Source: Lacrimispora saccharolytica
Lineage (GTDB): Bacteria; Bacillota; Clostridia; Lachnospirales; Lachnospiraceae
NCBI GenBank assembly: GCA_021531795.1
Contig: JADYUL010000008.1
Location: 1-64,000 of the forward strand
Length of the DNA: 64,000 nucleotides
Direction: 5' to 3'
Shown: one piece after another, positions 1 through 64,000 of the stretch
Layout: each line of letters starts with the position of its first letter
Position numbering within the stretch: the stretch's first letter is position 1
Position numbers and translations under genes: made by a program
Notes under the pieces: generated by a model
Databases searched by the model: none
The model's input: the letters and a program-made list of their open reading frames with translations, nothing else
Told to the model about the DNA's origin: nothing

Positions 1-49
1 CAGAAAGGTTTATAATTTATGTAAACTAATCTTATTATTTGTCATATTA

Positions 50-250
50 TGTGAATAAGTTTATAAAAATGTGGATAACTTTTTATTACAAATATTACAA
101 AAAAAATCCACAAAATAAAGGGTTTTCAGTGATTTGTCGTAATAATTATATTTAGTAATCCACTTTTTTATCCACAGAATGTGCATAATATTATGTAAAT
201 CAAGAGTTATCCACATTTTTATGTGGAAATCAAGATTTTGTGGTGGATAA
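50..250. other. oriC: oriC-like DnaA-box cluster (dnaA-rpmH side)
   Basis: This is very A+T-rich DNA with clustered DnaA boxes. Perfect TTATCCACA boxes lie at 168-176 and 207-215 on + and at 70-78 on -. Matches of 8/9 on - lie at 50-58 (TGTGAATAA) and 242-250 (GGTGGATAA), with weaker ones near 105-113 and 222-230. The cluster lies directly upstream of rpmH, where many Firmicutes carry the divergent dnaA/rpmH pair, so dnaA is expected just left of the window. The origin function is inferred. Positions 1-336 hold no convincing gene. Confidence 0.82.
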
Positions 251-336
251 CTCAATTTTATAACTATATATAGTTTTGGTTAATTTTTATTATGTAAAAC
301 CGCGTAAACTCTGATGAAATTTAATATTTTATTTTC

Positions 337-365
337 TTGACGTATACCCTTTCTTCTTATATAAT
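337..365 (+). promoter_or_regulatory. sigma-A promoter of rpmH
   Basis: TTGACG (337-342) and a perfect TATAAT (360-365) are separated by 17 nt. The expected start of transcription is about 40 nt upstream of the rpmH start codon. Confidence 0.85.
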
Positions 366-411
366 GAGTTTCGATTGTTTCCCAGACAATTGTAAAGGAG
401 GTGTTAACAGT

Positions 412-546
412 ATGAAGATGACATTTCAGCCTAAGAAAAGACAGAGATCTAAGGTTCATGGCTTCCGTTCAAGAATGAGTACTCCGGGCGGACGTAAGGT
501 TTTAGCAGCCAGAAGAGCAAAGGGAAGAAAGAAATTATCTGCATAG
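412..546 (+). CDS. rpmH: 50S ribosomal protein L34
   Basis: A 44-residue, strongly basic protein of the normal L34 length. It carries the family pattern [10 protein letters not shown]...HGFRSRM...[20 protein letters not shown]34 sits in the 50S subunit near the exit-tunnel rRNA. The start is the ATG at 412, because AAGGAGG (about 394-400) precedes it at normal distance; an in-frame upstream ATG at 337 overlaps the promoter and is not used. It is the first gene of the rpmH-rnpA-yidD-yidC-jag cluster, with a hairpin at its stop codon that may lower read-through into rnpA. Confidence 0.98.
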
Positions 547-569
547 GCCGCAAGTTTGTGGCCTTTTTT
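546..569 (+). terminator. hairpin after rpmH, partial terminator or attenuator
   Basis: A 7-bp stem (GGCCGCA with TGTGGCC, one G-U pair) and AGTT loop begin on the last base of the rpmH stop codon and are followed by T6 at 564-569. It probably sets the L34:RnpA ratio, since rnpA has no obvious promoter of its own. Confidence 0.7.
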
Positions 570-595
570 CACTTTAATGAGAAATATGGTTTCTA

Positions 596-934
596 ATGAA
601 AAACATTAATTCATTAAAAAATTCAAGAGAATTCGGTAGAGTATACAGCAATGGTAAATCCTACGCCAATAAGTATTTGGTGATGATAGTTCTGGGCAAC
701 GATCTTGACTGTAACCGTATTGGATTTTCTATTAGTAAGAAGGTTGGTAACAGTGTTGTAAGACATTATTTTGCCAGAATTCTTAGAGAGATTTACAGAT
801 TACATAAAGAGGTGTTCAGTAGTGGTCTGGACATTGTAATCATTGTTAAACCGAGCGCTTCTGAATGTAAATTCAGAGAAATAGAAAGCGCATTTTTACA
901 TCTTGCGAAGCTGCATAACAAAAATATGCAGTAG
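596..934 (+). CDS. rnpA: ribonuclease P protein component
   Basis: A 112-residue basic protein, the usual RnpA size, which binds the RNase P RNA and helps 5' maturation of tRNA precursors. The central block [14 protein letters not shown] is typical. The following signature, canonically RNRxKRxxRE, reads [10 protein letters not shown] here, so N, the second R and K are replaced by H, Y and A. Position between rpmH and yidD supports the call. The start at 596 has no good Shine-Dalgarno sequence. The gene overlaps the open frame leading into yidD but not the proper yidD start. Confidence 0.93.
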
Positions 935-944
935 TTTGTACAAT

Positions 945-1154
945 ATGAAGAATATTATTATTTGTTTAATAAAGTTCTATCAGAAGTATTTATCTCCCCT
1001 TAAATCTACAAAGTGTCCGTATATTCCAAGTTGTTCACAATATGGACTTGAAGCAGTAGAGAAATACGGAGCGATTAAGGGAAGTGCACTTGCACTATGG
1101 AGAATACTCAGATGTAATCCATTTTCTAAGGGTGGATATGACCCGGTTCCTTAA
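945..1154 (+). CDS. yidD: membrane protein insertion efficiency factor YidD
   Basis: A 69-residue protein with the YidD pattern [12 protein letters not shown], the cysteines in [21 protein letters not shown] and the end [17 protein letters not shown]. YidD is a small amphipathic inner-membrane protein that assists YidC-dependent insertion. The ATG at 945 matches the family N-terminus ([11 protein letters not shown]). The frame stays open upstream to 903, but that extension overlaps the end of rnpA and is not conserved. yidC follows after 23 nt. Confidence 0.95.
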
Positions 1155-1177
1155 AATGGAATTAAGGAGGATACAAA

Positions 1178-2479
1178 TTGGAATTTACAGGAATTTATTT
1201 AACACAGTATGAAGGAGCAATCCTTGGACCTGTAGCTAAATTACTTGGATATCTTATGGATTGGATATTCAACGGATTATATGCTATTGGTATTCCAAAT
1301 ATCGGAATTGCTATTATTCTTTTTACTATTGTTATTTATATGCTTATGCTTCCGCTTACCATTAAGCAACAGAAGTTCTCTAAACTTTCTGCAAAGATGA
1401 ATCCTGAGATTCAGGCAATTCAGAAGAAGTATAACGGCAAAAAGGATAATGATTCCGTTATGGCTATGAACCAGGAGACCCAGGCTGTATATGCCAAGTA
1501 CGGTGTTTCTCCTACAGGCAGCTGTGTACAGTTACTTATTCAGATGCCTATTCTTATGGCACTCTATCGAGTTATCTATGCAATACCTGCTTATGTTGGT
1601 AAAGTTAAGGAAATCTTCATTCCCATGTCAGAGGCTCTATATTCACAGAGTGGAATAAAGAACTTCATTGAGGGACTTAGCAATGCCAATTATTTTTCTT
1701 CACAGTTTAAAAACGCTCTTTATATTGATAATGATCCTACATATGTAAAGAATGTAATTATCGACAGTTTTAACAGAGCGTCAACAGCTGAGTGGCACTC
1801 AGCCATGGATTTATTCACAGGTCAGAGTGATCTTATAGGTAAGGCCATGGTTGATTTCGAGAATTTCAACAATTTCCTTGGTCTCAATATTGCCAACTCA
1901 CCTTCATTCACAATTAAGACTGCACTTGCCGACAAGCACTTCCTATTAATAATAGGAGCTCTTATGGTGCCTGTGCTTGCTGCACTTACACAGTGGATTA
2001 ATACAAAGCTTATGCCTCAGCCGGAGAATGGTAATACCCAGACAGATCAGATGGCTGCAACCATGAAGAGCATGAATGTAATGATGCCTCTCATGTCAGC
2101 TTTCTTCTGTTATACAATGCCTATAGGTATGGGTATTTACTGGATTGCCGGTGCAGTTGTTCGTTGTATTCAGCAGATAGTAATCAATAAGCATATCGAC
2201 AAGATGGATATAGATGAGATTATTGAGAAAAATTCAGCTAAGGCAGAGAAGAAGATTAAGAAGCAGCAGGAGAACATTCAGAGAATGAATGAATATGCCA
2301 CCATGAACACCCGTAATATGGGAATAGGTGATAAGGCAAGGCTTGCCAATAATGCTTCTGATAATGGCAAAAATGCGAACAACTCAGTTGCGGGCGATTT
2401 TACCAAAACTGTAAATGCAAAGCCCGGAAGTCTTGCTTCAAAAGCAAATATGGTAACAGATTACAATAACAGGAAATAA
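1178..2479 (+). CDS. yidC: membrane protein insertase YidC/OxaA
   Basis: A 433-residue polytopic protein. YidC inserts membrane proteins alone or with SecYEG. The N-terminal part carries GIAIILFTIVIYMLMLPLT followed by the cytoplasmic KxQQKF...KMNPEIQAIQKKY segment and GCVQLLIQMPI-type helices, all typical of the 60KD_IMP core. A family-typical loop separates the core helices, and there is a long Lys/Asn-rich cytoplasmic tail from about residue 345. Translation starts at TTG (1178) seven nt after AAGGAGG (1164-1170). Followed by jag, as in most Firmicutes. Confidence 0.95.
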   Translation: MEFTGIYLTQYEGAILGPVAKLLGYLMDWIFNGLYAIGIPNIGIAIILFTIVIYMLMLPLTIKQQKFSKLSAKMNPEIQAIQKKYNGKKDNDSVMAMNQETQAVYAKYGVSPTGSCVQLLIQMPILMALYRVIYAIPAYVGKVKEIFIPMSEALYSQSGIKNFIEGLSNANYFSSQFKNALYIDNDPTYVKNVIIDSFNRASTAEWHSAMDLFTGQSDLIGKAMVDFENFNNFLGLNIANSPSFTIKTALADKHFLLIIGALMVPVLAALTQWINTKLMPQPENGNTQTDQMAATMKSMNVMMPLMSAFFCYTMPIGMGIYWIAGAVVRCIQQIVINKHIDKMDIDEIIEKNSAKAEKKIKKQQENIQRMNEYATMNTRNMGIGDKARLANNASDNGKNANNSVAGDFTKTVNAKPGSLASKANMVTDYNNRK

Positions 2480-2495
2480 TAATGGAGAGTATAAG

Positions 2496-3116
2496 ATGGA
2501 ATATACTAAGTTTAGTGCCAAGACTGTAAATGATGCCATAACAGAGGCATGTAAGGCTCTTGGTGTTACGAGTGATAAGCTCGATTACAAAGTAGTTGAA
2601 GAGGGAAGTAACGGTTTCCTCGGAATCGGAGCAAAGGATGCAGTTATCGAAGCTGCAGTTAAGAATTCGGTTTCTGATGTTGCTTCTGAATTCCTTAAGG
2701 ATGTGTTCGCGGCCATGAATATAATAGTGGTTGTGGATGTTAAGTACAACGCTGAGAATAATGAGATGAATATTGATCTGTCCGGTGATGATATGGGAGT
2801 TCTCATCGGTAAGAGAGGACAGACACTCGATTCACTTCAGTATCTGGTATCACTTGTTGTTAATAAGGGCAATGAGGATTATATCAGAGTTAAGGTTGAT
2901 ACAGAGAATTACCGTGAGAGACGTAAGAGTACTCTGGAGAACCTTGCTAAGAATATGGCATACAAGGTTAAGAGAACAAGACGTCCGCTTCATTTAGAGC
3001 CAATGAACCCATATGAGAGAAGAATTATTCATTCAGCACTTCAGAATGATAAGTTTGTTACTACTCACAGTGAAGGTGAAGAGCCATACAGACATGTTGT
3101 TATTACATTAAAGTAG
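2496..3116 (+). CDS. jag: RNA-binding protein Jag/KhpB (Jag_N-KH-R3H)
   Basis: A 206-residue protein with three parts. The Jag N-terminal domain has EGSNGFLGIGAKDAVI at about residues 36-51. The KH domain has GVLIGKRGQTLDSLQYL at about 101-117. The C-terminal R3H-like segment has MNPYERRIIHSAL near 170. KhpB proteins bind RNA and in several Firmicutes affect cell elongation and sRNA-mRNA contacts. It follows yidC by 16 nt, and a strong terminator comes right after its stop. Confidence 0.95.
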   Translation: MEYTKFSAKTVNDAITEACKALGVTSDKLDYKVVEEGSNGFLGIGAKDAVIEAAVKNSVSDVASEFLKDVFAAMNIIVVVDVKYNAENNEMNIDLSGDDMGVLIGKRGQTLDSLQYLVSLVVNKGNEDYIRVKVDTENYRERRKSTLENLAKNMAYKVKRTRRPLHLEPMNPYERRIIHSALQNDKFVTTHSEGEEPYRHVVITLK

Positions 3117-3125
3117 ACTTTTAAT

Positions 3126-3150
3126 GAGGGGGATCAATCCCCCTCTTTTT
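3126..3150 (+). terminator. terminator between jag and mnmE
   Basis: GAGGGGGAT pairs with ATCCCCCTC (3126-3145), followed by T5. It closes the rpmH-jag operon. It lies only 7 nt before the mnmE start, inside the upstream part of the open mnmE frame, which rules out the longer mnmE start. Confidence 0.85.
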
Positions 3151-3156
3151 GTATAT

Positions 3157-4554
3157 ATGAAGAATCCTACCATTGCTGCAATTGCAACCGCACTTGATAA
3201 TTCCGGAATTGCGATAATCAGAGTTTCGGGTGATGAAGCAATTGATATTGTAAGTAAATTATTTATTACTCCGTCAGGTAAACTTTTATCTGACTGTAAG
3301 TCAGGCACAATTAATTACGGTCATATTATATTTAACAGTGATGTGATCGATGAGGTATATGTGTCGCTATTTCGTTCGCCTAACAGCTACACCAGAGAGG
3401 ATGTTGTTGAAATCAATACTCATGGTGGAATATATGTAACAAAGAAAGTTCTTGCGGTTTTGCTTAAAAATGGATGCAGACTTGCCATGCCGGGTGAATT
3501 CAGCAAGAGAGCCTTTCTAAACGGAAGGATTGATTTAAGTCAGGCTGAAGCAGTCATGGAATTGATCAATTCAGAAAATGATCTGTCGCTTAAGTCGGGA
3601 ATCAGTAAGCTAAGTGGCAGTGTATATAAGAAGATTAAGGAAATCAGGGATGAGATAATATATGAGATTGCTCATATTGAGTCAGCCCTTGATGATCCGG
3701 AACACATAAGTCTTGATAATTACTCTGAGGAAATCAGGAATAAAATAGATAAAATATTAAAAGAGCTTACAAAACTTTCTGATTCAACAGAAACCGGCAG
3801 AATAATTCGAAACGGAATTAAAACAGTAATTGTCGGTAAACCTAATGTCGGAAAGTCTTCTGTTATGAATGTACTTTTGGGTGAGGACAGAGCAATTGTA
3901 ACAGACATTGAAGGAACTACAAGGGATTCAATAGAAGAGGGACTTAAGCTTGGTAATATAAATTTGAGGCTCATTGATACTGCCGGTATCAGGAATTCCG
4001 AGGATATAATTGAGAATATCGGAATTGAGAAATCGATAACTCTCTGTAATGATGCTGATTTAATATTATTTGTTATTGATTCCTCAAGAGAACTTGATGA
4101 TAATGATATCAAGATAATTAAGATGACTGAGAATAAGAAGATGATAATTCTTCTTAACAAAACCGATAAGGATATGGTTGTAAGTGAAGAGGATATCGAT
4201 AAGCTTATGTCAGAGAGAGGAAATGCATCATCAACTTATCATATTATCCCGGTATCGGCTAAGGAAAATATTGGTTTTGATGAATTGTCTAATGTAGCTG
4301 AGAGCTTATTTATTGACACTAATGTCATTAATTCAAATGAAGTCATAATTACCAATCTAAGACATAAGGCAAATATTGATGATGCAATTCTGAGTCTTAA
4401 TTCTGTTATTAATAGTATTGAGCTTGGAATGCCTGAGGATTTCTATACCATTGACATGATGGGTGCATATACATCTCTTGGATATATTATTGGTGAAGAG
4501 GTGGATGATGACCTGGTTAATGAGATTTTCTCAAAATTCTGTATGGGTAAATAA
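3157..4554 (+). CDS. mnmE: tRNA modification GTPase MnmE
   Basis: A 465-residue protein. With MnmG it forms the carboxymethylaminomethyl group on U34 of certain tRNAs. N-terminal formyl-THF-binding domain (TIAAIATALDNSGIAIIRVSG), then a helical region, then the G domain with P-loop GKPNVGKSS near residue 225, DTAG and NKTD. The C-terminus is FCMGK, the family's catalytic cysteine motif. The ATG at 3157 fits the family N-terminus, but there is no Shine-Dalgarno sequence and a terminator ends just upstream. How the gene is transcribed and translated is therefore unclear. Confidence 0.96.
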   Translation: MKNPTIAAIATALDNSGIAIIRVSGDEAIDIVSKLFITPSGKLLSDCKSGTINYGHIIFNSDVIDEVYVSLFRSPNSYTREDVVEINTHGGIYVTKKVLAVLLKNGCRLAMPGEFSKRAFLNGRIDLSQAEAVMELINSENDLSLKSGISKLSGSVYKKIKEIRDEIIYEIAHIESALDDPEHISLDNYSEEIRNKIDKILKELTKLSDSTETGRIIRNGIKTVIVGKPNVGKSSVMNVLLGEDRAIVTDIEGTTRDSIEEGLKLGNINLRLIDTAGIRNSEDIIENIGIEKSITLCNDADLILFVIDSSRELDDNDIKIIKMTENKKMIILLNKTDKDMVVSEEDIDKLMSERGNASSTYHIIPVSAKENIGFDELSNVAESLFIDTNVINSNEVIITNLRHKANIDDAILSLNSVINSIELGMPEDFYTIDMMGAYTSLGYIIGEEVDDDLVNEIFSKFCMGK

Positions 4555-4557
4555 ATA

Positions 4558-6507
4558 ATGAGTAGTACTATTAGGGAAAAAGTTGATATTTGTGTTGTCG
4601 GTGCCGGCCATGCAGGTTGTGAGGCAGCACTTGCCTGTGCCCGTCTTGGGTTTAATACCGTGATATTTACAATTAGTGTTGACAGTATTGCTCTCATGCC
4701 ATGTAATCCTAATATCGGAGGAAGCTCTAAGGGACATTTGGTTCGTGAAATAGATGCTCTCGGCGGTGAGATGGGCAAGAATATAGATAAGACCTTCATT
4801 CAATCCAAGATGCTTAATGTATCCAAGGGTCCGGCAGTTCACAGTCTTAGGGCTCAGGCGGATAAACAGATGTATAGCCTTGAGATGAGAAAAGTACTCG
4901 AATCCACTAATAATCTCACTATTAAGCAGGCTGAGGTAACTGACATTCTGACTGTGGAAGACATGAAGCATATAGATGACATGAATGAGATCATCCCTTA
5001 TGAAAGAGATATGTCTAATCAGGAGATTGCGGGAGTCAGGATCAATACCGGAGCAATATATGAATGCAGGGCAGTAATACTGTGTACCGGAACTTATCTT
5101 AATGCCAGATGTCTATGTGGTGAGTCAATAACTTATACAGGTCCTAATGGACTTATGGCTGCAACCTCACTTACCTCTTCTTTACTTAATCACGGTATTA
5201 AGACAAGAAGATTCAAGACAGGAACTCCTGCCAGAATGGATGGAAGGAGTTTAGATTATTCTAAGATGGAGGAACAGTTCGGTGATGAGAAGATAGTACC
5301 CTTCTCATTTTCAACCAATCCTGACGATATTCAGAAGGATCAGGTATCCTGTTTCTTAACTTATACCAATGAGGAGACTCATAAAATAATAAGAGAGAAT
5401 CTTGACAGAAGTCCGATTTATGCCGGAATAATAGAAGGTACCGGTCCGAGATACTGTCCCAGTATCGAGGATAAGGTTGTCAAGTTTGCTGATAAAGAGA
5501 GACATCAGGTATTTTTAGAGCCGGAAGGATTATTTACCAATGAGATGTATGTTGGTGGAATGAGTTCATCTCTTCCCGAAGATGTTCAGCTTAAGATGTA
5601 TCGTACAGTTCCCGGAATGGAGAATTGTAAGATAGTAAAGCATGCTTATGCAATTGAGTATGATTGTATTGATGCTAATATTCTTAATCTTTCTTTGATG
5701 TTTAAGAATATTAAGGGACTGTTCGCCGGTGGCCAGTTCAACGGGAGCAGCGGATATGAAGAAGCTGCAGCTCAAGGTCTGATGGCCGGAATCAATGCAT
5801 CGAGATTGCTTCAAGGCAAGGAGCCTGTAATAATTGACAGGTCCGAGGGTTATATCGGTGTACTCATTGATGACCTTGTAACCAAGGAATCAAGAGAGCC
5901 ATATCGAATGATGACCTCAAGGGCAGAGTACAGATTACTTCTCAGACAGGACAATGCCGACCTGAGGCTTCGTGACATAGGATTTGAAATAGGCCTAATT
6001 ACTGAGGTTCAGAGGGATGAACTTGAGAAGAAGCGCTGTATGATAAAATCAGAGATCCAAAGGTATAAAAATACGTCTGTGGGTGCTAATAATCGAATAC
6101 AGAGCTTCCTTTTGGAGCATAATTCTACCCCTCTTAAGTCTGGTTCAACACTTGCAGAACTACTGGCACGTCCCGAACTAAATATTGTTATGTTAACCGA
6201 GATAGATGATGACAGACCTTCTTTACCTGATGATGTATTAAAGCAGGTCGAAATAGAGATAAAGTATGAGGGATATATCAAGAGACAGATATCTCAGGTT
6301 GAAGCGTTTAAGAAGATGGAAGGTAAGAAGCTGCCTGATGATATTGATTATGATGATGTAGGAAGTCTGAGACTTGAGGCCAGAGCTAAACTCAAGGCAC
6401 TCAGACCTTCAAGTGTCGGTCAGGCTTCAAGAATTTCAGGTGTTAGCCCTGCCGATATTTCTGTTTTGCTTGTATATCTTGAGCATATTAAGAATGGAAA
6501 CAAATAA
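4558..6507 (+). CDS. mnmG: tRNA uridine-5-carboxymethylaminomethyl modification enzyme MnmG (GidA)
   Basis: A 649-residue FAD enzyme, the partner of MnmE. The Rossmann motif [15 protein letters not shown] lies at residues 11-25, [23 protein letters not shown] follows, and TGTPAR comes later. The C-terminal helical region carries the SRLSPAD-like [12 protein letters not shown] element. Length is normal (about 620-650). It begins 3 nt after mnmE and rsmG overlaps its end, so the three genes are surely cotranscribed. Confidence 0.97.
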
Positions 6508-7198
6508 TATGAACCTCTTTGGAATAGAATTATCTGATGTTCAAAAGGATCAATTCAACAGATATTATTCTTTACTGATTGAATGGAATGATAAAATAAA
6601 CCTTACTGCAATTACTGATAAGCAGGAAGTTATTAAGAAGCATTTTGAGGACAGCTTAAGTATTTCTTCCGTTATAGATATGAATGCTGTTAATTCGGTA
6701 ATTGATGTCGGCACGGGAGCCGGTTTTCCCGGGATACCGCTTAAGATAGTATTTCCGGGTCTTAAGCTCACATTACTGGATTCCTTAAATAAGAGGATTA
6801 ACTTTTTAAATATTGTAGTTGATGAGCTTGGATTAGCAGATGTGTCTGCTATTCATGGCAGAGCAGAGGAGTACGGTAGAGATGTAGTATATAGAGAATC
6901 CTTTGATCTGTGTGTATCAAGGGCTGTAGCTAATCTTTCTACACTTTCTGAATTTTGTCTGCCGTTTGTGAAGGTAGGAGGATACTTTGTATCCTATAAA
7001 TCCGAAAAGGCTGATATTGAATATATTGAAGCAAAAAATGCAATTAATCTTCTATCCGGTGGTAATGTAAGGATTGAGGATGTTATAATAACTGATACTG
7101 ATTTAACCAGGAAGATGGTTCTTATTGAAAAGCTCTCTCCTATGGATGACAAATATCCAAGAAGAGCAGGTATTCCACTTAAGAAACCTTTGAGGTAA
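6494..7198 (+). CDS. rsmG: 16S rRNA (guanine527-N7)-methyltransferase RsmG (GidB)
   Basis: A SAM-dependent methyltransferase of about 234 residues modifying G527 of 16S rRNA. It shows the family start [28 protein letters not shown], read here as separate blocks LSDVQKDQF and [11 protein letters not shown], then SAM motif [15 protein letters not shown] and [15 protein letters not shown] 6494 gives [16 protein letters not shown] 6509 is an equally possible start. Neither has a strong ribosome site. The first overlaps mnmG by 14 nt, suggesting coupling. The stop TAA lies two bases before a parS-like site. Confidence 0.94.
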
Positions 7199-7199
7199 A

Positions 7200-7215
7200 T
7201 ATTTCACGTGAAACA
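7200..7215. promoter_or_regulatory. parS: parS site 1, overlapping the start codon of the next gene
   Basis: TATTTCACGTGAAACA matches the Firmicute parS consensus TGTTTCACGTGAAACA at 15 of 16 positions. Its central CACGTG supplies the GTG start codon (7208-7210) of the histidine kinase gene. Function as a ParB nucleation site is inferred from the sequence and from the nearby parA/parB. Confidence 0.85.
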
Positions 7216-7882
7216 AATTACTATTACAAATGTTGATTCTGAGAGTGTAAAATATTTTGAACAGGTTGAATTCTATAACAAGGTGATTTCTTCTGAGCTT
7301 CATGATACTTCACTTCAGACATTGGCATATCTTGTCAATCAGATTGATATAGTAAAACTATATATTGATAAGGATACTACTGTTGCTAAGGAGTTGCTTG
7401 ATAAGAGTAGGGTTGAGTTAAAGAAGGTTATAGATGAACTTAGAGGAACTATTTCTATATTACGTCCTATGCAGTTAGACGATCTTACGTTTTCCGAAGC
7501 ACTGGAACATCTTATTTTAGAATATGATGTTAAGACCGATATAAAGTTTAATAGTAAGATAGAGGAAATAGATATTTCAAATAAGAGATTATCTTACAGT
7601 CTTTATAAGGTTGCTTCGGAATGTATTATTAATTCGATGAAGCATTCTGATGCGGAAAATATATATGTTAATATGATGTATAAAGACGGACATCTTATTC
7701 TGGAGTTTAAAGATGACGGAATTGGATTTAATTATAATAGTATTATGAAGGATAAACATTACGGTCTTCAAATCATGAAAGACAGAGTCATTTCTATGGG
7801 GGGAAATGTTGAATATGATTCGTTTGATGATTCAGGCAGAGGACTAAGTATTACTATAAAAATTCCGGCAACATTTAAATAA
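7208..7882 (+). CDS. soluble DegS/NarX-like sensor histidine kinase
   Basis: A 224-residue protein with no membrane helix, hence a cytosolic kinase. The HisKA_3-type phosphoacceptor is ISSELHDTSLQTLAYL, with His about residue 32. The HATPase part has ECIINSMKHSDAE (N box), DDGIGFN (G1) and YGLQIMKDRVISMGG (G2). It lacks any recognizable sensor domain: the N-terminal 25 residues are all that precede the dimerization helix. It starts with GTG inside a parS palindrome, 12 nt after GAGG, and is followed after 14 nt by its NarL-type partner. The signal sensed is unknown. Confidence 0.85.
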   Translation: MKQITITNVDSESVKYFEQVEFYNKVISSELHDTSLQTLAYLVNQIDIVKLYIDKDTTVAKELLDKSRVELKKVIDELRGTISILRPMQLDDLTFSEALEHLILEYDVKTDIKFNSKIEEIDISNKRLSYSLYKVASECIINSMKHSDAENIYVNMMYKDGHLILEFKDDGIGFNYNSIMKDKHYGLQIMKDRVISMGGNVEYDSFDDSGRGLSITIKIPATFK

Positions 7883-7896
7883 AAGGGGTATTATAT

Positions 7897-8538
7897 ATGA
7901 TAAGTATTATTATTGTTGATGATCACAAATTAATTAGAGAAGGACTTAAGCAGTTAATCGAGTTCAATGAAGATATGACTGTTATTGCTGAATATTCAAA
8001 CGGTATTGATTACTTGAAAGAAATAGATAATAATATTGCAGATATAATTCTTTTGGATATCAATATGCCTGATATGAATGGTCTTGAGGTTCTGGACAAG
8101 ATTAAGCAGCATAATAAGGATCAGAAGGTTATTATTCTTACTGTCCATAATGAGGTCGAATATCTTGTTAAGGCAAGAAAGTACAAAGCAGAGGGATATA
8201 TTCTTAAGGATGCAGGCTTTGAAGAGTTAAGAAATGCCATTATCAGAGTCAATGAAGGAGAAATATATATTCATCCGTCATTAATACCAGCATTTAATAA
8301 CTTTATGATAAAGAAGGATAAGGATGAAAATCTTATCGATACACTTACTACCAGAGAAATAGAAGTATTAAAGCTTGTAGTTGTAGGAGGCTCTAATAAA
8401 GATATTGCTGATAAACTTGGTATATCTGAGAGAACCATTAAGAATCATATATCAAATATCTTTAAGAAGATAAATGTTTCTGACAGAACACAGGCGGCTG
8501 TATTTGCTATCAAGAATGATCTTATATCCGTAAAGTAA
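7897..8538 (+). CDS. NarL/FixJ-family response regulator
   Basis: A 213-residue protein. The receiver domain (about 1-120) has IVDDHKLIREGL, phosphoacceptor Asp in ILLDINMPDMNG and conserved Lys in GYILKDAG. The C-terminal LuxR-type HTH (about 145-205) has LTTREIEVLKLV and KDIADKLGISERTIKNHISNIFKKINVSDRTQAAVFA. It pairs with the kinase directly upstream. Its stop codon is 4 nt before a 32-bp palindrome that contains a perfect parS, and no other terminator is seen. Confidence 0.9.
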   Translation: MISIIIVDDHKLIREGLKQLIEFNEDMTVIAEYSNGIDYLKEIDNNIADIILLDINMPDMNGLEVLDKIKQHNKDQKVIILTVHNEVEYLVKARKYKAEGYILKDAGFEELRNAIIRVNEGEIYIHPSLIPAFNNFMIKKDKDENLIDTLTTREIEVLKLVVVGGSNKDIADKLGISERTIKNHISNIFKKINVSDRTQAAVFAIKNDLISVK

Positions 8539-8542
8539 AATT

Positions 8543-8574
8543 TATTGGGATGTTTCACGTGAAACATCCCAATA
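8543..8574. promoter_or_regulatory. parS: parS site 2 inside a 32-bp perfect palindrome
   Basis: A perfect 16-bp parS (TGTTTCACGTGAAACA, 8551-8566) is flanked on both sides by 8 more complementary bases (TATTGGGA and TCCCAATA). This gives an uninterrupted 32-bp palindrome. No T-run follows, so it is not a normal rho-independent terminator. Confidence 0.95.
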
Positions 8575-8609
8575 TCTATGATTTACATAATTTTGTAAAC
8601 CCAAGATAA

Positions 8610-8625
8610 TGTTTCACGTGAAACA
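8610..8625. promoter_or_regulatory. parS: parS site 3
   Basis: A perfect copy of TGTTTCACGTGAAACA lies 59 nt downstream of site 2 and upstream of parA. Together with sites 1 and 2 it makes an origin-proximal ParB loading zone. Confidence 0.95.
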
Positions 8626-8653
8626 ATTAGACCCAAAATATAGTCAAGTTAGT

Positions 8654-8686
8654 GTGAAACATTGCAAAATCAGGACATGTGAAACA
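8654..8686 (+). promoter_or_regulatory. two parS half-sites
   Basis: GTGAAACA, the right half of parS, occurs at 8654-8661 and again at 8679-8686, 25 nt apart and in the same orientation, with no matching left halves. They may be decayed parS sites or weak accessory sites; function is not known. Confidence 0.5.
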
Positions 8687-8727
8687 ATTTACAATCCAAA
8701 TTTATCATAGAAGAAGCAATAGAATAG

Positions 8728-8736
8728 TGTTATAAT
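8728..8736 (+). promoter_or_regulatory. extended -10 promoter of parA
   Basis: TGTTATAAT is an extended -10 element with a perfect TATAAT at 8731-8736 and no good -35 box. It is placed about 40 nt before the parA start and downstream of the parS sites, so ParB spreading could affect it. Confidence 0.6.
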
Positions 8737-8775
8737 AATTCTTGCGCGATTGAATGGACAGAATTGGAGAATAAT

Positions 8776-9540
8776 ATGGGTAAAGTAATATCTGTTGCCA
8801 ACCAGAAGGGTGGCGTAGGTAAAACAACAACAACAATTAATCTTGCTGCTGCATTGGGTGAAGCAGGCAAGAAGGTTCTTGTAATAGACATGGACCCACA
8901 GGGAAACACCACAAGCGGAATGGGTGTGGACAAGAATGAAGAAGAGAATACAATCTATGAACTGATGCTTGGAGAAAGCGTGATAGGAAATTGCATTAAG
9001 AAGGATGTAGTGAAGAATGTATCACTGATTCCTGCCAATGTTGATTTTGCTGCAGCTGAAGTTGAACTTATCGGAATTGAGAAGTCGGAGTTCATATTAA
9101 AGAATCAGCTTGAGAAGGTAAAGGATGGTTATGATTTTATATTGATAGACTGCCCTCCTTCACTCAGTACACTTACTGTCAATGCACTTACAACCAGTGA
9201 CAGTGTATTGGTACCAATTCAGTGTGAGTATTATGCTCTTGAGGGCTTGAGCCAGCTGATTCACACGATTAATCTAATAAGACAGAGACTTAATAATAAG
9301 ATAAATATTGAAGGTGTTGTATTTACAATGTATGATTCAAGAACTAATCTGTCATCACAGGTTGTTGAGAATGTAAAGGCAAACTTCGCATATACTGTAT
9401 TTGATACAGTGATTCCCAGAAACACCAGACTGGCGGAGGCTCCCAGCTTCGGAATGCCGGTATTGGAATATGATTCAAAGGCGCCCGGTTCAGAAGCCTA
9501 CAGAGCTCTGGCCAAGGAAGTGATTAAGAACAACAGATAA
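8776..9540 (+). CDS. parA: chromosome partitioning ATPase ParA (Soj)
   Basis: A 254-residue deviant-Walker ATPase. MGKVISVANQKGGVGKTTTTINL holds the signature KGGVGKTTT with both lysines. DMDPQGNTTSGMG and LIDCPPSL (Walker B) follow. ParA acts with ParB-parS in origin segregation and, in Bacillus, on DnaA. I chose ATG 8776, 5 nt after GGAGA, rather than the upstream in-frame TTG at 8764, because family members begin MxKVI. parB follows after 11 nt. Confidence 0.96.
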   Translation: MGKVISVANQKGGVGKTTTTINLAAALGEAGKKVLVIDMDPQGNTTSGMGVDKNEEENTIYELMLGESVIGNCIKKDVVKNVSLIPANVDFAAAEVELIGIEKSEFILKNQLEKVKDGYDFILIDCPPSLSTLTVNALTTSDSVLVPIQCEYYALEGLSQLIHTINLIRQRLNNKINIEGVVFTMYDSRTNLSSQVVENVKANFAYTVFDTVIPRNTRLAEAPSFGMPVLEYDSKAPGSEAYRALAKEVIKNNR

Positions 9541-9551
9541 TTGGGGGTATT

Positions 9552-10451
9552 ATGGCACCAAAAAGAGGATTGGGTAAGGGACTGGATTCATTAATTCCTA
9601 ATTCAGTTGATACTAAGGAAGTAGTTCAGAATACTGAGACGGCAGAGAAACCGGACAGATTTGTTGATATCAATAAGCTAGAGCCTAACAGAGAGCAGCC
9701 AAGAAAAAATTTCGACCAGGAAGCTCTTGCAGAGCTTGCAGATTCAATCAAGAAATTCGGGCTTATTCAGCCGATTCTTGTTCAGGACAGAGATTCATAT
9801 TATGAAATAGTAGCCGGTGAGAGACGATGGAGAGCATCAAAACTTGCAGGTCTTAAAGAAGTGCCTGTAATTATCCGCAAGTTCACTGAGCAGGAAATAG
9901 TGGAAATCTCACTTATTGAGAATATTCAGAGAGAGGACTTAAATCCTATCGAAGAGGCCCTCGCATATAAGAGACTTCATACAGAATTCAATCTTAAGCA
10001 GGATGAGGTAGCTGACAGAGTATCCAAGAGCAGGGCTGCGGTTGCTAATTCCATGAGACTGCTTAAACTGGCAGAGAATGTACAGCAGATGGTAGTTGAT
10101 GGAGAGATATCGACCGGACATGCCAGAGCACTTCTTGCAATAGAGGATGAGAATGAACAGTACAGAATAGCGCTTAAGGTATATAACGAGAAGATGAGTG
10201 TAAGAGATGTTGAGAAGCTCATCAAGAATCTCGGAAAGCCTAAGAAGGATAGCAACGGTGACAGTAAGATAAATGAATCTGTATTACTTGCATATCAGAA
10301 GCTTGAAGAAGAGCTTAAGGTTGCACTCGGAACAAAGGTATCTATTGTTGCCAAGGATACAGAGAAGGGAAACGGTAAGCTCGAAATAGAATTCTACAGT
10401 GTCGATGATTTGGAGAGGATCAGCGATATTATGAAGGGAAATAAGGAATAA
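9552..10451 (+). CDS. parB: chromosome partitioning protein ParB (Spo0J)
   Basis: A 299-residue parS-binding CTPase clamp. The N-terminal MAPKRGLGKGLDSLIP motif contacts ParA. The CTPase motifs are IVAGERRWRA near residue 98 and ISLIENIQREDLNPIEEA near residue 118. The HTH (about 140-185) has LKQDEVADRVSKSRAAVAN. The C-terminal dimer domain is at about 230-299. Its target sites are the parS copies at 7200, 8551 and 8610. The last base of its stop codon is the first base of the next start (ATAATGA-type overlap). Confidence 0.96.
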   Translation: MAPKRGLGKGLDSLIPNSVDTKEVVQNTETAEKPDRFVDINKLEPNREQPRKNFDQEALAELADSIKKFGLIQPILVQDRDSYYEIVAGERRWRASKLAGLKEVPVIIRKFTEQEIVEISLIENIQREDLNPIEEALAYKRLHTEFNLKQDEVADRVSKSRAAVANSMRLLKLAENVQQMVVDGEISTGHARALLAIEDENEQYRIALKVYNEKMSVRDVEKLIKNLGKPKKDSNGDSKINESVLLAYQKLEEELKVALGTKVSIVAKDTEKGNGKLEIEFYSVDDLERISDIMKGNKE

Positions 10452-10966
10452 TGAACAGTAATATATTAAATAGTATTGGACTTGGAAGCATTGATCCTGC
10501 AATCTTTATTATAGTTTTACTTGTTCTGCTATTAGTAAATATAGTTCTTCTGGTAATCTTTATTGTGAAGAATGTAAAGCTTGCCAATAGGATGAACGCA
10601 TTTATGTTAGGTAAGGATGCAAGCAGTCTGGAGGAAGAGATAACAGACCTGTTTGCCATCAACAAAAATATTGTTGAGAAAGTAAGAGAAAACAGAAAAG
10701 ACATCCGGAAGATATACAGGAAGTTCACCAAGGCAATTCAGAAGGTTGGAATTGTAAAGTATGATGCATATCAGCAGATGGGTGGGGACTTAAGCTTCTC
10801 AATGGCGCTGTTAGATGAGGAGAATAACGGATTCATTATGAATTCGGTTCACAGCACAGAGGGTTGCTATACATATACTAAGGAAGTCAGAGACGGCAGG
10901 TGCGATCTTGAACTTGGTAACGAAGAGAAAATAGCACTTGAGAAGGCAGTTAATCAGGAGCAATAA
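10451..10966 (+). CDS. DUF4446 family membrane protein
   Basis: A 171-residue protein with one N-terminal membrane helix (about residues 16-38, IFIIVLLVLLLVNIVLLVIF), then a coiled helical region and a compact C-terminal domain with VGIVKYDAYQQMGGDLSFSMALLD, the hallmark of DUF4446. Genes of this type often follow parB in clostridia. Function is not known. Overlap with parB by one base indicates translational coupling. Confidence 0.8.
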   Translation: MNSNILNSIGLGSIDPAIFIIVLLVLLLVNIVLLVIFIVKNVKLANRMNAFMLGKDASSLEEEITDLFAINKNIVEKVRENRKDIRKIYRKFTKAIQKVGIVKYDAYQQMGGDLSFSMALLDEENNGFIMNSVHSTEGCYTYTKEVRDGRCDLELGNEEKIALEKAVNQEQ

Positions 10967-10967
10967 T

Positions 10968-12023
10968 ATGAAGTTGATCGACTTGGATGAGATTAGGGGA
11001 GAAGAAATCCTAGCCAGAGCAATAGTGAATGAAGAATATCAGGAGCTTCTGTCAGAGGGCGCGGTCCTTAAGAAGGAACATATTTTCAAGCTCAAGGAGT
11101 TGGGAATTAGGGAAGTCTTTATTAAAGATGACGGCGTTGATGCGGAAGATACGACCATTCTCAAGGTTGACATAACAAATAAATGCAAGGATAAGGTTAA
11201 GTCGATTATTTCCAAGCATATTTATAATGGCAATGATTCCGGTATGGAAGAAATTATAGATACAGCTGATAAAATAATAGATGATATCTTAGAGAATGAC
11301 GATATTGTTGAGCAGATATACGATATCAAGGAGAGAAGCTCGGACATATACGAGCATTCGATAAGTACCTGTTCAATGGCAATGATAATTGCGCTTAAGA
11401 TGAGACTGAAGCAGAGTCTGGTTCATGATATAGCAGTAGGCTGTCTTCTTCATGATATTGGATTAAGATATATTACCGTTGAATTCGAGGATATTGAACC
11501 GGAGGATATGATTCCAAAGGATCATGAGGAATACTGTAAGCATCCCGTATACGGATATAGTGCCGTTAAGGATGAGGAATGGCTTGGCAAAGAAAGCAAG
11601 GAGATAATTCTCGGACACCATGAGAGACTGGATGGAAGCGGATATCCACTTCATGTAACAGAGATGACAATAGGAACAAAGATAGTTGCTCTGTGTGATT
11701 ATTTCGATGAGGCAATCTGCGGAATCGGAAGAAGACGACACAAGGTTCATGAGGTACTTGAGTATATCAAAGCCTACAGTTCAATTAAGTTTGACAAACA
11801 GGTTGTGGAAGTACTGCTTGATTTCACGGCTGTGTATCCGTCTAAGAGTACCGTAATTACCAATGATGGCTCTTTTGCAGTAGTAATCAGACAGAATAAG
11901 GGCTTCCCGGAGCGACCGGTGCTTCAGCTGCTTTCTGATAAGGATGGAAATAAATTTACTGAGCCTATAGTGGTAGACTTGCTTGAGTGTACCAATGTAT
12001 TTATAGAAAAAGTAATTAATTAA
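10968..12023 (+). CDS. HD-GYP domain protein, likely cyclic-di-GMP phosphodiesterase
   Basis: A 351-residue soluble protein. The central HD-GYP domain shows EHSISTCSMAMIIA, CLLHDIGLRYI (HD pair) and GHHERLDGSGYPLH (the GYP motif intact), then VALCDYFDEAI. The N-terminal 60 residues resemble the DUF3391-like segment seen before many HD-GYP domains. The C-terminal 70 residues match a common tail (VAVVIRQNKGFPERPVL-like). Expected to open cyclic-di-GMP, which fits a motile organism. The ATG at 10968 overlaps nothing and follows the previous gene's stop by 1 nt. Confidence 0.85.
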   Translation: MKLIDLDEIRGEEILARAIVNEEYQELLSEGAVLKKEHIFKLKELGIREVFIKDDGVDAEDTTILKVDITNKCKDKVKSIISKHIYNGNDSGMEEIIDTADKIIDDILENDDIVEQIYDIKERSSDIYEHSISTCSMAMIIALKMRLKQSLVHDIAVGCLLHDIGLRYITVEFEDIEPEDMIPKDHEEYCKHPVYGYSAVKDEEWLGKESKEIILGHHERLDGSGYPLHVTEMTIGTKIVALCDYFDEAICGIGRRRHKVHEVLEYIKAYSSIKFDKQVVEVLLDFTAVYPSKSTVITNDGSFAVVIRQNKGFPERPVLQLLSDKDGNKFTEPIVVDLLECTNVFIEKVIN

Positions 12024-12039
12024 CAAGGAGTGAAGGAAT

Positions 12040-13326
12040 ATGTTAGACATCAAATTCTTAAGAGAGAATCCTGACATAGTTAAGGAGAATATTAAGAAAA
12101 AATATCAGGACAATAAGCTTCCCATGGTTGATGAGGTAATTGCTCTTGATAAGGAAGCAAGAGAGACTCAGCAGGAGGCAGATGCCCTTCGCGCTTCAAA
12201 GAATAAGATTGCCAAAGAAATCGGTGCACTTATGGCACAGGGCAAGAAGGAAGAGGCAGAGGAGAAGAAGGCTTTAGTTTCAAGGAATGCCCAGAGGCTG
12301 GCAGAGCTTGAAGAGAAGGAAAATATGCTTCAGGAGAAGATTACCAAGATTATGATGGTAATTCCCCAGATTATTGATCCATCAGTTCCGATAGGTAAGG
12401 ATGACAGCTTCAATCAGGAGATTCAGAAATACGGCGAGCCGGTGGTTCCTGATTTTGAGATTCCTTATCACACAGAGATCATGGAAAGATTCGACGGAAT
12501 TGATTTGGATGCAGCAAGAAGAGTTGCAGGTAACGGATTCTACTATCTGATGGGTGATATTGCAAGACTTCATTCTGCAGTTATTTCTTATGCAAGAGAT
12601 TTCATGATTGACAGAGGCTTCACATATTGTGTTCCGCCTTTCATGATAAGATCCAATGTTGTAACAGGTGTTATGAGCTTCGCAGAAATGGAAGCCATGA
12701 TGTATAAGATAGAAGGTGAGGACCTCTATCTTATCGGAACAAGTGAACATTCCATGATCGGTAAGTTCATTGACCAGATTATTCCTGAGGAAAAACTTCC
12801 TCAGACTCTCACATCATATTCACCCTGCTTCCGTAAGGAGAAGGGTGCTCACGGAATAGAGGAAAGAGGTGTATACAGAATCCATCAGTTTGAGAAGCAG
12901 GAGATGGTAGTTATCTGTAAGCCTGAGGACAGCATGATGTGGTACGACAAGCTGTGGCAGAATACAGTTGATCTGTTCCGTACATTAGATATACCTGTTC
13001 GTACTCTTGAATGCTGCTCCGGTGACCTTGCTGACCTTAAGGTTAAGTCATGTGATGTTGAGGCATGGAGCCCCAGACAGCAGAAGTACTTCGAGGTTGG
13101 CAGCTGCTCTAACTTGGGAGATGCTCAGGCCAGAAGACTTAAGATTAGAATAAACGGTAAGGAGGGCAAGTACCTGGCTCATACACTTAACAATACAGTT
13201 GTTGCTCCGCCAAGAATGCTTATTGCCTTCCTTGAGAACAATCTGAATGCAGACGGTTCTGTTAATATTCCTGAGGTTTTAAGACCTTACATGGGTGGAA
13301 CAAGCAAATTAATACCAAAGCATTAA
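12040..13326 (+). CDS. serS: serine-tRNA ligase
   Basis: A 428-residue class II synthetase. The N-terminal coiled-coil arm for tRNA-Ser is at about 1-105 (MLDIKFLRENPDIVKENI). Motif 2 is FRKEKGAHGIEERGVYRIHQFEKQ (given as FRKEKGAHG and RIHQFEKQE), with the serine site in LIGTSEHSMIG. Motif 3 is NNTVVAPPRMLIAFLENN. Full length with a ribosome site AAGGAG before the ATG. Confidence 0.97.
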   Translation: MLDIKFLRENPDIVKENIKKKYQDNKLPMVDEVIALDKEARETQQEADALRASKNKIAKEIGALMAQGKKEEAEEKKALVSRNAQRLAELEEKENMLQEKITKIMMVIPQIIDPSVPIGKDDSFNQEIQKYGEPVVPDFEIPYHTEIMERFDGIDLDAARRVAGNGFYYLMGDIARLHSAVISYARDFMIDRGFTYCVPPFMIRSNVVTGVMSFAEMEAMMYKIEGEDLYLIGTSEHSMIGKFIDQIIPEEKLPQTLTSYSPCFRKEKGAHGIEERGVYRIHQFEKQEMVVICKPEDSMMWYDKLWQNTVDLFRTLDIPVRTLECCSGDLADLKVKSCDVEAWSPRQQKYFEVGSCSNLGDAQARRLKIRINGKEGKYLAHTLNNTVVAPPRMLIAFLENNLNADGSVNIPEVLRPYMGGTSKLIPKH

Positions 13327-13336
13327 GGATAGTATT

Positions 13337-14224
13337 ATGCACAAATATCTTAGAGCTGTAGGATTCTCTAATCTGTCAGACAGAGAGCAGTACGATGAGC
13401 TGATCAAGAATATTGCCCTGGATGCAACAGACAGAGTCTACACTTCTTATAACGATAAGTATATGATTGCCATGTACACGAAGGACTATGCTCCGGGTGT
13501 CGGTATCTCAGTTGTGGGCTTTTTTGACGACAATAACAGATTCTTCTTGGAATATGCTTATCCTTACGTCAGAGGCAACAACGTATCCTCCTACGAGGAC
13601 ATCTCCGTGGAACGACATTCTGACAAGGAATCGTATGCCGGCGTGTGTGACGAAGCAAGACTTGGCGTATCGCTGATATTCTACATTCAGAATGTAGTGC
13701 CCTACATCAGGGTTAAAAATGCGGGCCTCTTACCTATCCGAGGCACGTCAGTCACCTTATCGGCACTGTCTCTTGAAGGAACCATAGTCATGCCTTTAGC
13801 AAAGTCTGAGGATAGCAGGGCACAGGCAAAGAAGTCCGGAACGGAGAGAATGAAGTTGGTAGAGGCGGCAAGAAGGGGTGATGGATCAGCTCTCGAGTCA
13901 CTGACATTAAATGACCTGGATACTTATTCGGCGGTCAGTAGAAAGATTGTGACAGAGGATGTGTTTACCCTGGTAGATACATATTTCATGCCCTACGGAG
14001 CGGAGTGCGATCTGTATTCAATTCTGGGTGAGATTCTGCTTATTGAGAATCTGACGAATAATCTCACGGGTGATGAGCTTGTAAAGCTGACTCTCGTTTG
14101 CAATGAGATAATCCTTGATATATGTATCAATAGGCAGGACCTATATGGTGAACCGGCTATTGGAAGACGATTCAAGGGGATAATCTGGCTTCAGGGCAAT
14201 ATAAATTATCCAAATCCATCTTGA
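13337..14224 (+). CDS. DUF3881 family protein
   Basis: A 295-residue soluble protein beginning MHKYLRAVGFSNL, the usual opening of DUF3881 proteins found in clostridia and especially Lachnospiraceae. No catalytic motif or membrane helix is visible. Middle region VVPYIRVKNAGLLPIRGTSVTLSALSLEGTI is the best conserved by memory. Function is not known. It follows serS by 10 nt and its last codons overlap the putative -35 of the tRNA-Arg gene. Confidence 0.75.
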   Translation: MHKYLRAVGFSNLSDREQYDELIKNIALDATDRVYTSYNDKYMIAMYTKDYAPGVGISVVGFFDDNNRFFLEYAYPYVRGNNVSSYEDISVERHSDKESYAGVCDEARLGVSLIFYIQNVVPYIRVKNAGLLPIRGTSVTLSALSLEGTIVMPLAKSEDSRAQAKKSGTERMKLVEAARRGDGSALESLTLNDLDTYSAVSRKIVTEDVFTLVDTYFMPYGAECDLYSILGEILLIENLTNNLTGDELVKLTLVCNEIILDICINRQDLYGEPAIGRRFKGIIWLQGNINYPNPS

Positions 14225-14249
14225 TTTATTTGTCAATCAATGATAAATT
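14221..14249 (+). promoter_or_regulatory. probable promoter of tRNA-Arg
   Basis: TTGATT (14221-14226) and TAAATT (14244-14249) are spaced 17 nt apart and end 12 nt before the mature tRNA. The boxes are imperfect. Confidence 0.4.
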
Positions 14250-14261
14250 AATCAAGGTATT

Positions 14262-14333
14262 GTCCTCTTAGTTTAACGGATAAAACAAGCGCCTCCTAAG
14301 CGCTAGCTGTGGGTTCGATTCCCGCAGGGGACG
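14262..14333 (+). tRNA. tRNA-Arg(CCU)
   Basis: The cloverleaf is complete. Acceptor GTCCTCT pairs with AGGGGAC (one G-U), the anticodon loop is CTCCTAA with anticodon CCT, the T arm is GTGGGTTCGATTCCCGC, and the discriminator is G. CCA is not encoded. It decodes AGG, a common Arg codon here. A terminator follows at 14342. Confidence 0.95.
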
Positions 14334-14341
14334 CTCATTTA

Positions 14342-14376
14342 AGCAGTAATGACTAGAAAATCATTGCTGCTTTTTT
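14342..14376 (+). terminator. terminator after tRNA-Arg
   Basis: AGCAGTAATGA (14342-14352) pairs with TCATTGCTGCT (14361-14371) with one G-U, and the T-run follows to 14376. Confidence 0.85.
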
Positions 14377-14467
14377 CATGCAAAAACTGATTTTGTCAGC
14401 GAAAGCCGTTTTACCTGAATGGTTTTTGATTTCCCTTTCTCTGCATTGATAAGTGGATTAGGCATAC

Positions 14468-14495
14468 TTGTGGATTGGTGTTATGATGGTATAAA
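14468..14495 (+). promoter_or_regulatory. promoter of the TetR gene
   Basis: TTGTGG (14468-14473), 16 nt, then TGG-TATAAA (extended -10 at 14487-14495). The ribosome site AAGGAG lies between it and the ATG at 14518. Confidence 0.55.
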
Positions 14496-14517
14496 ATAAG
14501 CAAAGGAGAAAAGGAGT

Positions 14518-15090
14518 ATGAGTAAAACAACTACAAAGCTTGCTATCGCATTTGCTTTTAAGGAATTGTTATTAGAGAAGCCGCTGGATAAAATAACAGT
14601 AAATGATATTACCGAAAAGTGTGAGATGAACCGTCAGACATTTTATTATCATTTTCATGATATTTTAGAACTCACTGAATGGATCTGTGAGGAAGATGCA
14701 GAGAGGGCATTAAAGGAAAATAGAACTTATGATACTTGGCAGGAAGGATTTCTGTCTATCTTTGACATGATAAAGAAAGATAAAGCTTTCATTATAAACA
14801 TTTATCGTAATGTTCCTAAAGACTACCTATACCGATATTTGTACAGGGTTACATATCAGCTTCTATACGGTGTGATAGAAGAAACAGCAGAAGGAATGAT
14901 TGTCAGAGAAGAGGACAAGGTCTTTATTGCAAATTTTTACAAGTATGGGTTTGTGGGTCTTGTAGTGGAATGGATTGAAGATGGAATGAAGGAAGACCCA
15001 AAAGTGATTATAGAAAGACTAAACTCCCTGATTCAGGGTACATTTTCCCATGCACTGAATAATGCCAAATTAAACATAAAAGGGGTTTAA
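14518..15090 (+). CDS. TetR/AcrR-family transcriptional regulator
   Basis: A 190-residue regulator. The N-terminal HTH is at about residues 8-55, with KITVNDITEKCEMNRQTFYYHFHDI; TFYYHF is the TetR recognition helix. The C-terminal ligand domain resembles the TetR_C_8 (DhaS-like) group. It ends about 200 nt before the oleate hydratase gene, pointing the same way, with two hairpins between. A role as a fatty-acid-responsive regulator of that gene is a reasonable inference from position. The ligand is unknown. Confidence 0.88.
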   Translation: MSKTTTKLAIAFAFKELLLEKPLDKITVNDITEKCEMNRQTFYYHFHDILELTEWICEEDAERALKENRTYDTWQEGFLSIFDMIKKDKAFIINIYRNVPKDYLYRYLYRVTYQLLYGVIEETAEGMIVREEDKVFIANFYKYGFVGLVVEWIEDGMKEDPKVIIERLNSLIQGTFSHALNNAKLNIKGV

Positions 15091-15103
15091 AATTAATAAT
15101 CAT

Positions 15104-15135
15104 AATACGACAAACAATGCATTTTGTCGTATTTT
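15104..15135 (+). terminator. terminator of the TetR gene
   Basis: AATACGACAAA (15104-15114) pairs with TTTGTCGTATT (15123-15133), loop 8 nt, followed by a short T-run. Confidence 0.65.
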
Positions 15136-15150
15136 AAATCAATGAAAAGA

Positions 15151-15182
15151 GACTGTCGTGAAATATGACAGTCCTTTGTTTT
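15151..15182 (+). terminator. second hairpin after the TetR gene
   Basis: GACTGTC (15151-15157) pairs with GACAGTC (15167-15173), followed by CTTTGTTTTTG. It gives a tandem terminator with the preceding hairpin. Confidence 0.6.
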
Positions 15183-15239
15183 TGTTCATTTTAATTCTTC
15201 TTTTTTGTCAATATACTAAGCACATAGAAACTACTTATG

Positions 15240-15260
15240 ACCTAAATAAAGAGTTTAGGT
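15240..15260. promoter_or_regulatory. inverted repeat, candidate operator of oleate hydratase
   Basis: ACCTAAA and TTTAGGT are separated by 7 nt, 30 nt upstream of the ohyA start and downstream of a TATACT (15212-15217) that may be its -10. The size fits a TetR-family dimer. Binding by the neighbouring regulator is inferred only. Confidence 0.5.
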
Positions 15261-15290
15261 TATAGAAACAAAGAAAGGGAGTGTGTTTTT

Positions 15291-17084
15291 ATGTATTATT
15301 CAGCAGGAACTTATGAAGCATTTGCAAAACCGGAGAAACCGGAAGGAGCTGACAGAAAATCGGCGTATATTATCGGAACAGGACTTGCAGGACTTTCCGC
15401 TGCATTTTATCTGGTTAGAGACGGACAGGTAAAAGGAGAGCGGATTCATCTCCTTGAAAAGCTTGATCTTGCAGGCGGTAGTTGTGATGGTAGAAAGGAT
15501 GTTAGTAAGGGCTTTTACATGAGAGGTGGTAGAGAGATGGATAACCATTTCGAATGTATGTGGGATATGTTCCGTGATGTTCCATCTATTGAGACTCCCG
15601 GTATTTCCGTACTTGACGAGTATTACTGGTTAAACAAGCATGATCCAAACTACTCTCTCTGTCGAGCATCAGAGAAATGTGGACAGGATGCACATACGGA
15701 TAAGAAATTTGCTCTTGATAAGAAATCCGCAATGGCACTTTCCAAGTTATTCATGACACCGGAAAAGGACCTTGAAGATAAGAAAATCAGCGAAGTTCTT
15801 CCTGATTCCTTCTGGGACACAAATTTCTGGCTTTACTGGCAGACAATGTTTGCTTTCCAGAAATGGTCATCTGCTCTTGAGATGAAGAGATATTTGTGCA
15901 GATATTGTCATCATATTGATGGATTACCTGATTTTACAGCTCTTCGATTTACAAAATACAATCAGTATGAGAGCATGATTTTACCTCTTGTAAAATATCT
16001 CGAAAGTCACGGCGTAACTGTAGAGTATGGAATGGATGTAAAAAATGTTGTCATTAAGGACGAAAATGGAAAGAAGGTTGCAACTCAGATTGTATATGAG
16101 AAGGATGGAAAGACAGATACTATCGATCTGGTTGAGGATGATCTGGTGTTCATAACAAATGGTTGCTGTACGGATACCTCTTGCTATGGTGATCAGAATA
16201 CTGCACCGGATCTTAGCAATATCAAGAACGGCGAAGGTGAATCATGGGATTTGTGGAAAAACATAGCTGCACAGGCTAAGAACGGTGAGTATGGTAATCC
16301 GGAGAAATTCTGTAGTGATGTTGAAGCGACTAACTGGATGAGTGCAACTGTTGAAACTTCAGACGAAGAAATTATTCAGAAGATTATTGGTGTGTGCAAG
16401 AGAGATCCAAGAGAAGGAAAAGTTACAACCGGGGGTATTGTTACAGTAAAGGACAGCACAGATAACTGGTATCTTTCATGGACAATTAATCGTCAGCCAC
16501 AGTTCAAGGCACAGGATAAAAATACGGTTCTTATTTGGGTATATTCACTTTCTACCAACAAAGAAGGTAATTATGTAAAGAAGGCTATGCGTGATTGTAC
16601 CGGAGAAGAGGTATGCCGTGAGTGGCTGTACCATATTGGAGTTCCAACAGATAAGATTGATGACTGGGCAAAGAATCGTTGTAATACAACAACCTGTTTC
16701 ATGCCATATATTAACGCATTTTTCCAGCCTAGAAAGGAAGAGGACAGACCACTGGTAGTTCCTAAGGGAGCTGTAAACTTCGCATTTGTTGGTCAGTTTG
16801 CAGAAACTCCAAGAGATACCATTTTTACAACAGAGTATTCTATCAGAACCGGTATGGAAGCTGTATATACACTTCTTAATGTTGACAGAGGTGTTCCGGA
16901 GGTTTGGGGTTCTAAGTATGATGTAAGAGAATTGCTTCGTGCCGTTTACTATGCAGTTGATAAGAAAACCATTGACGAACTTCCGATGACTTTCAAAGAA
17001 AAGATTCTATTAAAGAAAGTACTTGGAGCTGTTGAAGGAACCGATGTAGAAATTCTGCTTAGAGAAAGTGGATTAATTAAGTAA
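15291..17084 (+). CDS. ohyA: oleate hydratase (MCRA family)
   Basis: A 597-residue FAD protein of the myosin-cross-reactive antigen family, which hydrates oleate and linoleate at the cis-9 bond to 10-hydroxy fatty acids. Seen: FAD motif YIIGTGLAGLSAAFYLVRDG near residue 27, MRGGREMDNHFECMWDMF near residue 77 (family signature with the catalytic Glu in REMDNHFE), and a conserved C-terminal region FVGQFAETPRDTIFTTEYS. Length is usual. In gut anaerobes it detoxifies unsaturated fatty acids. It stands alone with its own terminator, preceded by a TetR gene and an inverted repeat that may control it. Confidence 0.95.
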   Translation: MYYSAGTYEAFAKPEKPEGADRKSAYIIGTGLAGLSAAFYLVRDGQVKGERIHLLEKLDLAGGSCDGRKDVSKGFYMRGGREMDNHFECMWDMFRDVPSIETPGISVLDEYYWLNKHDPNYSLCRASEKCGQDAHTDKKFALDKKSAMALSKLFMTPEKDLEDKKISEVLPDSFWDTNFWLYWQTMFAFQKWSSALEMKRYLCRYCHHIDGLPDFTALRFTKYNQYESMILPLVKYLESHGVTVEYGMDVKNVVIKDENGKKVATQIVYEKDGKTDTIDLVEDDLVFITNGCCTDTSCYGDQNTAPDLSNIKNGEGESWDLWKNIAAQAKNGEYGNPEKFCSDVEATNWMSATVETSDEEIIQKIIGVCKRDPREGKVTTGGIVTVKDSTDNWYLSWTINRQPQFKAQDKNTVLIWVYSLSTNKEGNYVKKAMRDCTGEEVCREWLYHIGVPTDKIDDWAKNRCNTTTCFMPYINAFFQPRKEEDRPLVVPKGAVNFAFVGQFAETPRDTIFTTEYSIRTGMEAVYTLLNVDRGVPEVWGSKYDVRELLRAVYYAVDKKTIDELPMTFKEKILLKKVLGAVEGTDVEILLRESGLIK

Positions 17085-17099
17085 GATAATTAGCAAGTA

Positions 17100-17150
17100 A
17101 TATACAAAGCTGCCGTATCACCTAAAGTTAATGCGGCAGCTTTGTATATT
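17100..17150. terminator. terminator after ohyA, convergent region
   Basis: A perfect 16-bp stem: the arm at 17100-17115 (ATATACAAAGCTGCCG) pairs with 17134-17149. It lies between ohyA (+) and the AraC gene (-) and is followed by T-rich DNA on +. Confidence 0.8.
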
Positions 17151-17158
17151 TTGTATGT

Positions 17159-18028
17159 TTACCGGTGCTGACATGATTTCCGGTATTTCAACGGGGTCAT
17201 CCCGTATTTTTTCACGAAGGCCCGGGTGAAATAGGAATGGTTGTGGAAACCACAGTTTAATGCTACTTCAATCACATTCAGATCCTCAACAGCAAGCTGA
17301 TATGCAGCCAGCCCCAGCCGGTAATTATTCAGGTAAGCAGTAAATCCCATGCCCATCAGATCCTTGAACAGCTTCATGAAATAGCTGGTGGAAAATCCAC
17401 ACAAATCAGCCACATATTGCACCGGTGTATCCATGGCATAACTAAGCCGGACCCAGTCCAGAGCCGGTTTTAGCCGGTCGTAAGTCACATGAAGTGCCAG
17501 ATCCTTCTCCCCGGTCTCCACGCAATACTGATTAAGCAGATGCATCACCATCAGTAGATTGGATTTAACCAGATATTCATGAGTGGAATAGCCGTCGTTA
17601 CGATGCTCAATGAGGCTTTCCAGCAGTGGCTTCAGTTTCAGATTCAGCTCCGATCCTGCCGGTTCCATACAATTGACATTTTTTTCGTGTGTCAAAAAGG
17701 GTTTCAGATACTTTTCTGCCAGACGGTCCTCCCCCAAAAGCGAAAAATTGAACATAATATTATAATACTCCGCCTTCTCGGACTGGGCTTGTTCGATAGC
17801 GTGGATGGCGTGAGGGAGAACAATGACAATATCCCCCGGTTCCAGCAAGTAGTTCTGGGCCCAGACCGATACATTCAGTCGGCCGGCGGTTACGTAGATC
17901 AGTTCCGCTTCTTCGTGCCAATGGCGGGGAAATGCAGTGATGTACTCTGGGATCCGGCCCAGATACACTGCAAAGGGAAATTCTACAGTGCCGTGAATTT
18001 TGGTTTCGTGAAGCAATCTTTCGTCCAC
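17159..18028 (-). CDS. AraC-family transcriptional regulator
   Basis: A 289-residue protein. The N-terminal cupin sensor has FPRHWHEEAELIYVTAGRLNVSV and LEPGDIVIVLPHAIHAIE. The C-terminal double HTH has VQYVADLCGFSTSYFMKLFKDLMG and VIEVALNCGFHNHSYFTRAFVKKYGMTPLKYR. I chose GTG at 18026-18028, placed 8 nt after GGAAGG. The frame stays open further upstream but encodes no conserved sequence. It is divergent from the MATE gene, with about 130 nt between starts, and both are richer in G+C than their surroundings. It probably controls that transporter. Confidence 0.88.
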   Translation of the reverse strand: MDERLLHETKIHGTVEFPFAVYLGRIPEYITAFPRHWHEEAELIYVTAGRLNVSVWAQNYLLEPGDIVIVLPHAIHAIEQAQSEKAEYYNIMFNFSLLGEDRLAEKYLKPFLTHEKNVNCMEPAGSELNLKLKPLLESLIEHRNDGYSTHEYLVKSNLLMVMHLLNQYCVETGEKDLALHVTYDRLKPALDWVRLSYAMDTPVQYVADLCGFSTSYFMKLFKDLMGMGFTAYLNNYRLGLAAYQLAVEDLNVIEVALNCGFHNHSYFTRAFVKKYGMTPLKYRKSCQHR

Positions 18029-18157
18029 TTGCAGCCCTTCCTTCCTGAAAAATAGGATTGTGTTAGAAATACAGTATAATTGTAGGAGAATTATACCAGT
18101 GGCAAGCGTATAATGCAAACAGAAAGAACATATCACATGCCCAAAGGAGTTCCCTTT

Positions 18158-19486
18158 ATGACCGTACAACGAAAAAAACTTCATCAGCTTTTCTTCCCAT
18201 TGTTTTTTGAGACTCTGTTCATGATGTTGGCAGGTATGGTGGATACTTTGATGCTCTCCTCCGAAGGCGACTATGCCGTGGGGGCCGTGGGCACCGCCAA
18301 TACCTACATCGGCCTGTTTATCATCATGTTCTCCATCATCTCATCAGGTATGGTGGCGGTGATGACCCAGTATATCGGTGCAAAGCGACCGGGAGTTGCC
18401 CATCAGGCACTGAAACTGGGTTTGATGTTTAATTTGTCTGTAGGAATTGTGATCACCGGTGTGCTGATTTTCGGCACGGATGCCATTTTGAATGCCGTGG
18501 GCATCGCCCGTGACTTGGAAGAGCCCGCCAGTATTTATCTGCGAACCATCGGTGCATTTTGTATTTGCAATGCTTTGACGCCCATTTTTTCCAGTTACCT
18601 CCGGTCTTTCGGGCATACCACACCTACCATGATTGCCACGGTGGTAGCCAATATCATTAACGTGGTACTGAACGGGTTGTTTCTATTTGTGATGCACTGG
18701 GGTGTCTTTGGTGTGGCGCTGGCTACCGGCATTTCGAGACTGGTAAACCTATTGTGGTTGTGTATCGCCGCAAGGTACCACATTAAGCCGGAAAAAGACG
18801 CCAATCCTCCGGCAAGCCGGCAAGTGTTACGGAAGATCATCCGGGTGGGACTGCCGGCGGCAACAGAGACGGTTCTGTATAACATCGCTATCACACTGGT
18901 CATCAGCATGCTTAACAGGATGGATGCCACCGGAGCGCAGGTTACTGCCCGATCTTACGCTATGCAGATCTCCAATTTCTCTTACTGCGTGTCCGCTGCG
19001 CTGGCACATGCCAATGCAGTGCTGGTAGGTTGGTACATTGGTGGCTGTGAGATCGAAGCCTGTAAGCGGGATACCCGTCGGGCAGTGGTGTTGGGGATCG
19101 GTGCAGGCGTTGCGGTTTCGGCTTTCTTTGCTATATTCTCAAAGCCGATTGTGGGCCTCTTTACCGACAACCCGGACATGATCCGGCTGGTGAGTACATT
19201 GCTGATTGTGGATATCTTCCTGGAGATCGGACGGTCTGCGAATCTGGTCTACGGCTTTGCCCTGAAAACCAGTGGCGACGCGATCTATCCAATGGTGATT
19301 GGAATTATCTTTATGTTCCTGTGTGCCTCTGGCGGAACCTGGCTCTTTGGTGTGAAGCTGGGCTGGCTGGCAGTAGGTGCTTATATAGGTATGGCTTTGG
19401 ACGAATGTGTTCGAGCGGTACTGATGTATGCCCGGTGGCGTACTGGATGCTGGCAGAGATTAAGACTTGTATCGGATAGTGAGTAA
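18158..19486 (+). CDS. MATE-family efflux transporter
   Basis: A 442-residue polytopic protein with about 12 membrane helices. It shows two MATE halves (MLAGMVDTLMLSSEGDYAVGAVGTAN, then LPAATETVLYNIAITLV), the usual repeat arrangement. It exports cationic or aromatic compounds with Na+ or H+; substrate unknown. Start ATG 18158 follows AAAGGAG (18143-18149); upstream in-frame ATGs (18113, 18137) lack ribosome sites. Its DNA, like the AraC gene's, has many C- and G-ending codons (about half G+C or more), unlike the approximately 40% of neighbours, which suggests transfer. Confidence 0.9.
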   Translation: MTVQRKKLHQLFFPLFFETLFMMLAGMVDTLMLSSEGDYAVGAVGTANTYIGLFIIMFSIISSGMVAVMTQYIGAKRPGVAHQALKLGLMFNLSVGIVITGVLIFGTDAILNAVGIARDLEEPASIYLRTIGAFCICNALTPIFSSYLRSFGHTTPTMIATVVANIINVVLNGLFLFVMHWGVFGVALATGISRLVNLLWLCIAARYHIKPEKDANPPASRQVLRKIIRVGLPAATETVLYNIAITLVISMLNRMDATGAQVTARSYAMQISNFSYCVSAALAHANAVLVGWYIGGCEIEACKRDTRRAVVLGIGAGVAVSAFFAIFSKPIVGLFTDNPDMIRLVSTLLIVDIFLEIGRSANLVYGFALKTSGDAIYPMVIGIIFMFLCASGGTWLFGVKLGWLAVGAYIGMALDECVRAVLMYARWRTGCWQRLRLVSDSE

Positions 19487-19490
19487 TGTT

Positions 19491-19610
19491 ATGAATTATG
19501 CAGCTCTTTGGCATGAAGCCACCCAGAGATACTGCTATTGTCCGGAACTGGGCAGATTTCTGTTCCGACTCCAGACGGCAAAGTACAGGGAATTACAGCC
19601 TTGGTGCTAA
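19491..19610 (+). pseudogene. 39-codon remnant, likely N-terminus of an alpha-glycosidase
   Basis: The small frame MNYAALWHEATQRYCYCPEL...LQTAKYREL ends at TAA 19608-19610. From memory its pattern (MNxxALxH...YxY......F..RL.TAK.) resembles the start of the N-terminal beta domain of neopullulanase/cyclomaltodextrinase-type alpha-glycosidases. It starts 5 nt after the MATE stop and shares its high G+C, then breaks off where A+T-rich native DNA resumes. It probably marks the end of an imported segment. The family match is tentative. Confidence 0.45.
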
Positions 19611-19654
19611 AATAAAGAGAGTGACAGCGATCCGGCTACGGATTACCGTAGACT

Positions 19655-20836
19655 TTACCTTTCTTTCTTACTAAGCACAATGAAGAGAATCAGCATAACA
19701 CATAGTGTAAACGGGAAGATGAGACCTACGCGTAGTCCCATATTGATGCTGCCTCCGAATAAGTCCGCAACTCTTCCAACAATAGCGGGACCGATACCTC
19801 CGCCAAGATCACCTGCCATTGCTAAAAGCGCAAACATTGCGGTTCCTCCTGTCGGAAAAGCCTTAGATGAAATACTGATGGTACCGGGCCACATGAGACC
19901 TACCGAAAATCCGCAGACAACACAACCAATAAGGCCCACTAACGGACTGTTTGAAAAGGAGGCCATCATATAACAAAAGAAACACAACACTCCGGATCCA
20001 ATCATGAATTTTCTTAAGTCTAATTTATCTCCGAATTTACCGAATATTATCCTCGAAATACCCATCATTACCGCGAAAAGACAGGGACCTGCTATATCTC
20101 CTACGGTTTTGGTGAAGCCCAGTGCTGATTCAGCATAGGCTGATGCCCATTGTGCCATTGAAAGTTCTGATGCTCCTGAGCAAACCATCAGTATAATTGC
20201 GATTAAGAACATTGGATTAGCCACAAGTCTTCTTATTCCTATACCCTCGCCGTCTTCAACAAGCATTTCAATGGGACAGGTAAGAAAATTATAAGTATTT
20301 AATGCGGGAACCATTGCAAAGATTACCGCCAGATACTTCCAACTGTCGATTCCGAATATCATAAAGAATAATGTCGACAAAAGTATGGTTCCTACAGATC
20401 CCCAACAATAAAAGGAGTGCAGCAGGCTCATAGTCGCTTCCTTGTTCTCAAAAGGACAGGCTTCCACGATTGGGCTGCATAGTACCTCAATAAGTCCGCA
20501 GCCTATTGCGTACACGATTACACTTGTAATTATTCCGACAAAGGGCGATGGAAATATTTCCGGCAGAAAAGCCAGTCCTATCAATCCCGCAGCAGAGCAG
20601 ATCTCTGATGCCACTATACATTTCCTATATCCTATCCTGTCTACAAATTTGGCACAGAACAGATCCACCAGAAGCTGTGTAAAGAAAAAGAAAGTCGAAA
20701 TCAGAGCAATTTTTCCAAGTGATATATTGTAGTCTGCATGGAACTTAAGAAACAGAAGCGGTGTAAAATTGGCCGCTATTGCCTGTGTGATAAAGCCCAA
20801 GTAGCATGCGATTTTTGTTCTTCTATAATTCTTCAT
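19655..20836 (-). CDS. MFS transporter
   Basis: A 393-residue polytopic protein with about 12 membrane helices. Family features include RIGYRKCIVASEICSAAG between helices 2 and 3, a central cytoplasmic loop, and KFGDKLDLRKFMIGSG between helices 8 and 9. The N-terminus MKNYRRTKIACYLGFITQAIAANFTPLLFLKF resembles fucose-permease-like (FucP/BtlA) sugar carriers. Substrate not known. AAGGAT precedes the ATG on the minus strand. It is read toward the AraC-MATE cassette end and has native base composition. An inverted repeat CTACGG-ATTA-CCGTAG just downstream (19636-19651) may end its transcript weakly. Confidence 0.85.
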   Translation of the reverse strand: MKNYRRTKIACYLGFITQAIAANFTPLLFLKFHADYNISLGKIALISTFFFFTQLLVDLFCAKFVDRIGYRKCIVASEICSAAGLIGLAFLPEIFPSPFVGIITSVIVYAIGCGLIEVLCSPIVEACPFENKEATMSLLHSFYCWGSVGTILLSTLFFMIFGIDSWKYLAVIFAMVPALNTYNFLTCPIEMLVEDGEGIGIRRLVANPMFLIAIILMVCSGASELSMAQWASAYAESALGFTKTVGDIAGPCLFAVMMGISRIIFGKFGDKLDLRKFMIGSGVLCFFCYMMASFSNSPLVGLIGCVVCGFSVGLMWPGTISISSKAFPTGGTAMFALLAMAGDLGGGIGPAIVGRVADLFGGSINMGLRVGLIFPFTLCVMLILFIVLSKKER

Positions 20837-20970
20837 ACTCTTATCCTTATTTTATTATCCAAGTTACGGATTATCTCCATACCGATAATATTCTTCCACT
20901 TACTATATAGTACAATATTACCTATTGCAATCAAATAACAATATTTATGTATAAGGGGAAACTAAAGTCA

Positions 20971-20999
20971 TCGACATTATCTGATTTACACGATATAAT
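20971..20999 (+). promoter_or_regulatory. promoter of the OFA transporter gene
   Basis: TCGACA (20971-20976), 17 nt, TATAAT (20994-20999). Transcription would start near 21006, so the TTG at 21005 cannot be the working start codon of the next gene. Confidence 0.75.
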
Positions 21000-21041
21000 A
21001 CAAATTGTACAAAAATAAATACATAGGGAGAGGGAAAATCT

Positions 21042-22420
21042 ATGTCAGAAAAAACAATCAGAGTGGATGGCGGGAGAATAAGTGGATCCGCGGCGCCATT
21101 CCCGCATTACTTCTACACATGAGTATTGGAACAGTATACTGTTGGTCAATATTCAGTCAGGAAATTGCCAATTATATTGGCTGGTCAAAGAGTGCAACTG
21201 AGTGGGCATTCAGCTTCGCAATCTTTTTCCTGGGTATGTCTGCAGCATTCTTGGGTAATGTTGTTGAAAAGGATATTCATAAGTCTTCGCTTATTGCCAC
21301 CATCTGCTTCGCAGGCGGTATGGCAGGTACCGGCTTCTTCATCTGGTACGGCGGAATGAACCAGCACAGTGTGCTCGCACTAGTTGGTATCTATATATGC
21401 TACGGTCTCATCATGGGTATCGGTCTCGGAACAGGTTATCTGTCACCGGTTAAGACCCTGATGCTCTGGTTCGAGGATAGGAAGGGTCTGGCAACAGGAC
21501 TTGCTGTTGCAGGATTCGGTGCAGCTAAGGCTATTGCATCCCCTATCATGCAGAAGCTTCTTGGTGACAACCAAAATGGCGAGGTATTCAAGATGTTCTA
21601 CATTCTTGCGATTGTTTACTTCGTTATGATGTTTATCGGTCATCTGCTTCTCAAGAAGCCTGCCGGATGGCATGAGCCCACCGGTTCTGAGAACAAGCCT
21701 TCAACCTTTGCGGTTATTAAGTCTAAGCCGATCGCAACCTATATCGGAATATGGCTTATGTTCTATTTAAATATTACTTGCGGTCTTGCACTCATCTCAC
21801 AGGAGAAGGCCATTGTAAAATGTATCGGTCTTGCAGGAATGGTTGGTATTATCTCAACAATTACAGCCATATTTAACGCAGGCGGTCGACTTGGCTTCTC
21901 TGCAATGGCAGACGGCATGAAGGATAGAAATACCGTATACAAGATTATCTTCGCAATCTCAATTGCATTCACCGCATTAACAATTATTACCGGTGGAATC
22001 AAAAATGCATTTGTTGACGGCAGCAGCAACATCCTTCTGGTATTGATCGTTCTCTGCTTACTCTTTGCAGTAAACGCAGGCTACGGCGGAGGCTTTTCTA
22101 ATGTACCTAACCTTCTGTCAGACCACTATGGCATGAGCAACATCTCAGCCATTCACGGTATTACACTTTCAGCTTGGGCAATAGCAGGTCTTACCGGTAA
22201 CCAGATGGCAAATGCCATTGTCAATTCGGTAGCATCTAAGCATCCTGAGCTCCTGAGAGAGGTTGAGTACCACGGTGAGATGATTACGGTTAATCCTGTC
22301 GGATACCAGACGGTATTATATGTAACATGTGCTCTTTATGTTGTTTCACTGCTTCTCTCAATCTTCCTTGTAAGACCGTCAGAGGCAGCACTCGCAGCTA
22401 AGAAGGCTAAGGCAAAATAA
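21042..22420 (+). CDS. OFA-family MFS transporter with an apparent frameshift near the start
   Basis: An oxalate/formate-antiporter-like carrier: ENKWIRGAIPALLLHMSIGTVYCWSIF, GMGIGLGTGYLSPVKTLMLWF-like loop and about 12 helices. The substrate is probably a small carboxylate. The expected start is ATG 21042, with GGGAGAGGG before it, giving MSEK. But the A6 tract at 21049-21054 puts this start out of frame with the rest; one more A would give MSEKNNQSGWRENKWIRG and a 459-residue protein. The open frame itself runs from 21005, which lies at the transcription start. A sequencing error, a true mutation, slippage or phase variation are possible. Confidence 0.85.
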
Positions 22421-22441
22421 GAGCAGATTAATAAGAAACTT

Positions 22442-22478
22442 ACCGGCGATTATCGGATTAACGAGGTCGCCGGTTTTT
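22442..22478 (+). terminator. terminator after the OFA transporter
   Basis: ACCGGCGA (22442-22449) pairs with TCGCCGGT (22467-22474), followed by T5. Confidence 0.85.
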
Positions 22479-22573
22479 GTTTTTATATAGTAAAATTATA
22501 GTAATTATTGCCTATTTTGTTGCTGATTTGGTATAATATTTTGGTAACAATGTAGGCAATTGTAATATTTAAG

Positions 22574-23527
22574 ATGAATTATATTATTTTTGACCTGGAG
22601 TGGAACCAGGGAGCTCCTGAGGAGGCGGGTAAGGTTGAGACTCTCCCCTTCGAAATAGTGGAAATCGGAGCGGTAAAACTGAATGACAGCCGGGAGATGA
22701 TAAGTGAATTCTCCGAGCTTGTGAAACCTCAGGTGTATACTCAGATGAATTATATAACCACGAGACTGGTTCATCTTAAGATGTCACAGCTTGAGAACGG
22801 GAAGCCGTTTAAGGAGGTCATGGAGGCCTTTCTTGAGTGGTGCGGTGAGGATTATGTATTCTGTACCTGGGGTAACTTAGACCTGCTTGAGCTTCAGAGG
22901 AACATGGTATACTACGGCATGGAGCCGTTAAGCGATGAGCCGATACCCTTCTATGACATTCAGAAGATGTTCTCCTTAGCTTACGAGGATGGTAAGAGCA
23001 GAAGAGCCTTGGAGTACGCCATCGACATGATGGGAATTAAGAAGGACATACCCTTCCACAGAGCCTTTGCGGATGCCTATTACACGGCGAAGGTCTTTGA
23101 TATGATTGAGGAGCCGGAGGTACTGGAGAAGGTAAGCTTTGATACCTATTCCATTCCCACGTCAAGGGAGAAGGAAGTCCATATCACCTTCAGCAATTAC
23201 AATAAGTACATCAGCAGGGGCTTCAAGCAGAAGAGTGACCTGCTCAAGTGCAAGGATGTGACGGGGCTTAGGTGCTACAAATGTAACCGACCGCTTAAGA
23301 GAAAGCTACAGTGGTACACGCCAAACGGGAAACATTATTATGCCGTGGGCAGCTGCTTCAGGCACGGGCTCATGAAGAGTAAGCTCAGGATAAGAAGGAA
23401 TGATTCCCTTGTATACGGAGTCAGAACCGATAAGTTCATATCGAAGGAAGATATGAAGCTTATTATAGAAAGAAAAGAAAAGGCCGAGGAGGCTAAAAGA
23501 AATAAAAAGAACATTTTGGAGGAGTAG
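22574..23527 (+). CDS. DnaQ-like 3'-5' exonuclease with C-terminal zinc-ribbon-like region
   Basis: A 317-residue protein. The exonuclease fold has ExoI FDLEWNQG (D and E ligands) at residues 6-13, ExoII WGNLDLLEL near residue 98 and ExoIII HRAFADAYYTAKVF near residue 156, a DEDDh pattern like ERI-1/KapD enzymes. The C-terminal 110 residues hold GLRCYKCNRPLKRKLQWY and later a second Cys and His (GSCFRHG), perhaps a metal site for RNA or DNA. It starts a short run with the chemoreceptor gene, 3 nt apart. The substrate is unknown. Confidence 0.8.
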   Translation: MNYIIFDLEWNQGAPEEAGKVETLPFEIVEIGAVKLNDSREMISEFSELVKPQVYTQMNYITTRLVHLKMSQLENGKPFKEVMEAFLEWCGEDYVFCTWGNLDLLELQRNMVYYGMEPLSDEPIPFYDIQKMFSLAYEDGKSRRALEYAIDMMGIKKDIPFHRAFADAYYTAKVFDMIEEPEVLEKVSFDTYSIPTSREKEVHITFSNYNKYISRGFKQKSDLLKCKDVTGLRCYKCNRPLKRKLQWYTPNGKHYYAVGSCFRHGLMKSKLRIRRNDSLVYGVRTDKFISKEDMKLIIERKEKAEEAKRNKKNILEE

Positions 23528-23530
23528 AAA

Positions 23531-25003
23531 ATGGACGAGAACAGAGAAATGTCATTGCAGGAACTTAAGTTGTTAAGATGCAACAAGATGCTAATTAAGT
23601 GGTACACATTTGTTAATTTTGTATTGCTTGTTGCATACCTTACAGAGGTAATTTCAGGTGCAAGGACCATAGGATATTATGCGGTGTTCGCAGCAATTAC
23701 AATAATTCCTAACATAGTTGCCTGGATTGCATATATGAAGAATAAGGGAAGCCTGGTATCAACCACTATATCCCTTGGCGGATATACGCTGCTGTTTGCA
23801 TTCTGTCTGTTTACTTCTCCGTATGCGGTCGTTGCCTGTTATATATATGTTATGATAATCTGCCTTGTTATTTATGATAATAACAAGCTTTCAATCATAT
23901 TCGGATGTATAGTTACAGGTATATGCGTGATAAGCTGTATCGTTGCACCACTTACACCTGCTGAGAACAAGATTAAGATAGCAGCAAATCTGTTATCAAT
24001 TCTTGCGGTCATCTTCTCAACCAAGGTGTCAAAGCAGAATTCAGAGATGATGATGGCATCTGTAGATGAGAAGCTGAACCAGACTAAGGACATACTTAAT
24101 AAGGTAAATAATGGTATAGTGGAGCTCAATTCAACAACTTCTTCTACCAGAGAAGAATCTGACTCCATTCACAATAAGGTCAGTAGCTTCACAGGCTCAC
24201 TTGGTGAAATTGGTGATTCCATCAGGGAGATGAATGATACCATGACAACCGTTGCCGAGAACCTTCAGAATGTGTCCAACAGCTCAGGAGATATTACCAA
24301 GGCAATAGACTGTATCTCAGAGATGGTACAGAATTCTGCAGATTCTGTTGCTACAGGTGAGAAAAATGTGGTTCATCTTAAGAAAACCTCGGAGAGCAAC
24401 ATTGAGAAGATTGATTCCTTCGCAGAGACCTTCAAGGAATTCAGTAACAACTTTGATAATATCGTTGAGATTATTGATATCATCAGAAGCATTTCTAACC
24501 AGACCAATCTCTTATCACTCAATGCTTCTATTGAGGCTGCAAGAGCAGGAGAGATGGGTAAGGGCTTCGCCGTAGTTGCCAATGAGGTCAAGGACCTCGC
24601 AAGCTCAACAGCAGAGAATACTGAGAAGATCGGCGGTATCGTTGAGCAGCTAAAGGATAACGTTAATACTATTTCCAAGAGCCTGGCTGACATTACAGAG
24701 GCTATCAAGCAGGAGGAGAAGGATATCGAGGTTGTGGAGAATCAGTTCGGTATCATCAAGGAGAACTCTGACAGCATCTTTGGCGGTGTCTCAGGCTTCA
24801 AGGACAACCTCAAGGTTGTTAATGAGAACATCGCAGACCTTGGCGCTATCGCTGAGGAGATGGCAGCATCTGCAGATACGGTCAATGCCCTTACTCAGGA
24901 ATGTGTAAAGGCTTGCGGCGACATCAATGACAGCATTGATATCCTCAACGGACACATCAATGGGATTGATGCAACAAGTGAGAAGCTGAGCAAGATTCAG
25001 TAA
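23531..25003 (+). CDS. methyl-accepting chemotaxis protein with multi-helix membrane N-terminus
   Basis: A 490-residue protein. The first 160 residues form about six membrane helices, with no large extracellular sensor. A signalling domain follows, and its hairpin tip is intact: [47 protein letters not shown] (seen as [20 protein letters not shown] and GFAVVANEV), near residues 320-365. No HAMP is obvious. It should feed CheA/CheW for flagellar motility, matching the flagellin locus downstream. GGAGGAG in the end of the exonuclease gene serves as its ribosome site, so the two are translated together. Confidence 0.9.
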
Positions 25004-25020
25004 CAGGCAGTGATTGATTG

Positions 25021-25737
25021 ATGAAGAATTATAAAGCAATATTATTTGATATGGACGGAACCTTGCTTCCCATGGATATGAAGGAGTTTACAAATGGCTA
25101 CTTCATACTGTTAGCTAAAAAGCTTGCCCCCTTCAGTATTCCAACCGATGTGCTGGTAAGTACCATCTGGAAGGGAACGGAGCTTATGGCCCGCAACGAC
25201 GGAAGCAAGCGAAATGATACAGTATTCTGGGAATTCTTTGATAAAGAGGTTCCGGGCCATGATATAGTTAAGCTCAGAGCCTGCTGTGATGAATTCTACG
25301 GTAAGGAATTCAAGGAAGCAAAGAGCTTCACTAAGGATAATCCTTTAGCTAAGGAAGCAGTGAGTCTGGCAAGGAAAAAAGCTCCGATTGTGGCACTTGC
25401 TACCAATCCGCTCTTTCCTATGGATGGTCAGAAGACCAGAATGGAATGGGTGGGACTAAAGCCGGAGGACTTTGACCTGGTTACGAGCTACGAGACAGAT
25501 TCATACTGTAAGCCTAATCCCGAATACTTCATATCGGTGTGCGAGAGGCTGAACGTAGACCCTGCGGACTGTCTCATGATCGGCAATGATGAGAATGAAG
25601 ATATGTACGCCTGTACAAAGGCAGGCATTGACGGATATCTGATTACCGACACAATGATACCATCCAAGGAGCATGCGTGGAACGGACCCAAGGGAAGCTT
25701 CAGGGATATGATGGAATATCTTAATAATTTGAATTAA
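25021..25737 (+). CDS. HAD-family hydrolase
   Basis: A 238-residue phosphatase-like protein. Motif I is ILFDMDGTLLP, with nucleophile Asp at residue 10. A cap domain follows, then ALATNPLFPMD (motif II region), KPNPEYF (motif III Lys) and MIGNDENEDMYACTKAG (motif IV). A substrate is not evident. The ATG 25021 is directly preceded by an in-frame TTG; no strong ribosome site. It follows the chemoreceptor by 17 nt and ends in a hairpin. Confidence 0.85.
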   Translation: MKNYKAILFDMDGTLLPMDMKEFTNGYFILLAKKLAPFSIPTDVLVSTIWKGTELMARNDGSKRNDTVFWEFFDKEVPGHDIVKLRACCDEFYGKEFKEAKSFTKDNPLAKEAVSLARKKAPIVALATNPLFPMDGQKTRMEWVGLKPEDFDLVTSYETDSYCKPNPEYFISVCERLNVDPADCLMIGNDENEDMYACTKAGIDGYLITDTMIPSKEHAWNGPKGSFRDMMEYLNNLN

Positions 25738-25740
25738 ATT

Positions 25741-25768
25741 AAGGCTGGTTTTTACCAGCCTTAAAAAT
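25741..25768. terminator. hairpin after the HAD gene
   Basis: AAGGCTGGT (25741-25749) pairs with ACCAGCCTT (25754-25762), loop TTTT, followed by AAAAATTT. The T-run on + is short, so termination may be partial. Confidence 0.6.
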
Positions 25769-25793
25769 TTATGAATGTGTTAAGGATACATTA

Positions 25794-27260
25794 GTGACAA
25801 GAGAATTTAGAAGAAGGATCAACTTAATACTTGCAATTTTTCCGCTACTCATGGCTCTTGCCATGGTGCTTACACCGGTCTGTGTTTATGCAGAGCCTGA
25901 TCAGGAGGCAGAGGATTTAGAGGCGCAGAGGGTGGCCAGAATGAGTCTGCCCATTCAGTCTGATGATTATGAGGAATGGCCTGCAGGTCCGCATATCGGA
26001 GCGGAAGCAGCCATTGTAATGGATGCAGGTACGGGTACTATCCTGTATGAGAAGAATATTAATGAGCACCTCTATCCGGCATCGGTAACCAAGATGTTAA
26101 CAGCTCTTATAGCTGTGGAAAATTGCGACATGGACGAGATGGTGACCTTCTCTGCAGATGCGATTAACAGCATAGACTGGAGAACAGATGCCAACTTGGG
26201 CATAAGTGCAGGCAATTCAATAACAATGGAGCAGTGTCTGTACGGACTGCTTGTAGGTTCTGCCAATGAGGTTGCCTACGCCATAGCAGAGCATGTAAGC
26301 GGGGAGGGCAATATTGCAGGCTTTGCAGAGCTTATGAATAAGAGAGCAGAAGAGCTGGGCTGTACAGATTCACATTTTGTGACACCAAACGGAATTCATG
26401 ACCCTAACCATTATACCAGTGCATATGACCTGGCACTTATTGCCAAGGCCTTCTATTCTCATGATAATCTGTCGACCATGGCTTCAACGTCTACATATCA
26501 CATCCCCAAGTCCGATACACAGCCAAGGGATGATATGACGGTATATGCCAAGAGTAAGCTTCATGAGGGCAAGGAGTATGCGCTTGAGGGTCTGGTCGGC
26601 ACCAAGACAGGGTATACAACGGAGGCCAGACAGACTCTGGTTACCTGCGCTGAGCGCAACGGTCTACGACTTATCACGGTTGTAATGAAGGAGGAGGCAC
26701 CGTATCAGTATACCGACACGCATGAGCTCATGAATTACGGCTTTGACAACTTCACTATGGTGAACCTGAGTGAGAACGATAACACCTATTCAATTAAGAA
26801 TCCCATCTTCTATACCACAAGCTCACCCTTCGGTAAAAGTGAGACTCTGATAGAGATGGACAAGGATGCTTATATTCTGATACCGGTGAATGCTTCCTTC
26901 GAGGATACGGAGTCTTCGATCGTATTTGATAATCTGGGAAAAGAGGAGTATGCAAGAATCGATTATTACCTTCACGGGACCTATGTCGGAAGCGCCTGTA
27001 TAGTTCCGACGAAGCCGGCTTCAAGGATGTTTGATTTCTACCCTCAGACGAAGTATCGAAGTGATTACGGTGATGAATCGGATGATGTCGTGATTGAGCT
27101 TGGTAAGATTCTGATAATAGTATTGGGTATTACCGTAATCCTGTGGGTACTTTTTACGATTCAGTATCGTATCAGGGCAAAAATGATACTCAAATACGGC
27201 AGGGGTGGAAGGAAGAGTGTCAAGAAGAGCAAAAAGCTTACTTTGAAGGGCATGAAATAA
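25794..27260 (+). CDS. D-alanyl-D-alanine carboxypeptidase (PBP5/DacF-like)
   Basis: A 488-residue exported enzyme that removes the terminal D-Ala from peptidoglycan stem peptides. Signal peptide at about residues 1-33 (INLILAIFPLLMALAMVLTPVCVYAEP). The S11 peptidase motifs are SVTK (SxxK), SAN (SxN) and GTKTGYT (KTG). The C-terminal domain is followed by a membrane helix at about 440-462 (LGKILIIVLGITVILWVLFTI) and a basic tail. Begins with GTG at 25794, seven nt after AAGGAT. It has its own hairpin upstream and a promoter-like gap downstream. Confidence 0.93.
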   Translation: MTREFRRRINLILAIFPLLMALAMVLTPVCVYAEPDQEAEDLEAQRVARMSLPIQSDDYEEWPAGPHIGAEAAIVMDAGTGTILYEKNINEHLYPASVTKMLTALIAVENCDMDEMVTFSADAINSIDWRTDANLGISAGNSITMEQCLYGLLVGSANEVAYAIAEHVSGEGNIAGFAELMNKRAEELGCTDSHFVTPNGIHDPNHYTSAYDLALIAKAFYSHDNLSTMASTSTYHIPKSDTQPRDDMTVYAKSKLHEGKEYALEGLVGTKTGYTTEARQTLVTCAERNGLRLITVVMKEEAPYQYTDTHELMNYGFDNFTMVNLSENDNTYSIKNPIFYTTSSPFGKSETLIEMDKDAYILIPVNASFEDTESSIVFDNLGKEEYARIDYYLHGTYVGSACIVPTKPASRMFDFYPQTKYRSDYGDESDDVVIELGKILIIVLGITVILWVLFTIQYRIRAKMILKYGRGGRKSVKKSKKLTLKGMK

Positions 27261-27286
27261 AACACAACATATAGTATTAATTGTAT

Positions 27287-27315
27287 TTGATATCCACGTT
27301 TTATTGTATTATATG
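27287..27315 (+). promoter_or_regulatory. promoter of the TPR-glgB operon
   Basis: TTGATA (27287-27292), 17 nt, TATATG (27310-27315). About 75 nt of leader precede the GTG start at 27394. Confidence 0.55.
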
Positions 27316-27393
27316 GGGAGTTGTGATAAACTTGAGTCAAAGTGGGCAGATATACGATTTTGACTAAAGATAACTGCCGAGGGGTGTATAAAA

Positions 27394-30195
27394 GTGGACA
27401 AGTACGAATACAATTTACGTAATGAAGAGATTAATGCGTTAATCACCAGAAGAGAGTTCAAGAAGGCGGTCGAGATTGCAGATACCATCGATTGGACCAA
27501 GGTAAGAAGTGTCAAGACTCTGTGTAAGATTAGCGATCTTTATAAGGTTAACAGGAAGTATAACGAAGCCAAGATTCTGCTTGAGCAGGCGCTTAACAGA
27601 TGTCCGAACGGCAAGAGTATAGTATCTTCGCTCTGCGAAGTATGTATCAAAATGGGTGATGTAGTCTCAGCTACAGAATACTATAAGCTCTTCGTTCAGA
27701 TTGCACCTACAGATAATGCAAAGTTCATTCTCCTGTATAAGATTTATGAGGCTCAGGAGGTGTCACTCGATGAACGTATCGGTGTGCTCGAAGAGCTTAA
27801 GAAGAGAGAACGTGTAGAGAAGTGGTGCTATGAGTTGGCATACCTCTATCACAGAGTAGGTCTTGCAAGCCGTTGTGTGGAAGAGTGTGATGACCTGATC
27901 CTGTGGTTCAGCCAGGGAAAGTATGTGAAGAAGGCCATGGAGCTTAAAATGCTTCATCAGGCTCTCTCTCCCAGTCAGGAGGCTATCTATCAGCAGATGA
28001 TATCGCCCGTGGAGAGAGCATCACACGTGGATCAGACTGTGGTTCATAACGCTGCAGACGAAGTTAAGCATGAGGATGATGCACTGGTTAAGACTGTTGA
28101 TGTCGGTCAGTACAGCACCATCAACATACAGAAGGCCTTAGAGGAGTCCATCCGTGATACCATGGGTGACAATCCTCAGTTTAAGTCAGGTAACCTGGTG
28201 GAGCCTGAGGTAAATGCACAGGTCTTCGACAATACTGATTATATTAATGAGACTGTTGATCAGCCGATAGTGGAAGAGGTCGAGGACAGCACGGTTGTAC
28301 TCAGTGACCCGTCCTTACATGAGAAGCATCTCAATGAGATTCTGGCTCCCATGCTTCAGGATACCGGAGAGATGCAGGAGATTTATATTGATACAGCTAC
28401 AGGTGAGCTGGAGCTTGATGAACTTACAGAAGCTGAGTGCGAGGCTGATATACCGGCTGAAGCTGTCAAGCAGTCTGAGTCAAGTGTATCCTTTGATACC
28501 CAGATATACAACAAGGGAGATATTCCAAGTGTGATTAACCAGACACAGACACCGGCAGCAGAGCCTGCAAGCGAGGTGCCTGCAAGGAATCTTGACAATG
28601 CTTCCAAGGAAGAGCTCATGAACCTCATTGACAAAAAGGTCGCTGAGGCCATGGATGCTGTTATTAATGGTCGTATTCCTGCTTCAGGTACAATCGGAGG
28701 AGGACAGCCCCCCAAGAGCATGCAGCAGCATCTGACAGAGGAGGCAGACGGACAGATAAGCCTGGTTGTTCCCGATGAGCCCAAGATAGACAAGCAGATA
28801 ACAGGTCAGATAGATATAGAGAGCTACTTAAGCGAGTGGGAGAACTCTAAGAAGGAGAAGGCTCAGAGAACGGAAGAGGAACTGAAGGCCAGAGTTAAGG
28901 AGGAGACGGGTAATCTCTTCAGTGACTTTGAGGCGGCAGCCAGAGACGATATCCTTAAGAAACTTGAGAATGAGCTTAACAACGGTCCTTCATATAAGAA
29001 CGCTGAAGAGGAATACAGAGAATACCTGAACAAGGTTCATGCCGAAGAGGAGGCTAAGAAAGCTGAGGAAGAATCAGCGTCAAAGACCGAATCTGAAGAA
29101 GCGAAATTAGAAGCAGAGCTTAAGAAGCTTGAGTCTAAACCGGAGAATGAAGCTAAAGCAACAGAACTTAAGTCTGAGAAGGCGGTGGAGGAGAATAATA
29201 TATCTGAACCAACCGAATCCAAGACTGCAGATGATGAATCAGAGATTGAGTCAGAGGGCTTCGTAAGCTTCGAGGAATTCGCATCTGAGCCTATAGTCAG
29301 CAAGAATAAGAATACCGATACTGCCACAGAAGAAGAGTCTGATAAGAGCATTGAAACTGAGGCAGAGGCAGATACTGTAGGGGCTTCATCCGACGATGAT
29401 AAGACGGATTCACAGGATGTATCACGGGATGAAGAGGACAATACAGTAAGACAGCTTACAAGTGAAGAGTTAGCTCTTTTCCAGGGCTTTATTCAGACTA
29501 AGAAGGGTAAGACAGAGCTGGCTAAGTCCCTTGATAATATCAGCTTGGCTTCATATACCGGTAATGTATGTGTAATCGGTGATTCAGCCGAAGAGGCACT
29601 CAGTCTTGCCAAGAATGTAATCCAGTATGCCAAGACCACAGACAGCAATTTTGCAGGAAAGGTTGGAAAGGTTAGCGGTGAGTCGTTAAACGGTAAGGAT
29701 GTTGCGGCTACAGTAGAGAGGATGCAGAATGGCGGTCTCATAGTTGAGAAAGCTTCCGGAATGGATGCCGAGACCGTAGAGGAATTAGTTAAGACTCTTA
29801 ATCAGGAGAATCAAGGTATCCTTGTTATTCTTCAGGATGGCAAGAGAGAACTTAGAAAACTCCTAAAGGACAATGAGAAGCTTGCAGAGATATTCAATGT
29901 TGAGATAGAGATTGAGCAGCTAAGCGATGATGCTCTGGTGGCATATGGCAGACAGTATGCTGAACATGAAGAATATGCCATTGATGAGATGGGTATCCTT
30001 GCTCTTCATACACGTATCGATGAGATGCAGACCAGTGATCATATCGTTACCGTTGCGGATGTTAGGGAGCTTGTGGATGATGCTATATATCATGCAACCA
30101 GATTCTCGCCTAAACACGTGCTGGATATTATCCTTGGAAAGCGATATGATGAAGATGATATGATTATCCTTAAGGAAAGGGATTTCAATATATAG
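27394..30195 (+). CDS. TPR protein with C-terminal degenerate AAA+ (CbbX/SpoVK-like) domain
   Basis: A 933-residue protein in three parts. Residues 1-200 are TPR-like helices (SVKTLCKISDLYKVNRKYNEAKILLEQAL). About 200-690 is acidic, Glu/Lys/Ser-rich and partly coiled coil. About 690-930 resembles the AAA+ domain of CbbX/SpoVK: GGLIVEKASGMDAETVEELVK fits the Walker B region and GILVILQDGKRELRKLLKDNEKL the downstream strand. But Walker A reads VIGDSAEEAL, not GxxGxGKT, and Walker B lacks the DE pair. So ATP hydrolysis is unlikely. Start is GTG 27394 after GAGGGG. It is followed 15 nt later by glgB, implying cotranscription. Function unknown. Confidence 0.8.
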   Translation: MDKYEYNLRNEEINALITRREFKKAVEIADTIDWTKVRSVKTLCKISDLYKVNRKYNEAKILLEQALNRCPNGKSIVSSLCEVCIKMGDVVSATEYYKLFVQIAPTDNAKFILLYKIYEAQEVSLDERIGVLEELKKRERVEKWCYELAYLYHRVGLASRCVEECDDLILWFSQGKYVKKAMELKMLHQALSPSQEAIYQQMISPVERASHVDQTVVHNAADEVKHEDDALVKTVDVGQYSTINIQKALEESIRDTMGDNPQFKSGNLVEPEVNAQVFDNTDYINETVDQPIVEEVEDSTVVLSDPSLHEKHLNEILAPMLQDTGEMQEIYIDTATGELELDELTEAECEADIPAEAVKQSESSVSFDTQIYNKGDIPSVINQTQTPAAEPASEVPARNLDNASKEELMNLIDKKVAEAMDAVINGRIPASGTIGGGQPPKSMQQHLTEEADGQISLVVPDEPKIDKQITGQIDIESYLSEWENSKKEKAQRTEEELKARVKEETGNLFSDFEAAARDDILKKLENELNNGPSYKNAEEEYREYLNKVHAEEEAKKAEEESASKTESEEAKLEAELKKLESKPENEAKATELKSEKAVEENNISEPTESKTADDESEIESEGFVSFEEFASEPIVSKNKNTDTATEEESDKSIETEAEADTVGASSDDDKTDSQDVSRDEEDNTVRQLTSEELALFQGFIQTKKGKTELAKSLDNISLASYTGNVCVIGDSAEEALSLAKNVIQYAKTTDSNFAGKVGKVSGESLNGKDVAATVERMQNGGLIVEKASGMDAETVEELVKTLNQENQGILVILQDGKRELRKLLKDNEKLAEIFNVEIEIEQLSDDALVAYGRQYAEHEEYAIDEMGILALHTRIDEMQTSDHIVTVADVRELVDDAIYHATRFSPKHVLDIILGKRYDEDDMIILKERDFNI

Positions 30196-30210
30196 CAGGA
30201 GGTATTTGCG

Positions 30211-32121
30211 GTGGCAACTAAGAAAGCCGATAACAGGATTGTTATAACAGCCGATGATCAATATCTGTTTGGTCAGGGAACACATTATGAGATATACAAA
30301 AAGCTGGGTGCGCATCCTTCGTTGGAGAAAGGTAAGAAGGGCATAAACTTTGCTGTATGGGCCCCTAATGCCAAGGAGGTATTCGTTTTCGGTACCTTCA
30401 ATAACTGGGACGAATGGTCTCATCCCATGAAGAGACTCGGCGAGGGAGGAATCTATTCCGTATTTGTTGAGGGCGCGACAGTAGGTGACCAGTACAAATA
30501 TATAATTGTGACACATGATGGCAGACGTCTCTATAAGGCAGACCCCTATGCCAATCATGCACAGATGCGTCCTGAGACAGCTTCTATAGTTGCTGATATA
30601 AGTAAGCTTAAGTGGACTGATGCTGAATGGATGAAGGCAAGAGCCACTAAGGATATGAATGCAGAGCCGATGGCGATCTATGAATGTCATATTGGCTCAT
30701 GGATGAAGCATCCAAACGGAGAGGATGCCTTCTATAATTACAGAGAGTTCGCAGACAGAATGGTTGAATATCTTAAGGAGATGAAGTATACCCATGTAGA
30801 ACTTATGGGTATTGCCGAATATCCCTTTGACGGTTCCTGGGGATATCAGGTAACGGGCTATTATGCTCCGACTTCAAGATATGGTACTCCTGAAGACTTT
30901 GCATATATGGTTAATCTGTTCCATAAGAACGGAGTGGGAGTAATCCTTGACTGGGTACCGGCTCACTTCCCAAGAGATGCCCACGGACTTTCGGAATTCG
31001 ACGGCACCTGTCTATATGAGCATCCTGACAAAAGACTGGGTGAGCATCCTGACTGGGGCACCAAGATATTCAATTATGGCAAGAATGAGGTTAAGAACTT
31101 CCTTATTGGTAATGCAATATTCTGGGCTAAGGAATTCCATATAGACGGACTCAGAGTGGATGCTGTAGCATCGATGCTTTATTTAGACTACGGCAGACAG
31201 GCAGGTCAGTGGTTGCCCAATAAGTACGGTGGCAATGAGAACCTGGATGCAATTGAGTTCTTCAGACATCTTAACAGTATTATTCATAAGGAGTGTCCCG
31301 GAATTCTTACAATTGCCGAGGAATCTACTGCATGGCCTAATATTACCGCAAAACCCGAGGATGGCGGTCTTGGCTTTGATTTCAAGTGGAATATGGGCTG
31401 GATGCACGACTTCTGTGAATATATGAAGTTAGATCCTATATACAAGAAGTATAATCATCATGCGATGACCTTTGCTATGAGCTACAATAATTCAGAGAAT
31501 TATATACTTCCTCTGTCACATGATGAAGTGGTTCACCTCAAGTGCTCTATGGTAGAGAAGATGCCCGGTTATAAGATTGATAAGTATGCTAATCTGAGAG
31601 CCGGCTATACCTTTATGTTCGGTCACTGTGGTAAGAAGTTATTGTTCCAGGGACAGGACTTCGCTCAGGAGCGAGAGTGGAGTGAGGCACGAGAGCTTGA
31701 CTGGTTCCTGCTTGGTGAGGAGCTCAACCGCGGCATGCATGATTATATGAAGGAACTCCTTAATCTCTACAGGAAGAGCAGATGCCTGTGGGAGGTTGAT
31801 AATGATTGGACCTGCTTTGAGTGGGTCAACTGTGATGATAATGAGAACAGTGTATACAGTTTTATCAGAAAGAGCGTAGACGGCAAGAAGAAGCTGTTGT
31901 TTATCTTCAACTTCACACCAATTAAGCGAGAGAATTATACAGTTGGTGTTCCGGGAAGAAAGAAGGCAAAGCTCATCCTCAATTCCGATGATAAGCGTTT
32001 CGCAGGCTTTGGCAATGAGATAGATGAGGTTGTAACACCTGTTAAGGACACCTGTGATTACAGACCTTATAAGCTGACACTTACATTACCACCCCTCAGC
32101 GCCCAGGTATATGAGATTTAA
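30211..32121 (+). CDS. glgB: 1,4-alpha-glucan branching enzyme
   Basis: A 636-residue GH13 enzyme that makes alpha-1,6 branches in glycogen. The N-terminal CBM48 has VWAPNAKEVFVFGTFNNWDEW. Catalytic (beta/alpha)8 motifs: VILDWVPAHFPRD, GLRVDAVASMLYLDY (nucleophile Asp), LTIAEEST (acid/base Glu) and LPLSHDEVVH. GTG start 8 nt after AGGAGG (30197-30202). No glgA, glgC or glgP gene is nearby. It ends in a strong terminator at 32178. Confidence 0.96.
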   Translation: MATKKADNRIVITADDQYLFGQGTHYEIYKKLGAHPSLEKGKKGINFAVWAPNAKEVFVFGTFNNWDEWSHPMKRLGEGGIYSVFVEGATVGDQYKYIIVTHDGRRLYKADPYANHAQMRPETASIVADISKLKWTDAEWMKARATKDMNAEPMAIYECHIGSWMKHPNGEDAFYNYREFADRMVEYLKEMKYTHVELMGIAEYPFDGSWGYQVTGYYAPTSRYGTPEDFAYMVNLFHKNGVGVILDWVPAHFPRDAHGLSEFDGTCLYEHPDKRLGEHPDWGTKIFNYGKNEVKNFLIGNAIFWAKEFHIDGLRVDAVASMLYLDYGRQAGQWLPNKYGGNENLDAIEFFRHLNSIIHKECPGILTIAEESTAWPNITAKPEDGGLGFDFKWNMGWMHDFCEYMKLDPIYKKYNHHAMTFAMSYNNSENYILPLSHDEVVHLKCSMVEKMPGYKIDKYANLRAGYTFMFGHCGKKLLFQGQDFAQEREWSEARELDWFLLGEELNRGMHDYMKELLNLYRKSRCLWEVDNDWTCFEWVNCDDNENSVYSFIRKSVDGKKKLLFIFNFTPIKRENYTVGVPGRKKAKLILNSDDKRFAGFGNEIDEVVTPVKDTCDYRPYKLTLTLPPLSAQVYEI

Positions 32122-32177
32122 CCAATCTTATTGTATTTGACTAAGGGTGATAGTTAAGAACAAATACAAATTATCCG

Positions 32178-32217
32178 AAATAAAGAGTGAACGGTTTTCG
32201 TTCACTCTTTATTTTTT
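32178..32217 (+). terminator. terminator after glgB
   Basis: A perfect 16-bp stem: arm 32178-32193 (AAATAAAGAGTGAACG) pairs with 32199-32214, then T-rich. Only about 40 nt separate it from the next start, leaving little space for a normal promoter. Confidence 0.9.
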
Positions 32218-32254
32218 ATGTGCAACGGGTGGCTCTTGCTTAAAAGGATTAATT

Positions 32255-35023
32255 ATGAGAATAGATGCAGACGTAAACAACGCAATCAGAGAATACGGCA
32301 GACAGGTAGAATTCAGTCGTAGCAACAAGACACAGGAAGGCAGTACGGTCGCAAGACTTAACCTGGGAAGTAGGAAATACATTGATGAACAATACGGTAT
32401 GGATACAGAGCGTAGAATGTCTGTCGATGATTTCTTGGGTGAGAACGCCTATATGGATACTAAGAGCCTGAAGGACAGAATGATTGTCATGACCAATACC
32501 ATGTCCCCTGAGGACTTAGAGCGTGCCTATAAGGACGGCTTTGACATATCGAGTATGACTGTAGAGGAATCGGTAACCATTCTTGACCATATCAAGGCAG
32601 TGATGGCCAAATCGGGCAGCGTAATTGCGGGTTATAATGACGATATTGACAGTTCAGTCCTTAAGGAGGTTACAGGTGATACCTTGTCAGATGAGGATAT
32701 AGCCAGAGCGCTTAAGGAAAGCGATCTTCCTGACAGTGAGGAGAATATCAAAGAGATCAAGGATGCGTATGACATCATTAAAGATATAGACAGCTTCTCC
32801 GATTCTTCCGTTAGCTTCATGATCCGCAATCGTTTATCTCCCACAATAGAGAATATCTATATGGCAAGATATTCTGCAACTGAGGTTAATAAATCGGGAA
32901 GTGGTCAGTACTTCGCCACAGAGAAGGGCTATCTTGCGAAAAAAGGAAGTATTGAGGATATTGATAAATTAAACTTAGAGATTGAGAAGACTATAGCTGA
33001 CTTCTATCCGGAAAGGGACACCGTAAGTAAACAAGAGCTTTCAGAGGGAAGGTGGCTTATAAGTAACGGTCTTACCCTTACAGAGGAAAACCTAAATCAA
33101 TACAGGTTAGTCAGTTCTCTTACTTTTCCCATAAGGGCGGATAAGATAATTAAGACATCTATCAATGCGATGCTTAGCGGTCTTGCGGCGGTTAAGGGCG
33201 ACCTTACGATGGATGACAGTATATATGAGAGAGCGGAAAAAAGGCTTGGTGAGATTGAGGGAAGGCTGAATACTGTCAAGACTACACTTAAGCTGTCCCT
33301 TGACGCTTCAATCCGTGCCCAGAAACAGGATGAGGGCCGCATCAGTGACCTTATGGATGAAATCAGCCTGCTTGAGAAAGAGGAGCAGGAGCTAAGGAAT
33401 TTGTTCCTAAGTAATGGTAGCGATGATGTTGATACAGTTAATATTAAGGCCGACCTCTACACAGAGACCAATGATTACCTGACAAGACTGCCCTTCCTTC
33501 CGGCGGCTACACTCGGCAGACTGAGTGTGGAGAGCAGTGAAATAACACTTAGGGGAATTGTTGATGAGGGTACTCTTCTTAAGCAGAAATATGACCTGTT
33601 AAGCAATACTTACGAGACGGTCAAAACCGAGGTAAGAAAGGACTTAGGCGACAGCATAGCCAAGGCCTTCAACAACATTGATGACATTCTTAATGATATG
33701 AACCTTGACATCTCTGAAGAAAACAGAAGGGCTGTCAGGATTCTTGGATACAACAGTATGGTGATAACTAAGGAGAATCTGCGCAATGTCAGAGAGGTTG
33801 ACGCTCAGGTACAGAGTCTCATTAACAGGATGAAGCCTGCCACAGTTCTTCAGATGATAAGAGAGGGTATCAATCCCCTCGATATGAATATAACTGAGGT
33901 TATGGGCAAGTTGGATGAGCTTGATATGGCTCCCGACAGACGAAATGAGAGCATGTCCCGCTTCCTGTATAAGCTTGATAAGAGTAAGGAAATAACTGAG
34001 AGTGAGAGAGAGTCATATGTCGGTATCTACAGGCTGGTAAACAACTTAAAGAGCGAGGATTACGCTGCACTCGGAAGAGTCCTTGAAGCGGGTGAGGAGC
34101 TTACACTACGCAATGTCCTTAAGGAAATCAGAAGTGAGAAGAGAAGCTATGATGTTAAGATAGACGACAGCTTCGGTCTGCTTGACAGTACGGTGGGCGA
34201 TATTAACAGTATTTCCGCCCAGATAGAGGCAGCCTTCGCGGGTGAGCACAGGCAGGAGAATGAGGAGCTTAACAGAGAGTACGAGAAGCAGGCAGCGGAG
34301 AATATGAAGGAAGCAGCAAGCGCAGATGAAGCGGTTTATGAGGCTCTTAAGGGCTTGAATGTCGCGGTTACTCCCGCCAATCTGTCTGCAATGAGTGAAT
34401 ATATGACGGCTCCGGGCTCATTTATAAGGAATCTGCTTAAGCTTACCGGGTCTTCCGATGAGATATCAGGAAGCAACTATGAGGAGGAACTGTTAAATAA
34501 GATTAACGACCTCTTTGAGAGCATGAACGATAAGGAGAGTACACAGAAGAGCTACGACGACCTCCTGGATACCATGACAGAAATAATGTCGAATGCAACT
34601 ATTGACATGTCAGGAGATGGCAAAACGATAGATATTCGCACCATGACCCTCATGTATAAGCAGATAGCTCTGAACACTCAGGCTTCCATCAATGAGAACT
34701 ACCACATTCCGGTCGTAATCGGTGACAGCATAACAGACATAAACCTTACCGTGATCAGTGACAGCGACAACCCCGGTGCGGATATTAAGATGGATATGGG
34801 ACAAAGCGCTCTGATTGAGGCTCATATTACTCTAAGAGATGGTAAGGTTAAGCTGACTCACAGGTCAGTTGACGAAGAAGGCGGGGAATTCATAAAACGA
34901 ATAGAGGGCGTTTTTGCTAAAAAATGCAGTGAAATGACCGATATAAATAGTGTAGATAGCAGTGTTAACAGTCTTTACAGGCTGGCTAAGGTCTACATTG
35001 AAGCAGTTAAAGAAGAAGGTTAA
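32255..35023 (+). CDS. large flagellar-locus protein, possibly DUF6240, FliK-like C-terminus
   Basis: A 922-residue soluble protein, strongly acidic and mostly helical, with long coiled-coil stretches (about 370-420 and 650-680). The last about 130 residues, with YHIPVVIGDSITDINLTVISD and ALIEAHITLRDGKVKLTHRS, look like the beta domain of FliK-type hook-length proteins. I think it is the DUF6240 family known next to flagellin in Lachnospiraceae, but this is from memory. I chose ATG 32255 with AAAGGA before it; the frame upstream crosses the glgB terminator. Flagellin starts 14 nt downstream, so it probably belongs to flagellar assembly or export. Confidence 0.6.
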   Translation: MRIDADVNNAIREYGRQVEFSRSNKTQEGSTVARLNLGSRKYIDEQYGMDTERRMSVDDFLGENAYMDTKSLKDRMIVMTNTMSPEDLERAYKDGFDISSMTVEESVTILDHIKAVMAKSGSVIAGYNDDIDSSVLKEVTGDTLSDEDIARALKESDLPDSEENIKEIKDAYDIIKDIDSFSDSSVSFMIRNRLSPTIENIYMARYSATEVNKSGSGQYFATEKGYLAKKGSIEDIDKLNLEIEKTIADFYPERDTVSKQELSEGRWLISNGLTLTEENLNQYRLVSSLTFPIRADKIIKTSINAMLSGLAAVKGDLTMDDSIYERAEKRLGEIEGRLNTVKTTLKLSLDASIRAQKQDEGRISDLMDEISLLEKEEQELRNLFLSNGSDDVDTVNIKADLYTETNDYLTRLPFLPAATLGRLSVESSEITLRGIVDEGTLLKQKYDLLSNTYETVKTEVRKDLGDSIAKAFNNIDDILNDMNLDISEENRRAVRILGYNSMVITKENLRNVREVDAQVQSLINRMKPATVLQMIREGINPLDMNITEVMGKLDELDMAPDRRNESMSRFLYKLDKSKEITESERESYVGIYRLVNNLKSEDYAALGRVLEAGEELTLRNVLKEIRSEKRSYDVKIDDSFGLLDSTVGDINSISAQIEAAFAGEHRQENEELNREYEKQAAENMKEAASADEAVYEALKGLNVAVTPANLSAMSEYMTAPGSFIRNLLKLTGSSDEISGSNYEEELLNKINDLFESMNDKESTQKSYDDLLDTMTEIMSNATIDMSGDGKTIDIRTMTLMYKQIALNTQASINENYHIPVVIGDSITDINLTVISDSDNPGADIKMDMGQSALIEAHITLRDGKVKLTHRSVDEEGGEFIKRIEGVFAKKCSEMTDINSVDSSVNSLYRLAKVYIEAVKEEG

Positions 35024-35037
35024 TTGGAGGATACCTT

Positions 35038-36258
35038 ATGAGCATGAAGATTAATTACAATTCGTCAGCTATCATCGCGAACAATTCGCTTAAGATGAAC
35101 GACAAGAAGCTGACAATTTCTCTGGAGAGACTGTCTTCCGGCTATAAGATTAACAGCGCGAAGGATAACGCTGCGGGACTTGCCATTTCCAGAAGAATGA
35201 ATGCTCAGATTAAGGGATTGAAGGTCGCTTCTCAGGATGCCAAGGATGGTACATCTGTTATTGAGATTGCAGACGGAGCGTTGTCAGAGGTACATGACAT
35301 ATTACAGAGAATGAATGAGCTGGCTGTTAAGGCAGCGAACGGAACACTTAACGACGAGGACAGAGAGGCCTGCCAGCAGGAGATTGATTCGCTTGCTGAG
35401 GAGATTGACAGAATCGGAGAGACCACAGAATACAATGGTCAGCAGCTGTTCACGGGTAAGTTTGATTACAAGGGATATACTACAGATAAGGGAATCAAGG
35501 TAGATTATTACTCGGATGATGTGGATACGGGTGTATATAAGCTTAGCCTGAACGAAATAGAATTTGAACTGAATGCTGACGGTGATTATGAGGTTAAGAG
35601 CGTAGGTGGCAATACAGCCTGTGAGGTTAATATAACAAATCCAAGCGGCAAAACAGAGACTCTTACGGTGAGCGGAGATCCTTACCATCTGACACTCAAG
35701 GGTGACAGTGGAGATGAGATTAAGCTTGATACGTCGGCAAAATATAATGATTATTTACAGTCGGGTGGCAATAAGACAGAACCCACGGTATCAATAGATA
35801 TGGGTAAAGATCTTGAACTTGAACTTAAGGGATACGGCGCTATGACCATACAGGTTGGTGCCAATGAGGGTCAGGATATTGATATCAGATTCCCGAAGAT
35901 GTCCTTAGAGACTCTCGGCTTCAAAAACCAGGATTCGGATTCGACCAAGGATATGAAGCTCTCTGTAGCAACAGAGACAGGTGCCAGGAAGTCGATTGAA
36001 CTCATCTCCAAGGGTATTAGCTTTATCTCGGATATGAGGAGTAAGCTTGGTGCATATCAGAACAGACTTGAGCATACACAGAATAACCTTGCAACCAGTG
36101 AAGAGAATGTGACAAGTGCATATTCAAGAATTATGGATACAGACATGGCTGAAGAGATGACAGAGTATTCAAACCTTCAGGTTATCAACCAGGCTGCAAC
36201 CGCAATTCTTGCACAGGCCAACGAGCGTCCCTCACAGATGCTTCAGCTGCTGCAGTAA
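35038..36258 (+). CDS. fliC: flagellin
   Basis: A 406-residue filament subunit. N-terminal D0/D1: MSMKINYNSSAIIANNSLKMND, LSSGYKINSAKDNAAGLAIS, and EVHDILQRMNELAVKAANGTL. C-terminal D1/D0: ATSEENVTSAYSRIMDTDMAEEM and QAATAILAQANERPSQMLQLLQ. A variable, beta-rich middle of about 170 residues lies between and should form the exposed surface. Secreted through the flagellar export apparatus without a signal peptide. TTGGAGG precedes the ATG. A FliS-type chaperone follows after 12 nt. Confidence 0.97.
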   Translation: MSMKINYNSSAIIANNSLKMNDKKLTISLERLSSGYKINSAKDNAAGLAISRRMNAQIKGLKVASQDAKDGTSVIEIADGALSEVHDILQRMNELAVKAANGTLNDEDREACQQEIDSLAEEIDRIGETTEYNGQQLFTGKFDYKGYTTDKGIKVDYYSDDVDTGVYKLSLNEIEFELNADGDYEVKSVGGNTACEVNITNPSGKTETLTVSGDPYHLTLKGDSGDEIKLDTSAKYNDYLQSGGNKTEPTVSIDMGKDLELELKGYGAMTIQVGANEGQDIDIRFPKMSLETLGFKNQDSDSTKDMKLSVATETGARKSIELISKGISFISDMRSKLGAYQNRLEHTQNNLATSEENVTSAYSRIMDTDMAEEMTEYSNLQVINQAATAILAQANERPSQMLQLLQ

Positions 36259-36270
36259 CAGATAAAGAAA

Positions 36271-36735
36271 ATGGATAAGCTAAAGATTCAGGAATATACA
36301 TTAAGAATTAGTCAGGCCAATCCCACGGAGCTTACAGTAATCCTCTATGAGATTACGCTTGAATACATAGGTGAAGCTATTCTATTAAGGGGTGAGGATG
36401 TATCACCCCTTAGAAGTGCGCTTGCCTGTGTAGAGGAGCTGCAGCACAATCTTCATATGGAATATGAGCTGGCACGTAACCTCAACAGGCTCTATATCTT
36501 CTGGAAACAGCAGATAAGGAATGCTCTGACATCAGGCGATTATTCGGGAATCGAGATTGTGAAGAATGAGCTTACAAGACTTCACGATTCCTATAAAGCC
36601 ATAGAGACAGAGGATAAGAGCAGACCTGTTATGGAGAATACCCAGAAGATATTCTCCGGCCTTACCTATGGTAAGAACAGTGCTTTGCTTGATAATATTT
36701 CCACGGAAGTCCATTCGCGGGGATATATGGTATAA
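36271..36735 (+). CDS. fliS: FliS-like flagellar export chaperone
   Basis: A 154-residue helical protein. The stretch ISQANPTELTVILYEITLEYIGEA at residues 13-36 is the FliS pattern (QA.P.EL...LY...L..I..A). FliS binds the flagellin C-terminus in the cytosol and stops premature assembly. Placement right after flagellin agrees. The family is short and variable, so the call depends partly on context. No strong ribosome site; probably coupled to flagellin. Its stop codon is inside the promoter of the next gene. Confidence 0.8.
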   Translation: MDKLKIQEYTLRISQANPTELTVILYEITLEYIGEAILLRGEDVSPLRSALACVEELQHNLHMEYELARNLNRLYIFWKQQIRNALTSGDYSGIEIVKNELTRLHDSYKAIETEDKSRPVMENTQKIFSGLTYGKNSALLDNISTEVHSRGYMV

Positions 36736-36736
36736 T
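36728..36736 (+). promoter_or_regulatory. extended -10 promoter of the ALDH gene
   Basis: TGGTATAAT gives a perfect extended -10 (TATAAT at 36731-36736) overlapping the fliS stop codon. The -35 region is weak. The ALDH start is 22 nt downstream, so the leader is short. Confidence 0.65.
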
Positions 36737-36757
36737 AGCAGTAGGTTTGGAGGAAAT

Positions 36758-38083
36758 ATGGAACTTGCTACTATTGTAAAATCACAGAAGGAATACTTTA
36801 ACAGAGGCAGTACACTCAGTAATGCAGCAAGAAAGCGTGCTTTGGAGAAATTGCTTGATTCAATTATGCTGAACGAGCAGGCCATATACGCGGCACTTAA
36901 TGCAGATCTGGGCAAGTCAAGGCAGGAAGCGGAAATGATGGAAGTAGGACCTGTTATTGCCTCTATTCGTTATGCCATTAAGAATCTGGATAAGTGGAAT
37001 AAGATTAAGAAGGTGAAGACTCCATTATTCCTCTTCCCCGGTAAGAGTACGATTCATCGTGAGCCCTACGGCTGTGTGCTCATCATGTCACCCTGGAACT
37101 ATCCGTTCTATCTGGCACTTCATCCACTGGTGTCAGCAATAGCTGCCGGCAACTGTGTGGTACTGAAGACCTCCAAGAAGAGTCCGGCCACTTCAGGGAT
37201 TGTGGTTGACATAATAAATTCAACTTTTGAGAGAACATATGTATATGCCATTGACCAGGTACTTGGTTATGATGATATCGTAAAGCAGAAATATGATTAT
37301 ATCTTCTTTACCGGCAATGAGAGAGTGGGCAAGAGTGTTATGCGCTCCGCATCAGAGGAGCTGATCCCGGTAACCTTGGAGCTTGGAGGCAAGTCCCCCT
37401 GTATCGTTGATTCGACAGCCAATATACAGATTGCGGCACGTAAGATTATGTGGGGCAAGCTCTGTAATGCGGGACAGACCTGTGTTGCACCCGATTATGT
37501 AATTATCCATTCTTCCGTAAAGGATGAATTCATCAAAGCCTGCAGACAATATGTAAGGGAACATATCGGAGATCCGTTTAACTGTGAGCAATATTGTAAG
37601 ATAATATCTCTCCATCACTTCATGAGAATCATGAATCTGATCGATAGGGAGGAAGAGGTGATAGGCGGAAGAGGAGATGATAAGAGATTGATCATTGAAC
37701 CGACCCTTCTGCCTCAGGCGACCTTTGATTCGCCATGCATGAAGAGCGAGATCTTCGGACCGGTGCTTCCTATAATCACCTTCGAGGATGCTGATGAGCT
37801 TCTGTGGGTACTTAAGGATAAGCCAAAACCATTGGCGCTCTATATATTCAGTAACAGCAGGGAGTTCGCGGACTTATTCATTAACAATCTCTCCTTTGGC
37901 GGCGGTTGTGTCAACGATGTAATTATGCATGTAAGTAATGAGGAGCTTCCTTTTGGAGGAATCGGAGCAAGCGGAATGGGAAGAGTAAACGGCAAGTACG
38001 GCTTCGACACCTTTACACATGAGAAGGGAATATATACGGTAGGAATTCATTCGGATATCGCATTGAGATATCCAACATACTAA
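36758..38083 (+). CDS. aldehyde dehydrogenase (class 3-like, NAD(P)+-dependent)
   Basis: A 441-residue enzyme. Seen: MSPWNYPFYLALHPLVSAIAAGN (cofactor site), FFTGNERVGKSVM, general base in LELGGKSP and catalytic Cys in NAGQTCVAPDY. C-terminal EELPFGGIGASGMGRVNGKYGFDTFTHEKG pattern. The size and motif pattern match fatty-aldehyde/class 3 ALDHs. Physiological substrate not known. I chose ATG 36758 with GGAGGA before it; the longer frame to 36668 overlaps fliS. It has its own promoter and terminator and is not part of the flagellar set. Confidence 0.93.
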   Translation: MELATIVKSQKEYFNRGSTLSNAARKRALEKLLDSIMLNEQAIYAALNADLGKSRQEAEMMEVGPVIASIRYAIKNLDKWNKIKKVKTPLFLFPGKSTIHREPYGCVLIMSPWNYPFYLALHPLVSAIAAGNCVVLKTSKKSPATSGIVVDIINSTFERTYVYAIDQVLGYDDIVKQKYDYIFFTGNERVGKSVMRSASEELIPVTLELGGKSPCIVDSTANIQIAARKIMWGKLCNAGQTCVAPDYVIIHSSVKDEFIKACRQYVREHIGDPFNCEQYCKIISLHHFMRIMNLIDREEEVIGGRGDDKRLIIEPTLLPQATFDSPCMKSEIFGPVLPIITFEDADELLWVLKDKPKPLALYIFSNSREFADLFINNLSFGGGCVNDVIMHVSNEELPFGGIGASGMGRVNGKYGFDTFTHEKGIYTVGIHSDIALRYPTY

Positions 38084-38126
38084 AATAATAACCCGGTACT
38101 TATTACAGGTACCGGGTTATTATTAT
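38084..38126. terminator. bidirectional terminator between ALDH and the phosphatase
   Basis: A 16-bp perfect stem (38084-38099 with 38109-38124) with T-rich flank on both strands. It lies between two convergent genes and likely serves both. Confidence 0.85.
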
Positions 38127-38165
38127 ATACAGAAACAAATTATCATAAGAAACGATATCTTGGGA

Positions 38166-38831
38166 CTAACCATATATGCTCTTAGCATCAGCATCAAGTA
38201 CTGCATCTGCGGGGGGCTTGACTCTCTCATAGAATTTCATGCTCTTCTCAATTACTGATGCTTTGCCGTTAACAATCTCAATTATGCTTACAGAGCAGTT
38301 ATCAAGTCTGATGTCCCAGAAATCCTTAAGAGGAGTATCAAGAATCCGGTTTAGGATCGTTCTGTTCATGCATCCATGTCCGACTATCATGACATTGTTG
38401 TAGTGTCCCTCAAGTGGAAGTATTTCATTATCGAAGAAATCGGAGGTTCTCTCATACATTTGAGAAAAGGTTTCTCCACCCTTGGCTGGAACATAATGCT
38501 CAGTATCGAATTCAAACTGCCATATCGGATTTATCGGTCCGTCCTTTCGTCTGGGAATGATAATCCCCTCACATTCACCGAAGTTGATCTCCTTAATCCT
38601 GTCATCGGTATGAATCTCAAGCTCTCTGTCACCCATTATTATTTCAGCAGTTTCAACAGCCCTTATTAGCGGAGAAGAATAAACATAGTCAAACTCCACA
38701 TCTTTAAGTCCCTCGGCAGTGAGCCTTGCAAGCTCAATTCCATAGTCATTGAGTCTAATGTCTGTCTGTCCCTGAAGCTTTCTTACAGAGTTCCAGTCTG
38801 TTTCACCGTGTCTGATCAGATATACTTTCAA
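38166..38831 (-). CDS. histidine phosphatase family protein
   Basis: A 221-residue protein of the phosphoglycerate-mutase-like superfamily. The catalytic RHGETDWN is at residues 7-14, with the phosphate-binding YSSPLIRAVETAE near residue 51, acid Glu in the INFGECEG region and second His in VMIVGHGCMN. The substrate is unknown; alpha-ribazole phosphatase or a sugar phosphatase are options. The start is TTG 38831 with AAAGGAA before it, giving MKVYLIRHGE; the further open frame is not conserved. Confidence 0.85.
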   Translation of the reverse strand: MKVYLIRHGETDWNSVRKLQGQTDIRLNDYGIELARLTAEGLKDVEFDYVYSSPLIRAVETAEIIMGDRELEIHTDDRIKEINFGECEGIIIPRRKDGPINPIWQFEFDTEHYVPAKGGETFSQMYERTSDFFDNEILPLEGHYNNVMIVGHGCMNRTILNRILDTPLKDFWDIRLDNCSVSIIEIVNGKASVIEKSMKFYERVKPPADAVLDADAKSIYG

Positions 38832-38920
38832 ATTAAATTTCCTTTTCAAAAATAAATAGTGTTTTGAGCGAAAAAAAAGCACCGACCCCATGGCTCAAGT
38901 CCACAAAACCGATACTTTAG

Positions 38921-38993
38921 TGCGCCTTCAGGGGCTCGAACCCTGGACACCCTGATTAAGAGTCAGGTGCTCTACCAACTGAGCTAAAGGCGC
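38921..38993 (-). tRNA. tRNA-Lys(CUU)
   Basis: Read on -, the 73-nt cloverleaf has acceptor GCGCCTT paired with AAGGCGC, D arm TAGCTCAGTTGGTAGAGCA, anticodon loop CTCTTAA with anticodon CTT, T arm CAGGGTTCGAGCCCTG and discriminator A. CCA is not encoded. Confidence 0.95.
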
Positions 38994-39009
38994 ATATCCT
39001 ATGCCTTAA

Positions 39010-39044
39010 ACGGAGCGTAATCTATTGCGTTCTCCGTGACGCAA
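39010..39044. repeat. interleaved inverted repeats upstream of tRNA-Lys
   Basis: Arm A ACGGAG (39010-39015) pairs with CTCCGT (39032-39037). Arm B TTGCGT (39025-39030) pairs with ACGCAA (39039-39044). The pairs interlock, so RNA could form a pseudoknot or one of two exclusive hairpins. It lies just 5' of tRNA-Lys (-) and in the upstream region of tatD (+). Function unknown. Confidence 0.5.
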
Positions 39045-39164
39045 GTGTTATTATATTATAGTGTTTTTGAGATTGCAAGCATTTTTTAAGTTTTTTTAAA
39101 AAAAATTCCCACATAATTGATTTGACACAAAATATAGTATAAACATCTTTAGGAGATACAAAAT

Positions 39165-39947
39165 ATGAAACCCATAAGAATATTTGAAACCCATGCTCAC
39201 TACGATGACAAGGCTTTTGACGATGACAGGGATAACCTTCTGCGCTCTCTCAAGGAAGAGGGTTTTGATTATGTGATCAATGTTGCGGCTGACCTTAGAG
39301 GTGTGGATGCGACGCTTGAGCTGACTCGTGAATATGACCATGTCTACGGTGCCATAGGTGTTCATCCGGAGATGGTATATGAACTTAATGAGAATACCTT
39401 CCAGCATGTGAGGGAGGTAGCAATGAAGGACAAGATGCTGGCAGTGGGCGAGATTGGTCTTGACTACCACGGCGATGAGGTTGACAAGGGCCTGCAGAAG
39501 GAGTGGTTCTACAGACAGCTTGAGCTTGCCAAGGAGTTGAATAAACCCGTGGTAATCCATTCAAGGGACGCCTGCGAGGATACCATGACGGTGCTTGGCA
39601 GCAAGGAAGCAAGAGGGATCAAGGGTGTTATGCACTGTTATTCTTACACCGTTGAGACCGCCAGAGAATTATTAAAGATGGGATATTATTTTGGTATCGG
39701 CGGAGTTATCACCTTTAATAACGCAAAAAAGCTTGTGGAGGCAGTGGAGGAGATTCCGATGGAGCGGATCCTGTTGGAGACGGACTGCCCTTATCTTGCG
39801 CCCACACCTCACAGAGGCAAGCGCAACAGCTCACTCTACATACCGCTTATTGCTGAGAAAATCGCTCAGATTAAGGGTATCCCCTACTACAAGGTATTGG
39901 AGAAGACTCACGAAAATGCTAAGAATCTCTTCCTGAAAGGAAAATAA
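39165..39947 (+). CDS. tatD: TatD-family metal-dependent deoxyribonuclease
   Basis: A 260-residue TIM-barrel hydrolase. Motifs: ETHAHYDDKAFDDDR, IGVHPE, AVGEIGLDYH, PVVIHSRDA, GVMHCYSY and ETDCPYLAPTPHRGKRN, all metal-site or family blocks. Known members are 3'-5' DNases. In most Firmicutes tatD is followed by rnmV and rsmA; here rsmA follows directly after 2 nt and rnmV is missing. AGGAG before the ATG. Confidence 0.95.
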   Translation: MKPIRIFETHAHYDDKAFDDDRDNLLRSLKEEGFDYVINVAADLRGVDATLELTREYDHVYGAIGVHPEMVYELNENTFQHVREVAMKDKMLAVGEIGLDYHGDEVDKGLQKEWFYRQLELAKELNKPVVIHSRDACEDTMTVLGSKEARGIKGVMHCYSYTVETARELLKMGYYFGIGGVITFNNAKKLVEAVEEIPMERILLETDCPYLAPTPHRGKRNSSLYIPLIAEKIAQIKGIPYYKVLEKTHENAKNLFLKGK

Positions 39948-39949
39948 TA

Positions 39950-40816
39950 ATGGCGACACTCGGAATTCCGTCAAACACTATAGAAATACTCAAAAAATAC
40001 AACTTCAGTTTTCAGAAGCGCTTCGGTCAGAACTTCCTAATCGACACTCATGTTCTGGAGAAGATTGTGGACGAAGCAGGAATTGATGAGGATGACTGTG
40101 TTCTTGAGATAGGACCGGGAATCGGTACAATGACTCAGTATCTGTGTGAGAGGGCGGGAAGAGTAATAGCCGTAGAGATAGATAAGGCTCTTATACCGAT
40201 CCTTAACGATACTCTGAGTTCGTATTCCAATGTAGAGATAATCAATGAGGACATTCTTAAAGTTGACATAACAAATCTATGTAATAAGTATAATAACGGC
40301 AGACCCATTAAGGTCGTTGCCAATCTTCCATATTATATTACTACCCCCATCATCATGGGACTCTTCGAGAGCGGCTGTCCGCTTGAGAGCATCACCATAA
40401 TGGTGCAGAAGGAAGTAGCCGACAGAATGAAGTGCGGACCGGGAAGCAAAGACTATGGCGCACTCTCCCTCGCGGTCCAGTTCTATTCAAACCCTGAGAT
40501 TGTAGCAAATGTCAGTCCCGAAAGCTTCATTCCCAAGCCGGGTGTCGGCTCGTCAGTTATTAGACTCACCAGATATCCCAAGCCACCGGTAGAGGTCGAT
40601 GACGAGAAGTACATGTTCAAATTGATCAGAGCAGCCTTCAACATGAGGCGCAAGACCATGGTCAACTCTCTTATGAGTAGCAATCTTGGACTCACCAAGA
40701 AAGAGATTCTGTCTGCAATTGATAAGCTTAACCTGTCACCACAGGTTCGAGGTGAAGCCCTGACTCTTAATGAGTTCGCAGCCCTGTCCAATATCCTGTC
40801 AAAGGCTAATAAATAA
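39950..40816 (+). CDS. rsmA: 16S rRNA (adenine1518/1519-N6)-dimethyltransferase
   Basis: A 288-residue methyltransferase. FQKRFGQNFLIDTHVLEKIV, SAM motif VLEIGPGIGTMTQYL, acidic motif VIAVEIDKALIP, catalytic NLPYYITTPI and the C-terminal NMRRKTMVNSL region are all seen. It dimethylates two adenines near the 3' end of 16S rRNA; loss gives kasugamycin resistance. It is coupled to tatD, and the next gene starts on the last base of its stop codon. Confidence 0.96.
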   Translation: MATLGIPSNTIEILKKYNFSFQKRFGQNFLIDTHVLEKIVDEAGIDEDDCVLEIGPGIGTMTQYLCERAGRVIAVEIDKALIPILNDTLSSYSNVEIINEDILKVDITNLCNKYNNGRPIKVVANLPYYITTPIIMGLFESGCPLESITIMVQKEVADRMKCGPGSKDYGALSLAVQFYSNPEIVANVSPESFIPKPGVGSSVIRLTRYPKPPVEVDDEKYMFKLIRAAFNMRRKTMVNSLMSSNLGLTKKEILSAIDKLNLSPQVRGEALTLNEFAALSNILSKANK

Positions 40817-42675
40817 TGGCAATATTAAATATCCTGGGTTTAATAACCCTTTGCGTAATAATTGCATATCTTTTCAGGGAGCACATCATAGATACGATTC
40901 CTGTTTCGGTGTCGCTGCTTATCCTCGTTCTTTACGTACTTGCCTTTATGAAAAGACTGAGCATGGTTGACATAATATTGCCGGCAGCAGCCTTGGGTTT
41001 GCTAATTTACTTTATGGCAAAATCGCGAAGGACTGAGTTCCTCGCATTTTTGCAGGAAGAGGTGAAGACTCCGGCACTTATTCTGTCGCTCATTCTGCTC
41101 ATAGCAGTTCCTATTCTGACTTCAGCAAAGGCCGTGACCTGGTGGGATGACTTCAACTTCTGGGCAACGGATGTGAAGTCTCTGTATTTCTTAGACGGCT
41201 TTGCGGGCAGGTATCATAATGTGGCACCGGAATTCGGCGACTATCCGCCGGCCACCCAGCTTATCAAATGGTTCTTCGTCCATATGGACAGACAGGAGTT
41301 CAGGACGGGACTTATGTTTGCAGGATATTATTTCTGCAATATGGCCTTTTTATGTCCGATTCTTAAGAACCTTCGCTGGTGGAATGTGCCGTTAATGATA
41401 CTGATGCCCATATCCCTCTGGCTCTTCCCCTCTGTGGCTGAGGTGTTCTCCTACGACGGCTGCTGTGCGGACATGACGATGGCAGCGATTTATGCCTGCT
41501 TCCTTGTTACTGTGACTGAGGAGGGACATAAGGAAAGCTTCTATTATATTAAGTTGTCATTACTGCTTGCCTGTCTGATTCTGTGCAAGAATACAGGAGT
41601 CATCTGGGTACTGTTCGGACTGGTATTTCTATGTGTATATAAGTACTTTGCCGAAGACGGCAGGTTTAAGATAAAAAACATAATTCTGACTGCGCTTCTT
41701 CCGATAATAGCCGAATCAAGCTGGCTTGGCTTCTGCCTGATCAACAGGCGGGTTGCCAAACTTACGGGCGCTGCAGTTCGTATGGCGACGGGAGTGCAGG
41801 GAATCCCCGATGTGAACGGTAAGCTGATAGAAGCCTTTGTTAAGGCCTTTATATATTATCCGCTTCACAGATGGAGTACGTGGAATATAGACCTAAGCCC
41901 GCTTGCACTCTTTGTATTACTGATAGCAAGCGTTGTTATGTTAACAAAAACCGGTAAGCTGACTAAGAGGGCAGGACTTACCATAGGCATATTCATGGCC
42001 TTTAGCGGAATTGTATTCTATGCCTTTAATCTTGTAAGTCATCTGACAATATTTGCCGTGGAGGAGCAATACTTAGACCCCTTCGGCATGGTATCAAGCA
42101 TAGAGCGATACGGAGCACCCTTTACGATAGGCTCAATGTACCTCGTTGCAAGCTTGGCTATGAGTAAGTCAAAGCCCCGTAAACTTTTGGGTAATGCAGG
42201 AATTGCAGCCTTCATCCTGTTTGTTATTTTTACCTGTGATTATGGCAGTGCTTACAGAGGCCTGATCGGCTACAGGGAGGATGTTGAGACCAATACAGCT
42301 AACGCCGAGAGCATGATAGATGAGGAAGCAAAGATGTTCCTACAGAGTATTGGAGCGGAGAATAAGGACATTGAGGGTAGGGTACTGTATATCAGAGATG
42401 TATCTGATATAAGCTGGGTCAGGAGTACATACATTAACTTCTATGCTGCGCCAATGTCTGTAATGTATGCTAATGTGGACGGCAGCAGTATGACGGATAC
42501 AGACATTATTAAGGCTATAGACGATGCGCATGCGGAATATATTTATTCTGAAAGGATAGTAAACGATGATAATCTGTGGGATAATCTGATAAGTGGAGAT
42601 TTTGTATACAGTACACTGTATAAAGTAAACAATGATAATGGTGTAGTATTATCACCGGTGAATATTTATGACTGA
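40816..42675 (+). CDS. polytopic membrane protein, probable GT-C-type glycosyltransferase
   Basis: A 619-residue protein with about 11-12 membrane helices and a C-terminal soluble domain of about 120 residues. After two to three helices it shows VTWWDDFNFWATDVKSLY and EFGDYPPATQLIKWFF; acidic residues and DYPP in the first extracytoplasmic loop are usual in GT-C enzymes that use lipid-linked sugars. It overlaps the rsmA stop by one base and the next gene by 8 nt. That next gene encodes a GT2-GtrA protein that could make the lipid-linked sugar it uses. The acceptor is unknown. Confidence 0.65.
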   Translation: MAILNILGLITLCVIIAYLFREHIIDTIPVSVSLLILVLYVLAFMKRLSMVDIILPAAALGLLIYFMAKSRRTEFLAFLQEEVKTPALILSLILLIAVPILTSAKAVTWWDDFNFWATDVKSLYFLDGFAGRYHNVAPEFGDYPPATQLIKWFFVHMDRQEFRTGLMFAGYYFCNMAFLCPILKNLRWWNVPLMILMPISLWLFPSVAEVFSYDGCCADMTMAAIYACFLVTVTEEGHKESFYYIKLSLLLACLILCKNTGVIWVLFGLVFLCVYKYFAEDGRFKIKNIILTALLPIIAESSWLGFCLINRRVAKLTGAAVRMATGVQGIPDVNGKLIEAFVKAFIYYPLHRWSTWNIDLSPLALFVLLIASVVMLTKTGKLTKRAGLTIGIFMAFSGIVFYAFNLVSHLTIFAVEEQYLDPFGMVSSIERYGAPFTIGSMYLVASLAMSKSKPRKLLGNAGIAAFILFVIFTCDYGSAYRGLIGYREDVETNTANAESMIDEEAKMFLQSIGAENKDIEGRVLYIRDVSDISWVRSTYINFYAAPMSVMYANVDGSSMTDTDIIKAIDDAHAEYIYSERIVNDDNLWDNLISGDFVYSTLYKVNNDNGVVLSPVNIYD

Positions 42676-43729
42676 GTGTAAACCTGTGGAGATTCCGGTA
42701 ATCATACCTTCGTATGAACCGGATGGTAAGTTGCCCGCACTTTTGCAGAAACTTAGTGACGGGGGTTTTGAGAACATAATAATAGTGGATGACGGAAGCG
42801 GAGAGGCTTACAAATCAATCTTTGATGAGGTGAGTGTATTTCCTTCGGTTACGCTGCTTCACCATGCCGTCAACATGGGTAAGGGCAGAGCTTTAAAAAC
42901 CGCCTTCGACTATGTGCTTTGTCATTTTCCGGATGCGATAGGTGCAATAACCGCAGATTCCGACGGGCAGCATAGTCCGGAGTGTATCACAGCTTGTGCT
43001 GAGGCGCTGATTGAGAATCCCAAGGCGCTTATTATGGGATGCAGAAACTTTGACGGGGATGATGTGCCCGCAAGATCGGAGTTTGGCAATAAGCTTACAA
43101 GAAGAGTCATGAAATATCTGGCCGGTGTATCGGTGTCGGATACCCAGACGGGACTCAGGGGAATACCGGCTGACTTCATGAAGAGTCTGCTGACACTTAA
43201 GGGTGAGCGCTTCGAATTTGAGACCAACATGCTTATGGAGACTAAGAAGCTTGGAATCAGGATAATTGAAGTGCCGATTAAGACTATATATATAGAAGAT
43301 AACAGGACGAGCCATTTTAATCCCATTAAGGATTCCATAAGGATATACATGACCTTTGGAAAGTTCCTGTTTTCATCGATGTCCTCCAGTGTGCTTGATC
43401 TGTGCCTGTTCTCAATATTCTGTGCACTGTTTAAGAGCAGAGATCTGCATATGCTTAATTACATTACGCTCTCAACTGTACTGGCCAGAGTACTCTCGGC
43501 TGCCTATAATTATATGATCAATTATAAGCTTGTGTTTGAGAGCAGGGGTTCGATTCTTAAGACTCTTAGCAGATATGTGCTTCTGGCGGTGTGTCAGATG
43601 AGCCTAAGCGCCCTCTTGGTTAACATAATATATCCGTATATCGGCGGCTTCGAGACCTTCGTCAAGATTCCCGTGGATATTATGCTTTTCTTCCTAAGCT
43701 ACGTCATCCAGAGGGAGTTTGTATATTAA
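42668..43729 (+). CDS. glycosyltransferase family 2 fused to a GtrA-like membrane domain
   Basis: A 353-residue protein. Residues 1-215 form a dolichol-phosphate-mannose-synthase-like GT2: VIIPSYEPDGKL, IIIVDDGSGEAY, NMGKGRALKTAFDY, ADSDGQHSPE and DTQTGLRGIP. Residues about 225-353 form four helices of a GtrA/DPMS_2 domain (RIYMTFGKFLFSSMSSSVLDL and the end FFLSYVIQREFVY). Likely makes undecaprenyl-phosphate-sugar and moves it across the membrane for the preceding GT-C protein, with which it overlaps. Pairing is inferred from order. Confidence 0.85.
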   Translation: MTECKPVEIPVIIPSYEPDGKLPALLQKLSDGGFENIIIVDDGSGEAYKSIFDEVSVFPSVTLLHHAVNMGKGRALKTAFDYVLCHFPDAIGAITADSDGQHSPECITACAEALIENPKALIMGCRNFDGDDVPARSEFGNKLTRRVMKYLAGVSVSDTQTGLRGIPADFMKSLLTLKGERFEFETNMLMETKKLGIRIIEVPIKTIYIEDNRTSHFNPIKDSIRIYMTFGKFLFSSMSSSVLDLCLFSIFCALFKSRDLHMLNYITLSTVLARVLSAAYNYMINYKLVFESRGSILKTLSRYVLLAVCQMSLSALLVNIIYPYIGGFETFVKIPVDIMLFFLSYVIQREFVY

Positions 43730-43748
43730 CGAAGTTAAAAATTAATGG

Positions 43749-43777
43749 TTGAAAAACAAGCGCACCTATTATATTAT
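43749..43777 (+). promoter_or_regulatory. promoter of tRNA-Pro
   Basis: TTGAAA (43749-43754), 17 nt, TATTAT (43772-43777), ending 11 nt before the mature tRNA. Confidence 0.75.
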
Positions 43778-43788
43778 AGATGTTGCCG

Positions 43789-43862
<74 letters not shown>

Positions 43863-43873
43863 TTATCATATAG

Positions 43874-43899
43874 ATGGCGGAGTTTTCCGCCATTTTTTT
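43874..43899 (+). terminator. terminator after tRNA-Pro
   Basis: ATGGCGGA pairs with TCCGCCAT (43874-43893) and is followed by T7. Confidence 0.9.
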
Positions 43900-43976
43900 A
43901 TTTTCCACGATATTTTATTCTGATAATAAAAGACACTGCCTAGATGTGATACAATTAAAAATATAGGTTTATATTT

Positions 43977-45104
43977 ATGACAAAGAACAAGTTGTATCTA
44001 ACTGTATATGAGAGCATCCGCCGGGATATCATCCATGGAGCCTACAAAAAGGGCGATAAGATTCCGTCCAAGCGGACGACTGCCCTTGAGTGGAATGTAA
44101 GCTTGATTACGGTTGAGCATGCCTATGAGCTTCTGCTTGATGAGGGCTACATTGTATCTAAGGAAAAGAGAGGCTACTTTGTCATCTATGATAGTGAATA
44201 CAACCCTGCCACGCAGCACAGTAGTCCTGAATCCGAGGTCGGGAAAGAAGCGGAGACTGAATCCGGGGCGGAGGCAAAGGCCGAGCTTGAACAGACGGTG
44301 GAGTATTCTTTGAGTCCCATGTCCTATAACATCTTCTCCAAGGCAGCCAGACGTGTGCTCACTGAGTATGGAGAAGAGATAATGCTTAAGTCACCGGGCT
44401 CCGGAACGATAATCCTGAGAGAAGCCATTGCAGGCTACCTTAACAGAAGCAGGCACATCGACGTCTCCTTCGACCAGATAATAATAGGATCCGGTGCCGA
44501 ATATCTCTATGGTCTCATTGTCCAGGCCTTCGGTCGTGACAGAATATATGCCGTAGAGGACCCATGCTACAGCAAAATCATAGATATATATGAAGCGGGA
44601 GGTGTGACCCTGGAGCGCTTAAGGCTTGGAAAGGACGGAATTAACAGTAAGAGCCTGCAGGAAACACAGGCAACCATCCTGCATATCTCGCCCTACAGAA
44701 GCTATCCCAGCCGTGTCAGTGCCACGATAAACAAAAAACAGGAATACATCAGATGGAGCAGCAGCAGGGATGCAATAATAATCGAGGACGACGTCGAGTC
44801 GGAATTCTCACCCATACGAAAGAATGAAGAGACGCTATTTTCCCTTGATAGGGAGAACCGCGTAATCTATATCAACAGCTTCACCATGACAATCGGTGCG
44901 TCACTAAGGATTGCCTACATGGTCATTCCCCGAACCATGAAGCCGTTTTTGCGCGAGCGCATAGGCTTCTATTCCTGTCCTGCGCCGACCTATCAGCAGT
45001 ATATTCTCGCAGAATTAATAATGAGCGGCGATTTTGAAAGACATATTAACAGAGTAAGAAGAAATATAAGGAAGGATAAGGGCAAAAATGCGAGTATTAA
45101 GTAA
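43977..45104 (+). CDS. MocR-family regulator with degenerate aminotransferase-like domain
   Basis: A 375-residue protein. The N-terminal GntR winged helix (1-70) is typical: LTVYESIRRDIIHGAYKKGDKIPSKRTTA. A linker rich in Glu/Ala follows. The C-terminal fold-type-I aminotransferase domain is degenerate. The PLP-lysine motif SFSKTLxPxLRLGY reads SFTMTIGASLRIAYM, so Lys is Met. The TPSHQFPTG motif reads SPYRSYPSR, and DDYDSEF reads DDVESEF. About 80 residues expected at the C-terminus are missing; the gene ends inside pepD, with 17 nt overlap. It is probably a PLP-independent regulator or a decaying gene. Confidence 0.8.
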   Translation: MTKNKLYLTVYESIRRDIIHGAYKKGDKIPSKRTTALEWNVSLITVEHAYELLLDEGYIVSKEKRGYFVIYDSEYNPATQHSSPESEVGKEAETESGAEAKAELEQTVEYSLSPMSYNIFSKAARRVLTEYGEEIMLKSPGSGTIILREAIAGYLNRSRHIDVSFDQIIIGSGAEYLYGLIVQAFGRDRIYAVEDPCYSKIIDIYEAGGVTLERLRLGKDGINSKSLQETQATILHISPYRSYPSRVSATINKKQEYIRWSSSRDAIIIEDDVESEFSPIRKNEETLFSLDRENRVIYINSFTMTIGASLRIAYMVIPRTMKPFLRERIGFYSCPAPTYQQYILAELIMSGDFERHINRVRRNIRKDKGKNASIK

Positions 45105-46557
45105 TCTGGCCCCCGAGAGGGTGTTCTATTATTTCGAGGAAATATGCAGTATTCCTCACGGCTCAGGTAACACGAAGGCCATAAGCGACTATCTGACAGG
45201 CTTTGCAAGGAAGCATGGCTTAAGATTCAGACAGGATGAACTTAACAATGTAATTATATGGAAGGACGGACAGGGTGAGCCTGTGATCCTTCAGGGTCAT
45301 ATGGATATGGTGTGCGATAAGGATGCAGACTGTGACAAGGATATGGCGAAGGAAGGCTTGGATCTCTATATTGAGGACGGTTTCGTTAAGGCTAAGGGAA
45401 CAACCTTAGGCGGAGATGACGGAATCGCGGTTGCCATGGCGCTTGCACTCCTTGAATCAAAGGATGAGAAGCTTCCGCCGCTTGAGGTAATAATCACCGT
45501 TGATGAAGAGGTGGGAATGCTTGGTGCGGCAGCTATTGATACCTCTGATATTAAGGGTAAGACCATGATAAATATCGATTCAGAGGTCGAGGGTATCTTC
45601 ACTGTAAGCTGTGCGGGCGGTGTAATCGCTAAGTGTATGCTTCCCATAGAATTCCTTCCGACAAGCGTAAACGGAATATATGAGATTAATATATCAGGTC
45701 TAACAGGAGGTCATTCCGGAGTAGAGATCCATAAGAACAGGGCCAATGCGATTAAGGTTTTGGGACTTCTGCTTGATATAGTCAGAGCAGATAATAAGCT
45801 AAGTATTATTGAGATATCGGGTGGAGCCAAGGACAATGTTATAGCAGGCAATGCAAGGGCTTTGATCGCACTGTCGGGTGATTATTCAATTGAAGAAATT
45901 ACCGCTAAGCTTAGGGGAGCCATTGCTTCAATTAAGATGAGTTTTGCTGAGAGTGACCCGGGTATGAGCATCACCTTTGCGGAGAATAAGTATGTGGAGA
46001 AGCCTTTCTACACCTGTGCTATAGGGTATGACTGCTCGAATAAGATAATCGATATGTTAGTAAAGCTTCCTAACGGTGTACAGGCTATGAGCAAGGATGT
46101 TGAGGGACTGGTTGAGACCTCTCTTAACATGGGAATTCTCGGTCAGTATTCATCAGGAGAGGAAGATGTAGTTATGTTAACCTTCTGCGTCAGAAGCTCT
46201 ATCGATGACGAGAAGCGTAAGCTCATGGATAGGCTCAGCGATATAATTAATGAGATTGGCGGAAGGATTGAATTTGAAGGTGATTATCCCGGATGGCAGT
46301 ATCGAAAGGATTCGAGGCTCAGAGACTTAGTTGCGGGCGTTTTTGCCATGCAATACGGAAGAGAAGCAAAGATAGAGGCGATTCATGCCGGAGTTGAGTG
46401 CGGATACTTCGCAGAGAAGATTGATGACCTCGACTGTGTATCACTCGGACCGAACCTGAGCAAAATCCACACAAGCGAGGAGTCAATGGAGATTGAATCT
46501 GTGGAGAGAACCTACAATCTGGTGCTTGAGGTACTTCATAAATTGAATTATAATTAG
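45088..46557 (+). CDS. pepD: aminoacyl-histidine dipeptidase / peptidase D (M20)
   Basis: A 489-residue di-zinc peptidase. Seen: PERVFYYFEEICSIPHGSGNT at the start, LQGHMDMVCD (metal His/Asp), GGDDGIAVAMALALL (bridging Asp), VDEEVGMLGA (catalytic Glu-Glu), and IHAGVECGYF near the end. It cleaves dipeptides in the cytosol. The start ATG 45088 lies inside the last codons of the MocR gene, with AAGGAT..AAGGG upstream, so their expression is coupled. Confidence 0.95.
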   Translation: MRVLSNLAPERVFYYFEEICSIPHGSGNTKAISDYLTGFARKHGLRFRQDELNNVIIWKDGQGEPVILQGHMDMVCDKDADCDKDMAKEGLDLYIEDGFVKAKGTTLGGDDGIAVAMALALLESKDEKLPPLEVIITVDEEVGMLGAAAIDTSDIKGKTMINIDSEVEGIFTVSCAGGVIAKCMLPIEFLPTSVNGIYEINISGLTGGHSGVEIHKNRANAIKVLGLLLDIVRADNKLSIIEISGGAKDNVIAGNARALIALSGDYSIEEITAKLRGAIASIKMSFAESDPGMSITFAENKYVEKPFYTCAIGYDCSNKIIDMLVKLPNGVQAMSKDVEGLVETSLNMGILGQYSSGEEDVVMLTFCVRSSIDDEKRKLMDRLSDIINEIGGRIEFEGDYPGWQYRKDSRLRDLVAGVFAMQYGREAKIEAIHAGVECGYFAEKIDDLDCVSLGPNLSKIHTSEESMEIESVERTYNLVLEVLHKLNYN

Positions 46558-46617
46558 TCTAATCGCGGTTAGGCGAAAATACTGGCTCCTAATGGCATGG
46601 AGCAGAAGGAGAGAAAG

Positions 46618-48054
46618 ATGGCAGAGAAGAAACTTGTAGAAGCGATTACATCCATGGAGGTGGATTTTGCACAGTGGTACACGGATGTAGTTAAGAAGGC
46701 TGAGCTTATGGACTACACCAGCGTAAAGGGATGCATGGTGTTCAAGCCCGCAGGCTACGCAATCTGGGAGTTGATCCAGAAGCAGATGGATGAGAGGTTC
46801 AAGGCTACGGGAGTGGAGAATGTATATCTTCCCATGTTTATTCCCGAGAGCCTGCTTAATGTGGAGAAGGACCACGTTGAGGGCTTTGCGCCCGAGGTTG
46901 CGTGGGTGACACACGGCGGACTGAATCCTCTTCCTGAGAGGATGTGTGTGCGTCCGACCTCAGAGACTCTGTTCTGCGATTTCTACAAGAATGATATACA
47001 GTCATACAGGGATCTACCGAAGGTATATAACCAGTGGTGTTCTGTTGTAAGATGGGAGAAGGAGACAAGACCCTTCCTTAGAAGTCGTGAATTCTTATGG
47101 CAGGAGGGACATACGGCACATGCTACCGCTGAGGAAGCCGAGGAGAGGACCATTCAGATGCTTAACCTCTATGCAGACTTCTGTGAGGAGGTGCTCGCAA
47201 TCCCGGTAATCAAGGGACGTAAGACTGATAAGGAGAAGTTCGCAGGTGCAGAGGCAACCTATACCATAGAGGCACTGATGCATGACGGTAAGGCTCTTCA
47301 GTCAGGTACCAGCCATAACTTCGGCGACGGCTTTGCTAAGGCTTTCGGTATTCAATATACAGATAAGGACAATACTCTGAAATATGTTCACCAGACCTCA
47401 TGGGGTACAACAACCCGTCTTATCGGTGCCATGATCATGGTTCACGGTGACAATTCCGGTCTTGTGCTGCCTCCTAAGGTTGCACCTACTCAGGTTATGA
47501 TTATTCCCATCCAGCAGAAGAAGGAGGGAGTCCTTGATAAGGCCTATGAGCTTAAGGACAGATTAAGCAGTGCGGGAATCAGAGTTAAGGTTGATGATTC
47601 CGACAAGACTCCGGGCTGGAAGTTCTCTGAGCAGGAGATGAGAGGAATCCCGGTTCGTGTTGAGATTGGACCCAGAGATATTGAGAACGGCAAGTGCATC
47701 CTCGGCCGTCGTGATAATGGTGAGAAGATAGAGTGTAATCTCGATGAGCTGGAAGCAGTGGTTGCAAACCTTCTTGATAATATCCAGAAGGATATGCTTG
47801 AGAAGGCAAGGGCTCACAGAGATGCACATACCTATGTGGCTAAGTCTATGGATGAAATGAAGCAGATTCTTGATACAACTCCCGGCTTTGTTAAGGCTAT
47901 GTGGTGTGGCGACAGAGCCTGCGAGGACAAGATTAAGGAAGAGATGTCTGCAACCAGCCGTTGTATGCCGTTTGAGCAGGAGCAGGTAGCTGACACCTGT
48001 GTATGCTGCGGTAAGAAGGCTACGAAGATGGTATACTGGGGCAGAGCATACTAA
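46618..48054 (+). CDS. proS: proline-tRNA ligase, eukaryote/archaea-like short type
   Basis: A 478-residue class II synthetase of ProS type 3, lacking the INS editing domain of the long bacterial type. Seen: [16 protein letters not shown], the proline site [12 protein letters not shown], motif 2 [26 protein letters not shown] and the anticodon domain with a C-terminal zinc-like set (CMPFEQE...[18 protein letters not shown]). I chose ATG 46618 with AAGGAG before it; the frame is open further up to 46597. No T-box is seen in the 60-nt gap. Confidence 0.96.
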
Positions 48055-48134
48055 TAACGGCGTAACATTGCCGGGGGTATGAATGTCCCTCTGTGAATTG
48101 AATTATTGATTTATATTATAGAAGGTGTGAAGAA

Positions 48135-49331
48135 ATGAATGTATTGGTAATTAATTGTGGAAGTTCATCACTTAAATATCAGTTGATCGAGACAGACAGC
48201 GAGACGGTACTTGCCAAGGGTCTCTGTGAAAGAATAGGAATTGACGGCAGTGCCATAACACATACCCCCAAGGGTGGTGACAAGGTGACAACAACCGTTC
48301 CCATGAAGGACCACACCGATGCGGTTAAGCTCGTAATTGAGAAGTTAACAGATACAAATGTCGGCGTAATCAAGTCCCTTGACGAGATTGATGCCGTAGG
48401 TCACAGAGTAGTTCACGGCGGTGAGAAGTTCGCATCCTCTGTTGTAATCAACGACGAGGTTATGGCAGCAATTGCAGAGTGTAACGACCTTGCGCCTCTT
48501 CACAATCCTGCCAACATCATCGGAATCAATGCCTGCAAGGAGGTTATGCCGGGCGTTCCCATGGTAGCCGTATTCGATACAGCCTTCCATCAGACCATGC
48601 CCGACAAGGCCTATATGTACGGCATTCCTTATGAGTACTACGAGAAGTACAAGGTTAGAAGATACGGTTTCCACGGCACCAGTCATGACTTTGTATCCAA
48701 GCGTGCAGCCGAGATTCTTGGGAAAAAGCGCGAGGAACTGAATATAATAGTATGTCATTTAGGTAATGGTGCTTCGATTTCGGCAGTGAAGAAGGGGCAG
48801 TCGGTTGATACCTCGATGGGTCTTACCCCGCTTGAGGGTCTCATTATGGGTACCCGTTCGGGAGATATAGACCCTGCAATTGTAAGCTTCATTGCGGATA
48901 AGGAAGGAATTACTGCTGATGAGGTTGTTAATATCCTTAATAAGAAGTCCGGAGTTCTCGGTCTGTCAGGCGGAATCTCAAGTGACTTCAGAGACTTAGG
49001 CGATGCCGCTGAGTCAGGCAATGAGATGGCGAAGAATACACTGGAAGCTTATGCCTACAGAGTAGCTAAATATATCGGAGCCTATATGATTGCCATGGGT
49101 GGTGTTGACGTAATCGTCTTCACAGCGGGAATCGGTGAGAATAATGCAATCGTCAGAGCTCTTGTAGGTAAATACTTAACCTGTCTTGGTACAAGTATAG
49201 ATCCTGAGAAGAATAAGCTTCGTGGTGAAGAGGTTATTCTGTCAGCTGAGAACGATAAGGTGGTGACAATGGTAGTTCCCACGGATGAGGAGCTGGCAAT
49301 AGCAAGGGAGACGGTAAGACTTACTAAATAG
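48135..49331 (+). CDS. ackA: acetate kinase
   Basis: A 398-residue enzyme that interconverts acetyl phosphate and ADP with acetate and ATP. Motifs: [17 protein letters not shown] (phosphate 1), [72 protein letters not shown] and [14 protein letters not shown]. No phosphotransacetylase gene lies beside it. GAAGGTG precedes the ATG; xpt follows after 12 nt. Confidence 0.97.
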
Positions 49332-49343
49332 TGAGGTATCAGA

Positions 49344-49922
49344 ATGAATTGTCTGGAAGAAAGAATACTTAAGGACGGCGTAGTTAAGGAAGGCAATATC
49401 TTAAAGGTGGACAGCTTCTTAAACCACCAGATGGATGTCAAGCTTTTTGACGAGATGGCTAAGGAATATCTAAAGAGGTTTGAGGGTAAGGAGATTAATA
49501 AGATCCTTACCATCGAAGCTTCCGGTATCGGTATCGCCAGTGTGGTTGCATTAAGATTCGGTGTACCGGTGGTATTTGCCAAGAAAACACAGAGTGTGAA
49601 TCTTGACGGTGAGATGTATACTGCAGAGGTTGAGAGCTTCACACATAAGAATATCAACAATGTAATAGTATCAAAGAAGTTCATCGGACCCGAGGACAAG
49701 GTATTAATCATTGATGATTTCCTGGCTAACGGCTGTGCACTCATGGGACTTATTCAGATAGTATCCCAGGCAGGCGCTACTGTTGCGGGAATCGGAATTG
49801 CCATTGAGAAGGGCTTCCAGCCCGGCGGACAGATAATCAGGAACCTCGGTTATCAGCTTGAATCCTTGGCAATTGTAGAGAGCATGGATGCGAAAACCGG
49901 CACTGTTGTATTCAGACAGTAA
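49344..49922 (+). CDS. xpt: xanthine phosphoribosyltransferase
   Basis: A 192-residue purine salvage enzyme that makes XMP from xanthine and PRPP. The PRPP loop is [18 protein letters not shown], with [24 protein letters not shown] and a C-terminal [14 protein letters not shown] tail as in Bacillus Xpt. Cotranscribed with ackA. No purine riboswitch is seen before it. The nucleoside ABC transporter downstream fits a purine-uptake neighbourhood. Confidence 0.93.
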
Positions 49923-49970
49923 GGGGCACTTTTCCCATAACTTTATCAAAATGCACATAAACTTTACGAA

Positions 49971-50019
49971 AAAAGCACGCAAATATCAACATTTTTACAT
50001 TGATTTATGCGTGCTTTTT
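49971..50019 (+). terminator. terminator after xpt
   Basis: GCACGC (about 49975-49980) pairs with GCGTGC (50009-50014), extended by A/T pairs and a long loop, followed by T5. Confidence 0.75.
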
Positions 50020-50072
50020 ATATATCATCTTCTTTGTAATCATAAATATTTCATTAAAAAGAGGAGAGGAAA

Positions 50073-51341
50073 ATGAAAAAGTTTACAGCTTTACTTCTCT
50101 CTATTGCCATGGTTGCAACACTTTGCGCTTGTGGAAGCACTGCAGACACAGCAGCAACAGATGCAACAGCTGAGACAGCTGAGACAACAGAGGCAACAGA
50201 GACAACAGATGCAGCTGCTACAGAGGCAGCAGTAACAGTTAAGGCAGGTTTTATCTGCTTACATGATGAGAATTCTACATACGACCTTAACTTCATCAAC
50301 GCAGCTAAGGAAGCATGCGAGAAGATGGGAATTGAGTATGTAATTAAGACTAACATTCCTGAGGGTCAGGAGTGCTACGAGGCAGCTTGTGAGCTTGCTG
50401 ATGCAGGCTGCAACTTCATCTTCGCTGATTCCTTCGGGCATGAGGATTACATGATTGAGGCAGCTAAGGAATATCCTGATGTTCAGTTCTGCCACGCTAC
50501 AGGAACTAAGGCTCATACAGAGAATGTAGCTAACTTCCACAATGCATTCGCTTCTATCTACGAAGGAAGATATCTTGCAGGTATCGTTGCAGGTATGAAG
50601 TTAAATGAGATGATTGATGCAGGTGAGATTACAGCAGAGGAAGCTAAGATGGGTTACATCGGTGCTTATACATATGCTGAGGTTATCTCAGGTTATACAT
50701 CATTCTACCTTGGCGCTAAGTCAGTATGTCCTTCAGTTACAATGGAAGTAACCTTCACAGGTTCTTGGTATGATGAGACAGCTGAGAAGGAGGGCGCTAA
50801 TACTCTTATCAACGATGGTTGTGTACTTATTTCACAGCATGCTGATTCAATGGGTGCTCCTACAGCTTGTGAGACAGCAGGCGTTCCTAACGTATCATAC
50901 AACGGAAGTACAGCAAGTGCTTGTCCTAATACCTTCCTTGTATCATCAAGAATCGACTGGGCGCCTTACTTCGAGTATGCTATGGGTTGCGTAGCTAACG
51001 GTACAGCAATTGATACTGACTGGGTTGGTACACTTGCAACAGGTTCAGTTAAGCTTACAGACCTTGGTGAGAACGTAGCAGAGGGAACAGCTGATGCAAT
51101 CGCTGCAGCTCAGGCTGACATCGAGTCAGGCAAGACACACGTATTCGACATCACAACCTTCACAGTTGAGGGCGCAGAGCTTTCAAGCTACCAGGCTGAT
51201 GTAGATACAGATCCTGATTACGCTCCTGATCATGAAGTTATCACAGACGGTTACTTCAACGAGTCAGGTGAGGGCTTCAGATCAGCTCCTTACTTCGATG
51301 TTAAGATCGACGGTATCACACTTCTTGATACAGCATTCTAA
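50073..51341 (+). CDS. BMP-family (PnrA-like) ABC transporter substrate-binding lipoprotein
   Basis: A 422-residue lipoprotein. Signal sequence MKKFTALLLSIAMVATLCAC with lipobox LCAC, lipid on Cys20. Then a Thr/Ala/Glu linker (about 22-50), then a BMP domain: AGFICLHDENSTYDLNFINAA, DAGCNFIFADSFGHEDYM and ASIYEGRYLAGIVAGM. It binds purine nucleosides or a related ligand outside the cell and passes them to the permeases encoded downstream. Highly biased codon use suggests strong expression. GAGGAGAGG precedes the ATG. Confidence 0.9.
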   Translation: MKKFTALLLSIAMVATLCACGSTADTAATDATAETAETTEATETTDAAATEAAVTVKAGFICLHDENSTYDLNFINAAKEACEKMGIEYVIKTNIPEGQECYEAACELADAGCNFIFADSFGHEDYMIEAAKEYPDVQFCHATGTKAHTENVANFHNAFASIYEGRYLAGIVAGMKLNEMIDAGEITAEEAKMGYIGAYTYAEVISGYTSFYLGAKSVCPSVTMEVTFTGSWYDETAEKEGANTLINDGCVLISQHADSMGAPTACETAGVPNVSYNGSTASACPNTFLVSSRIDWAPYFEYAMGCVANGTAIDTDWVGTLATGSVKLTDLGENVAEGTADAIAAAQADIESGKTHVFDITTFTVEGAELSSYQADVDTDPDYAPDHEVITDGYFNESGEGFRSAPYFDVKIDGITLLDTAF

Positions 51342-51375
51342 TCTAGACTGTACCTGAAAATAATGATAATATTTT

Positions 51376-51414
51376 ATCCAGAGGCGCAAGAGTGCGTCTC
51401 TGGATTTTGATTTT
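51376..51414 (+). terminator. attenuator between the lipoprotein and ATPase genes
   Basis: ATCCAGAGGCGCA pairs with TGCGTCTCTGGAT (51376-51405, one G-U), loop AGAG, then TTTGATTTT. It ends 14 nt before the ATPase start, so it probably lowers the amount of ATPase and permease mRNA relative to the binding protein. Confidence 0.75.
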
Positions 51415-51427
51415 AATGAGGACGAAC

Positions 51428-52975
51428 ATGAGCGAGAATACCAGCACAACTGCTATTAAACTCTGTGGCTTAACCAAGACCTTCGGACATGTAATTGCCA
51501 ACAGCGATGTCAGCATGGAGATTAAGAAGGGTGAGATACTTGCACTTCTTGGCGAGAACGGTAGTGGTAAGACTACATTGATGAACATGATAGCCGGAAT
51601 CTATTATCCTGACGAAGGTAAGATTCTTATTGATGACAAGGAAGTGAGCATCGGCTCTCCAAGAGATGCCTTCAGGTACGGCATTGGTATGGTGCATCAG
51701 CACTTCAAACTGATTGACGTACTGACCGCGGCAGAGAACATTACCCTTGGCGAAAACGGACGCCTGGATATGAAGAAGACCGTGGCACGAATTAAGGATA
51801 TCTGCGACAAATATGGCTTTGACATAGACCCCAACCAGAAGGTCTACAATATGAGTGTGTCACAGAAGCAGACTGTAGAGATTGTTAAGGTCTTATACAG
51901 AGGTGCCGACATTCTTATTCTTGACGAGCCCACAGCGGTTCTGACTCCCCAGGAGACAGAGAAGCTCTTCAAGGTTCTGTCCAATATGAAGAAGGACGGT
52001 AAGGCCATCATCATCATTACCCATAAGCTCAATGAGGTTCAGGAGATTTCCGACAGGGTGGCTGTCCTTAGACAGGGCCACTATATCGGAGACTTGATTA
52101 CTGCTGAAACCAATGCTCAGGAGATGACCGACATGATGGTAGGCCACAAGGTTGAACTCAACATCGACAGACCTGAGTATAAAGGGGAAAAAGTGCCCCG
52201 TATTGTGGTTAACGGCTTAAATATACGTAATGAAGAGGGAATCGAGAAGCTAAAGGATGTAAGTTTCAGTGTCAACAGCGGAGAGATTCTGGGTATTGCC
52301 GGAATATCAGGCTGCGGACAGAAGGAGTTGCTTGAGGCAATTGCAGGTCTTCAGGTAGTTGAGAGCGGTTCGATTAAGTACATTGATGAGAACGGCAAGG
52401 AATCAGAGCTTGTAGGAATGGAGCCTCTGGATATTACCGAGCTTGGTGTAACCTTAAGCTTCGTTCCCGAGGACAGACTCGGAATGGGTCTTGTCGGCAA
52501 CATGGACCTTGCTGACAACATGATGCTTCGTTCCTTCAGAAATAATTCAACACCGTTTACAGACAGGAAGAATCCCCACGAACTTGCTGACAGAATAGTA
52601 AGTGAGCTGGATGTTAAGACTCCCAGCATTGAGACGGAGGTAAGAAAGCTTTCGGGCGGAAATGTACAGAAGGTACTGGTTGGTCGTGAGATATCCAATA
52701 CCCCAAGCGTACTGATGACAGCCTATGCGGTAAGAGGACTGGATATCAATTCTTCCTATGCAATATATGACCTTATCAATCAGCAGAAGATGAAGGGCGT
52801 TGCAGTAATCTTCGTTGGTGAAGACCTGGATGTACTTCTTCAGTTATCAGACAGAATACTGGTGCTGTGCGACGGACAGGTAAGCGGTATTGTAGATGGT
52901 AAAAGTGCCGACAAGAATCAGGTCGGTATGATGATGACTAAGCTTGGAGGGGAGGATAAGAATAATGAAGAATAA
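51428..52975 (+). CDS. ABC transporter ATPase, two nucleotide-binding domains
   Basis: A 515-residue duplicated ATPase. Domain 1 has Walker A LLGENGSGKTTLMN near residue 43, signature MSVSQKQTVEI and Walker B ILILDEPTAVLT. Domain 2 has GIAGISGCGQKELLEAIAG and LSGGNVQKVLVGREI, but its Walker B region (VLMTAYAVRGLD) lacks DEPT. This is the layout of nucleoside (YufO/NupO-like) importers, whose second site is weak. Start ATG 51428; the open frame upstream runs through the attenuator hairpin. The permease gene overlaps its end by 11 nt. Confidence 0.92.
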   Translation: MSENTSTTAIKLCGLTKTFGHVIANSDVSMEIKKGEILALLGENGSGKTTLMNMIAGIYYPDEGKILIDDKEVSIGSPRDAFRYGIGMVHQHFKLIDVLTAAENITLGENGRLDMKKTVARIKDICDKYGFDIDPNQKVYNMSVSQKQTVEIVKVLYRGADILILDEPTAVLTPQETEKLFKVLSNMKKDGKAIIIITHKLNEVQEISDRVAVLRQGHYIGDLITAETNAQEMTDMMVGHKVELNIDRPEYKGEKVPRIVVNGLNIRNEEGIEKLKDVSFSVNSGEILGIAGISGCGQKELLEAIAGLQVVESGSIKYIDENGKESELVGMEPLDITELGVTLSFVPEDRLGMGLVGNMDLADNMMLRSFRNNSTPFTDRKNPHELADRIVSELDVKTPSIETEVRKLSGGNVQKVLVGREISNTPSVLMTAYAVRGLDINSSYAIYDLINQQKMKGVAVIFVGEDLDVLLQLSDRILVLCDGQVSGIVDGKSADKNQVGMMMTKLGGEDKNNEE

Positions 52976-54062
52976 TCATGAGCCCCTGTTCCATGTGGTC
53001 AAGAGGGATGAATTATCCAGAGGTAAGGGAATATTGATAAGGGTAGTTGCCATTATCGTAGCTCTTATTTTTTGTGGAATTATTACCGTAGCACTTACGG
53101 GTGTCAATCCCATAAGTGTATACGGAACTATGGTAACCGGAGCCTTCGGTTCAGTACGTAAGACCTGGGTAACACTTCAGAACACCGCAATTTTGCTGCT
53201 AATAGCTCTTGCACTTACTCCTGCATTCAGGATGAAGTTCTGGAACTGCGGCGGTGAGGGACAGATTCTGATGGGTGGTCTTGCTTCCGCTGCCTGCATG
53301 ATTACTCTTGCAGACAAGCTTCCGAATGCAGTAATCATAATCTTAATGATTATTTCAAGTATTGTTGCCGGTGCTGTCTGGGCAGGACTTCCGGCGCTGT
53401 TCAAGGCTCTCTGGAATACTAACGAGACCTTGAGCACACTTATGATGAACTATATTGCCATTCAGCTGGTGGCTTACTTTACCGTTGTATGGGAGAATCC
53501 TAAGGGTTCGGGTAAGATTGGTATCATCAATCAGAATTCCAATATCGGATGGCTGCCTGAGATAGCTAACAAGTATCTGCTTGCTATTGTTGTAGGTCTT
53601 ATTATTACTTTCTTCGTATACATCTATATCTACTATACAAAGCACGGATATGAGGTATGTGTAGTCGGAGAGAGCTACAGAACCGCAAGATATGTTGGAA
53701 TCAAGGTTGGCAAGGTAATTGTAAGGACACTTCTGCTTTCGGGTGCACTCTGCGGACTTGTGGGCTTACTTCTGGTTGGTGGAATCAATCATACAATTAC
53801 TACAACAATTGCCGGTGGACAGGGCTTCACAGCGATTATGGTATCGTGGCTTGCGAAGTTCAATCCCTTCGTGATGATTCTTACCAGTGGACTTATCGTC
53901 TTCCTTGGAAGGGGAGCAGGAGAGATTGCAACCGTGTTTGGCTTTAATCAGTCTTTCTCGGATATTCTGACAGGAATTATTCTGTTCTGCATTATCGGTT
54001 GCGAATTCTTCGTGACCTATAAGATAAAGATTAATAAGAAGGAGGGAGAAGGCAATGTTTGA
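52965..54062 (+). CDS. ABC transporter permease, nucleoside type (subunit 1)
   Basis: A 365-residue protein with about 8-9 membrane helices, of the BPD_transp_2 family. It carries WNCGGEGQILMGGLAS, NETLSTLMMNYIAIQLVAY and RTARYVGIKVGKVIV (the ATPase-contact EAA-like loop). ATG 52965 follows GGAGGGGAGGAT. It overlaps the ATPase gene and the second permease gene, so the three are translated as a unit. Confidence 0.92.
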   Translation: MKNNHEPLFHVVKRDELSRGKGILIRVVAIIVALIFCGIITVALTGVNPISVYGTMVTGAFGSVRKTWVTLQNTAILLLIALALTPAFRMKFWNCGGEGQILMGGLASAACMITLADKLPNAVIIILMIISSIVAGAVWAGLPALFKALWNTNETLSTLMMNYIAIQLVAYFTVVWENPKGSGKIGIINQNSNIGWLPEIANKYLLAIVVGLIITFFVYIYIYYTKHGYEVCVVGESYRTARYVGIKVGKVIVRTLLLSGALCGLVGLLLVGGINHTITTTIAGGQGFTAIMVSWLAKFNPFVMILTSGLIVFLGRGAGEIATVFGFNQSFSDILTGIILFCIIGCEFFVTYKIKINKKEGEGNV

Positions 54063-55044
54063 TTTTCTTATCTCATTCATACCTCGTGCGGTAGGTCAGG
54101 GAATCCCTCTGTTATACGGAAGTACAGGCGAAATAATGACGGAGAAGTCGGGTAATCTGAACCTTGGAATTCCCGGTGTCATGTATGTGGGAGGAATAGC
54201 CGGAGTCATTGGCGCTTTTCTCTATGAGCAGGGTGGCAATGTTATTGCACCACTGGCTATCTTAATTCCGCTTCTGTGCTCGCTGTTGGGTTCACTCATA
54301 ATGGGACTTATCTACTGTTTCTTAACAGTAACACTTCGTGCCAACCAGAATGTAACAGGTCTTGCAATGACCACCTTCGGTGTCGGTATCGGTAACTTCT
54401 TCGGAGGTTCATTAATTAAGATTTCGGGAGCGGATGTTCCCTCAATTGCACTGTCTGAGACAAGTGCATACTTCTCGAAGAGCCTGCCGTTTGCTGATAA
54501 GTGCGGCTGGTTTGGCAAGGTATTCTTATCCTACGGATTCTTAGCTTATCTTGCGATTATTATTGCTATTGTCTGCTCAGTAGTTCTTAAGAGAACCAGA
54601 ATCGGTCTTCACTTAAGAGCAGTGGGAGAGGATCCCGCAACAGCTGATGCTGCAGGAATTAATGTCACCCGATATAAATATGTCTCAACCTGTATAGGTT
54701 GCATGATAGCCGGAATCGGCGGTCTCTACTATGTTATGGACTATGCCTGTGGCGTTTGGAGCAATGATGCATTCGGAGACAGAGGCTGGCTTGCCATTGC
54801 CCTTGTTATATTTACTATCTGGAGACCGAATGTCAGCATAGTATCTTCCATCTTCTTCGGCGGACTCTATATCCTCTATATGTATCTGCCGACAGGAATG
54901 GAGCACATGGAAGTTAAGGAATTGTACAAGATGCTTCCATATATCGTTACACTTATTGTTCTTGTAATTACAAGTATGCGCAATCGTCGCGAGGATCAGC
55001 CCCCTGCATCTTTAGGCCTTGCCTACTTCAGGGAGTCGAGATAA
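54055..55044 (+). CDS. ABC transporter permease, nucleoside type (subunit 2)
   Basis: A 329-residue protein with about 8-9 helices. The start GIPLLYGSTGEIMTEKSGNLNLGIPGVMYVGG is the usual beginning of YufQ-like permeases, with LRAVGEDPATADAAGINVTRYKY as the ATPase-contact loop. Heterodimer partner of subunit 1. Last gene of the transporter operon; the palindrome array begins 24 nt after its stop. Confidence 0.93.
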   Translation: MFDFLISFIPRAVGQGIPLLYGSTGEIMTEKSGNLNLGIPGVMYVGGIAGVIGAFLYEQGGNVIAPLAILIPLLCSLLGSLIMGLIYCFLTVTLRANQNVTGLAMTTFGVGIGNFFGGSLIKISGADVPSIALSETSAYFSKSLPFADKCGWFGKVFLSYGFLAYLAIIIAIVCSVVLKRTRIGLHLRAVGEDPATADAAGINVTRYKYVSTCIGCMIAGIGGLYYVMDYACGVWSNDAFGDRGWLAIALVIFTIWRPNVSIVSSIFFGGLYILYMYLPTGMEHMEVKELYKMLPYIVTLIVLVITSMRNRREDQPPASLGLAYFRESR

Positions 55045-55193
55045 TTATTTTGATATGTTTTTGAGATGATACATCGGAATTGCCTGTTATTGCGGGGTTC
55101 CGATGTATTTTCATTATGATTTGCGCGGAGATAAGCTTGGAGCTTGAGTATGTGGCAACGCGGGTTGCTTAATTTGATGACCTGGAGGGGGAG

Positions 55194-55242
55194 ATACATC
55201 GGGATTGCATGATTTTGTGGAGTTCCGATGTATTCTTTTTTT
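55194..55242 (+). terminator. palindrome unit 2 acting as terminator of the ABC operon
   Basis: The unit's 12-bp stem (one G-U) is followed directly by TCTTTTTTT (55234-55241). Unit 1, nearer to the gene, has only TTTTC after it, so termination may be shared. Confidence 0.65.
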
Positions 55243-55589
55243 GGATACATCGGAATCAGATATTTTTGTTGAATCCCGATGTATCTGGAATGTGTGGTTT
55301 CTGGAACATACATCGGAAATGCTCCCATTTAGGGCCTTTCCGATGTATTGTTACTCTAGTTTCAGTAGGCGATACATCGGGATTGAGATTTCAATGCCCA
55401 TCCCGATGTACGGAGGTCCAAATCTATCTATAAAATACATCGGGATGGGCTAATATAGACCATTTCCGATGTATCGCCAAAAATTGCCAAAACAAAATAC
55501 ATCGGGATTCAACAATTCATAGCAATCCCGATGTATCAAAATCCAGCATACATCGGAAATCCAAGTTTTCTTCAAATCCCGATGTATTC

Positions 55590-55735
55590 AAATTAATTTC
55601 CCGCGATTATACCCGCTTTCCCCCGAAGTGTATCCCCGCGCAAACAGATTTCAATAAAAAAATACATCGGAATTCAACAAATTATAGAAATCCCGATGTA
55701 TTTCAATTAATTTCCCGCGATTATACTCACTTTCC
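55590..55735 (+). repeat. duplicated tail after palindrome units 8 and 9
   Basis: AATTAATTTCCCGCGATTATAC is nearly identical after unit 8 (about 55590-55612) and after unit 9 (about 55705-55727). It extends with CCGCTTTCC and TCACTTTCC. A unit plus its tail was apparently duplicated. Confidence 0.75.
55651..55701 (-). terminator. palindrome unit 9 acting as terminator of the Fe-S operon
   Basis: On the minus strand the stem of unit 9 is followed by T7 (complement of the A-run 55655-55661). It is about 50 nt downstream of the end of the Rrf2 gene. Confidence 0.7.
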
Positions 55736-55749
55736 TCTCAGAAGACAAA

Positions 55750-56145
55750 TCATAGCAGCTCAGACAGCATCACATTGTCGATGTAGTTGTTGACGGTGTC
55801 GTTTAAACCCTTCCAGAACTTGATGGTCTTGCACTCGCCGGCGCGCATACATTCTGTGGCATTCTCCGACAGGCAGGATACGGGGGCGAGCTCACGCTCT
55901 GTGAGGCGTAGAATCTTACCTACGGGAATCTCAGAGGCGGGTTTACATAACTTGTAGCCACCGCCCTTTCCGTGGACACCTTCCACGAGACCGGCTTTCT
56001 TTAGGGCAGGAATTATCTGCTCAATATATTTGTGGCTGAGTCCCTGTCTGGCAGCTACATCCTTCATAGGTACATAGGAATCGCTGTCATGACCGGCTAT
56101 ATCTATCATAACCTTTAAGGCATATCTTCCTCTGGTAGAAATCAT
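55750..56145 (-). CDS. iscR: Rrf2-family regulator, IscR-like
   Basis: A 131-residue protein. N-terminal winged helix: MISTRGRYALKVMIDIAGHD, DVAARQGLSHKYIEQIIPALKKAGLVEGVHGKGGGYKL. Three cysteines (CLSENATECMRAGEC, near residues 91-105) match the [2Fe-2S] ligands of IscR. It should repress the nifS-nifU operon when Fe-S supply is enough; two palindromes upstream of nifS are candidate operators. Here the regulator gene is last in the operon, overlapping nifU by one base, not first as in E. coli. Confidence 0.9.
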   Translation of the reverse strand: MISTRGRYALKVMIDIAGHDSDSYVPMKDVAARQGLSHKYIEQIIPALKKAGLVEGVHGKGGGYKLCKPASEIPVGKILRLTERELAPVSCLSENATECMRAGECKTIKFWKGLNDTVNNYIDNVMLSELL

Positions 56146-56531
56146 TACTTCTCCCCATTCTTCCTTTTGTTGTAATCATCAATTGCAGACTTGATTGCTT
56201 CCTCGGCAAGAACTGAACAGTGCATCTTGTGAGCCGGAAGTCCGTCAAGAGCCTCAGCTACAGCCTTGTTGGTAAGAGAGAGGGCTTCCTCAACACTCTT
56301 GCCCTTGATTAGCTCAGTTGCCATTGAGCTTGATGCGATGGCTGAACCGCAGCCAAAGGTCTCAAACTTTACATCCTCAATTATTTCGTCATCATTGATC
56401 TTAAGGTACATCTTCATGATGTCACCACAGACAGGGTTACCCACCTCGCCGATACCATTAGCATCCTCAAGAACGCCTACATTTCTTGGATTTCTGAAAT
56501 GATCCATTACCTTATCACTATATAGTGCCAT
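56145..56531 (-). CDS. nifU: Fe-S cluster assembly scaffold, NifU/IscU-like
   Basis: A 128-residue scaffold with the three cluster cysteines in GNPVCGDIM, FGCGSAIASSSM and HKMHCSVLA. The start MALYSDKVMDHFRNPRNVG is typical of the clostridial NifU group. It receives sulfur from NifS. There are 131 nt between nifS and this gene. Confidence 0.95.
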   Translation of the reverse strand: MALYSDKVMDHFRNPRNVGVLEDANGIGEVGNPVCGDIMKMYLKINDDEIIEDVKFETFGCGSAIASSSMATELIKGKSVEEALSLTNKAVAEALDGLPAHKMHCSVLAEEAIKSAIDDYNKRKNGEK

Positions 56532-56662
56532 AATTTCCTCCTAAAAACTAATTCAATAATCAAATTCAAATAATCAATATCTGAAAACCAATAACCAAAA
56601 TCCGGTAATCAATATCCATAATTGCTTAGTATACAGATCATGGAAAATAAATTCCAAGCATC
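56532..56662 (-). other. 131-nt gap between nifS and nifU with degenerate repeats
   Basis: The gap holds degenerate direct repeats around AATAATCAA, CAATAACCA and GTAATCAATATC (about 56550-56625) and no gene. AGGAGG for nifU is at its end. It could be a processed or regulated leader; no terminator is seen. Confidence 0.45.
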
Positions 56663-57856
56663 CTATTCCTTAAATACGTGCGGTCTGACCCCGTTTACCA
56701 GGTCACGCCAGAAGGGTGACATATTGCGGAGATAGGTTACTACTTCATTAACCGAGGTGATGAGATAATCAATCTCTTCCTCTGTTATATCTTCACTGAG
56801 AGACAGTCTCAGGCTGCCGTGTGCAACCTCGTGAGGTCTGCCGATTGCAAGTAATACATGACTTGGATCGAGAGAGCCTGAGGTACAGGCTGAACCGGAT
56901 GAAGCGGAGATTCCCTTATCATCAAGCAGAAGTAAGAGTGATTCACCCTCAATTCCCTCAAAGCAGAAATTAACAGTTCCGGGAAGTCTGTGTTCCCTGT
57001 CGCCGTTTAATTCTGAATAAGGAATCTTATCAAGACCTTCTATCAGTTTATCTCTTAACGGAATAAGCTTCTTAGCGTATCCGTCTATATCCTTTGTTGC
57101 ATCCTCGAGAGCGGCAACCATACCCATAATGCCGGGCACATTCTCAGTACCCGCTCTTTTGCCACGCTCCTGTGCACCACCTTCGATGATATTGGTGAGC
57201 ATGATGTTCTTCTTGGCGAAAAGTACTCCGACTCCCTTAGGTCCGTGGAACTTGTGAGCGGAGAGCGAAAGCATATCTATGTTATCGCGTGCAACATCGA
57301 CGGAGACATGGCCCATCGCCTGAACGGCATCAGTGTGGAAGATGACTCCCTTGTCACGGCATATCTTACCGATTTCACGGATGGGCTCAACAGTTCCGAT
57401 TTCGTTGTTGGCATACATTATGGTAACCAGGGCTGTATCCTCGCGGATGGCATCCTCTACCTGCTTAGGGTCGATGAGACCGGTGCTGTGCACGTCCAAT
57501 AGCTCGATTTCAAAGCCTTCCTCCTTAAGCTTATTCAGAGTATGGAGCACTGCATGATGCTCGAAGGCAGTTGAGATTATGTGCTTCTTGCCCTTGCGTG
57601 CGCCAAGTCGTGCAGCAGAGATGATAGCCTGATTATCAGCTTCGCTTCCGCCTGAGGTAAAGTAAATCTCACGGGGTTCGCAGTTAAGCACCCTGGCTAC
57701 GCGTTCCCTTGCACTCTCTAAGGCTTCCTTGGCTTCCTGACCTATCTCGTAGAGACTGGAGGGGTTGCCGTATATCTCTTCCATATATGGGATCATTGCA
57801 TCGATTGCGTGTCTGCTCATCTTGGTGGTGGCAGCATTATCAGCATAGATTTTCAT
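56663..57856 (-). CDS. nifS: cysteine desulfurase NifS/IscS
   Basis: A 397-residue PLP enzyme giving sulfane sulfur from cysteine. Seen: MKIYADNAATTKMS, ITFTSGGSEADNQAI-type block FTSGGSEADNQA, MYANNEIGT, HTDAVQAMGH, PLP lysine in LSAHKFHGPKGVG and the active Cys loop SASSGSACTSGSLDPSHVL. I chose ATG 57856 with AGGAGG before it on the minus strand; the frame is open to 57895 through an operator. First gene of the nifS-nifU-iscR operon. Confidence 0.96.
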   Translation of the reverse strand: MKIYADNAATTKMSRHAIDAMIPYMEEIYGNPSSLYEIGQEAKEALESARERVARVLNCEPREIYFTSGGSEADNQAIISAARLGARKGKKHIISTAFEHHAVLHTLNKLKEEGFEIELLDVHSTGLIDPKQVEDAIREDTALVTIMYANNEIGTVEPIREIGKICRDKGVIFHTDAVQAMGHVSVDVARDNIDMLSLSAHKFHGPKGVGVLFAKKNIMLTNIIEGGAQERGKRAGTENVPGIMGMVAALEDATKDIDGYAKKLIPLRDKLIEGLDKIPYSELNGDREHRLPGTVNFCFEGIEGESLLLLLDDKGISASSGSACTSGSLDPSHVLLAIGRPHEVAHGSLRLSLSEDITEEEIDYLITSVNEVVTYLRNMSPFWRDLVNGVRPHVFKE

Positions 57857-57872
57857 AAAAACCTCCTTATAA

Positions 57873-57895
57873 TTACCTATCATTTTAGTAGGCAA
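57873..57895. promoter_or_regulatory. palindromic operator A of the Fe-S operon
   Basis: TTACCTA and TAGGCAA, separated by 9 nt (one mismatch to a perfect inverted repeat TTACCTA-N9-TAGGTAA). It lies between the nifS promoter and its start. Likely Rrf2-regulator site; binding is inferred. Confidence 0.65.
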
Positions 57896-57899
57896 TTAG

Positions 57900-57928
57900 A
57901 CATTACCACCTTTTACCTACTATTTCAA
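57900..57928 (-). promoter_or_regulatory. promoter of nifS-nifU-iscR
   Basis: On -, TTGAAA (57923-57928), 17 nt, TAATGT (57900-57905). The -35 box lies in operator B and operator A is just downstream, so regulator binding would block it. Confidence 0.65.
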
Positions 57929-57938
57929 TAGGTAAAAG
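57910..57938. promoter_or_regulatory. palindromic operator B of the Fe-S operon
   Basis: A perfect inverted repeat CTTTTACCTA-N9-TAGGTAAAAG. Its centre (57924) is 40 nt from the centre of operator A, about four helical turns. It overlaps the nifS -35 and lies just upstream of the divergent pgi promoter. Confidence 0.75.
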
Positions 57939-57947
57939 ATATTTTTC

Positions 57948-57976
57948 TTGAAATTTAATAATCCCTTTGGTACACT
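57948..57976 (+). promoter_or_regulatory. promoter of pgi
   Basis: TTGAAA (57948-57953), 17 nt, TACACT (57971-57976). The leader of about 50 nt ends with AGAAGG before the ATG at 58032. Confidence 0.65.
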
Positions 57977-58031
57977 GTATTCGTGCAAATTGTAGAAAAT
58001 TATAGTATTACTATAGAAAGAAGGTAACCCA

Positions 58032-59378
58032 ATGAGCAAGATTACATTTGAGTACGCTTCAGCTGCACCTTTTGTAGCAGACCATGAAGTGGAGAACATG
58101 AAGAAGATTACAATGGATGCCAAGGAACTCTTAGTATCCAAGACAGGTCCGGGCAATGATTTCCTCGGATGGATCGACCTTCCAGTTGACTATGATAAGG
58201 AAGAGTTCGCACGTATCAAGAAGGCAGCAGCTAAGATTCAGAGTGATTCAGAGGTACTGCTTGTAATCGGTATCGGTGGTTCATACCTTGGTGCAAGAGC
58301 AGCAATCGAGTTCCTTCGCCACGGTTTCTATAACATGATTTCAAAGGAGCAGAGGAAGACTCCGGAGATTTACTTTGTAGGTAATTCCATTAGCTCTACA
58401 TATCTTAAGAATTTAGTTGACGTTATCGGCGACAGAGATTTCTCTATCAACATGATCTCTAAGTCAGGAACAACAACAGAGCCTGCCATCGCCTTCCGTG
58501 TTCTCAAGGAGATGATGGAGAAGAAGTACGGCAAGGAAGAGGCAGCTAAGAGAATCTATGCCACAACAGATAAGGCAAGAGGATCTCTTAAGAGCCTTGC
58601 AACAGAGGAAGGCTACGAGACCTTCGTTGTTCCGGATGATGTAGGAGGCAGATTCTCAGTGCTTACAGCAGTAGGCCTTCTTCCTATAGCAGTATCAGGT
58701 GCAGATATCGACAAGCTTATGGAAGGTGCAGCAGCAGGAAGAGAGCTTGCACTTAACAGTGCTTTTGAGGATAACGACGCGCTTAAGTATGCTGCTCTTC
58801 GTAACATCATGCTTCGCAAGGGCAAGGCAATCGAGATTCTCTGCAACTACGAGCCCGCTGTTCACTACGTATCAGAGTGGTGGAAGCAGCTCTATGGCGA
58901 GTCAGAGGGTAAGGACCAGAGAGGTATCTTCCCTGCAAGCGTTGACCTTACCACAGACCTTCACTCAATGGGTCAGTTCATTCAGGACGGTACACGTAAC
59001 ATGTTCGAGACAGTAATCAATGTTGAACAGTCTCGCGAGACCATCACAATCAATGAGGAGCCCGTGGACCTTGACGGTCTTAACTACCTTGCAGGTCAGA
59101 CAGTTGACTTCGTTAACAAGTCAGCCATGAACGGTACAATCCTTGCTCATACAGACGGTCAGGTGCCCAACTTCATGATTAAGGTTCCTGAGATGAACGA
59201 GTTCTACTTAGGAGAGCTGTTCTACTTCTTCGAGTTCGCCTGCGGTGTCAGCGGTTACATCCTCGGTGTTAACCCCTTCAACCAGCCCGGCGTTGAGAGC
59301 TACAAGAAGAACATGTTCGCCCTTCTCGGCAAGCCCGGCTATGAGGCACAGAGAGAAGAACTCCTTAAGAGACTTTAA
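58032..59378 (+). CDS. pgi: glucose-6-phosphate isomerase
   Basis: A 448-residue glycolytic enzyme. Seen: [85 protein letters not shown] and [17 protein letters not shown]. The short Firmicute form (about 450 residues). Codon use suggests high expression. Divergent from nifS, ending in a terminator at 59397. Confidence 0.97.
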
Positions 59379-59396
59379 TTCAAGCTTTTGACTCCA

Positions 59397-59424
59397 AACC
59401 CCTTCGTTACGACGGAGGGGTTTT
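59397..59424 (+). terminator. terminator after pgi
   Basis: AACCCCTTCGT pairs with ACGGAGGGGTT (one G-U), loop TACG, T4 after. Confidence 0.85.
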
Positions 59425-59463
59425 ATTATCCGATTATGGGAAAAGCGCGAGGTACTGACAATA

Positions 59464-60309
59464 ATGAAAGATTCAAATAAAAGGGTGCTGACTCTCCAGG
59501 ATATATCCTGCTTTGGAAGCTGCTCCCTCACCGTGGCACTGCCGATAATATCAGCCTGCGGAATAGAGACTGCCATACTTCCGTCTGCAGTTCTGTCTAC
59601 CCATACCGGTGGTTTTACTGATGTTGAGGTTTGCGACCTTACTGATGATATCATGCGTATGGTTAATCACTGGGTTAAAGAGAACATCAGCTTTGACTGC
59701 CTGTATACAGGCTATCTTGGCAGCATCAGACAGATTGATTATGTTCGTGAGATTAAGAAAAAGGTAATTAATAGAGACGGAATCTTTATCTTGGATCCGG
59801 CGATGGCAGACAATGGTATTCTTTATAAGGGCTTTGACGAAGCATATGTGAAAGCCATGGCGGGGCTTGTAGGTGAGTCCGGAGTGCTTTTGCCAAATCT
59901 AACGGAAGCCTGCATGATGACGGGAATCGAATACCGGAGGGAAGATCATGACGAGGCATACGTTGAGGAGATACTCGGTGCACTCAAGGCTTTAGGAGCT
60001 ACAAATGTCGTGCTTAAAGGGATAAGATTTGAGGAAGGCAAAATTGGAATCGCACTTTGTGAGGGTGACAATGTGCAGTATTACTTTACCAAGCGAGTGG
60101 GCAGAGGCTATCACGGAACCGGCGACTGCTTTGCGGCAAGCTTCACGGGAGCGCTAATTAGGGGCAGCAGTATGTATGATGCGGGAAGAATCGCGGCTGA
60201 CTTCGTGGTAGAGGGTATCAGGCAGACGCTTAACGACGACAACCATCCTTACGGAATCAGGTTTGAGCGTGTGTTGCCTATGCTAATCGACAGGTTAACG
60301 CCTTGTTGA
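59464..60309 (+). CDS. pyridoxal/pyridoxamine kinase (PdxK/PdxY-like)
   Basis: A 281-residue ribokinase-fold enzyme that phosphorylates B6 vitamers. Seen: VLTLQDISCFGSCSLTVALPIISACGIET at the start, PSAVLSTHTGGF, ILDPAMADNGILY, PNLTEACMMTG and the anion-hole motif GRGYHGTGDCFAASFTGAL, with catalytic Asp in GTGD. Single gene between two transcription units; no good ribosome site before ATG 59464 (a weak GAGG further up). Confidence 0.9.
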   Translation: MKDSNKRVLTLQDISCFGSCSLTVALPIISACGIETAILPSAVLSTHTGGFTDVEVCDLTDDIMRMVNHWVKENISFDCLYTGYLGSIRQIDYVREIKKKVINRDGIFILDPAMADNGILYKGFDEAYVKAMAGLVGESGVLLPNLTEACMMTGIEYRREDHDEAYVEEILGALKALGATNVVLKGIRFEEGKIGIALCEGDNVQYYFTKRVGRGYHGTGDCFAASFTGALIRGSSMYDAGRIAADFVVEGIRQTLNDDNHPYGIRFERVLPMLIDRLTPC

Positions 60310-60382
60310 CAGAAAGCTTACACGAATCTTAGGAATGATATTAAAAATAAGAAATTGTTTACAAAATAGTACAAATATTTAA

Positions 60383-60411
60383 TTGCGATTGATGGGCAAA
60401 ACGAATATAAT
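60383..60411 (+). promoter_or_regulatory. promoter of the rubrerythrin-rubredoxin operon
   Basis: TTGCGA (60383-60388), 17 nt, TATAAT (60406-60411). Leader about 33 nt with AAGGAGG at 60436-60442. Confidence 0.75.
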
Positions 60412-60450
60412 TAACCTATAAGAAATTTACTAACTAAGGAGGTATTGAAT

Positions 60451-61035
60451 ATGAAGTATGTATGTCCCGTTTGCGGATACATTCACGAAGGTGACAACCC
60501 ACCTGCAGAGTGTCCGGTATGTCACGTTAGCGGAGATAAGTTTAAGGTAGTTGAGGGTGAGCTTAAACTTGCAGCTGAGCATGAGTATGGTATTTACGGC
60601 AAGACAGTTAAGAACAATCCTGATATTTCAGAGGAAGATAAGAAGTATATCTTTGATCAGTTAATGGCTAATTTCCAGGGCGAGTGCTCAGAAGTTGGTA
60701 TGTATCTGTGCATGGCAAGAATAGCTCACAGAGAAGGATATCCTGAGATTGGTTTATATTGGGAGAAGGCAGCTTTTGAAGAGGCTGAGCATGCTTCTAA
60801 ATTTGCAGAGCTCCTCGGTGAGGATCTTGAGCCTAACATGAAGGCCACAACCAAGGACAACCTCGCTTGGAGAGTTGATTGCGAATTCGGCGCTACACAG
60901 GGTAAGTTCGATTTAGCAGCATGTGCTAAGAAGAACAACCTCGATGCAATCCATGACACAGTTCATGAGATGGCTCGTGACGAGGCTAGACACGGCAAGG
61001 CTCTTAAGGGACTTCTTGAGAGATATTTTGGTTAA
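60451..61035 (+). CDS. reverse rubrerythrin (N-terminal rubredoxin, C-terminal diiron domain)
   Basis: A 194-residue peroxide-reducing protein. The rubredoxin-like domain comes first: [10 protein letters not shown] and [11 protein letters not shown] (four Cys, residues 5-30). The ferritin-like diiron domain follows: [31 protein letters not shown] and [18 protein letters not shown] (E and H ligands present). This order is that of revRbr, which in clostridia is induced by oxygen or peroxide and reduces H2O2 with NADH-derived electrons. ATG 60451 follows AAGGAGG; the TTG at 60445 is not used. Rubredoxin is next in the operon. Confidence 0.95.
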
Positions 61036-61071
61036 TTAATCAGTAGTCACTGATTGAAAGGAGATAGTGAA

Positions 61072-61239
61072 ATGGACAAGTATTTCTGTAATCCTTGTGG
61101 ATACACATACGATCCCGAGAAGGGTGATCCGGAGCATGGAATAGCTCCCGGAACAGCTTTTGAAGACCTTCCGGATGATTGGGTATGCCCTGTCTGTGGT
61201 ATTGACAAGAGTATGTTCATGCGCGTAATGCCAAACTAA
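61072..61239 (+). CDS. rubredoxin
   Basis: A 55-residue electron carrier with both iron knuckles ([11 protein letters not shown] and [13 protein letters not shown]) and the usual acidic surface. Note CNPC in place of CxxC with GY; ligands intact. It likely feeds electrons to the reverse rubrerythrin directly upstream. AAAGGAG precedes ATG 61072. Confidence 0.96.
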
Positions 61240-61266
61240 TCTTTAACTAAATAAGAACAGGAACAT

Positions 61267-61316
61267 CGCCGTATGCTTTGGACTCCAATGCATACGGCGT
61301 TTCTGTTTGTTTTTAT
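61267..61316 (+). terminator. terminator after rubredoxin
   Basis: CGCCGTATGC (61267-61276) pairs with GCATACGGCG (61290-61299), then TTTCTGTTTGTTTTT. Confidence 0.85.
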
Positions 61317-61410
61317 CGAACAATTTATAAACTTTTAATACTATAGTACTACTTAGTTTCTTTTATCCTGATACAGAGGGTGATATACTTTACATGGAGG
61401 CTTGGGCAAA

Positions 61411-62505
61411 ATGAACTTGAGAAAAAGACTGGTTGTCACCTTTATAACTCTACTTTCATTACCGATAATGTTCCTTCTCTCATCGCTGACGCTTGTATTT
61501 GTGATCAGGGATCCGTTGCTTTCGAGACATTTCGTTATCCAGTCAATCTGGATAATGACTGCGATCATGATCTTATTTGTACTGATCGTAACGACATGGG
61601 TCAACAGAGGAGTATTTAAGCATATCAGGGAGTTAAACGAGGCGATGGACCACATTGCAAAGGGAAACTTCGATTACAGTCTTGATGAAAACCGCGTAGA
61701 CGGTGAGTTCAGAGCGCTTTTTAAAGCATATGAGGACATGAGGCTCAAGCTTAAGGAGTCGACTGAGGAGCGCGTACGTGACGAGGCGCAGAACAGGGAG
61801 CTTATCAGTAACATCACTCATGATCTCAAGACACCGATTACATCGATCAAGGGCTATGCTGAGGGAATCATCGACGGTGTTGCCGATACGGATGAGAAAA
61901 AGGAGAGGTACATCAGGACGATTTATGACAAGACCAAGGAACTGGATCGTCTGCTTAATGAGCTTACCTTTTATTCAAGCATCGATAATAACAAAATTCC
62001 GTACAACTTCAAGAAACTGGATGTGGTTGACTTCTTCAATGACTGTGTGGACGAGGTTGGCATGGATTTGGAGAACAGGAACATTTACCTAAGCTATGAG
62101 AACCTGCTAGACAGGGGAACGCTTATTATTGCGGATCCTGTTCAGCTTAGGAAGGTTATCAATAACATAATCGGAAACAGTATTAAATATATGGACAAGG
62201 AGAAGAAGGCGGTTTCCATCAGGCTGCTTGATGCGGTCGACAGCGTCAGGGTTGAGATTGAGGATAACGGCAAGGGAATTGCAAGCAAGGACCTGGCCAA
62301 CATCTTCGAGAGATTCTACAGGACTGATGCTTCAAGGAATTCCAGTCAGGGAGGAAGTGGAATCGGACTGTCCATAGTTAAGAAGATAATTGAAGATCAC
62401 GGCGGATATATCTGGGCCACCAGCAAGGAAGGAGAGGGCACCTGTATGCACTTCGTGATCAGGAAATATTTTGAGACCAAGAAAGCAGATGAGGAAAGTG
62501 TATGA
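61411..62505 (+). CDS. membrane sensor histidine kinase (HisKA/HATPase, HAMP-like)
   Basis: A 364-residue kinase. Two membrane helices (about 8-30 and 45-65) are separated by a very short extracytoplasmic loop. A HAMP-like region follows (HIRELNEAMDHIAKGNFDYSL). H box is LISNITHDLKTPITSIKGYAEG; N box NIIGNSIKYMDK; G1 EDNGKGIASKDLANIFERFYRTD; G2 GGSGIGLSIVKKII. With so little outside the membrane it probably senses an envelope signal, as BceS-type kinases do. GGAGG precedes ATG 61411. It overlaps its response regulator by 4 nt. Confidence 0.92.
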   Translation: MNLRKRLVVTFITLLSLPIMFLLSSLTLVFVIRDPLLSRHFVIQSIWIMTAIMILFVLIVTTWVNRGVFKHIRELNEAMDHIAKGNFDYSLDENRVDGEFRALFKAYEDMRLKLKESTEERVRDEAQNRELISNITHDLKTPITSIKGYAEGIIDGVADTDEKKERYIRTIYDKTKELDRLLNELTFYSSIDNNKIPYNFKKLDVVDFFNDCVDEVGMDLENRNIYLSYENLLDRGTLIIADPVQLRKVINNIIGNSIKYMDKEKKAVSIRLLDAVDSVRVEIEDNGKGIASKDLANIFERFYRTDASRNSSQGGSGIGLSIVKKIIEDHGGYIWATSKEGEGTCMHFVIRKYFETKKADEESV

Positions 62506-63191
62506 GTAAAGTATTGATTATTGAAGATGAACTGGCAATTGCAGAACTTGAGAAGGATTACCTGGAGCTTAGCGATTTTGAAGTAGATATTGAGAGCACC
62601 GGCGACGGGGGATTAGAAAGAGCGATCTCCAACGATTATGACATCATTATTTTAGACCTGATGCTCCCGGGCATCGACGGATTTGATGTATGCAAGAGGA
62701 TTAGGGAGGAGAAGCAGATACCGATTCTTATGGTTTCTGCAAAAAAGGACGACATCGACAAAATCAGGGGTTTAGGCCTCGGCGCTGATGACTATATGAC
62801 CAAGCCCTTTTCACCCAGCGAGCTTGTGGCAAGGGTCAAGGCCCATCTGTCGCGCTACGAGCGCCTGATGGCCACCAATCAGAAGGTTAATGACGTAATT
62901 GAGATCAGAGGCATCAAGATTGACAAAACTGCCCGCCGGGTATATATCAACGGCGAGGAGAAACAGTTTACAACTAAGGAATTTGATCTGCTCACCTTCT
63001 TGGCCGAGAATCCCAATCATGTATTCTCCAAGGAAGAGCTTTTCAGGGAAATATGGGACATGGACTCTATCGGTGATATCGCAACCGTTACAGTTCATAT
63101 TAAGAAGATTCGTGAGAAGATTGAGATTGATACCTCCAACCCCCAGTACATAGAGACCATATGGGGCGTGGGCTACCGCTTTAAGGTATAA
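62502..63191 (+). CDS. OmpR/PhoB-family response regulator
   Basis: A 229-residue regulator. Receiver: VLIIEDELAIAELEKDYL, phospho-Asp in IIILDLMLPGIDGFDVC, Lys in DDYMTKPFSPSELVARV. Winged helix: KQFTTKEFDLLTFLAENPNHVFSKEELFREIW and VTVHIKKIREKIEID...VGYRFKV. It starts with ATGA overlap at the end of the kinase gene, so it is the partner. Targets not known. Confidence 0.95.
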   Translation: MSKVLIIEDELAIAELEKDYLELSDFEVDIESTGDGGLERAISNDYDIIILDLMLPGIDGFDVCKRIREEKQIPILMVSAKKDDIDKIRGLGLGADDYMTKPFSPSELVARVKAHLSRYERLMATNQKVNDVIEIRGIKIDKTARRVYINGEEKQFTTKEFDLLTFLAENPNHVFSKEELFREIWDMDSIGDIATVTVHIKKIREKIEIDTSNPQYIETIWGVGYRFKV

Positions 63192-63249
63192 ATATATTTT
63201 GACTTATGATAGAATGTTCTGAGAAAACAAGTACGGGAGAATCTGCAAT

Positions 63250-63456
63250 ATGACAATGGATGAAACCATCGCAAGAATCAATGAGCTTTATCATAAGTCA
63301 CAGGATGTCGGACTGACCAAAGAGGAGCTTGAAGAGCAGGCTACACTCAGACGCAAATATATTGACAGCGTTAAGAATAATCTGACAAGCCAGCTAAACA
63401 ATATGTCTATAAAATATCCTGACGGAAGAATAGAGAAGGTTAAGAAGAAGAAATAG
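63250..63456 (+). CDS. DUF896 family protein (YnzC-like)
   Basis: A 68-residue protein. TIARINELYHKSQDVGLTKEELEEQATLRRKYIDSVK matches the DUF896 helical hairpin (ARINEL...LT.EE..EQ..LR..Y). Bacillus YnzC belongs to the same family. Function poorly known. The next gene starts on the base after its stop codon. Confidence 0.88.
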   Translation: MTMDETIARINELYHKSQDVGLTKEELEEQATLRRKYIDSVKNNLTSQLNNMSIKYPDGRIEKVKKKK

Positions 63457-64000
63457 ATGATCAGGGCCGTAATATTTGACATGGATGGAACGATACTGAA
63501 TACTTTAGAGGACCTGACTGACAGCATAAATGTAGCTCTGAATAAGTTCGGGATGCCTCTTAGAGGTATCGACGAGGTAAGATCCTTTGTCGGGAACGGA
63601 ATTCATAAGACAATCGAGAGAGCCGTGCCCGAGGGAACTGAAGAAGAAGTAATTGAAGAGGTCTATGGCTTCTTTAATCCGTATTATAGGAAGCATTGCG
63701 AGATTAAGACCAGACCCTACGACGGGATAGTTGATCTTCTGCATGAGCTTAGGGCGCAGGGATATAAGACTGCGGTTATTTCCAATAAGGAGAACGGTGC
63801 GGTAATAAAACTTGTGGATACGGTCTTTACGGACTGCTTTGATTACTGCTTGGGTGATACACCGGGAATAAAGCTTAAACCTGAGAGAGATATGGTTGAC
63901 ATAACACTTGACAATCTTGGTGTAAGCGTTAACGAAGCTGTCTATGTAGGAGACTCTGATGTGGATATTCTGACTGCACGAAACAGCGATATGAAGTGCA
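63457..64000 (+). CDS. HAD-family phosphatase, phosphoglycolate-phosphatase-like (cut by the window end)
   Basis: The first 181 codons of a frame that runs out of the window. Motif I VIFDMDGTILNT; cap domain; motif II AVISNKENGAV; motif III KLKPERDMV; motif IV VYVGDSDVDILTARNS. This is the Gph/PgpP pattern. It starts at ATG 63457, right after the DUF896 stop, with AAGAAGAAG only as ribosome site. About 30-40 residues should be missing at the C-terminus. Confidence 0.9.
   Translation, partial: MIRAVIFDMDGTILNTLEDLTDSINVALNKFGMPLRGIDEVRSFVGNGIHKTIERAVPEGTEEEVIEEVYGFFNPYYRKHCEIKTRPYDGIVDLLHELRAQGYKTAVISNKENGAVIKLVDTVFTDCFDYCLGDTPGIKLKPERDMVDITLDNLGVSVNEAVYVGDSDVDILTARNSDMKC

Follow-up and report, generated by a model that had tools for sequence, protein, structure and literature searches.

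Ordered arrays of helically spaced palindromes in Lacrimispora saccharolytica as candidate protein-binding platforms

Introduction

The ParB dimer binds palindromic sites, parS, near the replication origin. The biotin operator of Escherichia coli, bioO, to which BirA binds, is a 40-bp dyad in which two 12-bp arms flank a 16-bp centre, and BirA operators are single sites at a few promoters. Passages of one report (PMC4016012) describe E. coli and Bacillus subtilis BirA operators as differing in sequence and spacing, and B. subtilis BirA as not binding one half of the inverted repeat. Passages of another (PMC3116907) count 50 SlmA sites, with none in the Ter macrodomain, place Noc binding outside terC, and give matS as repeated 23 times in Ter. 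The site families of SlmA, Noc and MatP revealed chromosome ordering and division placement. REPs are characterized, in part of a third report (PMC3733652), as palindromes of 20-40 bp that end in GTAG or CGTC, and RAYT genes with terminal inverted repeats of their own are described there.

Here we analyse an array of palindromes in a 64,000-nucleotide stretch of Lacrimispora saccharolytica DNA, which we call the window, and its counterparts in the rest of the genome and in relatives. For this array a sequence-only reading had offered three ideas: a REPIN-like passenger of a RAYT transposase, a multi-site platform for a DNA-binding protein, and a 3'-end stabilizer. Our literature searches, made in open-licence papers, returned no description of such ordered, helically spaced palindrome arrays.

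Results

Nine palindromic units between converging genes

Nine palindromic units make up the window array; one measures 41 nt and the others 40 nt. They start at 55069, 55194, 55245, 55308, 55372, 55435, 55497, 55548 and 55662. Its features, with the unit types defined by comparison across arrays, are as follows.

55069..55701, no strand: whole array of nine palindromic units; start-to-start spacings 125, 51, 63, 64, 63, 62, 51, 114
55069..55108, no strand: unit type A, first copy (unit-type comparison across arrays)
55118..55145, plus strand: GATTTGCGCGGAG box between the two A units; found again in the A-type spacers of further arrays of the genome
55194..55233, no strand: unit type A, second copy (unit-type comparison across arrays)
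55245..55284, no strand: unit type B (unit-type comparison and array alignment)
55308..55348, no strand: unit type C, 41 nt (unit-type comparison and array alignment)
55372..55411, no strand: unit type D, final base C in 18 aligned arrays (unit-type comparison and alignment)
55435..55474, no strand: unit type E (unit-type comparison and array alignment)
55497..55536, no strand: unit type F (unit-type comparison and array alignment)
55548..55587, no strand: unit type G (unit-type comparison across arrays)
55593..55616, plus strand: TTAATTTCCCGCG box in the spacer that follows unit G, family D4; recurs in other arrays
55662..55701, no strand: unit type F, second copy (unit-type comparison across arrays)
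55707..55730, plus strand: second TTAATTTCCCGCG box, at the element's right edge, family D4

The sequence-only reading had located all nine units correctly, and had placed them between convergent 3' ends; indeed, the genes on either side, one for a permease (54055-55044, plus strand) and one of the Rrf2 family (55750-56145, minus strand), converge on the array with their 3' ends. It had also found no complete unit elsewhere in the window, which holds for exact units: TACATCGG occurs 21 times in the window on both strands (100 shuffles averaged 1.31), with 18 of these copies forming the arms of the nine units and the remaining three (17041, 18305 and 50655) single and isolated.

In the longer spacers of many arrays, GCGCGG and CCCGCG boxes form a second recurrent motif interleaved with the palindromes; the alignment behind these boxes includes unrelated rows and was used solely to see them. 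We do not claim an inverted symmetry of the array as a whole. The window's A spacer scored 33 against its reversed F spacer (maximum of 500 shuffles, 29), and the consensus versions of these spacers scored 16, under a shuffle maximum of 32.

About 24 ordered arrays across the genome

The genome comprises 2,148,134 bases in 28 contigs. We found 156 exact units of the form TACATCGG-N18-30-CCGATGTA genome-wide, compared with none for the backwards control; 155 of them lie in 19 array stretches, and the remaining one is on C23 near 45.9 kb. The 706-nt element had 106 BLAST matches, all on contigs C4, C11, C22, C23, C25, C27 and C28. By our count the genome holds about 24 arrays, the window's included; this treats the halves at the ends of C4 and C11 as a single array, counts the adjacent pair on C22 separately and includes the two-unit array on C23 (near 45.9 kb). 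Once oriented alike, most arrays run through an identical series of unit types, A-B-C-D-E-F-G, the usual spacings along it being 125, 51, 62-63, 63-64, 63, 62, 51 and 113-116. Copy number differs among arrays for the A and F/G modules, incomplete and atypical arrays occur, and the extracted segments contain from 2 to 12 units. The unit centres had been called unrelated to one another; this stands within an array, but each centre recurs, in order, in the matching units of other arrays. A CRISPR array, in which identical repeats flank unique spacers, does not fit on the same grounds, since centres and spacers recur in order between arrays. On the sequence-only reading, a unit confined to this locus and absent from relatives would have left a family of elements unsupported. 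What we found is about two dozen arrays here and, in some relatives, arrays with other arms.

The arms are kept while spacers and centres diverge

To measure constraint, we aligned the extracted segments that cover B through F, 18 of the 24, and left out the other six. These loci were not selected by their arms, since BLAST with the full 706-nt element also recovers them. Across these 18 arrays, the 9-nt arms had a mean pairwise difference of 0.0094 over 90 columns, 84 of them invariant, compared with 0.213 over 91 columns for the spacers and 0.258 over 81 columns for the centres; the three bases inward of the 9-nt arm differ by 10% between copies. Identity over units B-F as a whole averaged 85% (range 70-97%). 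That the arms vary far less than the spacers and centres indicates that they were kept after the copies separated. Unit statistics were taken on 169 of 170 units, the dropped row being an overlapping false match of 42 nt. Length is nearly fixed (40 nt in 163 units, 41 in four, 39 in two), both 9-nt arms are perfect in 127 of the 169 units, and the 338 half-sites give the consensus ATACATCGGRAT.

Relatives carry arrays with other arms

BLAST with the whole element over 20 genomes of the genus gave matches in its own genome only. Exact single units occurred in two of 61 genomes (its own and G023, with one unit) and in three of 397 (its own, G023 and G086, with one unit each in the latter two), and a three-arm pattern searched among 299 genomes matched its own genome alone. 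Over a collection of 85k species this pattern matched two loci, of which L067 is credible, with four units 61-61.5 bp apart, TACATCG arms and, by eye, a fifth, degenerate unit; L066 (Bacteroidetes) was rejected as a chance match. The single units in G023 and G086 are surrounded by further palindromes with drifting arms, and we therefore wrote a motif-free detector, which calls at least three inverted repeats with an identical 7-nt arm of any sequence. The detector recovered 22 arrays in 20 array-bearing stretches of the source genome, with the two adjacent C22 arrays counted as one and the two-unit pieces on C4 and C23 falling under its threshold. It found no array in 568 kb of array-free DNA from the same genome, in shuffles, or in 100 kb of E. 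coli.

In the congener G008, the detector found TACGGAA arrays on two contigs with a spacing of 74-75 (two arrays in 260 kb). G086 and G073 belong to genera other than the source's. G086 has CTACGTA arrays on two contigs, spaced 52.5-53 and once 63, and a GGGATCG array (L232:7916-8171) spaced 73, making three arrays in 244 kb; G073 has one TACGGTT array in 20 kb, with spacings of 53 and 159. The detector also calls the L067 array. Unit spans in all these arrays of relatives are 36-39 nt; since detection requires exact 7-nt arms, arm identity there is by construction. No array came from the remaining 25 of the 28 genomes of which stretches were sampled, in many cases no more than 20 kb. When the two G008 arrays were compared, 54 of 89 centre positions, 63 of 101 spacer positions and all 55 arm positions agreed (the arms being the search key), and the two look like diverged copies of one ordered array. 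Inspection of G086 by eye also showed consecutive palindromes whose arms drift among ACATCGA, ACATCGG and ACAGCGG (L201:9763-10080); together with the GGGATCG and CTACGTA arrays of that genome, this run indicates that more than one arm type is possible per genome. A motif search built on one species can miss such elements, because the architecture and not the sequence is shared.

The sequence-only reading had also suggested looking for the array at this locus in sister strains. An Rrf2 gene match is present in 18 of the 20 genus genomes, the source included, and the detector found no array at 19 Rrf2 loci of other genomes. The 11 flanks of this gene read from 10 other genus genomes were not syntenic with the window and so offered no empty site for comparison.

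Units are mostly spaced by whole helical turns

We asked how unit spacings relate to the helical repeat. For 145 unit spacings, whose values are not independent, R was 0.89 and was maximal at 10.5 bp among the periods tried, 9.5 to 12.0; the 23 distinct spacings, likewise not independent, gave an R of 0.76 with the same maximum. With a 10.5-bp turn, 16 of these 23 values fall within 0.15 turn of a whole number, and seven are further off: 59 by 0.38, 113 by 0.24, and 50.5, 128, 166, 187 and 250 by 0.19 turn. Linkers longer by 10 bp (72 for 62) and by 11 bp (136 for 125) occur. Twelve representative spacings, picked by us as one per spacing type and lineage, gave an R of 0.90, which none of 20,000 random sets reached; for the six representatives from relatives only, R was matched by 107 of 20,000 random sets.

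Pairing and context argue for a DNA site

Palindromes could also act as RNA, with hairpins that terminate the flanking transcripts or stabilize their 3' ends. As RNA, the window array folds much better than 20 shuffles (z -12.3), as expected of repeated palindromes, and in 14 folds of its nine units (nine on the plus strand, five on the minus) each beat the mean of its shuffles, with z from -2.5 to -7.9. The window array also lies between convergent 3' ends. Co-variation of the arms would be expected of a functional hairpin, and pairing between them gives a mixed picture across 148 distinct units. Arm position 10 holds A or G in almost every case, and agreement between the arms was found there in 42 units compared with 72.7 in shuffles, fewer than chance; position 11 is at chance (137 agreements, 137.3 expected); and position 12 is above it (82 compared with 72.5, with 18 of 2,000 shuffles equally high). 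Stem pairing is thus opposed at position 10 and weakly favoured at position 12, while the eight innermost centre pairs match at 2.57 of 8, where chance gives about 2. The units show no consistent arm covariation.

Other tests bear on the same alternative. Terminator-like sites (a G+C-rich stem followed by a T-run) in the array numbered one compared with 0.8 in shuffles, which is chance level, and all six Rfam matches to window positions 54900-56000, at up to E 1, scored under the gathering thresholds. Nor is it obvious what helical-turn spacing would mean in an RNA. Finally, we counted gene orientation in the 17 of 23 intergenic array regions with two assignable neighbours, leaving out six without two secure ones and taking as neighbours the longest ORFs of at least 90 aa rather than annotated genes. 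Nine regions were co-directional, five convergent and three divergent, and in two of the divergent regions both neighbours have Pfam support (TrkA/MatE and MCPsignal/Dabb). Arrays are therefore not confined to 3' ends, which weakens the earlier idea of a 3'-end stabilizer, and we regard an RNA-level element as improbable. A TATAAT in the F spacer was considered as a promoter and rejected (three sites compared with 2.8 in shuffles).

Neighbouring genes give little sign of a regulon

A second alternative is that the units are operators through which one transcription factor controls the adjacent genes, as an operator-like dyad with constrained half-sites and the three divergent regions might suggest. 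We listed 40 array neighbours (38 plus two in the window) and scanned 34 of them against Pfam, namely 32 of the 38 and both in the window; six of these 34 were without any match, and the 34 included neither a transposase family nor a consistent neighbour gene. The neighbours are mixed in function (GalP_UDP_transf, PFK, Dus, TrkA, MatE, Chromate_transp, Glyco_transf_5, Asn_synthase), the five convergent regions do not fit such control, and up to 12 sites per array would be many for one promoter. We consider a regulon very unlikely. About 140 bases left of one array (C25:79.0 kb) lies a perfect hairpin with ACATCGG arms (L059:9008-9045), which may be an ordinary terminator.

Mobility of the arrays

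The proposal of a REPIN-like passenger called for a search for Y1 transposases, and the genome has two such genes. One, on C23, adjoins a TnpB-like ORF named by eye. The other, of 255 aa, lies on C24 near 71.8 kb (L172:5212-6594; C24:71.2-72.6 kb); we call it RAYT-like, its Pfam family being Y1_Tnp, and its presence is what recommends a REP/REPIN family mobilised by the genome's own RAYT. However, this gene is bordered by 25-nt perfect inverted repeats of its own, unrelated to the units, and by 19-bp tandem repeats; a 21-nt part of its terminus has three copies in the genome at up to three mismatches, all within 5 kb on C24, and all 156 exact units lie away from it. In addition, the half-site consensus carries no GTAG or CGTC tag, and the half-site has no hairpin of its own. 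The idea of a RAYT passenger was not borne out, and we find such a family scarcely credible.

A broader alternative is a mobile element, selfish or domesticated, that spread as non-autonomous copies and whose arms serve a transposase or recombinase as binding sites. Such an element would leave ordered copies like the roughly 24 seen here, which share 70-97% identity over B-F and vary in their number of end modules, and the lineage-specific arms of relatives resemble transposase/site pairs changing together. Against this, left edges differ, some at a unit and others inside an A-type spacer, and by eye we saw no common end or target duplication. After insertion the arms should decay like the spacers, yet they differ about 23-fold less. 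No transposase family appeared among the scanned neighbours, the element had no match in the phage and plasmid records searched, and neither the window's arms, searched with two patterns, nor the CTACGTAT arms of G086 matched in viral contigs. The TACGGAA arms of G008 matched two viral loci, which we rejected as chance: L263 has one unit and a half, L264 is located within coding repeats, and neither locus contains an array by the detector. Taken together, these observations make a mobile element unlikely as the account of the arrays.

Some arrays have themselves received insertions. The ends of contigs C4 and C11 (C4:1-275, L047; C11:1-100, L048) are two halves of one array with an insertion between units C and D and an 8-bp duplication, CTAGTTTC. 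This octamer is also where the array at the C28 end (near 83.5 kb, L064) breaks off; the C25-end array (near 129.8 kb, L061) breaks off after CAAATTTC. All three insertion points seen fall in array spacers and none inside a unit. The ends of the insertions may resemble those of IS256-type elements.

Arrays and the layout of the chromosome

The window begins with a block of rnpA, yidC, jag, mnmE, mnmG, rsmG, parA and parB (596-10451), of which rnpA, parA and parB were confirmed by Pfam and the others named by eye. Three parS copies adjoin parA-parB: those at 8551 and 8610 are perfect and that at 7200 has one mismatch. Gene order and parS together mark the window's left end as origin-proximal. 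The DnaA C-terminal domain had no match in the genome, a lack that might reflect a contig end at the origin. On contig C21, 12 sampled stretches show GC skew and coding strand both reversing within 130-165 kb, as at a terminus, which places the replication terminus on this contig.

We found no array on this terminus-bearing contig of 374 kb. Array-free contigs make up 944 of 2148 kb, and 73 of 100,000 random placements were as extreme; after merging neighbours, the clumping of arrays was equalled by 756 of 100,000. Absence from the terminus contig alone is a weak result (P 0.010, or 0.026 after merging). For this set of unordered contigs, these data suggest a domain-level distribution of the arrays. 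Two genes in the genome have a ParB_N domain, each adjoining a ParA-like gene; the second such pair (L176, C22:238.5 kb), whose ParB-like member has only the ParB N-terminal domain in Pfam, lies about 13 kb from an array.

Discussion

Constrained half-sites, free centres of nearly fixed length, helical spacing and the lack of consistent covariation are most simply accounted for by protein platforms. We therefore lean, with some reserve, toward the reading that the arrays are platforms for a putative dimeric, sequence-specific DNA-binding protein that would sit on one face of the helix. Each 40-bp unit would be operator-like, with opposed half-sites of about 12 bp (consensus ATACATCGGRAT) on either side of a centre that is conserved in length but free in sequence. 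Most units are about 5, 6, 11 or 12 helical turns apart, and whole-turn spacing would put bound dimers on one face of the DNA, where they could touch. The dimers would then form a compact cooperative cluster, 2 to 12 per array. The protein, its dimeric state and its cooperativity we infer from the architecture of the sites. A multi-site protein platform is also the best supported of the three ideas first offered for the array: arm constraint, helical spacing and the absence of general arm covariation speak for it, and on the other side no protein was identified among the genes examined around the arrays.

Among possible roles for such platforms we favour ordering or anchoring of the chromosome, or control of division, over regulation of adjacent genes, and we hold this chromosome-level role to be, at best, a speculative possibility. 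The platform reading leaves the copying of whole ordered arrays unexplained; a mobile origin followed by use by the host would reconcile the evidence. More broadly, we tentatively propose that these arrays could represent a class of chromosomal element, namely ordered arrays of 36-40-bp palindromes with whole-turn spacing, lineage-specific half-sites, a geometry shared within the family and a chromosome-level role, although we think it less probable than not that the full description applies. If it did, fast-evolving DNA-binding proteins would have changed specificity together with dozens of genomic docking platforms. A family of constrained, whole-turn-spaced, lineage-specific arms would be a natural series in which to follow the joint change of protein and site specificity, and would point to a putative chromosome-associated protein in Lachnospiraceae.

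How do the arrays compare with described systems? Like REP, BIME and REPIN sequences, they are intergenic palindromes in many copies, often grouped, but they differ in their untagged half-sites, free centres, ordered arrays and helical spacing. The geometry of bioO equals that of the array unit; geometry alone is compared here, and the BirA operator arms are presumably unrelated to the array arms. With respect to ParB, canonical parS is present separately beside parA-parB, and the array units do not resemble it. The closest functional analogues may be the sites of SlmA, Noc and MatP: these are constrained palindromic protein sites found in tens across the chromosome, and here there are about 24 clusters, with none on the terminus contig. 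SlmA and MatP sites, however, are single and of 12-13 bp, whereas the candidate sites described here are 40-bp dyads with a free centre, 2 to 12 per array, helically spaced and copied as ordered sets.
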